A stretch of DNA of 64,000 bases from positions 310,001 through 374,000 of the forward strand of contig JAIXMQ010000012.1 in the NCBI GenBank assembly GCA_025716855.1. Direction: 5' to 3'. Source of the stretch: Pilaira anomala (taxonomy: Eukaryota; Mucoromycota; Mucoromycetes; Mucorales; Mucoraceae). Shown here piece by piece: positions 1 to 64,000 of this stretch. A program made the translations under genes and the position numbers. The stretch's first letter is position 1. Each line of letters begins with the position of its first letter. Under the pieces are notes generated by a model. It was given only the letters and a program-made list of their open reading frames with translations. It was not told where the DNA came from and searched no databases.

Positions 1-3000
1 AATCGACTGAATCAGAAATAGATGCAGAGCGTCCTAATACCGTTTGAGTCTTGTCCATACTGTTTTCAGATGGTAATACACGCTTTTGTGGTATTACGGT
101 GGAGACAGTAGTAGATGTGGTAGCTGGTGTAGCAATGGTAGTTGGCTTGGCTGTAGTAGCTGGCGTAGCAATAGTAGTTGGCTTGGCTGTGGTAGGTGGT
201 AGGGCAAGGTTAGCTGGTGTAGCAATAGTAGTTGGCTTGGCTGTGGTATCTGGTGTGGCAATGCTAGCTGGTGTAGCAATAGTAGTTGGCTTGACTGTGG
301 TAGCTGGTGTGGCAATGTTAGTTGGCTTGACTGTGGTAGCTGGTGTGGCAATGTTAGCTGCTGTCATAGGTGGTAGGACAAGGTTAACTGGTGTAGCAAT
401 AGTAGTTGGCTTGACTGTGGTAGCTGGTGTGGCAATGTTAGTTGGCTTGACTGTGGTAGCTGGTGTGGCAATGTTAGTTGGCTTGACTGTGGTAGCTGGT
501 GTAGCTGTGGTAGCTGGTGCAGCTGTGGTAGCTGGTGTAGCTGTGGCTGGTGTAGCCGGTGTTGCTTTGGGGACAAGGTCAGCAGCACATCTGAGTGGAA
601 TAGAAGGTGCACTATGAGTAATTAAACGGGATGGGTTGCGACTGTTGACAAACTTCACAAGTCTAGGGGGAAATTTGGACTTGGGACGACTGCAACCCGC
701 GGGAGGTGAAGTGACTTGGGATGGAGGTGCTATTAATCCTGAATTTCCATATGTTTGTTTACGAGAGAGTTCTGGCGACAAGGATACATTACTCTTTCTA
801 CGGGGCATGGTTTTACTACTATGGTCATGTGGTCCGATAGAAATTGGTGGAATGTCTTCAGAACGTCTTCTGTTTACATTACTTTCAGTTCCTAAAGGAT
901 TAGCTGCTGATCCTGGCTTTTGATGTGCTTGAGTAGGATTGAAATTAGGTGAGGTAGATGCGTTACTCTTTCTACGAACCACTGGTTTATTATGATGATC
1001 ATAAGATTCATTAGAAATAGGTGAAATCTCCTCTACAGGTCTTCTGTTTACATTAGTTTCAATTCCTAAAGGATTAGCTGCTGATCCTGGCTTTTGATGT
1101 GCTTGAGTAGGCTTGAAATTAGGTGAGGTAGATGCGTTACTCTTTCTACGAACCACTGGTTTATTTTGACGATCATAAGATTCATTAGAAATAGGTGAAA
1201 TCTCCTCTACAGGTCTTCTGTTTACATTAGTTTCAATTCCTAAAGGATTAGCTGCTGATCCTGGCTTTTGATGTGCTTGAGTAGGCTTGAAATTAGGTGA
1301 GGTAGATGCGTTACTCTTTCTACGAACCACTGGTTTATTTTGACGATCATAAGATTCATTAGAAATGGGTGAAATCTCCTCTACAGGTCTTCTGTTTACA
1401 TTAGTTTCAGTTCCTAAAGGATTAGCTGCTGATCCTGGCTTTTGATGTGCTTGAGTAGGATTGAAATTAGGTGAGGTAGATGCGTTACTCTTTCTACGAA
1501 CCACTGGTTTATTATGACGATCATAAGATTCATTAGAAATAGGTGAAATCTCCTCTACAGGTCTTCTGTTTACATTAGCTTCAATTCCTGAAGGATTAGC
1601 TGCTGATCCTGGCTTTTGATGTGCTTGAGTAGGATTGAAATTAGGTGAGGTAGATGTGCTACTCTTTCTACGAACCACTGGTTTATTTTGACGATCATAA
1701 GATTCATTAGAAATGGGTGAAATCTCCTCTACAGGTCTTCTGTTTACATTAGCTTCAATTCTTGAAGGATTAGCTGCTGATCCTGGCTTTTGATGTGCTT
1801 GAGTAGGATTGAAATTAGGTGAGGTAGATGTGCTACTCTTTCTACGAACCACTGGTTTATTTTGACGATCATAAGATTCATTAGAAATGGGTGAAATCTC
1901 CTCTACAGGTCTTCTGTTTACATTAGCTTCAATTCTTGAAGGATTAGCTGCTGATCCTGGCTTTTGATGTGCTTGAGTAGGATTGAAATTAGGTGAGGTA
2001 GATGTGCTACTCTTTCTACGAACCACTGGTTTATTTTGACGATCATAAGATTCATTAGAAATGGGTGAAATCTCCTCAACAGGTCTTCTGTTTACATTAG
2101 CTTCAATTCCTGAAGGATTAGCTTCTGGTCTTGGATTTCGATGTGACGTTTCATGTGCATCAGGAGAAATAGGTGAGATATTTTCAATATCTCTTCCGTG
2201 TGCTGTTGAGCTACGTGCTTCAAGTCCTTGAGGAGTAGGTTCAGGTATTTTAATTTCAACGAATTCATCGCATGATGAAGATTCTTCTGATGAAGATTCT
2301 TCTGATGAAGATGATGTAGGTGTTGCAGATATTTGAGAAGATGAAGATGAGGATGAAGATGGACTCTTTAAAAAGTCTTGCATGGTTTGTTCCTTTGCAA
2401 CTTTCATGCTTAACGTTTTAATCCTGGATTTTAAAAACTTGTTTTCACCTTTTAACAAGCCATATCCGACCTTCCATCGTTTCATCTTTGCTAAATGTTC
2501 GGGACTCATACTGGCCTCAGGGGATGATACACTTGCAACAGATCTGGATTCTTTTGCGTTGGGTTGTGATGGTAAAGTTGCATGAGATTGTAAAGCGGCT
2601 AGAGCTTCAGTTAATTGTGCTGTAACTTTGTTCAATTTAGCTTGTAACTCGGACTTCTCGTTATCCTTGAAGTCAATCTCGGATTTATATTGTGAGAGTT
2701 GACTGTTCAATGTATTTGCAACTTCAATTTGCTGTTGGTACAAGACATTAATCTTTGATTTACTGCTGTTTGCTTCCGTTAATTTTGATTTTAATGTTTC
2801 AATATATGACATTGTTCTAGCTAATTGAGTTTCTAATTCTTGAATTTTAGCTTCTAATCCAGTATCGAAATCCAACTTCATTGCCATATTATCAATATCC
2901 AACTGTTCATTCTCATCTTCCAACTTTTCATTCTCTTTCTCCAACTTTTCCTTCTCATCCTCCAACTTTTCAACACGTCCAGTTAATGTATGTACTTGGT

Positions 3001-3664
3001 GTTTGCTTTCTTTTAATTTATCGTTACATGCTAGTAATCGATCTCTGATTTGATTTATCTGCTCTTTCAAGTTTTTAATGTCTTGTGTTTTCTTGGCCAA
3101 CTCTTGACGTTGCTTTGTTGTACTACTTTCTGCTTGAGTTTGTCTTAATGCTTCACATTCAGTTACTAATTGATCGATATACATCTATTTGAGGGAAAAA
3201 AAAAAAAAAAGGAAAAGAAATTAATACATTGAATTAACGTACATACAATTATTTCAGAAACTTACTTTATTACTTGTAAGTGTTGTTGTGGTTGTTTCTT
3301 TCTCTGATTTTAATGCGTTTAATTCGTTGCGCAGCTGTGTTATATTTTCGGTTGCCATACGATTTTTAAGATCGTCTCGTTCTTGTGTAATAATGCGAAT
3401 AGTTTCATTGCTCTTGAGTAGATCAGTCTCTAATTGATTTAATTTAGCATCAAGATCTGATCTGTGTTTCTTTAAAGTCTCTGTCGCTTTAAAAAAAAAA
3501 AAATAAAAAAAAATAAAGTTAGTTTCTCAGTCAAAAAAATAATAAAAAAAATTACCTTCTTTTTGACGGGACAAGACATTCATTAATTGACCTGTTTTTA
3601 TGATTCTTTCCTTTACTTGTGGAACAGAATCCGCGATATTATTTAACTTGGCTTGATCGGACAT
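1..3664 (-). CDS. Coiled-coil protein with 58-aa tandem repeats (3' end outside window)
   Basis: Exons on the minus strand are 3556..3664, 3266..3486 and <1..3184; phases agree and the frame stays open to the left edge, giving at least 1,170 residues. The start is the ATG at 3664-3662. Residues ~30-330 are heptad-rich, charged and free of proline, typical of a long coiled coil. An acidic, Ser-rich segment follows (Ser runs then SSSEE repeats, ~2270-2370). Next come eight units of 58 residues with the core RRPVEEISPISNESYDRQ, then a basic linker and a Thr/Pro-rich tail of 12-residue units (ATPATTVKPTNI) at ~110-545. No enzymatic domain, signal peptide or membrane segment is seen. I do not recognise the family; a scaffold or cytoskeletal/chromosome-associated role would fit the architecture but is a guess. 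Confidence 0.8.
105..545 (-). repeat. 36-bp (12-codon) Thr/Pro repeat in the same gene
   Basis: A 36-bp unit encoding ATPATTVKPTNI on the minus strand is repeated about ten times with some degenerate or inserted units (near 190-215 and 360-390). It is embedded in the open frame of the coiled-coil gene and forms a Thr/Ala/Pro-rich, probably disordered, tail. Confidence 0.85.
760..2160 (-). repeat. 174-bp coding minisatellite (58 codons), about eight units
   Basis: The anchor ctcctctac (or caac) recurs at 1028, 1202, 1376, 1550, 1724, 1898 and 2072, exactly 174 bp apart. A diverged unit is anchored near 854 and a further degenerate one lies near 2170. The spacing keeps the reading frame. Neighbouring units share private variants, for example aattcttgaagg in two adjacent copies and gatgtgctactc in three, which points to recent unequal exchange or conversion. 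Confidence 0.95.
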
Positions 3665-4376
3665 GGCCTGGTATATTGATTGTTTGAAGTAGTTAAGAAA
3701 AAAAAAAAAAAAAAAAAAATTACTGTCAATATGGCTGTGACCACTTCTTTTTATTTTCATGTGAAGCTGTATTCCTCTAACCATAATTCATGAAAAAAAA
3801 TTTTTTTTTTCTCAAAAGCAATTTGATTAATATAAACAAAAAGCCAAAAATAATCTCTGTAAACATAACGCCAAAAAGATGTAAGAAAAAAAATATACTA
3901 TCTCCTCACAACCATATGCATTTAATGCGTATTAATATGAAAAAGATTCATACATGAATGCTTTTTGGATTTATATTCGTTAGATGTTTACAGCTTTACT
4001 TGACTCTTTTCTTTTCTTTTTTTTTTTTTCTTTAGTAAAAAAAAAAAAAAAAAAAAAATAACACATTTTTATGTATAGCTTACGTAAAACCGACATCATT
4101 ATTTTGTTTTTTTAACTATTACATATATTTTGGTAAAAACACCAATCAAAAAGAATATTTATATGATTTTTTCTAATTTAATAAGATAAAGCCGAATCAA
4201 CAAAAGACAAATTCATGCAAAAGATGTTTCTAACTACTGCTGAAAGGTGTTAAAATGTAAGTAAACTTGAGTTGGTTCATTCAAGAACACATACTTTTTT
4301 TTTTTTTTTTTTTTTTACGTACATCACTTTAAATTTGACGTGCATACATACATATTTGACATATACTATGAAATCG

Positions 4377-4409
<33 letters not shown>

Positions 4410-4595
4410 GCGTTGAAACAAATTGTAAGAGATGAAACATATTTCTAAAATGGAAAAGTGACATTCATACTTGTTTTGGCAACGGGATTTTTTGTTCCGA
4501 GGAGTGATTTTTATAAGGTAAAAATAGGTATCATCCCCTATAATCACCCCAAACACAAACTACGCACACTATAAATTTAAGCCCAGAAAACCTTT
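3665..4595. other. Intergenic, no gene seen
   Basis: AT-rich DNA with several A or T runs of about 20 nt (near 3700, 4035, 4300 and 4380). It must hold the promoter of the coiled-coil gene. No coding frame with fungal codon pattern or conserved motif was found. Confidence 0.6.
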
Positions 4596-5921
4596 CATGT
4601 CAAAGTAAAGTCCTTCAATATTAACTATTCTATTATACAACATTATATCCAGAAAATTTTAAATTTATATGGGCAGATAAATCCATAAAAATATATATAT
4701 TTTTATATGTAAAAAATAGACTTTCTCTAACAAAAACTGTTTTCCTTACATGCACTACAAATGGAGAGTGTATGTAGCACGGTCTACATACACCTCGTTT
4801 TTCGGTCCCAGAAATCAAAATTTTGACAAAAAATACCTTCTTGTCAAAGTAACGTCCCTCTAAATCAACTATTTCATTAAACGATATGATATACAGAAGG
4901 TGCAGAATTTGAAAGCACATCTTTCTATATAATTTGATTTATATTATTAGAAACAGAAAATATACTTGCCCTAATAAAAACGTTATTTCGTTTTCTGACA
5001 ATAACCATTAATATTTGTAATTATTTTATTTTGATTTTTACATCATTCGAAAGAGTACAAAATTCTGTATTTACCGTTAAAAGAACAAGCGTCAAAACCT
5101 TTTTTATGTAAAGATATATCTACCTTTCTGATTTTTGAAAAAATTCATAGGGGGGGACTAGCAAATTTTTCTAAAAAATGGAATTTTTTTCACGGCTTAA
5201 AAAAAAATAAAAATTAGAAATACAGATATAACTTTGCATTTAAATGGTTTTAAAGTTTAGCTTTTTAATGATGTCTAAGGTATAATTTGACGCTCTTTCG
5301 AATGATGTAAAAATAAAAGTAACATAATTATAAAGTTTAATAGTCATTGCGAAAAAGCACATCTTCTATTAGAGCATGTATATTTTTTATATATAAGATG
5401 ATAAATCTAAATGCATAGAAATCTTAGTTTTTAAATTCTACATCTTTGGAATATAACATTGTTTAACAAAATACGTCTGTATCCTGATTTGGTTTTTTCC
5501 TGTTTTTGGACCTAAAAATTGAGATTTGGGTCCAAATTTCTTTCTTTTCAAATTAAAGTCTTTTATTTCGCCTATTCTATTATACAATATAATATACAGT
5601 CGATGCAGAATTTGAAGGCGCATCTTTCCATTGATTTAGAATTGTTATTTTTTATGTAGAAAATATACTTGCCCTAACAAAAACTGTATATCGTCTTTTT
5701 CATAATATCTATAAATATTTGTTATTATTTTACTCTGATTTTTACATCATTGAAAAGAGCGTCAAATTCTACATATATTTTTTAAAATCCAAACTTGAAA
5801 ACCTTTTCAATGCCAAGATGTATACATATTTCTAATTTTCGAAAAAAATCAAAGGGGGGGACCTGCTGATTTTTGCCCTAAAAATACACTTTTTTCCCCT
5901 TTTCCGATGATTGGATTGGCT
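4596..5921 (+). repeat. Dispersed non-coding repeat, copy A
   Basis: This block matches 35779-37102 along its whole length in the same orientation with only scattered substitutions and small indels, although no long ORF is present. Landmarks shared by both are the hairpin near 4750-4795, the phrase cttgccctaa followed by caaaaactgt, two G7 runs, and the right end GATTGGCT. Inside are inverted modules: the arm at 5041-5056 is the reverse complement of 5293-5307, with weaker complementarity extending about 200 bp either side. The left terminal repeat seen in copy B is not visible here, so copy A may be 5'-truncated. Confidence 0.85.
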
Positions 5922-6430
5922 GAAATTTCCTTTCCGCAGAAAAAAAAAAAAAAAACTTTGGATACAATACATCCTTTTTCTTTAACAAATAGACCTATCA
6001 AGGTCAGTAAACACTTGGCAAAAGTGTTAGGGTCTTTTATTACCCTAATGCAATGGTAGCTTCGAAATGGGCTCGCTTTTTTTTTTTTTTTTTGTAAGAT
6101 TTTTTTTTTTTTGTAGATTGCGTTTTAATCAACAAGATTTTATTTATCAACTTTTCGATAAATACCCCCCAACTTCGATATATACCAACTTATACAGAAT
6201 AATCAAATAAGAATTTACCATTGAGTAACTATTTATCAAATGTATTACCGTTTTGTGTTTCACAAATAGATTAAGTGTTAAATTTGTCAAACTACTCTTT
6301 ATGTACATTCTATCCAAAATAAGAATTTAAGCTTTTTTTTTATACAATAAATTCAACTCAATTTTTTTTTTATTCTTGATCTCTATCTCTCTTCTCTTTT
6401 GATTAATATCTCAACAAACAAAAAACAAAA
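5922..6430. other. Upstream region of the P450 gene
   Basis: About 500 bp between the repeat and the P450 start. It holds poly-T runs and a CT-rich stretch at 6370-6405 just before the ATG, which is common in fungal promoters. No gene seen. Confidence 0.5.
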
Positions 6431-7993
6431 ATGGGAACTGTCGTTTCTTATATCGTGACAATCGCACTTACTTATATCCTTACTCAATTCGGTACATCAT
6501 TTATCTGGACCAACAAGAAAACAGACGGTACACCCAAGAGCCCATGGGCACCTAGTCCTCCCAACCTACCATGGTTCCTAAACGGCTATACGCAATTCAA
6601 CCAAGACACTTATCATACCCTAACCCGTTGGTCAAAAGAAATCGGTGAATTCTTTTCCGTCAAGATCGGTCAAAAGCAAATCACTGTCCTGAACAATGTC
6701 AAGTTAGTTCACGAATGCCTGATCCTGAAAGACCAACTCAACTCATCCAAAGCTCCTTCTGACACGCTTGAAAAATTCGTCACGGATCATTCTAAAACTG
6801 TCTTCACTTCTGTTTTTTCTACTTATTGGGCTCGTTTAAGACGTGCCATCTATATCGTCATCGGTCCTGCATACCTTGACCAATTCAATCCTCTCTCTCA
6901 AGCACAGTCCGAAAAATTAGCGTTTGGTATCGAAACCGCTTTAAAACAAGAGGAGAACGCTTTAAACGCGAAAGAGTTACGTCAATTAGTAGAGTTGATT
7001 GCCATGGATACTGCATTGACCATCGTCGTAGGTGATAACGTACCACGTGATCCTGAGTCCATGTTACTCATCATTCAAAAGTGCCGTGAATTAGAAGCCA
7101 AACAAACAAACCATTACAACCGTCTCGGTCAATTTTTCCCTTCATTCAATTCCTTCCTGGACGTTGCCAATCTATTCAAACTCGATAATTCCATGATGAA
7201 CACCCGTAACGCTCTTTTAGAAATCTTTTTACCTTGGTTTGAACCTAACCTAGAAAACAGGGATCATTTCAAACGCTCAAAAGAAAAATTGAAATCAATC
7301 GCTACCAGTTTATTATCAATTGAACCTTCCAAGAACGATCCAGAACCCGTTCAGTTAGTCAAGGAAGAAGTCTTGGTCAATTTGGTTCATATCACTTTAC
7401 ATGCCTATACTTATTTATCAAGTGCCCTCTTTACTTTGATTCAAAGATTAGCCACTGAACCTGAACTTCAATCTGAACTGTTCCAAGAAAGCATGCAGGA
7501 GAGTGCATCATTGGCTGAAGCTTTTGTACGTGAGAGCTTACGTTTAGATACCCCACATCCTTTATTGGCCTATACACCTCGTGCCGATTATGAATTGATG
7601 GTAGAGGATAAACCTTACCGTATTGATGAGACGTCTGAAATTGTGGTGAATATCAACGCCATTCATCAGAATCCTGAATATTATCCTGATCCAACCAAAT
7701 TCGATCCTAAGCGTTACTTGAAATCCGAAAAGAAAATGACGCCCCTTTTAGAGTTTGGACAGACCGGTAGAAAAGTAGTGAAGGATACTTTAGCATTTGG
7801 TGCTGGACGTCGTGCTTGTTTAGGAAGTAAAGTAAGTGAAAGGTTCTTGATCACTGCTTTATATCAATTGGTAAAAACGTATGAATTAAGAGGTGGAAAT
7901 GTCAAGGACAAAATTGATATCAATACAAATATTTGGTCTTGGACTGGTAGAACCGAAACAAAAGGAACTACAATTAAATTTATTAAAAAGTGA
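6431..7993 (+). CDS. Cytochrome P450 monooxygenase
   Basis: A single-exon gene of 520 residues, normal length for a microsomal P450. An N-terminal hydrophobic helix (residues ~4-24) would anchor it in the ER membrane, followed by a Pro-rich hinge (PSPPNLPW). The K-helix ExxR is E368-R371 (ESLR). The PERF-like segment is PDPTKFDPKRY, and the heme loop is FGAGRRACLG with C463 as the likely thiolate ligand. The I-helix is atypical: I see no clear AGxDT motif, a region LVHITLHAYTYLSS lying at that place, so oxygen activation may be unusual. Substrate cannot be deduced, and no partner gene for a biosynthetic cluster adjoins it. The ATG at 6431 follows an A-rich context. Confidence 0.93.
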   Translation: MGTVVSYIVTIALTYILTQFGTSFIWTNKKTDGTPKSPWAPSPPNLPWFLNGYTQFNQDTYHTLTRWSKEIGEFFSVKIGQKQITVLNNVKLVHECLILKDQLNSSKAPSDTLEKFVTDHSKTVFTSVFSTYWARLRRAIYIVIGPAYLDQFNPLSQAQSEKLAFGIETALKQEENALNAKELRQLVELIAMDTALTIVVGDNVPRDPESMLLIIQKCRELEAKQTNHYNRLGQFFPSFNSFLDVANLFKLDNSMMNTRNALLEIFLPWFEPNLENRDHFKRSKEKLKSIATSLLSIEPSKNDPEPVQLVKEEVLVNLVHITLHAYTYLSSALFTLIQRLATEPELQSELFQESMQESASLAEAFVRESLRLDTPHPLLAYTPRADYELMVEDKPYRIDETSEIVVNINAIHQNPEYYPDPTKFDPKRYLKSEKKMTPLLEFGQTGRKVVKDTLAFGAGRRACLGSKVSERFLITALYQLVKTYELRGGNVKDKIDINTNIWSWTGRTETKGTTIKFIKK

Positions 7994-8039
7994 TATATAT
8001 ATATATAATATGTACAAACTATGTATAAAAAAAAAAAAA

Positions 8040-8078
<39 letters not shown>

Positions 8079-8080
8079 TG
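8040..8080. repeat. (TAA)n microsatellite
   Basis: About twelve TAA triplets lie between the convergent P450 and Zn2Cys6 genes, where both 3' ends and polyadenylation signals must lie within roughly 90 bp. Confidence 0.9.
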
Positions 8081-8081
8081 T

Positions 8082-10512
8082 TTAAAATAATTGATTAAAC
8101 TCTTGTTGTAAAGCATCTACAAATGTACTAGAAGAGTCACGACGAGATAATAAAAGTTGATCTTGAATGATTTTTAAACACAGAATGAGATTCGCTCGAA
8201 TCCTGTCCAGTGTCACCTCGCCATCGACTTCATACTTGAACCTCGCTGCTCGGATCAATACTTCCCATACATTCATAATCCATCTCAAATCAAGGAAGCA
8301 TGCATACTCTCTTGACATCAAGAACTGAACCATACGTACCATATTAAATGCTGTGCCAACCGACGTCCTAGCTAACGGTAAAGTACTAAATTCAAGTTGA
8401 GTAGGATTCATCGCTTCAATCAATTTCTTCAAACTTTCATCCTCATTCAATTCATGCTTATCACTCTCCTCTGTAGTAGTAGCATGAAATCGTCTCATCC
8501 TTCCAATTATTTTTAACCAATGATGATCGCTTCTTTCCTGCTGCTGTGGGATCGTACCATCACATGTCTTCATCGCCTTGTATTTCTCAAGTAATTCTTC
8601 TGGACTTACATTCAAAATATGACCAGCATACTGTTTTCGAGGTAAATACGATTTTGACATGATTAAATATTCATTATAAACGGATAATGTAATCAATAAA
8701 GGCACCCCAGACGATTCTTTTTTACATTCCAATTCAAGTTTCATAAAGAATTCAATATCACTTAACTCATCTTCAAATAGTGCTAACCCAACCAGTTGAA
8801 ATTGAGTTGGCAATACTTCTCGATACCAGTGTCGCATCGCCATTTCAACTTGATGCCCAAATTGACTTATGTAACTTTTAAGGTCATTTGCAATAATATG
8901 TTGACTACTTTCTCGAATCATCCCACGTAACTGGAACATGTATTGTTTCATCTTGATAAATTCGATTTCAGTCTCTGTATCATCTTTTGCAATCTTCATA
9001 TCAAACCCCATATCATTTGAGGACTCTAATAAATCAAAGATACGAGGTCCCGTCATAGCTGATGTACGACGAAACATTTGATCCATCAACTGATGAAGTT
9101 GAATAATAGATCGAACATGGTACAAGCAACGGTACACACGACTAAATAAAATAAAGGTATCATCCTCTTCTTCGTTACTCTTGTTGTACTGCGGTAATAA
9201 AAGATGGTAGATACGTTCTGCCATCGATACATATTTCTCTGCCTGTACATCATCTTCTATCTTGACTTTATATACACTCATGAACGTAAACGTCATAAAA
9301 CTCTCCAGACTCACTTGATCAAATTCTTCTGAAATTAATTCTCTTGCCTTTTCAAAATAAAATGCGCCATACTCATTTAATGACGCTAAAGGCAAGATCG
9401 CCATTAAATGTTTGCAACTTTGATTACAAATGAGCGCACATAAGGCCATCACCGCAGCCGATTTCATAATATGATATTCATCCACCATAAATAGTCGAAT
9501 AAAGGAAGGCACATGAATAGAGATCGTTCGTAAATGATGACACCTGAAAAACGTATGAATCAATCGCATGGTTAATTTCGCCATTTTCTCTACGGGTTGA
9601 TGATCTTCTGCATTCACTACGGCTGCATCATAATGTAATAACAACGGTGTATACTTGGTTAAACTTTTAAACCTTGATTTACTGTACTTTTTCCAAATAA
9701 ATATATTACATGCTTTTCCGATCGTACTTTCTTGTTGTGTGATGGTAGAAAAGGGGAAAGGTAGTTTGGTTGTAGTAGATTCTTGATAGATACAGGTTGA
9801 AATCATACCTTTAAATTGAATCATTAAATCGTCATAGGATTTAATATGTGTCTCAATTGACATCTTTCCATTTTTAACCGTTAATGTCCATGGTTTTGTT
9901 CTGTCATCCTTGTCATCTTCTGCTTCTTTTGATAAAATCGCTTCAATCGAATTATGTTTTGCAATCATTTTCCTCTTCTTTTGCTTCTTATTTCGATGAG
10001 GTGGTGGGATCATAAGATCTTCTTGGATCGAAATAGGTGAGGGGTAATTATATTCCGATTTCTCGGTGGTGGTGGTGGTGGTTGTCCTTGACGACGACCT
10101 GTGGTTGACCGCAGTGTAGTGATGATCGTTTAGTTTTAATCGATCTATTTCTTTCTCCATAGTTGATATTTCATTTTGCATCAATTCGATTTGTTTCATA
10201 TACTCGAGTTCTTGAAGGTATTCTATATCGGCTGGTGAGGTCATGACCGTATATACACAATCCAATTGAAACTTGTAACATCTATTTTCTAATCAGTTAT
10301 ATATGTCATACTTATAAAAAAAAAAAAAAAAACTCTCTCTCTCTCTTTTTTCTTTCTCATTTACCTGGCACAAGGTTGTTCATAAGAACACTTTCGTTTA
10401 CGTTCTCGGCAACCTATTTAAAGTAACTGTCAGTAAGGGTTCTAGACTATTTTATAAAAAGAACTTTCTTTTTTCACGTACCGTTACAGGGTGTTTTTTT
10501 AACGGAAGACAT
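8082..10512 (-). CDS. Zn2Cys6 fungal-specific transcription factor
   Basis: Exons are 10482..10512, 10365..10413 and 8082..10281 (759 residues). The binuclear zinc cluster is split over all three exons and is complete: C9-x2-C12-x6-C19-x5-C25-x2-C28-x6-C35, with the basic RERKRK between C12 and C19. A coiled-coil segment follows (residues ~45-70, EYMKQIELMQNEISTMEKEI), the usual dimerisation element. A Ser/Thr- and basic-rich linker leads to a long helical region matching the fungal-specific middle homology region. It is expected to be a nuclear DNA-binding regulator recognising CGG-type half-sites; its targets are unknown. Its 3' end converges on the P450 gene about 90 bp away, which may be chance. 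The first two exons are easily missed by ORF-based prediction. Confidence 0.92.
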
Positions 10513-11339
10513 TGATATTTATGGACTATATAAAAAAAAAAAGGTGTCGCAGTAACTGTAACAAAAGAAAGAAAGAAAAAAAAAAAAAAAAGAGAAAAAA
10601 AAAACGTGCCTGTGACTATTGTGTCATATCAAAAAAACAACCTCTCTCTCTCTCTCTCTTTCTCTCTTTCTCTTTTCATCAAATAAAGGACGCGGTAGTT
10701 CGGGAACTGACCTGTCTTTTTCGAGATTGCATTAATCTTTGCTGAAAATAAACTTTTAGTCTTTTTGGCCGATACAAAAAAAAAAAAAGCTAAGCATAAA
10801 ATACCTAATTGCAATTTATATATACTCACTTGGAAAAAAAAAAAAAAAAAATTAACTGTACTTGTTTAAAAGGATTTATATAAATAAATAAATAAAAAAA
10901 AGCGGGATAATTGTTTATAAAAGAAATATGAATGAAGAATGAATATTAAACACCATTGTACATATATCTTATATGCGTTCTAACATACATACTAAATTAA
11001 TAGTTTTCAGTTATGCAAATCGATTTACATTAATATTTTTGTTGCAGAATTTAATTAATAGCCAAGGATCACTGTATCCTGCAAAAACAACCCAAATATC
11101 ACATCATTTCTTCCTATTGATTTGAAAATTAGATGGGGTTAGACTTTACTATTTTTACCTTTTCTCACCAAGAAAAAAAAAGAGGGAGAAATAGGCTTGT
11201 GTTTGTAAGAATTTGTTCAGAAGCTTTTTTATATACTCCTGATAAAAAACCGTGCGATTGTATATCTAGGTGATATACAGGGTCTATATATACAACAAAA
11301 TAACTAATTAGAGAAATTTCATTGGTATGGACAAAGGGG

Positions 11340-11385
<46 letters not shown>

Positions 11386-12711
11386 AATATAAGGTTTTGT
11401 TAGTGTAATTCAAATAATCTCATCACACAGATTAAATTCTGAACTGATAGAAAAGTGAATATCTTTCATTTATTATTACAAATGAGTCAGATCATCACTT
11501 GAAACTAAAATAAAAACGTTTTAATTTCTCGGACTCGTGTGACGGGTCCGACCATGGAATAATTATATATATATATAACTACTCTCGCTCTTTGAAGAGA
11601 TTGTAAAAATGATTAGATTATTATCTAATAAATGAATTGAGTCGCGTTTTTTTTTTTTTTTTTTTTTTTTGCCACTCAGGGCCTTTTGGTGAGTTTAGTC
11701 AAAAAAAAAGTTCATTTAAAAAATCATTAAGCGTTCCCACAAATATTTCAGTTTTAACCAGTGTGTATTGGTCAGAGCGAGCATGGATAGACCATAACAA
11801 GTATGATTGGCTTAACAGGTGTAAAAAAAAAAAGCTGGCGATGAAAAAAAAAAAAAAGAAACAGATTAGAAATTTTAAATTTAAGCAGAGAAGGGTGTAT
11901 ATATTCTATGAAATTAAATATTATAAAGAAATATTACACACACACACACACACTTTAAAAAAGCGAATAAATATTTCATTAAGGGTTCTCATTCTCATTG
12001 AAATTTTTTTTTTTTTTTTTATTTACATATAAAAAAAAAAAAAGTTTGAAACGTTATAATATGTAATATGAATGATTGATCAATGATGGTCTTTCTATTG
12101 CTGCGACTTTTAGGAAATAAAAATTTTCTAATTGGTTCAAAGCGTTGATATTCGCAATTTGTATTCCAATCAAAACATCATGTTTTTTCACACGAATACA
12201 GCCTTTTCTTATTTTTCATATTCAGTCTTTTTTTTTCTTCTTTCTTTTGCAGATTAAGAGAGAGATTATCAAAAAAATCTATTTTTTTTTTTATTTTTTT
12301 TTTTATTTATTTTAATTATTAAAAAGGATGATGATTCAAAAAGGAGTAAACAAGAAAAAAAAAAAAAAAGTGAAGGGGTTGGGATTTAAAATAAAGAAAA
12401 AAAAAAAAAAAAGAGATAATCTTTAATGAGTCAGTTGAACGTAAAAAGTGTCAGGTTTTTTTTTTTCCCAATTAAAAAGTGAAGGGGTTATAAATCAGGC
12501 TTATGTCGTGAGTCATTTTTTTGTTAAAAAAAAAAAAAAAGGATCAGCCTACACACACACACACACACACACACGCACATGGAACTTAAAACATAAACCG
12601 GCTTAGGTATTAAAATACCGCTTATCCCAAAAACATTATAAATATTGTCCTTCTTTTTTCTTTTCTTTTTTTTTTTTTTTTTTTTTTTTAATAAACTTGT
12701 TCTTTCTCTTC
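10513..12711. other. Intergenic 2.2 kb, microsatellite-rich, no gene seen
   Basis: Contains (CT)n at ~11344-11383, (CT)n near 10640, (AC)n at ~12552-12573 and many A/T runs. The short open frames here are made of homopolymers (poly-Lys, poly-Phe) and show no conserved motif. It should hold the promoters of the divergent Zn2Cys6 and cyclin genes. Confidence 0.6.
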
Positions 12712-13378
12712 ATGTCCAACTATAATAGCCTTATCCTTCCTAAAAATAATGAAAACAACTTGGAACACTATTATCGCTATATAGTAGGCATGTCGATGAA
12801 TCAACCAGCTCCACCTATGATGAACCCCAATGAATATCAAAAGATTTATGTAGATACATTAGTTGGTAAGAATAGATAGAATTAGTTTTTTTTTTTTTTT
12901 TTTTTGATCAAGTATTAACTCTTTTTTTATCTAGATATCACTACATTAACTATCCGCACTTCTTGGCCAATGGAAGTATCTACCACCAAAGAAGGTCAAC
13001 CAGTTGTAAATACACACGCATTCGTCCGACACCTTTTGAAACGTTCCAGAGCAACTCGTTCCACACTTCAATTAGCCATCTTTTACCTTTTCCGTATTCG
13101 ACCTCATATCAACAAACGTAGCGAATTCGATCCTATCGTAAAATGTGGTAGACGTATGTTCTTGGCTGCTTTAATTTGCGCTCACAAATATTTGTACGAC
13201 AATACTTTTACCAATGCCAGTTGGGCAAAAATTAGTAAATTACCTGTAAAAGAAATTAATCAAGCCGAAAGAGCTCTCTTGGAAATGCTCGATTACAGAT
13301 TATTTGTTTCCTCTGAATTATATCAAAAGTTTGAATCTCAATTAAAGGAAGCAATTCCAATCTCATCACATAATACTA

Positions 13379-13415
<37 letters not shown>

Positions 13416-13563
13416 ATCAATTCATCATCATAAGCGTTCTTTTGAAGAAGAATCTAATATCAATAACATCTCTCATCCAATCAAAAAGTCAAGAATTCAA
13501 AATTATTCTCATCATTTAGTTCACGGTATTCCTACACCTGAAGATGATAAAGTTGAGCTTTAA
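12712..13563 (+). CDS. Pho85-type (PCL-like) cyclin
   Basis: Exons 12712..12865 and 12935..13563 give 260 residues. The cyclin box carries the signatures of the Pcl1/Pcl2/Clg1 group: SRATRSTLQLAIFYLFRIRP, then KCGRRMFLAALICAHKYLYD, then a conserved block ASWAKISKLPVKEINQAERA and LDYRLFV. Such cyclins bind and activate the Cdk Pho85/Cdk5 and link nutrient or polarity signals to the cell cycle. The C-terminal tail holds a poly-Thr run encoded by an (ACT)n microsatellite at ~13375-13416, a His-rich patch and a KRSFEEE stretch. An alternative start at one of the downstream Mets (MSMNQPAPP) is possible; the upstream ATG was chosen because it opens the same frame. Confidence 0.9.
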
Positions 13564-16500
13564 ATTTATATATACACAATATACCTTCTTCTGCCCCCCA
13601 CCTTCCCCCCCCCCCCCCTCTCCTCTCCTCTCCTCTCCTCTCTCCTCCCCTACTATTAACCATTAACTACCACTGTAAAACCTCATTTCTTTCCTCTCTC
13701 CTCCCCACTCCTCTTTTTTTTTTTTTATTTTTCACTTTCTCCCCTCATATTCAATGTAATATAAATCCATCAACATCTTTATAATAAAGTATACAAAATC
13801 TATTTTTCTCAAATTATTACGTCACATCTGCAATTCGTTACCCAATTATTGTTGTGTGTAATCCCCCTATTTGTTATTATTTTTTTGAACGAAATCATTT
13901 TTTTTTTTTTTTTTTTTTTTTTACTTATCTCTTTACAGAAAAAGAATGAACAAAAAGCACTGACTTTTTTCTAAATGGAGTTATTTTCTAATAGGATAGT
14001 TTTACTAAGTAATGAAGAGAGCTCCAATAAATATGCAAAAATTCGAATTTTTGTTGCTTTTTCAAGCCCCGGGAGATACTCTAATAACAAATTATATGTA
14101 CCGTGATTTATATCAAAAAAAGAGATTATTTCCATTCATGGAAAAAACTTGTTAGCTTTTTATAACATCTATTCCCGAGTTTTTGTTTATAGATTGAACT
14201 GCGTAACTTGTTTTTTAAGCCGACTTTTCTCTATTTGACTTTATATCACCTCCTCCCCCCCTTAAATCAGTGCCACGGGTTTCTTTTCAAAGAAAAGATT
14301 GTTTCTATCAGCATTGAATTACTTTATTCTTCACGTAGTACTTCTTTTTTTCTTGTGTCATGTGAGAGCTTCTCTTTTATTTTTGTAACAAACTAGTAGA
14401 TAGAAGATCAAGAATTGACATCTTTCTTTAGTATCATCCAAAAAAAAAAAAAACGAACTCCTTTTGCCAAACAAGAAAAAACGTCCTATTACTATTATCT
14501 CCTCTGCACACACAGCAAATATATATATTATCCTAGCCTTCTTTTGTATAGTTTTCAGCCAGTTTTTTCTTCTCATAAAACTTTAATTACTTCAAGAACT
14601 TCGGGAGAACTTGGCCTTACTGAATATAGTATCTTCCTCCGTAAACAGTAAAAAAAAAAAAAAAAAAAAAAAAAGAGAGAGATACCCTTTAGCACCAAAC
14701 TGATAAACCACTTAAAAACCAATGGTGTCATTATTCCCAAGATTTTCTTATACCTTCATCCTAATTGGTGTATTTAAAAAACAATCAATATATATATATA
14801 TATATTTTTGTATTCAACCGGTTTTGTTTGCACTGATTGTATTGGACAGTTAGATTGGGATAGGGTTCTATAAATCACTGCTGCTGCTGAGGGGAGGAAC
14901 CACACACATCACGATACATATAAAAAAAAAAAAAAAAAAAACTCGTTATATTTAAAAATAGATCTTTTTTTTTTTTCGCGCAGTTCCCATTTTTAGAACG
15001 GTCAATGCACTGTAAATGGTCAAATCCTTCTGTTGATTATAACTATATCTTTATGCAATACAATGTCTATTTTCATTTGACTAAAGCCGAAAAAAAAAAA
15101 AAAATTCAACTTATATGCCAAGCAGAGAACTTGTGATTATTCATTTGGACGATAATTAGAAAAATTCATTTAATACATAATTGATTAATGCTGATCTTTT
15201 TTAACAGTGACCCTTTTTATAAATGTAAATAAATAAGAAAAAAAAACACGCGAAAATAGTATCGTTTCAAAAAAATTGTATAGAACAAGTATTAGGTCAT
15301 TCATTGACAGTTTTTAAAAAAAAAAAAAATTTTTTTTTATTATTACATGAAAATGATACCAAAGAGTTTTAAGAGTCATAACTGACTTTATTCAAACTTA
15401 GTGCATGAATTGTGTGAGTCGAGTTATTATATTCCATAATTGTGATTACCCAAAAGCTTAATTTTTAATTTAATAAATTTAGTAAATAAAAAAAAAAAAC
15501 TATATACCCTGATCTCTTTACACTGATCCCAAGCAAAAAAAAAAAAAAAAAAAGTGGCATTGCTTTTTCCACAAAAAGTTCACTTATTCTACATATCATC
15601 TTAAAAGAGTTCCTTTAAAGAATATTCCGTTGTACACACACACAATGAACTTTTGTATAAATAAAAGTGCCACATAATTCATCATCACAGCCTTTCTATT
15701 TTATATTTACACACACACACACAGCTTCTTTTGATGAAACGGTAAGGACTTAGTATAGTAAAAAAAAAACAAAAAATCATGGGTTTTTCCTCTCTATACT
15801 ACTACTACCACTCTCCTAATCTAACCATCTCGTTTCATAAATATCCAGGCCAAGTTACAAGTAAAAAAAAAAAAAAAAAAACGGAGGGGGGGGGGGGAAA
15901 CCTTATCTTTTTTAAACACAAATACTAGGAGTAATTAGAGAGAGGGGGGTGGATGATGTGAGGCACGAGGAGAGTGACAGAGAGGCAAAAAAAAAAATAC
16001 TATTTTCTCCCCCTTAGATCTTGAACACGTTAAAAGTAATGACAACAGTTCTCCTCATTTTATTCACTCCTCTTGAAAAAAAAAAAAAAAAAAAAGACAT
16101 TATCTAATTTCATGGTCCTATGATCTCTTCTTACCGTTTGGCTTAAATGTTTGCTAATTTAAACATAATGTGCCACATATTTTATTTGTTATACAAAAAA
16201 GAAGAAGCTCACAGCCGCAGAAACAAAAAAAAAAAACCTTATATTGAACACCACCCTCATTATTACATGTGATAAGTGTATGTAGGCCAAAGCAATAGCC
16301 TTCTTTTTTTGTAAACCATATTCTTTCTTATTGCTTCAACCAAAGTCTGTCACATTCATCTTGGTCTTTTTTTTTTTTTTTTTTCGCAAAAACGATGATT
16401 TGAATTTAGAAAATCCCGTAGACCTCACTAATCAAATCATGGCAGGTTCCTCGGCTTAATGAACAAAATAAAATGAAATGTTCATGTCGAGGTAAATAAA

Positions 16501-17353
16501 AAAAAAAACGTGCTTATTACTACGTAAAAGACTTATGCTGATAAAAAAAAAAAACAATCAGAAAGGTTGCTTTGCAAAAACGTAAATGAAAAATGTGTGT
16601 GTTTTTTTGAAAACCCGCACTTTTTGGCATTGAAAAATATGTTGCGTAACAACTTATTAATGCAATTTGCTTTTACTTTTGAGGCGCGCATCTTGGAACA
16701 AAACAATGTGCTGAGAAGTGAGAGCTTCTTTTACTAATATCTAGTAATGTTTATTTACGCATCTCATGAGGATACATAAAAAAAAAATAAAAAATTCGCC
16801 ATGGAAGAGAAGTGTCTTAAATATCTACTTTCTTCATTACACGTAATAAAAATGTGTAATCAATTCATTATCTCACCCTCTCCCTCCCCTCCCTCCCCTG
16901 TATCACCTTGCAGCTTCTACTTATGAATCCATTAAAAAAGTACTACATGATGAATGTATTATCTCCGTTAAGAATAGATATCATTAAAAAGTATTATTAT
17001 TTACTATTTAAGAATAAATGATTTTCGTTTCACTTCTTTTCTGTACATCCGCATAATATGTTCGTTTTTTTTTTTTCTTTCTTACTATAGAGCTTTCAAT
17101 TGGCATTAGTTGATCATTCTTTATACTTGAAAGCAATTATTGACTTTTCAATAAAATAACCTTTGCAAGCGACACAATAGAGAGAGTTTTGAGATCAAAA
17201 AAAATGAACTACTATAGGTTGATTGGTCGAATTAGCTTTCCGCCTTCATCAACCACATAATGGGGTTAGATATTCCGTTTTTTTTTTTTTTTTTTTTTTT
17301 CTTTTTCTTTCTTTAAACTTAATCTTCATTCCTATTTTTTTTTTTTTTGAACT
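13564..17353. other. Intergenic 3.8 kb, no gene seen
   Basis: Begins with a C/CT tract (13600-13650, repeated CTCCT) downstream of the cyclin gene. The rest is AT-rich with A/T runs, (TA)n near 14790, G8-type runs near 15885, and a short imperfect hairpin at 16449-16492. No frame shows a conserved motif and no tRNA-like fold was recognised. The last few hundred bases should contain the ORMDL promoter. Confidence 0.55.
13605..13650. repeat. Poly-C and CTCCT tract
   Basis: A run of about twelve C followed by CT/CTCCT repeats 40 bp past the cyclin stop codon. It is a strand-asymmetric polypyrimidine tract in the 3' UTR region. Confidence 0.85.
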
Positions 17354-18170
17354 ATGTCTACAAGACAAGAAAATAAAGCTTATACAGCTCTTGATCAAAG
17401 CTCTATGCCTAACTTTAACTCGTCTTGGGTTAACTATAAAGGTATATCTATAAAAATATAACAATAACCAAAAAAAGAGAGAGAGAGAGAGAGATCTCAA
17501 CTAAAATTCTTGTTTTTTTTTTTTTTTTTTACTTAGGCGCGTGGTCAACTACAATCTTTGTTGTGGTTGCCTTAAAAGCTTTATTTACAGTCATACCTTT
17601 TATCACACCTGAAGCAAGTTGGACTTTAACGAACTTGACTTTTAATTGCGTAAGTTGTTATAGTAACGAGATAATATATGGAAACAGAGCAAGAGAGAGA
17701 GAGAGAGAGAAAGAAAGAAAGATAGAAAAGGAAAGAAAGAAAGAAAAAAAAAAACTCATGTTATTTAAATAGGGTCATTATATTATGTTTCATTGGGTTC
17801 AAGGAATTCCATTTGAGAATAATCAAGGAGCATATGATGGGTTGACATTATGGGAACAAATTGATGGTGGAGTGCAGTTCACAGCTACTCGTAAATTCTT
17901 GACTGCTGTACCTATTGTATTGTACGTATATATAAAAGAGAAAGAGAGAGGGGTTGTGTCTGTTGGATATAAAGAGATAGAGTGACTAAACGAATATATA
18001 TATATATATATGTATATAGATTTCTGTTGAGTACGCATTATACACACTACGATGTCTTTCTTTTTGGTATCAATTTCACAGCACTTTTAGTTGTCTTGAT
18101 TGCAAAGTTACCTGTTATGCATAAAGTTCGAGTATTTGGAATCAATAAACTCGATTATGAAATGGATTAA
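17354..18170 (+). CDS. ORM1: ORMDL/Orm family sphingolipid regulator
   Basis: Exons 17354..17441, 17537..17649, 17773..17921 and 18020..18170 encode 166 residues, a normal length. Family signatures are the N-terminal [13 protein letters not shown], the segment [20 protein letters not shown] and the C-terminal block ending in a DYEMD tail. Four hydrophobic segments (about residues 31-50, 54-70, 105-120 and 125-145) fit the multi-spanning ER protein. Orm proteins hold serine palmitoyltransferase in check, the first step of sphingolipid synthesis, and in yeast are tuned by N-terminal phosphorylation; this protein has Ser/Thr residues near its start. Neutral ceramidase, also a sphingolipid enzyme, lies 5.6 kb downstream, probably by chance. 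Only one Orm copy is in the window, so the symbol is by family. Confidence 0.95.
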
Positions 18171-20119
18171 AAAAAAAACATATTTCTATTTCATCACTCC
18201 CTTATGCCTTTTATTTATCCTTCCTTTTGTATATTATTTTCTTCTAAATACACACACACACTCACTCACTCAACCCGCATTCGCACACACACACACATTG
18301 CAACCTATATAAATATCTTTCTCTCTCTCTCTTTCTTTTTTTTTTTTTTATCTTTCTTTTTTTTTTTTTTTATCTTTTTTTTTTTATTATTATTTTTTTA
18401 TATATATATATATATATGAAATAAAATCGATATTAACGTCAATCTACTAATTTATTAGTTATATTATCAGTTACTACTCAGTAACACAGAGAACGTGGTT
18501 GTGATATCACCAAACAGTATCTAAAATTTAAAAAAGTTACAGCAGTTTCTTTTTTCAGAAAGATGAAAGTGAATAGGTGACGCACTACTAAGCTGTGAAC
18601 GGTAAAGGTAAAAAATTGTCTGACGTATATACATATATCAATTTTGAAAAAGCCCCTCCACCCCCACCCTTTTTTTTTACAGTGAATTTACTGAAAGTTA
18701 GTGAAATCAATTAAATTCACTGATCATATCTTCAATTAATCCATATCCATGTGTATTAGCACAATCTCTTCAAACCTTCGCAACGGACGGATTCTCTACC
18801 TCTACTTTAAGTACCTCCTTCATTTTAAAACCTGATTTATAATTGATTTAAAACGTCTCATAGTACCTTTTTTTAATTTCTTTGGTACCATCATTTGAAT
18901 AAGCTTCTTTTTAAAAAAAACTGGGTCAGTATAACTTGGAGAGTTTTTTTTTTCAGTTTCTGAAAAGTTCTTGGAAAATCATTCAACTCGTTAAAAGCAA
19001 GGCAAACTTATACTTATCTATAAATATGAGTGTTTATCAATGTCATTTTTTTTTTTTTTTTTAGTGAGAAGAGAATGAAATGCTTTAAGAGGTAATTAAA
19101 TACACAATAGAAAGTACACAATGGAATATATTAAAAGAACCAATACAGTGAATATAATTGAACTTAGTTTTAAGCTATATTGATTAAAGAAATTTTGTTA
19201 ATGTTTTCAAATGGTTCGTGTTACTTTCTGTTTTTTTGAAAGCTTTTCAAGTTTTCCAAACACTGGTGAAATTAACAGAGATGATGATGGCTTATTTTAC
19301 CTCTCGCTTAAATTTGCCATTCTGTTTTTTTTAGATTTAGAGAGAAAAGGGTACTTAGGAAATCACTATATCTTTATATTTTCTACATTAAAGTTGGTAT
19401 TTGATCTACTACTTTATTGCCGTTAAGTGATATATGAAGAAATAGTTATAAGAAATAACTACAATGCATATATATCGTATTTCTTGTAATTATTTATTTG
19501 CAATCATATGAAATAAAGAAACGCTTTAGAAATAAATGGATTTTTTTTTTTTAAAAAAAAACAAGTATATCGTTGCATTGGCATGAATTATCAAGTATTT
19601 GAGAAGAAAAAAAAAAGATCGGTCTTCTTGGTCGTGTTCGACGTAGTTCTCAGTTGAAATAGGTAAGCCAAAAACTTTCTCAGCTTCTCTTCTGTGACGG
19701 AAAGAAGTGATTTTTTTTTTTAAAAAAACAACGTATCTCTCTCTCTCTCTCTCTCACTCTCTTCAGATATATTAGCTTCATAGAAGAAAAAAAAAACCTC
19801 AATTTAAAAAAGATAAAGCAATAATTGAAGTTAAAATATGTACATATCTGACGAATTAACTAAAGCTCTGAGGAGTGAGGGATAATCAACAAAAAAAGAG
19901 AAAATTGTCGTGCCACCTTTTTAAAAGTGCGATTTTAAAACCTCTCTTTTTTTTTAATGATTTCATCGCGTAACTTTTATGTTGTTGTTGTTGACATCAT
20001 GATTATGCATTTAACCTTCACAAAAAAAAAAAAAAAACTATAAAAAAAGATGAAAACTTTTGCTTTTTTTTTTTTTTTTTCTTTCATTTAATCAATTAAA
20101 TTTCATAAAAATAAAAAAA
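18171..20119. other. Intergenic 1.9 kb, no gene seen
   Basis: Contains a poly-T and (TA)n tail after the ORMDL gene (18310-18417), a (CT)n run near 19737 and A/T runs. Short frames lack any recognisable motif. The promoter of the small membrane protein at 20120 lies at the right end. Confidence 0.55.
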
Positions 20120-20506
20120 ATGTCTAATAACGCCAACATCCAACAAACCGAAAGAAAGATCAACGAAGCTGTCGTTAATAACGAAAAGAAGTTCAACCAA
20201 ACATATGATAAAGCTTCTGCTACTGCTCAAGAAGAATTAACCAAGGTAAAGGCTGAATATGCTGATCTCAAGGCAAGATCCGGTCCCAAGATCCAAAAGG
20301 CTGAAAATGCCTTAACTTCTCCTGCTGCTATTGGTTTCTACCAAGGTAAAGTATAATATATACATATATATATAGGGAAAAAAGTGTTATTTGAAAAAAA
20401 AAAGAGAAAAGCTCTTTTTAACCTCGAATTTTATTTTATAGGTCTCGTTGTTGGTGTTTTTGTTGTATTGGGTTATGCAAAGTATAAGGGTGGTTTAACT
20501 CTTTAA
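20120..20506 (+). CDS. Small tail-anchored-like protein, 96 aa
   Basis: Exons 20120..20345 and 20442..20506. The ATG at 20120 follows an A-rich leader. Residues 1-65 are hydrophilic, rich in Asn, Lys, Glu and Ala and predicted helical. The C-terminal exon adds one hydrophobic segment (GLVVGVFVVLGYA) followed by a short basic tail KYKGGLTL. This layout suggests a C-terminally anchored protein, perhaps of the outer mitochondrial membrane or ER because the segment is short with a basic flank. I do not recognise the family. Good splice sites, a clear start context and biased codon use (AAG, GCT, GTC) support a real, well-expressed gene. Confidence 0.75.
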
Positions 20507-21565
20507 ATACCTTTATCTTCCTTTAACCCCCCTCTCTCTCTCTCTGTTATATATATTAATGTCATAATAAAAAAATACATGTATACACCTTATCTATCCT
20601 GCCATATTTAAAATTTCTTATCAACTTATCGTTACATCATCTTGTTGAGTTCTCAACCTGGGACATGTATTTACTACCTTTTTTTATTTATTTAAAATCT
20701 ATCTACTATAATAGCTTTTTCGTGCCCTTTTTTTTATTATTATTCTGGCCTCATTTACGTCATTTGTAGCTTGGAAACTTGGTCAGTACTTGAGATTAGT
20801 TCTTGTGAAAGGTAAGCATGATGTCATTAGGTAAGGTAGTACCAAAAAAATTCTAGAAAATATGTTGAAACCTCATGTGAATAAATTTTCTGGGTATTAA
20901 GTTTCATCAATCTTACGTTTTACATGCCAAACAAAAAAAAAAGAGGTTTGTTTGGTACGTACCTATGAAAGAGATTTTTTTTTTTTTTTACTTTTGATTG
21001 ACATATTTTTGCAGTGATGTAAAAAAAAAGTCTACATAAATGTAAATAATGCAATAAGTAACTAACACTAACTCTGCCATCATTGCTACATATTTTCCCA
21101 AATTATTTTTTTTTGTCACACACACACTCTTTCCTTTAATAGTAGTTGGTTATGCCTTACTAAAAAGGGAGAGAGTTTTTGTGAAGATGATTCGTTTAAT
21201 GGTCCATATGCATTAGATATGTGACTGAAAATCAAAGTTATAATAGTATGAAAGGACTCATTTTTTTTTGTCATCAAGCCTCAGTTGAATACGAGATGAA
21301 CTCTTCATACTGAAAAACGGTACGCTGAGTATCAGTGTAGCGATTAAAAAGTATCCGTATAAACAAATTCTGATTGAAATATAGTTACATATCTTACAAC
21401 AAAAATAAATCGAGAGAAATGAATTAAAATAGATACACTATATGGTGCTTAATATCGGCATAATAAAGCGAGAGAGACAAATGTTTATTTTTTTTTATGT
21501 ATTTAAAACTAAAAAAAAAAATGTATATATAATGAAAATGAGAGAGGGGCTTTTCCCTTTTGTTT
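20507..21565. other. Intergenic, no gene seen
   Basis: AT-rich DNA between two small genes, with (CT)n at ~20530 just after the first and no supported frame. Confidence 0.5.
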
Positions 21566-21787
21566 TTAATCATCACAACTGGAACACCCGTAACAGGTAC
21601 AGCCTGATAGCCAACTTTCATGTCTAGAACAGTGCCCGTATCCACTAAAATAGCCTGATGGACCACTTCCTGGGCATCTAACTTGACCGATAAAATTTTC
21701 AATGCATACACAGTCTTTAGCGATTACCACATATAATTGAACTAAGAACAACATCATCAATAATAAATTTTTCATGGAAGACTTCAT
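21566..21787 (-). CDS. Small secreted 8-cysteine peptide
   Basis: A 73-residue single-exon frame. Residues 1-24 form a basic-hydrophobic signal peptide (MKSSMKNLLLMMLFLVQLYV, cleavage likely near VIA-K). The mature ~49 residues hold eight cysteines, spaced as CxC early and CxCxxCxxC near the C-terminus, with many Gly and Ser and a short acidic end. Such a composition fits a disulfide-stabilised extracellular peptide: an effector, antimicrobial or surface peptide. No known knottin or defensin pattern was recognised, so function is open. It stands alone among AT-rich non-coding DNA. An alternative start is Met5. Confidence 0.7.
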   Translation of the reverse strand: MKSSMKNLLLMMLFLVQLYVVIAKDCVCIENFIGQVRCPGSGPSGYFSGYGHCSRHESWLSGCTCYGCSSCDD

Positions 21788-22990
21788 CTTGACAGCTATA
21801 TACTACGTTAATAAAATGATAACATTAAACTTGAAGTATTTTTTACCTTTTTTTCTTTATAACTAGTTTAAAAAATGTAATTATATATTGCAAAAGTTAT
21901 TTTTTTTTTAATTCTTCTTTTATATCTTTTCTAAAAAAAATTCATTTAACTTGTATTATTAAATATACTGCTATAACATTGTTTTGAAGATCTTCAATTT
22001 CTTTCTGTAGTTTCTAAAAAAAAAAAAATATCTTTTACGTTCAAATTTAACGATTTCCCTTACACAGACAACGCACGCATAAGTTTAACGATTTCTAAAA
22101 AATAATTAACGCCGAACCAGAAAAAAAAAAGGGAGGGGGGGGGGGAAGTTGATTGTATTACTACTCAGAACATATAGTTATTTCATTAGTCAATATCTAT
22201 TATTTGTCAATTGTAAGTATATAGATCTAATAATTCAAGATGTTATTTTGTATTGTACAATTTGTCTATACCTAAATATTCTAAAAAAAAAAAAAAAATG
22301 GCGTTAAGGTGTCTCTACTAATTTATCTTTCCTTTCTCCCCCCTCCCTTTTTTTTTCGCTGTACATTTGTACATCCATCTACACTTACAAATAGTTATGT
22401 ACTATAATATTATATTTAACACAAGGTTATGTATTTATATGTATTAAAAACGCTATATCTGAACCCATATAGAGGCTACATGCTTTATTGCGGTCTCAAT
22501 AACTTCAAAACTAACATTAGTATATAATAAAACAGTAATAGGATGTTAGTAAAATAGACCCAATGTCTATATACGCACAGTAAAAGAGATACGTTGTATC
22601 GTACAACTGAAAGAAGAAAAATACCAACAATAGGATTTACAGAAAAAAAAATATGCATGTGTATGCGGGTCAACATATTTATTCGCTTAATAAAATACAT
22701 ACAATTTATAAAAAAAAAAAAACTATGATAAAGCTTGAGAACAAAAAGTATTCAATCATCTTGATATTTTATATTAAAAATCACTCATGTGCTTTATTCA
22801 TAAAGAAAAAAAAAAAGATGAACAATCATGGTAAAATACAGTCAGATGTAATGTAACACGTCTATAATTGATATTCAAACACTGTTTATATTTGAAATGT
22901 CCATATCATTGGTTCTTCAAAAACGCCTTTAAACATTGATTGCGTTCCCACACTTTTCTCTCTTTTCTCTCTTTTCTCTATTGCTATTCC
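21788..22990. other. Intergenic 1.2 kb, no gene seen
   Basis: AT-rich with A runs and one G9-type run near 22135. No supported frame. A CT-rich stretch (22955-22980) precedes the next start codon. Confidence 0.5.
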
Positions 22991-23355
22991 ATGCCAGAAA
23001 AAACAGTCGAAGAACTATATATCAGAGAGAATTTCAAAAACTTTGACGTAATAACTTTTTTAAAGAAGCATACTCTCGAGGATTATTATTTGGCTAAGAA
23101 GCTATTCTCAACAGCAATTGACAATATTTTAGAATCAACAAGATACACTCCTCTTACTGCATTAAGAGACTGGGCTTTAACCGTTCAAAAAAACGATTAT
23201 TATGTAAGTCCTCCAAAAAAAAAAAAAAAAAAAACTAGTCTAATCGTATAGGTATCATATAGCCCATTAATTCTACCGTTGCACTCGAATATTTTTTAGA
23301 AGCGAGAAAGAAGCGATTTAAACTATCGAGAGATCTGGGCATTACATTAGAGTAA
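22991..23355 (+). CDS. Small protein of unknown function, 101 aa
   Basis: Exons 22991..23203 and 23263..23355. The acceptor catatag at 23256-23262 was chosen because it is the only nearby AG that keeps the frame open to the stop at 23353. The protein is hydrophilic, helical and rich in aromatic and charged residues (EELYIRENFKNFDVITFLKK, then RDWALTVQKNDYY), ending in a basic patch EARKKRFKLSRDLG. No signal peptide or membrane segment. The even distribution of residues and tidy splice signals favour a real gene, but I do not recognise the family. Confidence 0.65.
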
Positions 23356-23747
23356 TGAAGTTGTTTACATAATCTACCCTCTTATTTCTTTCCTTTTAAT
23401 CCGAAAGTATTCCTGTATATTTTAATGACACTCCTTCTTTTATGTATCATTTCATCAAACGTTTTTTTTTTTTCAACAAAAACTCTTCCGAAACAAAATA
23501 AAAAAAATTAAGAGCTTTTTTGTTAAAAAAAAAAGAAATATGTGTATTGATATATATTTAAAATAATAAATCGTAAAAAAAAAAAATTGGTATACACCAA
23601 TGGTATAAAAGAAACAGAACCACAAGCTGTAACTAATACAATAAATAATAAAAAGAAAAATATATGTATAATATATATATATATATATATAAATGTACAA
23701 AAAGAAAAAGAAGAAGAAGCAGTGTCTTAAATTGCCCAACAAAAACT
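23356..23747. other. Short intergenic between convergent genes
   Basis: About 390 bp of AT-rich DNA with (TA)n at ~23675-23690, separating the 3' ends of the 101-aa gene and the ceramidase gene. No gene seen. Confidence 0.55.
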
Positions 23748-26503
23748 TCAAGCATTCGAAATGACGAACTCACTCGAGTATCCTTGATGTGGTGTCAATT
23801 TTCTATTAAAAGTGAAACAAAGGGGGGTGTGAATATAAAATTTCCTTTTCAAAAAAATAAAAAAGAGAGACTTACTTGCTAAATGGAGCAATACTATTTC
23901 CTGTATAGCCCAACCTATAGACTCCCGGTTCAACATCTTGAGAAACATGCCATTCAACTGTCGCCTCCGACATACCTAAAAGCTGACGTTTATATTTCCA
24001 AATAAATCTATATACACACACAAAAAAAAAAAAATTTTTTTTTTAAACCATCTTGTATACATACACTCACACTTTTTTTATATATATACCTTGTATCATA
24101 ATCATTATCCGTACGAATAATTTTCCACTGATCCTTCGCCACCTTTTTCTCTACCGTCAGAAACGACCTGTTCAACATGGGATCATTTCTTGGATTCGCT
24201 GCAACAAACAATGCAGACACAACAATCGCTCTATCGACTTCTTTTCGATAATGATCCGAGACGTCTCTCAACACATCGCCAAAAGATCGAAACAGATGCG
24301 CTTGATCCGATCGATACAGTGGTGTGAAATTAAATGATTTCTTGGTATAATCCGGTAATTCTTCGGAGACGATCGAATGGTTATTTGGATTCGCCATCAT
24401 AAACACAAGTTCTTCAAATGCTTGAATATACGCTTGTAATGTATAAGGTCCATAAGGTGTCTATAAACAAGATTTCAGTTTTTTTTTTTTTTTTAAAAAA
24501 AAAACAATTTTTTTTTTTTTTGTTTCGTACCGATGCTCCTTCATATCTTTGATTTTGATATTCTTCAAACGTTGTACAATAAGACTAGATACCAAACAAA
24601 CAATTCAATTTTATTGTGAAAAAAAAAAGAGAGATGCGTGTAACACTTACTGCATAACCATTTGCAGGTCCAGCATGGATGACCACTGTATCTTTATTTC
24701 CTAACTGATTCACAATCAAAGCCTTTTGAATGGCCTTTCGAAGTCTTCTTCCACTCATCGTAGTGAATTCGGACGGGACTGCATAGATAAATACATTTCC
24801 TAACCGAAATAACTGAATATCAATGATCTCTGGCTGCCATGCATGAAAAGAGGACATCTCGCCTGTATCCAATAAGATCGGTTTAGGTGCTTGACATCTG
24901 GTTTGGTTTAGGCTTGGCTTCTGTACCACGTTCTTGATCATGTCCCAAATAAATGTTCCTTTGGTTGTGTTTTGGTAGAATCCATGTAATGCGGGTCCAT
25001 CCGTTGTACCAGCAGCTAATAATAATTTATAAGGATGAGAATTACATTTTATATGTGGGGTGGGGGGGGGGGGTTTTTTCATCTTTTACCAAATGCATAA
25101 CCCTAAAAATGAAATGGATAAGTATACAAATATATATCTATATTTTAAATAAGCATCAAATTTTTTTTTACCATAGCAGGAGCACAAAGTTTAATTTTTT
25201 CTCCATGTTCATTCATCACAACAGCTTTGGTGATATCCCAATACCTCTGCACATAATCTACAGGCCCACTTACTTCAGTAGATGACCCCTTATATAATTC
25301 CAATGCCTTGAATGCTTGATTTTCACCAATGATACGATTTGATTCTATACCCCCACTTTTCCAACCCGGCCCTCTATTTTTTTTTTAATTACTTTTATTT
25401 TATCTTTTTTACATTTAATTTTTTTTTTTTACCTGCCATTACAAGTACTACCTCTAGGACATTTTAAATCTCGAGTACCATCACAAGGTAAATCCGTACC
25501 AGTACAATACGCACCGATTGTATTCGGGCTCACATCGCCTTCATTACTCTGACTAAATGCAGCCACAAAATTTCCGTCGTCCAAAGGATGATCTTCATTC
25601 ATGATCTTCTCCACAAGATAAGCTGCATATCCTTTATTATCTCCATTGATAAGTCGATTTGTACTATTCACTGATACCCCATGCACAGGAAACCTTTAAA
25701 TTAAAAAAAAAAAGAGGTGAATGGATAGTTTTTTTTTTTTTTTTTGCTTAAAAAAGTGTTCATTACCAACTCACGCATCCAAGATCATGACCTTTTGAAT
25801 TTTTAAAACTAAGTAAAGTCATGATTTTATCTACATTATGCTGATACAATGACCTTTCTTTAAATGGATTTAATAAATACGCTTGAGGAGATCGATTTAT
25901 ATTGGTGTTTAATAATTCTCCCTCTGATATCCCAACTGATCCTTCTTCTAAACGATCATGTGCTTGCATGATGGATTGGACTATACCTTGCACCATCGGT
26001 CTTGCAGTTTCTTCAATCCAACCCAACACCGATATTTCATATAAAGCTTTTATTTAAAAAAAAATAGGAGAGAGTGGTTTTTTTAAAAAAAAAAAAGAAA
26101 AATTTCGAGTGATCATAAAAAAAAAAAACTTACTGTATTGTAAATATCCTCCCATACCACTATGAGAATGTGTACTTGAAATCATTACATTTCTTTCTGT
26201 ATACATTTCTTTTCCATACAAACTTTGTAACTCTTCAATCACTCGTTTCTTAATGATATCTCCCATCGATTGTGTATCTGTATTCACATACACAATACGT
26301 TGATTTGTATCGCTATCCACAATGATAAATGACCTGGCCCAAAGTCTTTGAAGAATCCCTTGCCCCGTTTGGCCAAGTTCGGCGTATCCCATCATCATCA
26401 CTTGCGTTACTGGTCCCGTAATATCGGATATACCGGTGCCTAGACGGTATCCGGAAATACTACTAAGAAACAAGAGTAGTAAAAAGATAAAAATGGTTGT
26501 CAT
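23748..26503 (-). CDS. Neutral ceramidase, ten exons, one frameshift
   Basis: Exons (minus) are 26134..26503, 25767..26046, 25433..25693, 25172..25374, 25090..25102 (13-nt micro-exon), 24651..25015, 24531..24584, 24090..24460, 23876..24007 and 23748..23802, for about 700 residues, normal for the family. A signal peptide (residues 1-18) is followed by the family start GISDITGPVTQVMMMGYAE, the zinc-ligand segment STHSHSGMGG, the catalytic-Ser loop NEGDVSPN and the late motif ANPRNDP. It hydrolyses ceramide to sphingosine and fatty acid at the cell surface or in secretory organelles. Exon 4 has five A where conserved sequence needs four (plus-strand T run 25320-25324); as written the frame breaks there. 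All other phases close, so a sequencing error or a very recent mutation is likely. Confidence 0.93.
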
Positions 26504-27102
26504 CTAAAAGAAAGAAAGTGTTTAAAGGGAAAAAAAAAAAAAGAAAAAAGAAGAAAAATAACTAGTTTGAAAGTGGAAATTGTTTAAATGGTTGTGGCTG
26601 CTAATAATAATTTATTTTTCCGTATGTAATAACTTGAACTATACTCGTGATGGAAAAATGAAGCTAAAACTATTTAATTATAAAAAAAAAAAAAAAGGTT
26701 CAATTGAGCGGTAAAAAAAAAAAAAAAAAAAATGATGATTGCATTGACTCCTTTAAAAGATAAAGTCTTTTTTTTTTTCATGCAGATCTTTTTAGTGTAG
26801 TAAAAAAAAATCCGGACCGGATGAATCATGAGGAATGACAGAATGTGGAAGAGGGAAGCTTTCTAAAAAAAAAAAAAAATGCCATGTGTTTGATCGTGTT
26901 ACCGTTATTATATAATACCTGTTTTAAGTTTTTTATGTGTTTATTTTACAATGCGTGGTGGGAATATGTATAATTAATTATTTAAAAGAGAGAGAGAGAG
27001 AGATTTAAATTTACAAAAAAAGAGAGAAAGGACTTGACTGTACACAAAATTGAGGTTTTTTTTTTTTTTTTTTATAAAAAAAATTAATATTTGCAAATCT
27101 TT
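26504..27102. other. Intergenic, no gene seen
   Basis: 600 bp between the ceramidase start and the end of the SAM/HMG gene. It holds A runs and (GA)n near 26988. Expected to contain the ceramidase promoter. Confidence 0.5.
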
Positions 27103-29102
27103 TTAAGTTGCTGCAGTTTTGTCACTAAAAGGCAATCGATGATAGTTAGATTCAACCATACTATCATTGACAAAAGGAGGTGCATTCTGTTGAGGAGAAT
27201 AACATTCACCACCATTATTATCTTCTTCCATTTCCTGACGAGACAATTGACGTGTCGTACTTGAATCTTCTGAAGACGCATTCCCATGCTGATGATGATG
27301 ATGATGATTAGGTGCATTTCTTACCACGGAACTATTTTCATCACTACTCGCTCCTTTGTTATGGTGAGGTGGATTGTTTTTGAGATGCACTTTATAAATA
27401 TCGGATGATCCGCTTGAACTTGAACTACGTGGGTTATCTTGATCCGTTGAATGTGAAGAACCTAAACTAGCATCACTTCTTCGTGTTTTAATATTGGTTT
27501 CTGCATTAGAGCTACTATCGGCCATACTACCACTAATATAAATAATAGAGATGGTGTAATTTAAATATAAGAGTGATTTTCTTTTTTTTTGATAGATTGT
27601 GTACAGTCCAATAGTAGGCACTATTCTTTAATTATATACATATTTTTTTGTTTACATACCTGCTAGGTGATTCTCGTTTCGCTTTTTTACGTAATCTTGC
27701 AATCTTTCTATTTGTAGCATCTTGTTCCGATTTGAAATTGTTCAAGTAAGTTTGATAGTTCTGCAATAAAATAAAAGTCAGTCAAACAAAATAAATGAGA
27801 TGTTTTGGCTGTATTTTACCTTGTATTCATTGGTTTGTCGATAGGCATTCAAGGCATCAATGTATTGATCTTTTGCACGCATCGCTGTACGTTCATACTG
27901 ATGTTTCAAATTGATACCTAAATTCTTCCATTGATCTCCTACCAATTTAGCGATTTCCACAAAAGACATATTATGATCTTTCAATTGAGCACGAGCATCA
28001 TTTGAAAACATGATGTAAGCTGAAGGAGGTTTAATTGGAGCATTTTTATCGGGTTTAGGATGTCTCCTATACTTTCTTTTAATTGGTGTTTCCATGTTAC
28101 CATCGGCATCGGCATCATCTTCATCATCTTCATCGTCATCGTTACTAGAGAACGAAGATCGTGAGTTTTCTGCAAGTACCATATTTTTATTACTGTGGTT
28201 GTTGTTGGATGTATCATCATTTGACGAAGCTTGTTCGGATGAAGGTGGGTCCAAGATCATTAATTCATGATGGGTATTATTCGTTCCTCTTCCTCCTCCT
28301 CCTCCTCCACTCATATATTGACTACTGTTGGATGAATCGTATTTGGGTTGTGTAGAACTCGTTCGACGTGGTGAGCCCATAGATCCATATCCACTATTCG
28401 TATAAGCGGATCCTTCACTACTATTATTATCAATCGATTCTAAGTACAAAAAGGAAAAAAAAAAAAGAATGAATTTTTTTTTGGTTCTTCTAAACAAACT
28501 GAATCTAGACTTACTACTAGTACGTCCTAAATTGGAACACGATTGAATAGGTGTAAAAGCAGAAGGATTCTTAGTGTTAGAATTAGCAGCAGTATTAGCA
28601 GCAACAGCAGCAGCAGTAGCAGCTGTTGTTGTAGTAGTAGTGTTGGTGGTATTTATCATAGGTGAGGCAACAACGAGTAATGGTTGTGTCTTTGGTATAC
28701 CATTTAATGTAGCTATTCCTCTTTGAATAACCTAGTGTATGTGATGTCAGTTCAACGCTAAAAAAAAAAAAAAATATATTAGGCTTTTTTTAGTATTACC
28801 CTTCGATGACCTCGCTTCACATTTAATGCAATTAGATCCTCCTCCGTAATCTCTCTAATCTAAGCAATTGATTGGAAGGAAGGAAAGAGAATAAATACGG
28901 AGTTTTAATTGTTTTTTTTTTTTTTCAGTTGAGTAATACTTACGGCAGACAATGATTCAAAGCCTTCCTCGATGAAAGCAGGAATATATTGTTGTAAATT
29001 CAATTCTTTTAAAAAACCATGAACATCTACCAAGTCTTTATAAGTAAATCGGGTGCTTTTTTCTTTTGATTTTGTGGCTGTGTTTGTTGAATATGAATCC
29101 AT
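27103..29102 (-). CDS. SAM-domain plus HMG-box transcription factor
   Basis: Exons 28944..29102, 28800..28859, 28515..28731, 27820..28439, 27660..27760 and 27103..27532, 528 residues, all phases consistent. Residues ~20-95 form a sterile alpha motif (VHGFLKELNLQQYIPAFIEE, then TEEDLIALNVKRGHRR and VIQRGIATL), a protein-interaction module. After a Thr/Ala/Asn-rich low-complexity stretch and an acidic patch (DDDEDDEDDADAD) comes an HMG box: PIKPPSAYIMFSND, VEIAKLVGDQWKNL, then the third helix with AYRQTNEYK. A basic RLRKKAKRE segment follows and the tail is Ser/Asn/His-rich. It is therefore a nuclear DNA-bending regulator. I infer similarity to basal fungal SAM-HMG proteins; targets are unknown. 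The ATG at 29102 is the first Met of the open frame. Confidence 0.9.
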
Positions 29103-29600
29103 AATTTCATAAGATTCTATAATGTAATCAATAAAGGAGACAAAAAAAAAGAACAAACAAAAAAAGGAAATAAAAAGGAAAGATCGATGCAAAAAAAAAA
29201 AGAAAAAGAAAAAGAGTATGGTTAATTTTAATACATTTCTATTGTTTTATTCCTATTTACAATTAACTAGCTTTTCAAATAAATAATTTTGTGGTAATAG
29301 TAATAATAAGAAAAGAAGAAGAAAAAGAAAAGAAAAGAAAAAAAAAAAAAGAACAATTTAAAAAGAGAAAAAAAAAAAAAGACGATTTAGTAAGCGTCGT
29401 TATATTAAAAAGAACTCGGAATTTTTTAAAGTTTTATCCTTGTATTCCAAGAAAGAAGTTTCCTAATAAAGTAATAGAAGCACCCAGTTAATTTCGAGAA
29501 AGTTCGAGGTCATTAAAATAGAATGTAAAAATAAACTTATGTCATTGTTTGTTTTAAAATAAAATGTAATGTGTCATTTGATCAATATTATAAATTTTAT
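29103..29600. other. Short intergenic, no gene seen
   Basis: AT-rich spacer holding the SAM/HMG promoter on the left and the 3' flank of the DDX41 gene on the right. A/G-rich stretch 29305-29385. Confidence 0.5.
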
Positions 29601-32174
<2,574 letters not shown>

Positions 32175-32267
32175 ACTCGTCTATGAACAAGGAAGAACAA
32201 AAAGATAAACAATTGAAAAACTTTTTTTTTTTTTTAAAGCAAAAAAAAAAAAAAATATATATATATA

Positions 32268-32303
32268 TACTGTATTTTCACGGGTTATTGGGAAAAAGTG
32301 ATT
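32268..32303 (+). repeat. Left TIR and TA target duplication of the Fanzor element
   Basis: TA at 32268-32269, then the terminal repeat from 32270. It matches the reverse complement of 35292-35324 with one mismatch (G versus A at the second base of the GGG/GAG triplet after GGGTTATT). Directly left is a (TA)n microsatellite. Confidence 0.9.
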
Positions 32304-32950
32304 GGATTTTTGGGGAAATTAAACGCAGTTATTGAGAAAAAATGACTGGTATTTTTTGGGAAAGTTTATATTTTATTAATTAAATTGAGAAAATTTGATT
32401 ATCAAAGTTTTCCTTCCGTAGCTAAACAGCGTTCAAAAAATGAAACAGAATGTCTAATCCAACCTTGGCATGCCCTTAAAATTCTAGGAGTTAATTTGTC
32501 CCCGCTGTCAAAGGCTTCTCTCTTCACGCCAATAACTGGTGTAAGTACTGAAATGTTGTGATTACTTGCCACTGAGAAATCACCAAGATTTAAACTTAAA
32601 CTAGATGTATTTTTTTATAAATATGGTCCAACTAGAATTGAGTCAGCTTAAAAGATACATAGAAAAATAGATAATAAATTTACCACTAAAGGTTGGGCAC
32701 CAATACGTAAAATAATAATAAAATAAAAATAAAAATAGAAAAGCCTACAGATGAGAAAGATAGTAAAAGGATACTTCCTCTTAATATCTTAAAGGGAAAA
32801 GTGTATCAAGAGTAACGAAAACAGGTAGTCACGCATCAGTACTAGACAACAATCCGCAGTAGCTGATTTATTTATATTGATTCAAAAAAACAAAACTCTT
32901 TTCTTTCTTTTCTTTATAAGTAGCCAAAGAATTTTTCGATATAAATTAAA

Positions 32951-35135
32951 ATGTTATCTCCTTGTAAGGGAGAAAGTCATAAAGAAGAAGCTCAGAATGT
33001 AAATGTTATACAAACGCGGTTTTATTTTTGTATTTAACGCTTTTTTTAGCATAAAGAACTTCAAATTATCACTGTAAAATCTTCTGTCAAAGGAATAGGA
33101 TGGAAAGACGAGTATGTTGATACGCTCAAGAAGTTAGTATACGATGTAAATATCATTGTTACACATACCTTTTCTTTGATAAAGTATATCTTTATTCATG
33201 AATTGAACACGAATGAAAACTTTGAACTTGAAGAATTTGCTACGCGGGGCTTCTATAGAGAAGTTTTTCTATCGCTTCTAGATTACAAACGTCGAGATGG
33301 TAGTACAGGTGGTAAATCAAAATTGTCTGAAACAGTTAACAAGTTCAGAAGGATTATCGAAAAGCATTTCGAATCTTATAAAGAATGCTCATCATATGTA
33401 CCCATCAAGCTTTCTAATGCTCAACAAATTGCTACTTACGAATCTATAAAAATTGAAACTGCCTTTGACAACAATCTTATACTGCAATTTGGTAATCAGT
33501 TAAGAAGATTTATTAATACCGTACTTCAAAAAAAAGAGCGTATATCTCAGCTGAAAACTGATTTAACGAATAAACACTGTTCCGATGCTGAGATCAAAGC
33601 CTCAATCAAAACTAACGTAATAGAGCCAATTACGCAAGTCAAACTCGCTATATCGACTAAAGATATTAACAAAATGCCCAAAGGTTTTATTGGTGATAAA
33701 AAAGTTCTTGGTTATATAAACGATCTGTTCTCATCCTATGATAGTTCTTATAAATTCAAGAAAGGCTCTATATACTATGACGTCAAAGCAAGTCCCAGAA
33801 AGCATCTACTTGCATATTTCAAGCTTGCTAATTTATGTGAATCTTGTAAGATTAAATCTTTTCAATGCTTTCCGACAAGAAAAAAGTTTATACCCTGCCA
33901 CATAACAATTGATACGAAAATTTTAAATAATCATATATTAAAAAATACCAATCAAGGCAAATTAGACAAGCAGAGATTATGGGACCAAGTTATAAATATG
34001 TCTACTAAAGCCGTCAAACCACAGGGCAAAGCTAAATCTATACAATTTAGAGGTACTATTATGACGGATGGTATCGCTGTTTCTGTAATAAAACAGAATG
34101 AAGATACTAGCAAAGGTAACTGTAGTAAAAGCACTTTGTCTAAAACTGTTGATGAAAATATCGATTATTTGGAGAAGCTATCTTTACAAGAACATGTATC
34201 AACTGTAGGAAAATGCGTTATGATAGATCCTGGTCGGAGAGACTTATTGTATTGTATGAGTGAAAATAGCGAAAAAGACAAAAAATTGGTATATCGCTAC
34301 ACTAGAAACCAGAAAGCAGTCGAAACAAAATCTACCAAGTTTAGGAAGCTTCGTCAAAAGTATAAACCCGAGCATGTTAAAGAAGCCGAAGAAAAGTTAA
34401 GTCTGCATGCTGCTTCCACTGTTGATATAAATAAGTACAAAAATTATATCAGAGCTAGAGCCGGAGTTAGTCAGGATTTATATCAATATTATTCAAGCGA
34501 AGATAAGAAGAAAGAAGAACGTCCTGAAAATACACTTCCTTTTCGAAAGCTTAAATTATCTTCATATATAAACCAAGTACAGGCAGACAAAAGACTAGCA
34601 AGTAATTTAAGAAGAAAATTCGGAAAAGATAGCGTACTAGTTTTCGGAGACTGGTCTGGTGCTCATACTAAATTTCATGAACCAATTCGAGGTAAAGGAA
34701 CTAGAAGAATGTTGAAAAAAGAGGGGTTTCAGGTGTACCTCCTTAACGAATACAAGACTTCTAGTGTCTGCCCCACTTGTACTAGCTCATCGTTAGAGAC
34801 TTTTAAAAAATGCAAGAACCCCAGACCGTACCAACGGAGCAAAAACCCTATAGTTAACTGCCACGGACTCTTAAGGTAGGTCTTTTTTTAAACATCATAT
34901 AGACTTTTTATACAAGCTCTAAACTTTTATTTTCAGATGCACAAATCAACAATGTTTAGAGTCAGTGAGCAATAATAATGGTAATAACTTCCGTGTCTGG
35001 AACAGGGATTTGGCTGCGGTTTTAAACTTTGCGACAATTGTAAAGCAGTTAAGAAAAACTATGACCCGTCCCGATGTCTTTAAGAGAAAAAACTTTGAAG
35101 ACAGTTCTGCCAAAAAAAAGACTCGTTTACAGTAA
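32951..35135 (+). CDS. Fanzor RNA-guided endonuclease (eukaryotic TnpB homologue)
   Basis: Exons 32951..32998, 33050..34875 and 34937..35135 encode 690 residues, in the size range of the longer Fanzor class. The C-terminal half carries the split RuvC nuclease: D409 in MIDPGRRDLL (RuvC-I), a GDWSGAHTKF block and E583 in LLNEYKTSS (the rearranged catalytic Glu position described for Fanzors), and D649 in WNRDLAAVLNF (RuvC-III). Between the last two lies a zinc ribbon C590-x2-C593 ... C626-x4-C631; its second half is made only after splicing of the last intron. The N-terminal ~380 residues are Lys-rich and would bind guide RNA and target DNA. The frame has no internal stop and all catalytic residues are present, so it may be active. 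Family biochemistry is known from other Fanzors; activity here is inference. Confidence 0.92.
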
Positions 35136-35324
35136 TTTTCCTTCCGAGTTAACGCTCAGGATACACAAGATACTGTCTAACAGGTATTAAATATATATTT
35201 TTTTTTTTCATACCAAAAATAATAGCTAATATTTTCCAAAAAATTCACTCAATTCATTCCAAAAACTCACTTAATTCATCCTAAAAATTCGCTCACTTTT
35301 TCTCAATAACCCGTGAAAATACAG
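35136..35324 (+). ncRNA. Candidate guide (omega/f) RNA region of the Fanzor element
   Basis: In TnpB and Fanzor elements the guide RNA typically spans the 3' end of the nuclease ORF to the right element end, and the spacer is the flanking host DNA. Here 189 bp separate the stop codon and the right end, made up of three ~25-bp direct repeats plus the right TIR. No fold was computed; the call rests on position alone. Confidence 0.35.
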
Positions 35325-35326
35325 TA
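35292..35326 (-). repeat. Right TIR and TA target duplication of the Fanzor element
   Basis: Ends CCCGTGAAAATACAG followed by TA (35325-35326). It is the reverse complement of the left end. Confidence 0.9.
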
Positions 35327-35713
35327 TGTCGTATTCAGTGACCGCTTATAAAGAGAGAAAGAAAAGGTTGAAAGAGTATACAACTTCCTCTCCATATCAT
35401 ATTATCAAACCGCTCGCGTGTTTTACTTGTAAAATATATTTGTTTATTGGGAAGCTTGTAATAGAACAATTGCTTTTTAAACGAGCTCTTTTTTTTTTTA
35501 CGTCTACTATGTTTGAATAAAAGGCTCTAGGTTTTTCATACAAAAACTTTAGTTTATAAAAATCAATCTTAGAAGTCTATATCTCCCTGTAGTAGCTGAA
35601 GCAATTATGTACGCTATGCAACTGAATTGCAAGTGTAGCCGTTAAACCATACACTATATTAGCCAAGGCCCTTTTTTTTTTATATACAGCGGGGTAAAAA
35701 AAAAAAATGTTCA
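35327..35713. other. Spacer between two mobile/repeat elements, no gene seen
   Basis: About 390 bp of AT-rich DNA; the 64-codon frame at 35326-35520 shows no motif. Confidence 0.5.
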
Positions 35714-37102
35714 AGCCAATCAAATCATCTAAAAAAGCAAAAAAAAAACTACAGTGATTTCTAGCCCTGGAAATCTCTTTTGTCAAAGTAAAGTCCTTCA
35801 ATATTAACTATTTTATTATACAATACTATATCCAAAAAATGCCAAATTTAGATGGGCAGATGATTGTATATAAAGATATATATTTTTATATGTGAAAAAT
35901 ATACTTTCTCTAACAAAAACTGTTTTCCTTACATGCACTACAAATGGAGAGTGCATGTAGTACGGTCTACATACACCTCGTTTTTCGGTCCCAGAAATCA
36001 AAATTTTGACAAAAAATACCTTCTTGTCAAAGTAAGGTCCCTCTAAATCAGCTATTTTATTAAACAATATGATATACAGAAAGTGCAGAATTTGGAGGCA
36101 CATCTTTCTATATGATTTGATTTATATTATTGGAAGCAGAAAATATACTTGCCCTAACAAAAACTGTAAACCGTTTTATCACAATAACCATTAATATTTG
36201 TAATTATATTATTTTGATTTTTACATCATTCGAAAGAGTACAAAATTCTGTATTTACTGTTAAAAGACCAAGCGTCAAAATCTTTTTTATGTAAAAATAT
36301 ATCTACCTTTCTGATTTTTGAAAAAATTCATAGGGGGGGACTAGCAAATTTTTCTAAAAAATGGAATTTTTTTCACAGCTTAAAAAAAATTAAAAATTAG
36401 AAATGCAGATATATCTTTGTATTTAAATGGTTTTAAAGTTAGATTTTTATTGATGTCTAAGGTAGAATTTGACGCTCTTTCGAATGATGTAAAAATCAAA
36501 GTAACATAATTATAAAGTTTAATAGTCATTGCGAGAAAGCACATCTTCTATTAGAGCATGTATATTTTTTATATATAAGATCATAAATCTAAATGCATAG
36601 AAATCTTAGTTTTTAAATTCTACATCTTTGGAATATAACATTGTCTAACAAAATATGTCTGTATCCTGATTTGGTTTTTTTCCTGTTTTTGGACCTAAAA
36701 ATTGAGATTTGGGTTCAAAATTCTTTCTTTTCAAATTAAAGTCTTTTATTTCACGTATTCTATTATACAATATAATATACAGTCGATGCAGAATTTGAAG
36801 GCGCATATTTATATTGATTTAGAATTATTATTTTTTATGTAGAAAATATACTTGCCCTAACAAAAACTGTATACCGTTTTCTCATAATATTTATAAATAT
36901 TTATTACTATTTTACTTTGATTTTTACATCATCGAAAAGAGCGTAAAATTCTACATATGTCGTAAAAAAACCAAACTTGAAAACCTTTTCAATTTTAAGA
37001 TGTATACATATTTCTAATTTTCAAAAAAAATCAAAGGGGGGGACCTGCTGATTTTTACCTAAAAATTCACTTTTTCCCCTTTTTCCGATGATTTGATTGG
37101 CT
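35714..37102 (+). repeat. Dispersed non-coding repeat, copy B, with terminal inverted repeats
   Basis: Starts AGCCAATCAAATCATC and ends with the exact reverse complement GATGATTTGATTGGCT. From about 35779 the interior matches 4596-5921 throughout. No ORF of note is shared, so conservation is not from a protein. Multiple internal inverted arms (for example around 36224-36239 versus 36475-36490) could fold into long hairpins. It could be a non-autonomous DNA element (MITE-like, unusually large); no target duplication was evident. Confidence 0.8.
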
Positions 37103-37812
37103 CAATTTTTTTTTTTCGCTACAACAAAAAAATCATGTCTATAGTATTTCATTTCTCTTTATCAAGAGACTAATGAAGGTCAGTAAACAGATAAGGTGTT
37201 ACAGTAACCTTGATATTGTAATTTAATTGTACTTTCAAAACGTTATTTTTTCTTTTAAAAAAAAAACTAGATGATATAGAAAAAAAAAAGGGGTGGATGA
37301 TGAAAAGCTTCCTGTATTAGAGGAAATCAAAGTTGATGGTGTTTAATGGCTCTTTTTTTTATTTTAAGGGTAGTAAATTAGCTTTACTTTTACTTTCGAT
37401 GTATACATATCTAGCATGAAACTCTTCATTAATTACTTCAGCCTCCTCTTGGATAGGTAAACAACTAAACTAACAATCTTTTTTTTTTTATTAAGCAAGT
37501 TCTATTTCTCTAAAAATAAATAGCTTTTTTGGAAAAAATATGAACCACTTTTTGAACGAATAATGATGTATTTTGCAATAAATAGTGACGGATCTTGGGA
37601 AGATTATGATACTCATTGGTAAATCTTATTTACTTGGACAGAAAAAACAGTCCGTGACTTTTTCATGACTCTCATGCAAAAAAAAAACTATATAAAGGTG
37701 TCTTTTTTTCTCTCTTTTTTTTTCTCTTCCTCCAAAAAAAATGAAAAAAGGTAAGCGGTAAAAGAGGGTAAAGAAAAAAAAGGTAAAAAGAGAGTAAAAA
37801 AAAAAAAAAGAA

Positions 37813-37844
<32 letters not shown>

Positions 37845-37858
37845 AAAAAAAAAAAAAA
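37103..37858. other. Spacer, no intact gene seen
   Basis: AT-rich DNA; a minus-strand open stretch near 37370-37470 reads with balanced composition but has no start or motif. It ends in a ~65-bp near-pure A tract (37796-37858). Confidence 0.5.
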
Positions 37859-38020
37859 GAGGGACGTGACAGACGGGCTGTGGTGTTTCATTCCGGTGGA
37901 CATTGCAGCTGGCGTTTGGCTTGGGGTGGCATTCCCTGGGTTGGGGCTTAAGTAGTGTACCTCCCCGTGGTAAGCCCTGGAAACTTTCCTTCATTGGAAA
38001 GGCCAAACACTACACTTTAC
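37859..38020. ncRNA. GC-rich structured island, possible Pol III RNA gene or SINE-like copy
   Basis: About 160 bp with far higher G+C than the surrounding DNA, bordered by an A run on the left and an 11-T run on the right (38021-38031). It can form nested stems: GTAGTGT 37952-37958 with ACACTAC 38007-38013, and CTTTCC 37984-37989 with GGAAAG 37996-38001. T runs exist downstream on both strands, so transcription direction is ambiguous. It does not match 5S, U1, U2, U6, tRNA or RNase P/MRP core motifs that I know. A protein-coding reading (minus frame starting MAFPMKESFQG) is possible but ends in poly-Phe and looks unlikely. Confidence 0.35.
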
Positions 38021-38542
38021 TTTTTTTTTTTAAATAAATAAATAAATAAAAATGAAAATTAAAAATATATCTTTTTCCCTTTTTTGATGATTTCTTTTTT
38101 TTTTTTTCTCATGTTGAAAAAAGTATACTTCACGTTTACGTCATTATTTAAGTCCACATTCATAATAAACAGATAAACTCATCAGCACTGCATGAATAAT
38201 TTTTTCTCCGTGTATACATAAGTCATTTCCTAAATAAGTCGTTTTTTTTTTTTTTTTTTTTTTTTTTTTGACACAGTGAAAAGATAATGTGTCTTTATCA
38301 TCTAGTTAATAGAATTTATATGTCAAAGTATTTTCTATTAAAACTTTTATTCTTAAAGTATGAATGTATCTTTAGGATACTAAAGGAGTGTGCTTTAAAT
38401 TTGAAATTTGGATATTTTTTCATTTTTATATCAAGTAAGATATAAACTTTTTTTTTTTCGTGACATGTATAATTTTATTGGCTGAAATAACACATATTTC
38501 GAAGTATACAGATACGATTCAAAAATAACCAAATTTTATAAT
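38021..38542. other. Spacer, no gene seen
   Basis: AT-rich DNA with T runs at 38021 and 38241. Confidence 0.5.
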
Positions 38543-39420
38543 CTAAAAAGAAGCGGGTATGATATGATGATCCTGTTGAAACGAATCATGCGCCCATAAA
38601 GGTAAATGAGGTGTTTGAAACGTCCAATGTTTTCCAGAATACTTGTAAGCATGAAGCCATAAATCCAATTGAGGAGCAGGCACAGGATCTGATGGAGATA
38701 CAGGCACACGACACACTTGACACCTTGTTGGCAATCCAGACGACATGATCAAAGGATCATCATCCATATAATCATACGGTGCATTCTCAATCATACTCTG
38801 AATCACATTTTGAATCTGACCCTGATTCAATTGATAGCGATATCGACATTTCTTCTTACGATCCAGCCATTTCTAGATTCCTCTATTGAAGTAGTTAATT
38901 GAACAGTGTATTTGAATGGATTTATTTTTATTTATTACCTTGTATTGAAGCAAACTCTGTACTAGGTTCTTTAATCTTTAATAAGTTGGAAGCGCTTCAG
39001 CAAGTCTCGTCTGTAACATATTCGATTTGTGTATTTCTTAAAGCCGAAGAGATTTCAGTATAATCAGAGAAATGCTTTTCTTCAATTTCTTTAGCGTTGA
39101 GAGGCGATATATACATAGTAGTTCCTTTTACTGAAATAGTTTCCTATTTTAAAATAATAAAGTAGAAAAAATTATATATATATAACCATATATATAGCCC
39201 GTAATTTTTATCCAATCGATTCCGAATTTTGCCACTCCATCATGTGTAAATAAAAAAGATGATTTGCTTCAAAGCATGTTGGCGTTTCCTTGACATTCAG
39301 TGTTTTAAGACTCCTTTTGAAATAATCTATTTTTGAACAAGTAAGTAGTCGATCCTAATGAAATTACTCTACTCTAAGCATATCTTTTCTTTCAGAAAAT
39401 AACTACGTATGACTACTCAG
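38543..39420 (-). pseudogene. Decayed protein-coding gene, family unknown
   Basis: The last exon-like frame (38872 to 38543, 109 codons) reads well, with RKKKCRYRYQLNQGQ, TRCQVCRVP (a CxxC pair) and PQLDLWLHAYKYSGKHWTF, and ends in a stop. Upstream, coding-like pieces (SVKGTTMYISPLNAKEIEEK at ~39130-39070) carry an in-frame TGA, and the next plausible donor/acceptor pair does not keep phase. Good remnants of splice sites remain at 38939 and 39137. I read this as a gene that has lost function rather than an intact one. The family is not recognised. Confidence 0.5.
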
Positions 39421-39425
39421 TAAAT

Positions 39426-39463
<38 letters not shown>

Positions 39464-40003
39464 CTGTAAATCTCTTCGTTACTATTACTATGTTATTTTT
39501 GCATAGCTATCATAAAGTAAAGTATCTGATTATAGAACCGGGTTGTTACACGACATGAGAAATTTATGCACACAATATGCAATGACGACCGATACAAAAG
39601 GAATACTCTCGATCATATTTTATAATGTAATAATATATTATACTGTTATATGAGAACCAAGTAAATGTTTTCTTGTTAAAATTAAATGATTGTATTTTAG
39701 ATTTGAATGATTCATATATAGCCCTCCATCTAAAACAGTCATTGTAATAAATACAAACACTTGTCATTTATTCATATATAATCCTTGTTTAGAAAAAGAT
39801 GAAACGTTTTTTTTTTTTTTTAGATTCTCTTGTCATGACTCAGGATAGTTATATATTTATTAAACCAATTAATTATAAAATAAAAAGAAACATAATGACG
39901 ATAAGTATTTTTGAAAGCAAAAAACATAATGACGTTAAACATTTATTTTTTTTTTAATAAAAAAAAAAAAAAGAAAAAACATGGAATATAAGTAGAAGTG
40001 TCA
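39421..40003. other. Spacer, no gene seen
   Basis: AT-rich DNA including an A run of about 40 nt (39429-39461). It forms the left flank of the CHD1 pseudogene. Confidence 0.5.
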
Positions 40004-42873
40004 ATGAGTAAAGCTACAAGCTTGAAAGAATTAATAGGAAGCAGTGGGAAAATGGTGCTGTTAGATAAACTTTTAACCCGCTTGAAATCTGATGGTCATC
40101 GTGTCTTGATCTTTTCTCAAATGGTCTCGATCTTGGATATTCTCTCCGAATACATGACTTTATAAGTAGAAATACCTTCCAAAGATTAGATGGCTCCATG
40201 AAACCAGAAGACAGAAACAAGACAATTGAACAATATAATGCTCCAAATAGTCCTGATTTTGCGTTTATCTTGTCTATACGTGCTGGCGGTGTGGGTATTA
40301 ACTTGACTACGGCAGATACTGTCATTGTATTTGATAGTAATTGGAACCCACAAAACGATTTACAAGCCATGTCTCGTGCACATCGTATTGATCAAGCAAA
40401 AGCAGTCAATGCCTATCGACTTGTTACCAAAGACACCATAGAAGAGGATATCATTGAACGTGCTAAACGAAAGATGGGTCCTCGAATACTGTATTATTAA
40501 TCGTTTGAACACCTCTGGTCAGTTAACTGAACAAGAACAAAGCATGGCTGAATCACAATCACTCAAGACAGCAGCAACAGGAAGCAACAGGAAGCAACAA
40601 GAAGCTTCCCTTCAACAAGGATGAGTTAATTGCCATTCTAAAGTTTGTTGGTGCATAAAACATGTTCCAAACTGCGGATAACAATCCAAAGTTGAATGAT
40701 ATCGATTTAGATGATATTTTAGCAAGAGCTGAGAACACTCTGAAAAGGAATAAGTGCAGGTGATAGTAGTAGTGCTTTAGGATCTGATAATTCTTTTCGA
40801 CACATTTCAAAGTTACTGATTATGCTGGTGTTGCAAATGATCTTTGTTGGGAAGATATTATACCATCTGAAGAAATTAAAAAGGTAGCACAACAACAACA
40901 GGTTGAAGACAAGCAGACTGTACTTTATGATCGTGCGGCTAAAAGAGGAATAACGTGTGCCGAACAGATGAGTGAAGAAGAAGAAGAAGAGGAAGATGAG
41001 AGTACATTGCTGGGTAAAAGAAAAAGAAAGACAGCTGTTCCAGGCCAAGGTTTATCCAGGAGAAGACAGGCCGCCTCTGGTGAACCAGATGAATTATCCG
41101 AACGTGATAGAAGAGCTATTACAAGAGCTGTATTAAAGTACGGTGATCTCAAAGCCAGATATGATGACTCCGTTACAGATTTCGATCTTAGACAAAAAGA
41201 TAAGGATACCATCTTGAACTTATACCATGACTTACTTCAAGAATGTAGAGCATACGTCCGTGAATAAGCTGAAACTAATAACTTGCTTACAGGTGTTGAA
41301 GTATCTGATGAGATCTTGTTACGTGGATTAAGACATACCAGACAAAAGGCTATATTATTTACATGACATGATGTACAAAATGTCAATGCAGGCCAAATCT
41401 TTCAAAGACATCATGATAGGAAGATTCTTTCTAGAAGATGAAGTTCTGTAAATGACAAATACAAGTTTCGCCTATCTATAGAGTGTAAACAAGTACAAGA
41501 CTGGTCGTGTAACTGGGGCGCTAGAGAAGATACAATGTTGCTGTTCGGTGTGTATGTTCACGGATTTGGGTCTTGGTTATACATGGAAGCCGATACAACA
41601 TTAGGTTTAAATGATAAATTATTTATTGGAGGAAATGATTCAGACGAGAAACAAACACCAAAAGCTATTCACTTGGTAAGACGTGCAGATCAATGGATGA
41701 AAATCTTGGAAGAAGAAGATAGAGCTCGACATGAGTTGCTTGATATCTCTGATAAACGTTGGTAGATCAGTTAGTAGAAAGGGGACTACTAATCGATTGA
41801 GAACACAATTAGAACAACACCACAATAATAATCATTGTCATCTTCAAAAAGCCGATAATGCTTCTGTAGCAATTATTGATAGCCGTCATTCTAACAATCA
41901 ACTTCATCATCAAAAGCACACCATTATAGCTAATAACAGAATGACTTTGCCTGGCTTATCCGCTAAATCATCTTCATCCAAAAAACGATCATCACGCACG
42001 TTAGATGATGAGCCAAGACCTTCGCGTAAACGAATTGAAAAAAAAAGAAAATAAAACGCCTGCAAGAACATATGAAGATTACGACGAAGATTTATGTTAC
42101 TCCACGATGCAACCAGTAAAGCATCACTTGATTTGACTTCGTGATGATTCCATCAAAGAAGAAGGTTTACGCAAAGCACAGATTATTAAGGAGTGTTTAG
42201 CTCCTATCGGACATTGTATTGATAAGCAGGTGACAGAACATAAAGGAGACGCGAACTTAAAACGAGATCTCTGGATTTATACATCAAAGTTCTGGCCAGG
42301 TGTGGATGTTTCTCTTGATACAATTATGGGCGTATATGAGAAATTAGTAGCATCAGGTCCTATAACCACAACAGAACCAAATCCAACAAAAACAAGTAAT
42401 TCAAGTTCAACCCAAAGAAATAATAGTAGCAGTAGTAGCCATAGGGTTCGAAGCTCGTATAAATCATCAAGCTCTTCTAAAAGAACTAGCCACAGTCATC
42501 ATCCTCATGATAGAAGCAGTAGATATGACAGAAATAGTAGAGACGATAGAAGCAGTAGAGACGACAGAAGCAGTAAAGACAACAGAAGCAGTAGAGACAA
42601 CAGAAGTAGTAGAGACGACAGAAGTAGTAGAGACGATAGAAGTAGTAGAGACGACAGAAGTAGTAGAGACGACAGAAGTAGCAAAGATGAACGAAGCAGT
42701 CATGATGATAGAAGTAACAGAGAAGACCGAAGCAGTAGAGACAGACGAAGAAGATTCTCCTACAAGAGTGGTGATGATCACAATCGTCGTGATCAAAAGA
42801 GCAGCAGTAGCAGTAGTCGCTACAATCCTTATAACCGAGATCGTAGCGGAACAAACCGAGACAGACGTCTCTA
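40004..42873 (+). pseudogene. CHD1-like chromatin remodeller pseudogene, 5'-truncated and without visible introns
   Basis: Successive frames match CHD1 in order from the second helicase lobe to the C-terminus: [11 protein letters not shown], then [44 protein letters not shown] (40004-40490); then WEDIIPSEEIKK and a SANT/SLIDE-type part (WGAREDTMLLFGVYVHGFGS at ~41515); then the C-terminal CHCT-like domain (DLWIYTSKFWPGVD, ~42260). The chromodomains and first helicase lobe are missing. At least six lesions break the frame, including a shift near 40165, a shift near 40475, a stop and shift near 40655-40760, a stop at ~41265 and a stop at ~41763. No intron-like interruption was seen, so a retrocopied origin is possible. 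It ends in an Arg/Ser/Asp repeat tail. Confidence 0.85.
42510..42735 (+). repeat. 15-bp coding repeat (SSRDD units) in the CHD1 pseudogene
   Basis: A 15-bp unit agcagtagagacgac recurs about 14 times with small changes, encoding an Arg-Ser-Asp tail. The period is still a multiple of three, so the repeat grew while the frame was used. Confidence 0.85.
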
Positions 42874-42874
42874 A

Positions 42875-43879
42875 ACAAGTAGTGGAGATATCACCCCCCC
42901 CCCCTGTATTAAAAAAAAATATTGTTAACCATATTTGTTTAAATAACCTTTTCTTTACTAAATAAAATAATTATTATATAATGGATAAAAAGCAGAAAGT
43001 AATAATGTTAAATTAGAGTCTTTACCATACCACCCTTGAATGATTTGAAAGGCGAAAAAAAAAAGTTACAGAGTAACTGTATTCTTTAAAACGGAATTGA
43101 ATCTAGTTAAATGGAGCTCTTAATAGAATATAAAAAAAAAAAAAAAAAAGAAGAAAAAAAAAAGATATCAATGAGAAAGTAGCTTTTTTAAGCGTCATTA
43201 ATGCGTCTAATCATTTAAGCCCCGAAAATATGCATATTCACATGAGAGAAGAGCAACTCAGATTATGTAATAAATCAATACAGTCACTACTTCCAACACA
43301 GCAGAGCTATAAGATTGATATGATTGTAATGTAATTTTTTTTTTTTAAAAAAAAAAACAAATCAACTGTATACTTTATTTTAAAACACGATCTATATAGC
43401 ACAGGTTTTATCTAAAAGTCAATGGAAAAGCTATATATACAATTATACATGATGAACTATCCTCACTTTTACAACTGTGAATAGTTTATGTAATCATACT
43501 TGTAATACCTAAAATGTGTCACACTCTGTTCTGGTTTTATTTCTTGATGATGATGAGCAAAAATGTATTCAAAACATTTGCTTTTTCTCTCCTTTTTGGG
43601 GGAAAACCTCAACAACTCTTTAGATATCGAATTGGGTCCTTTTCAAAGAAGACGACAGTCTTTTACAAGATAATTTAAAAAGATGTTTGTATCAAGAATT
43701 CAAAGTTATTTTTCATTTAGTTCAGATCGTCTACTGGAATCAAAGATGAGCCTTTGAAAGTCGCATGATAATAGATAATTCGAGTGTATCAATGGGCGTT
43801 TTTTTTCTCTCTCTCTCTCTCTCTTAATTGACCTCTTCTATATCTCTCATCAAACTATTTACCATACGGAAATACGAGG
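42875..43879. other. Intergenic 1 kb, no gene seen
   Basis: Starts with a C10-type run and an A9 run right after the pseudogene (42891-42920). The rest is AT-rich with a (CT)n run near 43808. Confidence 0.5.
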
Positions 43880-44226
43880 ATGGCGACTTCCCTAGTTACT
43901 ACTTGTATGGATATGTCTAATACTAGATTCGATTCGATTGTGCTGATTCCTAGCTTTAAGCGAACCCATCGGTAAAATTTATTTTTAAAACTGGAGAGAA
44001 CGGCACCAGGCAACAAAAGCTTAAGGCGGTATGTCGCTAGAAATCTGTTGCATGTCGGGAGAGATCAGTGGCATAAACCGCAAGCGTGTACATACTCAAG
44101 ACGGATTTCTTCATTCGTTACGAGACAGTCAAAGTCTCACCTTGACTATATCCGATGTGAAGAAGATATCAAGAAAATAAGTATATTGGATCTTGATGGC
44201 AAAGTCAATATGTCCATAAGTTTTTA
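43880..44226 (+). pseudogene. Orphan frame with one in-frame stop
   Basis: From the ATG at 43880 the frame runs 31 codons to TAA (43973), then continues in the same frame for about 83 more codons to TAA near 44224. Its G+C content and residue variety (for example RRYVARNLLHVGRDQWHKPQ and SHLDYIRCEEDIKK) exceed the surrounding DNA, as in coding sequence. No motif is recognised. A GTAAAA at the stop could be a splice donor but no matching acceptor keeps the frame. Confidence 0.35.
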
Positions 44227-44529
44227 ATGCATAAAAAAAAAATAAAGGGGATTTTTAACGTAATTGCTTATTGATCATATAATAGGGTAACATACATAAT
44301 AGGTTTGTGAACACCTAAAATATCTTTTTTTTTCTTTTTTTTTTTTTATAAGATAGATAGTAAGTAAATAATTAATAAATTAATGATTTCGTTTGAACTG
44401 ATTCATAACGTTATTAAAAAATTTCGATCCTTGTCTCCTACGGGTTAAAAGAAAAAAAAAAAAAAGAAGAGGAATAAGATAAAACGGAGAAACTAGCTTC
44501 CAGCGTATGTATGTATGTATTTCGAGATC
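44227..44529. other. Spacer, no gene seen
   Basis: AT-rich 3' flank of the double-Hsp70 gene, with A and T runs and a (GTAT)n run near 44507. Confidence 0.5.
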
Positions 44530-44916
44530 TTACTGCGGCTTTCCTGTCTTCTCTTGTCTCTTTATCTCTTGCGTAACAATGGAATTCAGATTCTTGTGTA
44601 TTAAATCCAACTCTTCTCGTTTTTGAGCGTTTGGAGCATCAAAACAAAACGTATGTCGAGTGGTTTTCCCTTCAAAGATCGTATCTACTTTGACCTCCGT
44701 CTGACCTAGAAACATACGAATGATCAACGGAACCATCTCTCCTTCCTTTCTTTGGCTGTCTTTAGGCATTTCAATATTGAATTTAAATACTTGTTCTGCA
44801 CGAGAGTCTCGTACATTGAGAATCTTATCATCTTCTTTATAATCCGAAGTATAAATAGCTATATAATACCTTTTTTTTTTAGTATATTCACTCAATATGT
44901 TTTTTATGGTTTTGAG

Positions 44917-44955
<39 letters not shown>

Positions 44956-47900
44956 TGCGTAAGTATTATTTGGATATTCAACATAATACTGCTTTTCAAT
45001 ATACTCGTATGTCCTGACAGAAGAATGCATGGATACAAAATTATCGTACTTAAATTTAGTATATTCATGCCCATCCTTTGTTTTGTATTTATTCATGGCT
45101 GGATCCGTAACTGAATTAAAAGGCAACATGACCTCAACTCCATATGATTTTCGTATGATTCTTTGTGTAATCATATTGGGATTCAGCGCAAGCGCAACTG
45201 CGCCACGTACAACCGATTGATCATATTCCTTGGGTGAATAAACCATGATCTTAGGGTACTCTTGAGCTACTTTATTTTGAAGGTATTTCGATTGACCAAG
45301 TCCACCTGTCAAAATAATCACGTCCAACACCTTTTTTCTCTTGCCGTCATCTGAAAGCTTATATTGATCCACAATCAGCTTAAGCACTTGGTTTGTCACT
45401 GGTTCAAATACTTCGGTTGAAAGTTCGTTTGGTGTCACTTCTAATTTTAAGCCTTTTTTTAAACTGATTTTTTCGTCTGGGATCACAATATCATAATTAT
45501 TCACATCACTAGCTAAAAATTTATCCTACATATACAAAAAAAAAAAAAGAGGGGGAAGGGAGTGAATTCCAAAATTAATAATAGAAAGGGAAGGTTCTTT
45601 GTTTACTTTGATAGATGTAGCAAAATAATTCACCATTTGCTCTAATACATAATCAGAGATTTGAATATCCAAATCATAACACTTTTTAGAAATAAGCTTT
45701 CTAAACCTATCATCTAAGAAGGAGGCGCCACAAATACCTCCCGAGCCTGGTGTAACTTCATCGATAGAGTATCCCGAGGCTTGCTTCAACAGTTCATAGG
45801 TTGCCATATCTACTGTGCCACCACCTGCATCACACACTAAAGCACGTAATTGACTCTTGCCTTGAAACAATTCCACAAATTGTTTATCCTTTGTATAAAA
45901 CATAGCCGCAGCTTCTGGCTCATTCACCAACATCAACCTACACGGATGATCATGCTTACTTATAATTTCAGCCATCACCGCTGCATCTCGCATATACTTT
46001 TTCGTCTTATCACTCCAGATCGTAGGTATCGTCAGACAGTACCTGAAATTCCACCCTCCTTCCTTACCTATCAACGTCTCCATGATCTCTAAAATCTTTG
46101 CATGCAGTGCTTTTAAATAACTCGCAATGTATTTGACCGCCGTTAATTCATCAAAGTTCTCGCTCGAGATTTCGTTCAATAGTAATTTGAATCGTGCTAA
46201 TAATTTACCACTGTTTGCGGGTCCATAATAGTTTTGATACGCTTCGGTTCCCCATAATTTTTGTTCGTGAAGTCTTTGATCGTATAATGAAAAAGAAGGA
46301 ATTTGCATTAATCCTTTACTAAAGAGAAAGAAAGAGAGAGAGAGAGAGAGAGTGTGTGTGTGTGTTTTTTTTTTTGGAGGGGAGGTTTAAAACGTATTAG
46401 GATATATAATGTATTTGGAGATATCAATATAACCTAACAATAATTTACATAAACTGTACTGGCTCGCCAGGCTTCGTAGACTGATAATACCATTTTGAAA
46501 AACTTGTGCCAAAATCTATATATTATATACAAAAAAAAAAGGGGGGCATGATAAATATGTAAAAGAGAGAACTGATGACAATAATAGTGTTCGTCGTTAC
46601 CTATACCAATCACATGCGTATAACTAGAATAATTAAAATCATAATAAGATCCATCTTCTTTTCTTTTCAAAGTATCCATGCCATTATGAATGGGCATGAT
46701 TCTTTGGATACTCAAGGGCTCATTTAAAGCATGATAAACAGCGCCTTGAGCAGCCGAGACATCTTTTTCAGGAATCACAATGATTTCATCCACTACTGTT
46801 TTTAACTTATCATAAAGGTAATCTGAATGAGAGAATTTTCCAAATAAAAAGAAGGCTTTCGGTTGTTCTTCATAACAGATATCGAATACGTGTTTACAAA
46901 TGGCGTCTACAATTTTATCGTATACATTCTTTTTTAAATCCTCTGTATTGATTGTCAAGTAAGGATCTTGTGATTTTGTAAAAGGAGAAGCGGGTTTAGC
47001 AAGATAAATTTCTTTCTTCTTTCCAAAATCTTTATACTGCAATTATATTATTATTATTACTAAAAAAAAAAAAAAAAATCAATCATAATAATAAAAGAAG
47101 TACCTTGATGTTTTTAATAAAGTTTTGAACTAAAGTATCAACCACCACTTCAAAATCCGACTCCTTCATCTCCTTGTACTCCACTTGTTCTTTTGCAATC
47201 GTACTGATATAAGCTTTGAAAGCCGAATCCAACTGATTTCCACCTAAACTTCCTTCAGTCAAATTATGTTTAAATTCCTTGACATCTTTATTTCGACCAC
47301 GATTCGTCACTTCAATTGTCTTTATCGTTAAATAATAATCATCTGCATCACACACAATAAATTTATCTTTAAAGTTCAGCCCTTCTCTTGTCTTTAAAAA
47401 GTACTTGGCCATTAATGTATAACTATCTAAAAACACAAGTTTATCATCTCGATCGTTCTCTGTATAGATGCCTGCCTTTTTAATAGACGCAATCAAGTTA
47501 TTCTTATAATTCGGTTCACTTGGATGCTGTAATGTGAAACAGTACCGAATTCTTGGCTTTAAATTAGGATTGTTCGTACTTTGTTTGATTTTCTTCACGA
47601 TATGTTCATTTAATATACGTAAAAAATCGGCTACTTGGTCTCGCGTGTTGGGTTTCACTAACGTCTTATTCGTATTCAATCGATCCGGAAGTTCTTTATA
47701 CATGTGGGAAAGTGGCGTATCGGGTACGTTACCTATACCAATAGGTTGTCGTATCTTTTTTGAATACGTAATCGTAGTAGGTATCGTCGTAATCAATGCA
47801 GATTGTCTTGGCCTATAGTGTGAAAAAAAAAAATTAATATATATTCGTAACACGAAAACGTTTTTTTTTTTTCTTCTCGTTACCAGTTCCTAATTATCTC

Positions 47901-48068
47901 AACTGACTCAATATCATCATCTACTTTAGCATAGCAACAACATGAATAAGTTGTACCAAAGTCTATTTTATTTTATTGTTTTAAAAAAAAAAAATACGGT
48001 TGCTATCAAACTATGCATTAAATAGGCTTACCGATACCAACGACAAAATCATATTCATCTTTGGACAT
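44530..48068 (-). CDS. Double Hsp70 (HSPA12-like) protein with degenerate N-terminal module
   Basis: Exons 48032..48068, 47884..47962, 47104..47812, 46601..47036, 46449..46515, 45607..46318, 44955..45525 and 44530..44858 form one frame of 979 residues; every phase closes. Module 1 starts at D13 (DFGTTYS), but its second phosphate loop reads CDADDYYLTIKT (~193-204) instead of the DxGGGT type, and its adenosine-loop equivalent is FLFGKFSHSDYL, lacking GGxGxS. Module 2 starts at D421 (DFGTSFS) and keeps CDAGGGTVDMATYE (~605-618), a connecting FRYCLTIPTIWSD block and ILTGGLGQSKYL, so it should bind ATP. The module boundary repeats the phase and place of intron 1 (GI|DFGT), supporting tandem duplication and fusion. 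Module 1 lacks the C-terminal region that follows the ATPase in module 2. Cytosolic; the substrate is unknown. Confidence 0.88.
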
Positions 48069-48540
48069 GGCTGTAGCTTTCTTCCTTTCGAGATGAATAA
48101 GTAAAAAAAAAAAAAAAAAAAAAAAGAGAGAGAGAGAGAGAAAGAGAAAGAGAGAAAAGAAGGAAAGGAGAAAAGAACGAAAATGGAAGAGCACAATTTA
48201 TGAGCACAAGGTTGCTAAGCCTTGTACACTTCTCGAAATACTAAAAAGGGATTGACCAACAATCGAGTAACTGGATACAATTGGACCTTATGAGCCACTA
48301 TTCATTCTAATATCGATTAATGACCTTCAGAAACTAATAATGATGAATTCAATAAAAAAAAAAAAGAGAGAAGAGAAAAAGAAAAACACTCAATTTATAA
48401 AAAAAAGTTAAAACAAGACACTTTCGCTTTTAAGCTATTTTAGGAGCCCGCACAGAAAAGCATCAATTTTCTACAAAAAAAAAAAAAAAATTGACAGGTA
48501 CCTTTTTTTATTCTTTTCTTACACTACATAAAAACCTCAT
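48069..48540. promoter_or_regulatory. Bidirectional spacer between Hsp70-like and Rsm22 genes
   Basis: 470 bp between two divergent start codons, so it must hold both promoters. Visible are a (GA)n/A-rich stretch at 48103-48180 and A runs near 48355 and 48475. No defined element was identified. Confidence 0.5.
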
Positions 48541-50311
48541 ATGTCTTTCCGTCAATTATTAAAAGGAATAAGCGCTAGAAAATACTCTACAAAGAAAGCT
48601 ATTTTCCTTAACGAACAACAGTTACAAGCACTTGGTCAAGTAACAGAAAGGTAAAAAAAAAATATATATATATATATTTAGATCCTTAAAAAAAAAAAAA
48701 AGTCCTGACAATGACAAAACTTAGTGAAATCCTTGTAGAGGAGATCAGTATCCAAACAGACCATTATGTTCGAAGTTCCGAAGAAGCTACTTTTGGAAGT
48801 AAACGTATTGGTTGTGTAGAACTTCCAAAACCTTTAATGAAAGGCATTCAAGATCTTGTAGACGGTACACAATAAAAAAAAAAAAAAAAATCTTTTTCTT
48901 TTTTTTTACTCATACTCTTTTTAACAGGTCAAGATAAAAGATTAATTAGAGCAGACGCACTTCGATTATACGACGCTTTACGTTCAACCGCCAGAATACC
49001 TAAAGAAAATGACGACTTTGACGGCTCAAGGTTTTCAAAAAAGATTCGAAAAGCAACAACCACCGTGGTCGAACCCCATAAATTATCTTATGGTCCTCGT
49101 GAATCCGTTGCTTATGCTGCGGGTGTTTTACCTTCCACTTATGCCGCTGCCATCAATGTCATGAAGGAAATATCCTCTCGATTGACCGATTTTAGACCAC
49201 GATCCATGCTTGATTTTGGTTGTGGGCCTGGTACAGCCATTTGGTAAAGAAAGAAACAAGTTGCATGGATTTTTTTTTTAATGCTTTTTTTTTTTTTCAG
49301 GGCTGCAAAAGAACATTTTCAATTAGAGAATTGTGTAGGTGTAGATCTTTCTGAAGATATGTTGAGAGTAGCTGAACAAATTGAAGGTATATATATATAA
49401 AAAAAAATCACACAAGCAATTGCATATTAATTTTTTTTTTTCTTTGTAGAATCAATTAAAGTAGAAGGTTCCACACCAGTAGAATTTAAGCGTTACTTAA
49501 CATTTGATCCAAAGGTAACAAAAAAAAAAGGGTTTTCACAGTACAATGAGTTACATCTCATTTAAAAAAAAAAATTTTTTACACAGGCACACAAACCAGA
49601 TTTAGTCGTGAGTTCATTCACATTGGGAGATATATCTTCTGCTGCGCTCCAGAAATCCACAGTCGAACAATTATGGGCACAAACAGGAGATATCTTGGTC
49701 TTAATCGATCGAGGTACACCTGTTGGATTTTCAAATATTGCAAGAGCAAGGCAATGGATTTTAGAAAAGGAAAATGCACATGTTGTAGCACCCGTAAGTT
49801 TTTTTTTTTTTTTTTTCTAAATTACCTTTGTATACAAAAAGACTTACCTTTTAACTCTCTCAAAAAAAAGTGTGCTCATGATAAGCCTTGTCCTCTCTTA
49901 TTCTCACCAGACGCAAAACCAAATGATCTTTGGTGCCATTTTTCACAAAGAGTACAACGTCCTACATTCCTAATGAAAACAAAACACTCTAAATTCAATA
50001 CAGAAGATGCCAAGTACTCCTACGTCGTCTTGAGAAAGGGTACAAGACCTACGAAATCAGATTCACTTGAATCTCAAGCATATCACTGGCCTCGATTAAT
50101 TCAACCCCCTTTAAAGAAAAATGGACATATTGTCATGGATACCTGTTCTACCAATGGCGAAATTCAACGTATGGTCATTCCTAAATCTCAAGGTAAAGTA
50201 CCTTATCGTGATGCAAGAAAGGCAATGTGGGGTGATTTGTTTCCTCATTTATCAAAAAACAAAATCGTTACTCGTATCTCGGAAGGAATTAATGCAAAGG
50301 AGGAATCATAA
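48541..50311 (+). CDS. RSM22: Rsm22/METTL17-type mitochondrial small-subunit assembly factor
   Basis: Exons 48541..48650, 48725..48864, 48928..49243, 49301..49386, 49450..49514, 49587..49793 and 49871..50311, 454 residues, phases consistent. The first ~25 residues are basic and Ser-rich without acidic residues (MSFRQLLKGISARKYSTKKA), a likely mitochondrial presequence. A Rossmann methyltransferase core follows: LDFGCGPGTAIW (motif I), GVDLSEDML (post I), then PDLVVSSFTLGD. The cysteine cluster CAHDKPCP with a later WCHFSQR matches the site that holds a 4Fe-4S cluster in the METTL17 family. Family members bind the assembling mitoribosomal small subunit. The kinked N-terminal motif LSYGPRESVAYAAGVLP is highly typical. 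Confidence 0.93.
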
Positions 50312-50368
50312 TAATAATATAAAATTACAAGCGAGTTTTTATTTTTTTTTATAGAGAGAAGATGAATG

Positions 50369-51492
50369 TTATAATTGATCTTCATCAGTAGTAGTAGAAG
50401 GATTCAAGATCTTGTAGTAATAATAAAAAGAGTTAGATTTTTTATATACATGTACATAATAATAATAAAAAAAAAAGGCAAATCATTTTTACTTACAGCA
50501 CTATGAAGCATCTGTGCTTTTAATTCATCTATAATAACAGAAAGAAAAATATTTAGGATGAAAACACTTTTTTTTTTTTTTTTAAAAAAACTGTCCTTAC
50601 CAAATTTTGCTTCACCCAAAGGAGAAAACCGAATCATATTATTATCAGGAAAATGATCAAACAAATAAGATTCAGTAATCGACAACTGAGCACACTGTTG
50701 CGCCAATTTCCCAAACACATTGATATCCGTACGATACAATCGATACGCCTCCTTATTAAAACAATACTTATCATTCAAGCCATCCAACACCACCTTTTTA
50801 AACATATTCTTTAAATAATGAAGTATATGAAACACATAATCTTGATAAGGTCGCCAAATCGGAAACTGTTGTGAGATACTCACATTGCCATTCACATCCA
50901 CTAACGGATGAAACATATCTGTCAAAAATGTAATCGACGGTGGTAGGTTGGGATAGTTCTCTGGAATCGAAACTCGAAATTTGAACGTGCCTGATTTATA
51001 GAATCCTTTATGAACAAATAATACCCCGTACCAAACGTATAAATCGTCCGACGAAGGCATGATATAGATACCTAAAGGGCAATGATTTGGATTTTTTAAA
51101 TTAATGCTACAAATAAAAAAGAAAGAAGTATATGTGTGTTAATACACTAGGCTGAAACCCTAATTTTTTTTTTGTTACAATTCTGTCATGATTTCATATC
51201 GACTGAAATGTTCTGAAGTTAATCGAGGTGCTCTGGGTATAGGTTCTCCTGTATCGTCTTCATCTTCGTCGTAAATTGAACGAAGTCCTCCAATCGCTGG
51301 TTGCTCTTGAGGTTGTGAAGCTCGTTTAGACATTACACTTCGAGTACGATCGAGTAAAGAACCGACTGAAGAACGTTTATTGGGTTGCTGTAAACTACTA
51401 GTACGTTTAGGTGTATTATTCTAATGTTTTTTTTCAAGTGTGAGTAGGGTAAATATATGCTTTTTTTTTTTTGAAGGGCTTACATTGTTCAT
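50369..51492 (-). CDS. AKTIP/FTS-like ubiquitin E2 variant
   Basis: Exons 51484..51492 (9 nt), 51179..51420, 50601..51106, 50497..50528 and 50369..50410, 276 residues. An Arg/Ser-rich N-terminal tail and an acidic patch (YDEDEDD) precede a UBC fold: SSDDLYVWYGVLFVHKGFY, FKFRVSIPENYPNLPPSITF and FHPLVDVNGNV. Where active E2 enzymes carry the catalytic Cys, this reads VSISQQFPIWRP, so it is an inactive E2 variant. The pattern matches FTS/AKTIP, part of the FTS-Hook-FHIP adaptor that couples dynein to endosomes. Role by family is firm; partners are not in the window. Confidence 0.9.
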
Positions 51493-51866
51493 ATTGTAAT
51501 ATATATATATATATATAAAAAAGGGTGTGTAATTAAAAATTATATAAACAAAAAAAAGAAGGGAAAATTAAGACTCATTTGTCATATCACTAAAGTACAA
51601 TTGTAGTATCAATATGAGTGATTACTTACACTTGTAACCTGTTAATTACAGTGTTCTTTGTATTATCCAAACAGAAGAATAAGTTTACAATTCTTGTGAT
51701 AAAATACTATCACCTTTCATGATGATGTTTTTTATTATACAATTGAATAAATTAAATCATATCTTGAGAGATACGGGAGCAATCTTTCTTCTTTTTAAGC
51801 AAATAACATAAAGAAACCTGTCAAAATATACATACAAGTCTACGTCATGAAAGAGAGAGAGAGAGT

Positions 51867-51904
<38 letters not shown>

Positions 51905-52062
51905 GAGAAAGAGAGATAGAAAAGTATTAAACATCTCCGATACTTTTTAATTTTTTTTTTTTCTTCTTCTTTTCTTTACAACGATCAAAACAAAAGAGGT
52001 AAATCAAGTTTTTATTCTAGATGAAAAATGGAATAACTAACTTGCTTATAGATACAGAAAAT
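51493..52062. promoter_or_regulatory. Bidirectional spacer between AKTIP-like and LSm7 genes
   Basis: 570 bp between divergent starts. It holds (TA)n at 51500-51517 and a (GA)n/(CAGA)n microsatellite at 51850-51915. No known motif was recognised. Confidence 0.5.
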
Positions 52063-52659
52063 ATGTCTGAAAGAGTAAAAGAAACAAAACAAAACGATCA
52101 GTTCTGTCAAACTAAAACTCAAGATTATTATTATTATGTAGGGTCGTGGTAACTACAATAACAGAGGAGAACGTGGAGGTAGAGGTGGTAATCGAGGTGG
52201 TAGAGGAGGACGTGGTGGATACCATAATCAACAAGAAAAACCCAAGAAGGAATCTATTTTAGATTTAAGTAAATATATGGAAAAGAAAATTCGTGTTCGA
52301 TTCAACGGTGGAAGAGAAGGTATAAACGCTTATTATTTGGGACAAAAAAAGTTTTTTTTTTTTTTTTTTTTGACGCAGTATTCTTTTTAGTTGTTGGTAC
52401 TTTAATGGGTTATGATCCTTTGCTTAATTTGGTTTTAGATAATACAATTGAATATCAAAAGGGTAAAGGAAGAGAAAGAGAAAGAAAAAGGATAAAGCAA
52501 AATTGGTTAACGCGTAAAAAAAAAATAATAGATTTAGAAACTGGATATATTACAGAAAAGACGAGACAATTAGGTTTATCAGTACTTCGTGGAACTGCTG
52601 TTATCCTTATTTCACCTTTTGATGGTATGGAAGAAATTGAAAATCCCTTCTCTCAATAA
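52063..52659 (+). CDS. LSM7: LSm7 snRNA-associated protein with RGG N-terminal extension
   Basis: Exons 52063..52074, 52142..52319, 52391..52462 and 52532..52659, 129 residues. The Sm1 motif is KYMEKKIRVRFNGGREVVGTLMGYDPLLNLVLD and Sm2 includes LGLSVLRGTAVILISPFDG, ending EEIENPF, typical of LSm7. It should join the LSm1-7 ring (decapping) and LSm2-8 ring (U6 snRNA). Residues 4-30 form an RGG-rich stretch with about eight Arg-Gly pairs (RGGRGGNRGGRGGRGG), which is not usual for LSm7 and suggests extra RNA binding or arginine methylation. The first exon is only four codons (ATG TCT GAA AGA), joined directly to GGT CGT. The long 4th intron-side frame is a shadow of intron sequence. Confidence 0.92.
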
Positions 52660-52932
52660 TTAATAAAAAAAATATGATACAACTCTCCATCACGTAACAT
52701 CTAAACCTACCCGAAGCATTACATATCGTTTTCCCCTCCTTTTTGAATTTGACTTTTTTTTTCTTCATCACGTGGAAACAGATATTATAGATATATATAC
52801 TACACTTCCGCGTACTGTACGTCACTAACCAAAGTCATCCAATCAAATAGATATTTCTATAATTTTTTTTTCTTTTTTTTTTTTTCTCTCTCTCTCTCTT
52901 TTTTTTTTTTTACATAACCTTGATCAAAAAGA

Positions 52933-53649
52933 ATGAGTTCACCTAGTAAAGAAGAAACTACAGAAAACCACGAAACACTAACAAAAGAAGACACAGAAAC
53001 AAGTCAACCAAAAGAAGAAGAAGAAGAAGTCAATTCAAGTTTAGAAAACCAGCACGATACCAACCATCAAGACAATGCTAGTTTATGGACAGCCGTCTGG
53101 GACGATAACGCACAAGCGTACTATTGGTGGAACACAGAAACAAACGAAACCACATGGATTAATCCAGAGCAACCCGTATACGATACAACAACAACAACAA
53201 CAGCAGCAGCAGCAGTAGTAACTAGTCATAATCCATTAGATTCTATATTAGATAAAATCGATACTGACGTCAAAAAGCAATTGGATGGAAAAGAAGCACC
53301 GGTACCTGTGAATCAAGAAAGTTATGAACACTATTTTGATGATCAACCAGAACCTTCTTATACTACCACAGCTCATTTCAATGCTAGAACAGGTCGATTT
53401 ACAACACAAGAAGATCTGAATCGATTAAATCCAGAACATTTAACCATAGAAAATCGTGCAACGAGACAAATGCAAAACTTTTTCGATGTCGATAGATATA
53501 CGGAAGAAAGAAATATGCAAAGAGCTTCTTATACTGCCGATGGTAGAATTGCTAAAAAGAAACATTTGTCTCGTAAAGAAGTAGAGTACTTTAAAAAGAT
53601 GAAGAAAGAAAAGAAGTCAAAGAAAGCTAGAGAATGGTTAATGCAATAG
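52933..53649 (+). CDS. WW-domain protein with conserved basic C-terminus
   Basis: A single exon of 238 residues. After an acidic Glu/Thr-rich N-terminus, residues ~50-80 form a WW domain (LWTAVWDDNAQAYYWWNTET with the second Trp in TTWINPEQP). A Thr/Ala run from a CAA/CAG microsatellite follows. The C-terminal ~100 residues include HFNARTGRFTTQEDL, QMQNFFDVDRYTEERN and a Lys-rich end (KKMKKEKKSKKAREWLMQ). This arrangement resembles small fungal and animal WW proteins linked to the spliceosome; that link is inference from the WW plus the Lys-rich FDVD-type tail. The ATG at 52933 is preceded by a CT-rich promoter tract. Confidence 0.85.
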   Translation: MSSPSKEETTENHETLTKEDTETSQPKEEEEEVNSSLENQHDTNHQDNASLWTAVWDDNAQAYYWWNTETNETTWINPEQPVYDTTTTTTAAAAVVTSHNPLDSILDKIDTDVKKQLDGKEAPVPVNQESYEHYFDDQPEPSYTTTAHFNARTGRFTTQEDLNRLNPEHLTIENRATRQMQNFFDVDRYTEERNMQRASYTADGRIAKKKHLSRKEVEYFKKMKKEKKSKKAREWLMQ

Positions 53650-53884
53650 AAAAAAAAAATATATTTATAAAATAAAAAAAAATAAACATAGAATTTTTAT
53701 ATATACCTTTTTTTTTACCTAGTGAAACGAGAGATTACTCACAATCGCTCAAAAAGCAATGGATTGAAAAACTAAACTCTCTCTTTGTCCCCTTCTCTTT
53801 GTCTTCATGAAAAAAGTGACTGTGAAATACCTTTCGGAAATAACAACAACAGGCAAAGTTTGATGAATAGCGCGTCCTTTATTA

Positions 53885-53919
<35 letters not shown>

Positions 53920-53969
53920 CTCTCTTAACTGTATACTTTGTATACGAAATATTTTTTTTTTTTAAGAAA
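53650..53969. other. Spacer, no gene seen
   Basis: 320 bp with a T run of about 33 nt at ~53887-53919. Holds the nucleoporin promoter. Confidence 0.5.
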
Positions 53970-56585
53970 ATGAGGTAAACTTTGTAAAACGAAACACTTT
54001 TATATTATATATATATATATATATATTCTTTTAATAAAAAAAATAAAAAATAAAAATAAAAAAATGTTAACTCACTGTACATAGTAACAAGAAATTTTCA
54101 AGATCAAAAAAGACAGATGGTGGTAATGTACCCAATTTTGTTTTTAACTTTGGAAGTAACCAACCAGGCAGTCCAGCATTAGGCGCTTCTTCACCTAGTA
54201 GCGGTAGTGTATTTGGAGCAGGAAGCAACCCAGGTAGTCCAGCACAAGGAAGTTTCAACTTTGGTTCAACCACCTCTCAACCTTTTGTCTTTGGCGATCC
54301 AAATACTTCTGCAAGTTCTCCCACTACGTTTGCTTTCAACTCAACAAAAAGAGGTCCTTCCGATTTAGATTTAGGTGCTCCGGAACGTAGTCCTATCAGA
54401 CGTGCTCCTTCTGATATCACTGCTTTTGGTACACCTACCTCTACCACCGCTCCCTCCTCAAATACTACTACTACCACTACTTCACAATTTGCATTTAACC
54501 CACCAACTACAGGTTTATCAAGTCAACTTTCTTTTGGCTCCGTTGGAAGTCACTCATCTAATATATCTTTCAGTGCTCCAGCTTCTACACCTACTAACAC
54601 TTCTGCACCTGGAATTTCTTTTGGTGCTCCTCCTCCTCCTTCTACTACAACTACCTCTACTACAGCTCCTACTACTAGTAGTACTACTATTTCATTCGGT
54701 TCTCCTGCTCCTCCAGCTAATGTTACAACAACTGCGCCTGCTTCTACCACGACAATGAACGCCCCTACAAGTACATCAACTACTGGATTTACTTTTGGTA
54801 CATCGGCTGTTTCTTCAACTCCACCAACAACAACAACCACCACTTCCAGTACACCTACTACCAGTGCATCTACACCTGCTGCTCCTGCTTCCGTATTTAC
54901 ATTTGGAACTCGATCCTCTACTGCACCTACTACCCCAACCACTACACCTTCTTCCTTTACTGGATTTGGATCTACTACGCCAGTTAGTGGCACTACACCT
55001 ACCAGCAGTACTGATAAATCTACCACTACTACTACTACAGCAGCAGCAGCAGCAGCTACCACTAGCACTACAGGATTTTCATTTAATACTGCACCTTCTA
55101 TTGTCACTTCAACACCATCCAGTGCATCCACATTATCATTTGGAAAACCAACTACATCTTCTGATAAACCAACTACGACTGGTTTCAGTTTACCTACTGC
55201 CACCACCAGCACTACTACTACTGCATCGGATAAACCTGCTTCAACTGCTTTTTCATTTAGTTCACCTAAACCTGCTGCTACAACAACAACTACTACACCT
55301 TCATTTAACTTTGGCAGTAGTAATAGCTCAGCTAGTACTACACCTTCTATTAGTACATCCACTACTACTACTACTACTACTACAACCACAACAAGCTCTA
55401 GTCCTGCCATGACATCCACTGCACCTCCTACTAGCTCACTCTTTTCTTTAGGTACTACAGATAAGAAAACAGACAATGCTAGTAGTACACCATTTACATT
55501 TGGATCCACACCAGCAACAGCATCAGCAGCAACAGCAACAGCAACAGCTCCAGTGATTCCTAATCAACCCAATGTATTTTCATTCAGTAAAATCTTGGAA
55601 GATTTAGCTAAAGTGGAAGCACAACCACCTAACCAAATGTATGCTTCATTAAACACATCTCCTTTATCCGTATTACAGTAAGTATCTATACCCAAAGTTG
55701 TTTTTTTTTTTTTTTTTTTTTTACAAATTCTGTATACTTATGTTATTGTAAATTAGACCAAATCAAATTGTATCTCATACAAGTTTCCGTATTGACAACA
55801 TTTTACCCAGCACACGCTTTTCCGAATTACCAGAACAAGCACAAAAGGAATTAGATGCTTTGGAAAAATACGTACGTTTAGAAGGTCAACGTTGTGAATA
55901 TATTGGAAATCAAAAAGTACCTAAACATTTAGAAACCATTGAGAAATCTAAAAAAGGAACTGAAGTATTATCACAGGTAACTAAAAGAAAAAAAAAAGTG
56001 GTTGCTAAGATCAAAAACTCAGCTTTTTTTTTTTTTTTTTTAGCAATTGGATGCACTTACTTGTACATTAAAAGGACAAATGGAATCCATTGAAGCATTC
56101 TATGAAAATGTAAAGACTCAATTGAGACATGCAAATGATGGATGTGCCGTCATCGAAGCTTGTAAGCATCCAGGTGATAATGCCAGATGGTTATTTGGAC
56201 ACTCAGAAGATGAAGAGTAAGTTCTAACAAGGATGATTTTTTTTAAAAAAAAATACTAAAAAAAAAATATGTTCTTGTAGTTACTTTTCTTTACTTGCTA
56301 AACAGTTGGACAGACGTTTGGAAGAATACAAGAAATGTATTTGGGAAATTGAAAGAACGGCAGAATCTTGGTCTCATAATCGAATGCAATCACCTCAAGG
56401 TAAATACATCGAGATGTACATATATTACTTTTTGAATTAATCATTCTACGTTATTAGATGTTGCTGATATTATGCGTGCTCAAAATCAGGCCTTCTTGGC
56501 TTTATCCAGTAAAGTCGCTGCTTTACATGAAAATGTCAATCTTGAATTGAATCATTATAACCAATATTTAAGAATGTGCTCATAA
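53970..56585 (+). CDS. FG nucleoporin of the central channel (Nup58/Nup49 type)
   Basis: Exons 53970..53974 (5 nt), 54085..55677, 55757..55976, 56044..56216, 56281..56399 and 56458..56585, 745 residues with closing phases. Residues ~15-525 are Ser/Thr/Pro-rich with scattered FG motifs (FNFGS, FVFGD, FTFGT, FSFNT), the disordered permeability barrier. The C-terminal ~210 residues are coiled coil: LPEQAQKELDALEKYVRLEG, LKGQMESIEAFYENVKTQLR and FLALSSKVAALHENV. This matches the Nup58/p45-Nup49 member of the Nup62-Nup58-Nup54 trimer rather than Nsp1/Nup62. It is anchored in the inner ring of the nuclear pore. The start is inferred: exon 1 contributes only ATGAG, giving MSNKKFSRSKKTDGG. Confidence 0.88.
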
Positions 56586-57079
56586 AAAATATATATATAT
56601 ATATATTTTTCTATTGAGAAGGAAAATATATATATAACTTTGCTATCACTAAATAAAAAAAAAATAAATAAATAAAAAAAAAAAGTGTCATTATTCAAAT
56701 GTATGAAGTCAGGTTTTTTCTGTATTGTGTGATAATATAAACTTTATCGAGATGAAATGATTGTGCCTCGCATAAATGACATCAAATAAAATTCAGGTAC
56801 ATACTTTTTTAGCGTTTCATTTATTTTTATCACTTAATAATAAAAAAAAAGGTCAGTTCATTCCATCATCGTATTCAGAAAAAAAAAAAAAGTATCGTTT
56901 CTTCTCTATTATATGATCGATTCGTTCTCGTTCGAACATATTAGAAAGTTTTTTTTTTTTTTTTTTACTTTTTTTTAAAAAAAAAAAAAGAGTATAAAAG
57001 GATTCAAAGGAAATACGAATTTCTTTTTTTTTTTTCATTCAATACATCAAGTTATTAAAACAAACAATCAACAACAAAT
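56586..57079. other. Spacer, no gene seen
   Basis: About 490 bp, AT-rich with A/T runs. Carries the promoter of the GH8 gene at its right end (TATA-like gtataaaag at ~56992). Confidence 0.5.
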
Positions 57080-58370
57080 ATGAGCAAAACCACAGAACAA
57101 GTTTACAATCAATGGAAATCCAAGTAAGTTTTGTCTAAAATAAATATTTCTAACAATTACCAACTTAAAATTTGACATGATGATTTTTTTACCTATTAGG
57201 TATTTAAAATCTTACAAAGATGGTCTTTACGTTTATTACAGAGATAACGAAGATAATTCTTCCGCTATGACAGTTTCCGAAGCTCATGGTAAAAAAAAAA
57301 CATACATAATACACATTGACAACCACATATTTAAAAACATTTTTATATACACACACACACACACACACACACAAAAGGCTATGGTATGTTAATCGCTGTC
57401 TTAAAGAAAAACCAATCTGATTTCGAGGGTCTTTTCCGATACTTTCAATCCTGGAAAAACAGTAAGGGCTTAATGCAATGGCAACAAAAGAAATCCAGCA
57501 ACGGTACTTTTGTTCCTGGAGATGAAGGCGGTAAAAACTCGGCTACAGACGGTGACATTGATATTGCTACCGCTTTATTCTTGGCCGCCAAACTTTGGAA
57601 CAATGCCAAATATCGTACCGCTGCCGAATCCTTGGCTGAATCTCTTTGGGAACACTGCTTTAATCAATCCACCTATGCTCCTTTACTTGGTGATTGGGCT
57701 ACACCCGATGATTCTGCTTATATCTTGACTAGACCGAGTGATTTCATCTTGAGCGGTTTCTTGGTCTTTAAAAACGTAAAAATGTTTATATATATATAAA
57801 AAAAAAAAAAAGGGTTGGTCTCCTTATATTAACGCATTTCTTATTTTTTAATAGGAAGATAAACAACGTCAACAAATTTGGACTAAAGTCATTGATAATC
57901 TTGTAAAGACATTTCAAGACCAACTTGCTATCAACCCTCAAACTGGTTTGGTAGCCGATTTCTTGACTTTGGACTCCAATACCAAGAAATATAAACCAGT
58001 AACCAAAAAGGTGTTGGAAAGCAACAGAGATTCAGATTACAACTGGAACTCGTGCCGTGTCCCTTGGCGTCTTAGTCATTATTACTTGCAGTCCGGTGAC
58101 CAAAGACTGCGTCCTTTATTGGATGCTGAAGCCAATTTCTTTTCGACTGTCTTGTCCAAAGGGTCTAGCATCAAAGCAGGTTACAGCTTGTCCGGAAGAC
58201 CGCTTGTTTCTTATAGTGATTTAGCTTTTACTGCTCCTGTCAAGCTCTTATTCAAAACCTTGAACTTGAAGGCTCCTTTGGACCAGATCAATAAGTATAT
58301 TGATCAAGATAATGAGTCTGGCTATTTCGGTGATACTATTTATTTGCTTACTTTGTTGCAAGCTCAATAA
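57080..58370 (+). CDS. Glycoside hydrolase family 8 enzyme, no signal peptide
   Basis: Exons 57080..57123, 57200..57288, 57378..57775 and 57855..58370, 348 residues, the usual GH8 catalytic length. The family signature VSEAHGYGMLIA holds the proposed acid Glu (E42). NSATDGDIDIATALFLAAKLW (D102/D104 region) matches the ATDxDxD motif that carries the second catalytic acid. Later landmarks are YNWNSCRVPWRL and GYFGDTIYLLTLL. GH8 enzymes cleave beta-1,4 bonds in cellulose, chitosan, lichenan or xylo-oligosaccharides. The N-terminus (MSKTTEQVYNQWKSKYLKSY) has no signal peptide or anchor, so the enzyme would be cytosolic or unconventionally exported. GH8 is mainly bacterial, but here it is split by three introns, so any transfer is not recent. 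Confidence 0.85.
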
Positions 58371-58563
58371 GCTTAAATAGCCCCTATTTTATGTATATCT
58401 TCTTTTTAAGAAAACTATATACTTTACTTCCCCCTTGATCTCTCTTTTTTTTTTTTTTATTTATTATTTTTAGATCAAGAATATTTTCCACTTTTCTCTT
58501 TTTCAACCTTTTTTTTTTTCATTTTTTCTCAACTTTTTTATTCTTTAATAAATTTTCAAATCA

Positions 58564-59221
58564 ATGCTTAATTTAAAATACGGTCTAGTGGGATTAGTAT
58601 TTGCCACTTGTTCATTCTTAGTTGACGGTACCACAGCAGCAACTGATCTCTTGACGATCACCAATCCAAAAGCGAACCAACCTATGCTTCCTGGACAACA
58701 AGTGATAATACAATATACAGTTCATGGCTCACCTAAAAGTAAAGTATTTTTTTATTTATTATTTTTTTACAGTGTATACTAAAAAAAACCTATTATTTTC
58801 ATTTTTTTTTTAAAAAAAAAAAAAAGCTATTGGAACAACAACTCAAAAACCAAATTATCCAGATTCTATCGATATGATACTTCGTTGGACCGATAAAAAG
58901 AATCAAACAATTCAATTTTTAGCTTTAAATGGTTTGAGTACAGATCCTTATGTAGATTTGGTAAAGGACCAAGTATACGATCATCGATGGAAATTACCCA
59001 ATTGTCATTTCTTTAGACGTTACTTGCCTTCGGACTGGACGTTTTCTTTGATATTTCAACCTCAATATCATCAGGAGACTATCATTCAACCTTTAGTTAA
59101 TAACAATCGTACACATGCTCCTACTGTTCCATTAGGTCCTAAACAACCTGATATCAGTATACCTATCTCTGTACAATTTAATATCACTGCAATGGAAGAT
59201 CCTCATCATAAAGGATGTTAA
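58564..59221 (+). CDS. Small secreted protein, possible cell-wall/Kre9-KNH-like
   Basis: Exons 58564..58738 and 58827..59221, 189 residues. A signal peptide spans residues ~1-22 (YGLVGLVFATCSFLVDG). The mature start LLTITNPKANQPMLPGQQVI followed by IQYTVHG recalls the N-terminal Ig-like domain of Kre9/KNH and related Ser-Thr-rich wall proteins (ITSP...G..v.i.W), but the match is loose. There are two N-glycosylation sequons (NQT at ~85, NIT near the end) and two Cys in the mature part. The end EDPHHKGC carries no GPI signal. It lies 190 bp after the GH8 gene on the same strand; co-regulation is possible but unproven. Confidence 0.75.
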
Positions 59222-60208
59222 TTTTTTTTTTGTATCTCTTTAATTAAATATTATTTCTTTTTTTTTTTTAAATACCATTGTATACATAACATGTTCTATC
59301 TGGAGTGTTGTATATGAACTTCTCAGATTAAATCCCACATGCGGGTCTCATCCTCTCTCTCTCTTTAAAAAATCAGGAGGTGTGTTTTTTATGCGCACAT
59401 ATTTACAGATCTTCGGAGATTGTGTGTTTCCAACAAAGAAACGTATACGGATCAAATCCAGACTGGCCTTAATATCTAGTTAGATCACCTATACATATAA
59501 TTTTTCAAAAATAAAAAAAAACAGACTGGAAGCGGTTACTTTTTCTAATAATTGAAAATAATTGAAAACAGGATAATCTTATTTTCAATTATTTTCTTTT
59601 CAATTATTAGAAAAAGTAACCGCTTCGGTGCATTCTTTCCCAGCTTAAAAATACACCGCCCAGTGTGTTTTTTTATTTTTTGAGATTGGGATAGAAGGTG
59701 AAAAAAAAAAAGCGACGAAGTGTAAAGTGATGATCTCTCAGCCTTTTGGCAAATAGGTATTTCAGGATTTATCAACGACACTCCTGTTTAAGGAAACACT
59801 CTGGCTTTTTCAGACCAAATTCAGTAAATACAACACTGAAACAATTATTCATAAATAATTACCTCTCCCTCTTCATTAATCGTAAGAGTGGATTGAACAG
59901 TTACTATTCCAAATTTGTAACTCTTCATAAAACCGGTTAAAGCAACAAAAATGTGGAAGTATGTCGTTTACTGATTTATTTTGTTTCATTCATTAAACAG
60001 GCCAGGTGTGACAGCCCTAAATTATAGGTGGATGTTAAACGATTTTCGTTGTGACTTGGGTGAAAAGCATCACAAAAAGTGTATTTTACTCTTCTTTAAG
60101 TTAGTTTATTCATACCTTTTATCTTTAATTATACTTCTCTTTCTCTCTCTCTCTTTTTTTTTTTTTTTTATATATATCTTTTATCTATATTTATTTATTT
60201 TATTAAAA
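59222..60208. other. Intergenic 1 kb holding a long hairpin, no gene seen
   Basis: Contains the inverted repeat at 59529-59626 and a U2-snRNA-like 16-nt stretch near 59732. The 3' part is a T-rich promoter tract (60135-60205) of Pkc1. Confidence 0.5.
59529..59626. repeat. Long near-perfect inverted repeat (hairpin)
   Basis: The arm 59529-59568 (starting GAAGCGGTTACTTTTTCTAA) is the reverse complement of 59582-59626 apart from a 5-nt insertion in the right arm. The loop is about 13 nt. Transcription would give a ~40-bp hairpin, and on DNA it could form a cruciform or be the remnant of a very small palindromic element. Confidence 0.9.
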
Positions 60209-61017
60209 ATGAGCGTAAGTAACTTCTACAGACAATTTTATATGGAAGAACTAAACCCTATCTATAAAGGACCACTATCAGAATAAGATAAAGGAACTAA
60301 AAGCAAAAATTGCACAAAACGAAAGAATGCGGGACAAAGCCTATCAGTTAAAGCCTTTACTAACTGATCGTAATGCTCTTTCACAGTGCGACACTGAAAT
60401 TAGAGAATGTCAAAAATATATTGATTACTTTAACGAAGAACTGGCTAAATTGGAATCACGAAAAGATTCGGATATCATACACGATACAGCGGACAAACTG
60501 GACCAACTCACCGTTCACCATGAGCCTGGACATAGTCATAGTGAAAGCCGTGACATTAAGAAATATTCAACTCTAGGTATTTTGTTTTTCTTGCAACTTT
60601 GTTATGTTATAAAAGCATCTAAAAAAAAAAGGAAACCAAAAAAAAAAAAAAATAAAAAATAAAAAAAAAAACATAAAACTTCCTTGTTTAGATTTGTTAA
60701 CAACCGAAACTTTATACAACAAGTCTAAAGTTTCGCTCAAATTACACGAATTAGAGTATAAACTCGATGTTGAAAATAAAGTCTTGGCTGGTATCAAAAC
60801 AATGGCAGACGTCCTTGATAAAGATCCTTCTCTTAGTGACCGAAAACGACGACACGAGTTGCAAGGACAAATGTATGAAAGTATCGAAAAGTTAAATTTA
60901 CTTACCAAAGCCTTGAGAAAATATAAAAGTCTTTATATCGGTGAAGGAGACGATGACGATGATTATGGTAAAAGTTAACTTTCCGAGTTCCCTTTATATA
61001 TATATATATATATATAT

Positions 61018-61048
<31 letters not shown>

Positions 61049-63032
61049 CATGATAGAACTAGAGACGCCTCCTTCAGCGCGTATGCCACCCGGTTTTAGA
61101 AGACCGGTGACAGGATTATTACAACTTCAATTAGTTCAAGCGCGTGGATTAGCGCATGCACCTACAAGAATGTTCAAGACGCCCGATACTGTTGTATTCG
61201 TCAAGATTGATGGTAACATTGTTTACAAATCAAAGCCATCTCGTAGTGACAAGTGGGTGGATATGTGTGAAACGCATGTAAATAAAGCAACAGAAGTCGA
61301 AATTTCAATTTACGATCAAGAGGCTGAACGTAGTTTGCCTATTGGTATCTTTTGGTTAAAGATTACCGATATTGCTGAAGGCTTACGTAAGAAGAAAATT
61401 CAACAAGAAAGTGGACCAGGTTGGGTTCCGGCGGATGTCTATCAAAAACAAGAGGAAGGTGGTTTAGCTCCTCCATCTCCACATGTAAATCCGCCCCAAG
61501 TACAACAACCAAAGCATGTTGATTCAACTGAGGATGGAATTCAGGCTTGGTTTGATGTAGAACCCTCGGGTGAAATGTTACTTCGTGTTAACTTTGGTAC
61601 TTTTTTTTTTAAAAAAAAAAAAAGACTATTTTAAATGCTTATACTTCTATTAGCTCTTATTTAACTAATTTTTTTTTTTTTTTAGTTCGTGAGGCTGCCA
61701 ATCGTCGACCATTTGATAAGCTGGGTCGTGCTGGTGCTGTAAGACAAAGACGTGAAGAAGTTCATGAAATGAACGGTCATCAATTCTTTGAAAAGAAGTT
61801 TTACAATATTATGCGATGTGCCCTTTGTGGTGAATTTATGGTAAACAGTGGTTACCAATGTGAAGATTGTGAATATACTTGCCACAAAAAATGTTATACA
61901 AAAGTGGTTACCAAATGTATTTCCAAAGCAAATGCAGATAAAGATGCAGATGAGGATAGACTCAATCATCGAATTCCTCATCGATTTGAGCCCATTACTA
62001 ATATTGGTGCGAATTGGTGTTGTCATTGTGGTTACATGCTTCCTCTTGGATCGAAAGGGGCCAAAAAGTGTTCAGGTAAACTATAGATATTATATGCATG
62101 AATGGAATAGAACAATTTGCTCAATGTTTATTTTATTCAGAATGTTCAATCACTTGTCATACGAAATGTCAGCATTTCATTCCTGATTTCTGTGGTTTAT
62201 CCATGGAAATGGCTAACCAAATGCTCTCTGAAATCAAAGCAGCAAACAAGAGAAAGACGATGGATGGTGCCGTCACACCTTCGACTTCTTCTACTACAAG
62301 CTCTAAACCAGGTCGTGTTTCTAAACATGAAGTCGATAGTAAGTTAGCAGAGAATATGTCTCAAGTATCTTTGAACCAACAAAAGCCATTACCACAACCA
62401 CAACCACAGCAACAACATATCCAAATACCTACTTCTCCCTATCAACCTTCGCCATCAAGCCCTGGTAATCGAATTCAAACACCTCCTACTTTACCAACGC
62501 ATAGCCAGTCATATCAACCGCAACAATATCCTGTCCAAAGTAATGATCCTCGGTACCAACAACAACAACATCAACAGCAACAGTTTGATCCTCGTTATCA
62601 ACAGCAGATGCGTCCTCAAAGCCCCTACGCTCCACCTGCAAATCTTGTTCCAGCCAATGTACGTCCGATGTATAGCCAACCTGCTGGTTCATCTCAATTG
62701 GATCTCTCTCACAGAGTAAGTAATCATAAAAAGAAAATTCGTTTGTATGAAAAAGTAGTGTTAATTTAAATATAAATAGCCACATCAATCAAAACATCAA
62801 GTATCACAACAGCAACAACAACATCAAGTATCGCAACCGCACCAACAACAACAACAAATTGCTACTCGTCCTAATGAGAGACGTGTGACATTGAACGATT
62901 TCAACTTCTTGTTTGTACTGGGTAAAGGCAATTTTGGTAAAGTCATGTTGGCAGAAGATAAGTATGATAAGAAGTTATATGCTGTCAAGGTATTAAAGAA
63001 ACGATTTATCATTGATAATGATGAAATTGAAA

Positions 63033-63079
<47 letters not shown>

Positions 63080-64000
63080 GAACAAAATATTCAGCTTTAT
63101 TAAATTTATTCTATTCAAGTGTCCGATCTGAAAAACGTATTTTCCAAGCAGCAAACCGTGAAAGACATCCTTTCTTAATTGGACTTCAATCCTGTTTCCA
63201 AACTGAGTCTCGAGTTTATTTCGTAATGGAGTATGTCAGTGGAGGTGATTTAATGTGGCATATTCAACGTGAACCATTCTCAGAGCGAAGAGCCAAATTC
63301 TATGCATGTGAAGTGTTGTTGGCACTTGAGTATTTCCATAGCCAAGGTATTATTTATCGTGATTTGAAATTAGATAATATCATGTTGGGTTTGGATGGAC
63401 ATATCAAGGTAGCCGATTATGGTCTTTGTAAAGAAAATATGTGGCAAGATAATACCACGGGTACCTTTTGTGGTACCCCCGAGTTTATGGCGCCTGAAAT
63501 TTTGTTGGAACAAAAGTATGGTCGTGCCGTGGATTGGTGGGCATTCGGTGTCTTGGTTTATGAAATGTTGTTGGGTCAATCACCTTTCCGTGGTGAAGAC
63601 GAAGATGAAATTTTTGATGCTATTTTAGAAGATGAAATTCTTTACCCTGTAAATATGTCGAGAGACTCTGTTTCAATTTGTCAAAGAGTGAGTGTTTTTT
63701 TTTTTTTATTTATTTATATTATTTATTTTGTTTTATCTTTGCTGATTAATTATTACTTTATGTAGCTGTTGACCCGTGATCCAAAGAAGAGATTAGGTGC
63801 TGGACCATCTGACGCAGCTGAAATCAAAGAACATCCATTCTTCTTGGGTGTGAATTGGGATGATATGCTCGCTAAGCGTGTTCCTCCTCCTTTCTGTCCC
63901 TCTATTAGTGGGCCCTTAGATACCTCGAATTTTGATGAAGAGTTTACTCGTGAAAGACCTGCTTTAACTCCAATTAACAGCGTTTTAAACCGTGTGGAGC
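60209..64000 (+). CDS. PKC1: Protein kinase C (Pkc1), 3' end outside window
   Basis: Exons 60209..60214 (6 nt), 60282..60576, 60692..60967, 61057..61596, 61686..62075, 62141..62715, 62780..63033, 63120..63687 and 63766..>64000; phases consistent. The order is the fungal Pkc1 layout. Two HR1 coiled coils come first ([34 protein letters not shown]), then a C2 domain ([12 protein letters not shown] ... [20 protein letters not shown]) and two C1 zinc fingers ([40 protein letters not shown]). A Gln/Pro-rich linker and an AGC kinase follow, with [31 protein letters not shown] (DYG, usual in this group) and [11 protein letters not shown]. It binds Rho1-GTP and drives the cell-wall-integrity MAP-kinase cascade. 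Confidence 0.95.

What the first reader, a model, noticed from the sequence alone, without database searches (positions are those of the whole stretch)
32270..35324. Complete, possibly active Fanzor element in a fungal genome
The spliced 690-residue frame keeps all three RuvC acids (D409, E583, D649) and a full zinc ribbon (C590, C593, C626, C631), and has no stop or shift. It lies alone between near-perfect terminal inverted repeats flanked by TA. Old copies normally accumulate lesions, so this copy looks recent or selected. RNA-guided cleavage is established for other Fanzors; for this one it is inference. The last intron separates the two halves of the zinc ribbon, so unspliced message would encode an inactive nuclease.
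Basis: partly seen in the sequence, partly recalled or inferred. Interest (0 to 1): 0.85.

Follow-up and report, generated by a model that had tools for sequence, protein, structure and literature searches.

The report
Recently mobile Fanzor transposon in Pilaira
This is an intact, recently copied fungal jumping gene that carries an RNA-guided DNA cutter (Fanzor), and the DNA around it and its sister copies suggests where its guide RNA lies and which short DNA motif the cutter needs.

Summary
Window 32270-35324 is a 3,055-bp element with TA outside both ends and inverted repeats matching at 31 of the outer 33 positions. It carries a three-exon, 690-aa Fanzor1 with no stop; the closest solved protein is Parasitella PpFz1. 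The genome is Pilaira anomala (Mucorales).

Added here. (1) Four 690-aa copies at four loci are 99.2-99.8% identical, so it moved recently. (2) Its left arm keeps a transposase C-terminus, and Tc1/mariner (DDE_3) elements share its ends, so it is a non-autonomous mariner. (3) A hairpin after the stop, and a possible stem between TACTGT and the element end plus TA, recur in three Fanzor families: the probable guide-RNA scaffold, with the guide from 35327. (4) The left flank reads TATATA in 6 of 7 copies, the right in 0 of 6. A second family reads CATA on 11 of 21 left and 2 of 27 right ends. CATA is SpuFz1's published motif, so TATA is the predicted motif here. (5) The closest database protein stops at the unspliced last intron and lacks D649.

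Cleavage, guide RNA and splicing are untested. New member of a known kind.

The parts
32264..32269 (+). Left flank TATATA, ending in the target-site TA; the TATA at 32266-32269 is the predicted target-adjacent motif
   Evidence: TATATA at 6 of 7 family 1 left ends, 0 of 6 right ends; the window's own left flank is part of a longer TA run
32270..32302 (+). Left terminal inverted repeat, outer part
   Evidence: 31 of 33 positions match the right end; 74% over 90 nt
32405..32533 (-). Remnant of a mariner transposase C-terminus
   Evidence: tblastn with the L053 transposase, E = 1e-20
32951..32998 (+). Fanzor exon 1
   Evidence: Open frame with GT..AG intron 32999-33049
33050..34875 (+). Fanzor exon 2: REC, WED, RuvC-I (D409), RuvC-II (E583), C590, C593
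34876..34936 (+). Intron 2, between the two halves of the zinc ribbon; if kept, a stop follows at once
   Evidence: same place in L015, L016, L018; database protein P0001 ends there
34937..35135 (+). Fanzor exon 3: C626, C631, RuvC-III (D649), stop
35142..35161 (+). Candidate omega-RNA stem-loop 1 (seven stem positions, one mismatch)
   Evidence: Recurs in three Fanzor families
35171..35176 (+). TACTGT, candidate 5' strand of omega-RNA stem-loop 2
   Evidence: 6 of 6 pairs with 35321-35326
35292..35324 (+). Right terminal inverted repeat, outer part; its last four bases with the following TA form the candidate 3' strand of stem-loop 2
35325..35326 (+). Right TA of the target-site duplication
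35327..35341 (+). Predicted guide (host sequence, 15 nt, by analogy with published Fanzor1 RNAs)
   Evidence: The 19-mer 35325-35343 has no second exact match in the genome; length from PMC10711439 section 27

Best explanation
A recently mobile, non-autonomous Tc1/mariner transposon whose cargo is an intact Fanzor1 nuclease. SHOWN: intact ends with TA, four near-identical copies, an intact frame with the Fanzor1 catalytic set, a transposase remnant, and transposase elements with the same ends elsewhere in the genome. INFERRED: such a transposase moves it in trans. The transcript running past the stop through the right end becomes the omega-RNA: stem-loop 1, a nine-nucleotide linker, stem-loop 2 closed by the element end plus TA, then a guide of about 15 nt from the host flank. 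Fanzor with this RNA recognises TATA followed by the flank, that is the unoccupied form of its own site, and cuts it; repair from the occupied copy then keeps or spreads the insertion. Once the element sits between TATA and the flank, the site is no longer a target.
For: Protein. Copies. Shared ends and DDE_3 transposases; remnant. Stem-loop 1. Stem-loop 2: 16 of 17 copies tried could be scored, 12 with 6 of 6 and 4 with 5 of 6 pairs. Flank motif: family 1 TATATA 6 of 7 left, 0 of 6 right (Fisher p = 0.0047); family 2 CATA 11 of 21 left, 2 of 27 right (p = 0.0008). Element by element, 16 left only and 2 right only (p = 0.0013). Precedent: SpuFz1 has CA before the left end and CATA as its TAM (PMC10432273).
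Against: No expression, RNA or cleavage data. The flank motifs were chosen after seeing the flanks, and related transposase-only ends also favour TATA (4 of 13; left ends against these p = 0.057). One family 1 copy (C72) and 10 of 21 family 2 left ends lack the motif. Single-sequence folds of the 3' end are not exceptional (nine stretches, z from -1.2 to +0.05). In the stem-loop 1 test the number of double-changed pairs is reached by 374 of 500 shuffles. Copy C181 lacks the hairpin pattern. The window copy has three private replacement changes.
Confidence: 0.7

Rival explanations
1. A mariner deletion derivative that carries Fanzor only as a passenger. The nuclease is intact merely because the copies are young, and the flank motif reflects transposase target preference.
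For: Transposase-only ends also show TATA at 4 of 13. The window copy has only replacement changes of its own. Dozens of broken Fanzor stretches are in the genome.
Against: The flank bias is one-sided in the Fanzor elements. In family 2 the two ends are inverted copies about 92% alike over 316 nt, so a transposase that reads the ends should not tell left from right. TATATA occurs at only 1 of 13 transposase-only ends.
Confidence: 0.22
2. As the best explanation, but the omega-RNA is matured by splicing: an intron is removed between the scaffold (ending 35183) and the element end, so the guide is joined to a scaffold of about 50 nt.
For: Family 1 has CAG|GTATTA and the only later AG in its last 95 nt at the element's terminal CAG; family 2 has CAG|GTAAAG, TACTAAC and ATAG|TGGG. 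The joined forms fold into the same two-stem shape with a nine-nt linker. With a guide their length would be near the 75 nt given for the PpFz1 RNA (PMC11423790).
Against: AG depletion is no more than base composition predicts: family 1 right ends 0-1 against 1.2-2.2 expected, family 2 right ends 0-1 against 0-1.0. Two family 2 copies and the family 3 copy C162 lack TACTAAC. Stem-loop 2 can form without splicing. I found no paper on it.
Confidence: 0.12
3. A domesticated Fanzor gene kept for a host function.
For: Intact frame in a genome with many broken copies.
Against: Four near-identical copies at different loci, each with intact ends and TA.
Confidence: 0.03

Closest known systems
PpFz1, Parasitella parasitica Fanzor1 (PDB 9cf0-9cf3; PMC11423790)
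   Same: Best match by sequence (E = 1e-177) and by fold (9cf1 and 9cf0); same RuvC and zinc-ribbon residues
   Different: Lacks the FRI insertion that binds cyclophilin in PpFz1 (gap at query 511-515 against chain 1001-1093). The TAM of PpFz1 is ATN; the one predicted here is TATA
SpuFz1, Spizellomyces punctatus Fanzor1 in SPu-1 (PMC10432273, PMC3627910)
   Same: Fanzor-only element with TIRs and TA duplications; catalytic residues align; published left-flank motif plus TA equals the TAM
   Different: Distant protein (E = 4.1e-60); single-frame gene and an element of about 2.1 kb; TAM CATA, as found here beside family 2 but not beside the window family
Fanzor1 in Tc/mariner elements (Bao and Jurka 2013, PMC3627910; passages seen)
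   Same: Fanzor-only elements with TIRs identical to mariner elements and TA duplications are described there
   Different: The Mucorales examples in the passages I saw are MuDr-like with 9-bp duplications or unclassified; no flank-motif test appears in those passages

Membership tests
Fanzor1 | Sequence and fold similarity to proven Fanzor1 nucleases | tested here: met
   PpFz1 1e-177 and SpuFz1 4.1e-60; 7 of 7 fold matches at E <= 0.001 are Fanzor1 chains
Fanzor1 | DPG motif in RuvC-I and a glutamate six residues before the zinc ribbon | tested here: met
   D409-P-G; E583 and C590 with six residues between; both columns invariant in 18 relatives; criteria from PMC10711439
Fanzor1 | Complete RuvC triad and four zinc-ribbon cysteines | tested here: met
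Fanzor1 | Omega-RNA from the right end with a guide from the flank | tested here: inconclusive
   Conserved hairpin and matching stem in sequence only; no RNA data
Fanzor1 | RNA-guided DNA cleavage beside a TAM | not testable with these tools
   TATA predicted from flanks
Tc1/mariner transposon | TA target-site duplication | tested here: met
   TA outside both ends of the four near-identical copies, C72 and C181
Tc1/mariner transposon | Ends shared with elements that encode a DDE transposase | tested here: met
   Five two-ended elements of about 1.7 kb differ at 2 of 21 end positions and hold open frames of 388-475 aa; the two scanned, L050 and L053, are DDE_3
Tc1/mariner transposon | Own complete transposase (autonomous element) | tested here: not met
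   Only a C-terminal remnant: a non-autonomous member
PpFz1-type Fanzor with FRI domain | Insertion of about 100 residues in RuvC | tested here: not met

The most novel reading that the evidence does not exclude
The Fanzor's own RNA-guided cutting decides which mariner copies persist. A symmetric transposase inserts at many TA sites, but copies are kept mainly where the two bases left of that TA complete the nuclease's target motif. The genome thus records the motif (TATA for this family, CATA for another) on the left side only. That would be evidence from a natural genome that a Fanzor works as a homing or retention device for its transposon.
Probability: 0.45. Interest if true: 0.75.

Novelty: new member of a known kind. 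Interest (0 to 1): 0.5.

Why it matters
What Fanzors do for the transposons that carry them is open; [quoted passage not shown] A fungus with two Fanzor families that each have recent intact copies and their own left-flank motif, with transposase-only relatives as a built-in control, makes the retention idea testable by sequencing more strains. The predicted motifs, TATA and CATA, also give a protein pair (about 56% identical) for learning how the motif is read. The closest database protein ends at the retained last intron and would lack D649 if expressed as it stands.

Tried and rejected
Pfam found nothing above its cut-offs in the spliced protein (only a chance coronavirus model at E = 0.034) or in two relatives (weak Cas12f1-like TNB hits, best E = 0.0024). 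The protein database lists PF26935 for the relatives, but the library here does not hold it. Rfam gave no hit at its curated thresholds over 31500-36300. Single-sequence folding of 3' ends was not exceptional. AG depletion as a sign of splicing was rejected as evidence. My first hairpin alignment used wrong coordinates for two sequences and was redone. The first exon join was off by one base; one search is the right one. Reading the window copy as under selection was dropped. A domesticated gene was rejected because of the near-identical copies. For stem-loop 2, C180 could not be scored because its element end is altered. In the flank counts, C113 and C224 carry fragments in both orientations; without them family 2 reads 10 of 19 against 2 of 25 (p = 0.0017). 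Those counts use ends listed, whose list was cut, next to Fanzor matches; they include three ends of the related CTGGATT type (one left, two right), and one right end (C180) lacks TA.

Residues that may read the motif: SpuFz1 uses R291 opposite the C of CATA (PMC10432273). By eye, family 2 has an arginine next to that place and the window family has none. Not tested further.

Full report
Observation. The element spans 32270-35324. Its ends match at 31 of the outer 33 positions and at 74% over 90 nt, and TA lies outside each end.

Host. The window lies at G000:C24:310001-374000 of a 34.25-Mb assembly in 225 contigs. The three closest database proteins are named Pilaira anomala, and the contig lengths given for P0001, P0002, P0003 and P0010 (376588, 1307520, 356238, 759234) equal those of C146, C1, C151 and C204 here. 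Pilaira is in Mucorales.

Protein. Two distinct PDB sequences matched at E up to 1, both Fanzor1: PpFz1 at 1e-177 and SpuFz1 at 4.1e-60. A model of exon 2 (mean pLDDT 80.0) matched only Fanzor1 chains at E <= 0.001, 7 of 7. The DPG and alternative-glutamate fingerprint of Fanzors (PMC10711439, passage of section 23) is present. PpFz1's FRI insertion is absent. The closest database protein, P0001 (625 aa), ends at HGLLR, where intron 2 begins, and so lacks D649 and two zinc cysteines. Intron 2 lies at the same place in the three family 2 copies that the script could read of five tried (L015, L016, L018), and P0003 and P0011 show the spliced form.

Copies. The protein search listed 87 matching stretches, a lower bound since 72 of 140 candidates were scored. 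Seven cover residues 1-609 or 5-609 without a stop: four of the window's family and three of a second family, about 56% identical. The four window-family copies each encode 690 residues and differ pairwise by 6 to 23 substitutions in 3,021-3,055 positions. Two of the three intact family 2 copies, on C143, share the same flanks and count as one insertion.

Transposon. A genome search for the outer 21 nt gave 35 places with up to 3 mismatches and none for the reversed control. Five two-ended elements of about 1.7 kb with this kind of end hold open frames of 388-475 aa; the two that I scanned, L050 and L053, are DDE_3 transposases. The window element keeps the C-terminus of such a transposase on the minus strand of its left arm. 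It is therefore a non-autonomous member of that mariner group. That these transposases move it is inference.

Guide RNA, stem-loop 1. Just after the stop a hairpin recurs in three Fanzor families. On 13 distinct rows 93.6% of cells pair, and one position is A-U, U-A or G-C. Sliding the partner lowers pairing to 29.5-74.4%. Against shuffles, the covariation score and the number of double-changed cells are each reached by 6 of 500, the percentage paired by 44, but the number of double-changed pairs by 374 and the number of pair types by 332: a mixed control on few families. Its core pattern occurs 50 times in the genome against 0 for the reversed control; by their places nearly all lie in elements that one search lists, while one on C170 has no Fanzor match there. 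It is in none of 13 transposase-element loci scanned and in four of five other window-family copies, C181 being the one without. The published first stem of three Fanzor1 RNAs has seven pairs (PMC11423790, section 5); this one has seven positions with one mismatch.

Guide RNA, stem-loop 2. Nine nucleotides on, TACTGT can pair with ACAGTA, the element end plus TA. In family 2 the strands are TACAGG and CCTGTA, in family 3 TACTG and CAGTA or TAGTA. Of 17 copies tried, 12 give 6 of 6 pairs, 4 give 5 of 6 and one could not be scored; representative strands give 5-6 pairs within a family and 4-5 across families. A caution: the internal strand resembles the start of the element's own end, so complementarity to the other end follows from that. 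That the TIR and TSD form part of the scaffold, with a guide of about 15 nt beyond the TSD, is reported for insect-virus Fanzor1 RNAs (PMC10711439, section 27). The guide here would start at 35327. The 19-mer 35325-35343 has no second exact match in the genome; five places differ at 2 or 3 positions.

Target motif. Left flanks read TATATA in 6 of 7 window-family copies and right flanks in 0 of 6; transposase-only ends with this kind of TIR in 1 of 13 (TATA in 4 of 13). Family 2 left flanks read CATA in 11 of 21, right in 2 of 27; transposase-only ends of a related mariner group in 1 of 20 (1 of 15 distinct). In the window's own sequence CATA and TATA make up 5% and 12% of four-base stretches ending in TA, and TATATA 3.4% of six-base ones. 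Element by element, 16 have the motif on the left only and 2 on the right only (p = 0.0013; family 2 alone 11 against 2, p = 0.022; family 1 alone 5 against 0, p = 0.06). The motifs were picked after seeing the flanks, which these p values do not allow for. In SpuFz1 the bases CA precede the left end (PMC10432273, section 7) and the TAM is CATA (passage). I therefore predict TATA for the window protein.

Mechanism. Shown: intact gene, intact ends, recent copies, one-sided flank motif. Inferred: mobilisation in trans, an RNA-guided cut at unoccupied sites, repair from the occupied copy. In bacteria TnpB acts as such a gene drive in plasmids (PMC11870625, abstract). From recall, a mariner that leaves keeps a few of its end bases behind; such a site would no longer read TATA before the guide match, so the cut would fall mainly on never-occupied sites.

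Literature. PMC10432273: passages and section 7. PMC11423790: passages and sections 4 and 5. PMC10711439: passages and section 27. PMC3627910: passages. PMC11870625: abstract and outline. Searches for Fanzor with TAM and transposon, Mucor, Pilaira, donor site/homing, both ends, introns and spliced showed me no title or abstract start on Pilaira Fanzors, on a one-sided flank test or on a spliced omega-RNA; the library holds open-licence papers only. Bao and Jurka 2013 already describe Fanzor-only mariner elements, so the kind is known.

Noticed in passing
L012-L016, L018 (family 2 Fanzor elements): The left end is an inverted copy of the right end (316 nt, about 92% alike in L012), so the candidate omega-RNA hairpin occurs at both ends, pointing outwards, in several copies. 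The flank motif is enriched on the left side only.
   Followed up: partly
L056:2072-3211 (C72): A different DDE_3 transposase (380 aa) sits inside a broken window-family Fanzor copy, at element position 349-350: a nested insertion or a composite.
   Followed up: partly
C113, C159, C160, C171, C184 (L114, L116, L120, L121, L128, L132): Mariner elements whose one flank is nearly the same 26 nt at six ends, several of them in facing pairs some 6-13 kb apart: mariners inside a longer repeated element, or composite transposons.
   Followed up: no
32172-32269: The element starts 95 bp from a probable start codon (ATG at 32174, minus strand, by eye) of a host gene; DEAD and Helicase_C domains lie further on at 29881-30938, minus strand. 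Whether they are one gene was not checked.
   Followed up: no
35780-35923 and 36024-36167: A 144-nt direct repeat, 73% alike, just right of the element.
   Followed up: no
L013 and L014 (C143): Two family 2 copies on one contig, in opposite orientation, share the same flanks: a duplicated block rather than two insertions, or an assembly effect.
   Followed up: no
34876-35135: Database protein P0001 of this family ends where intron 2 begins, so its model lacks exon 3 with D649 and two zinc cysteines.
   Followed up: yes
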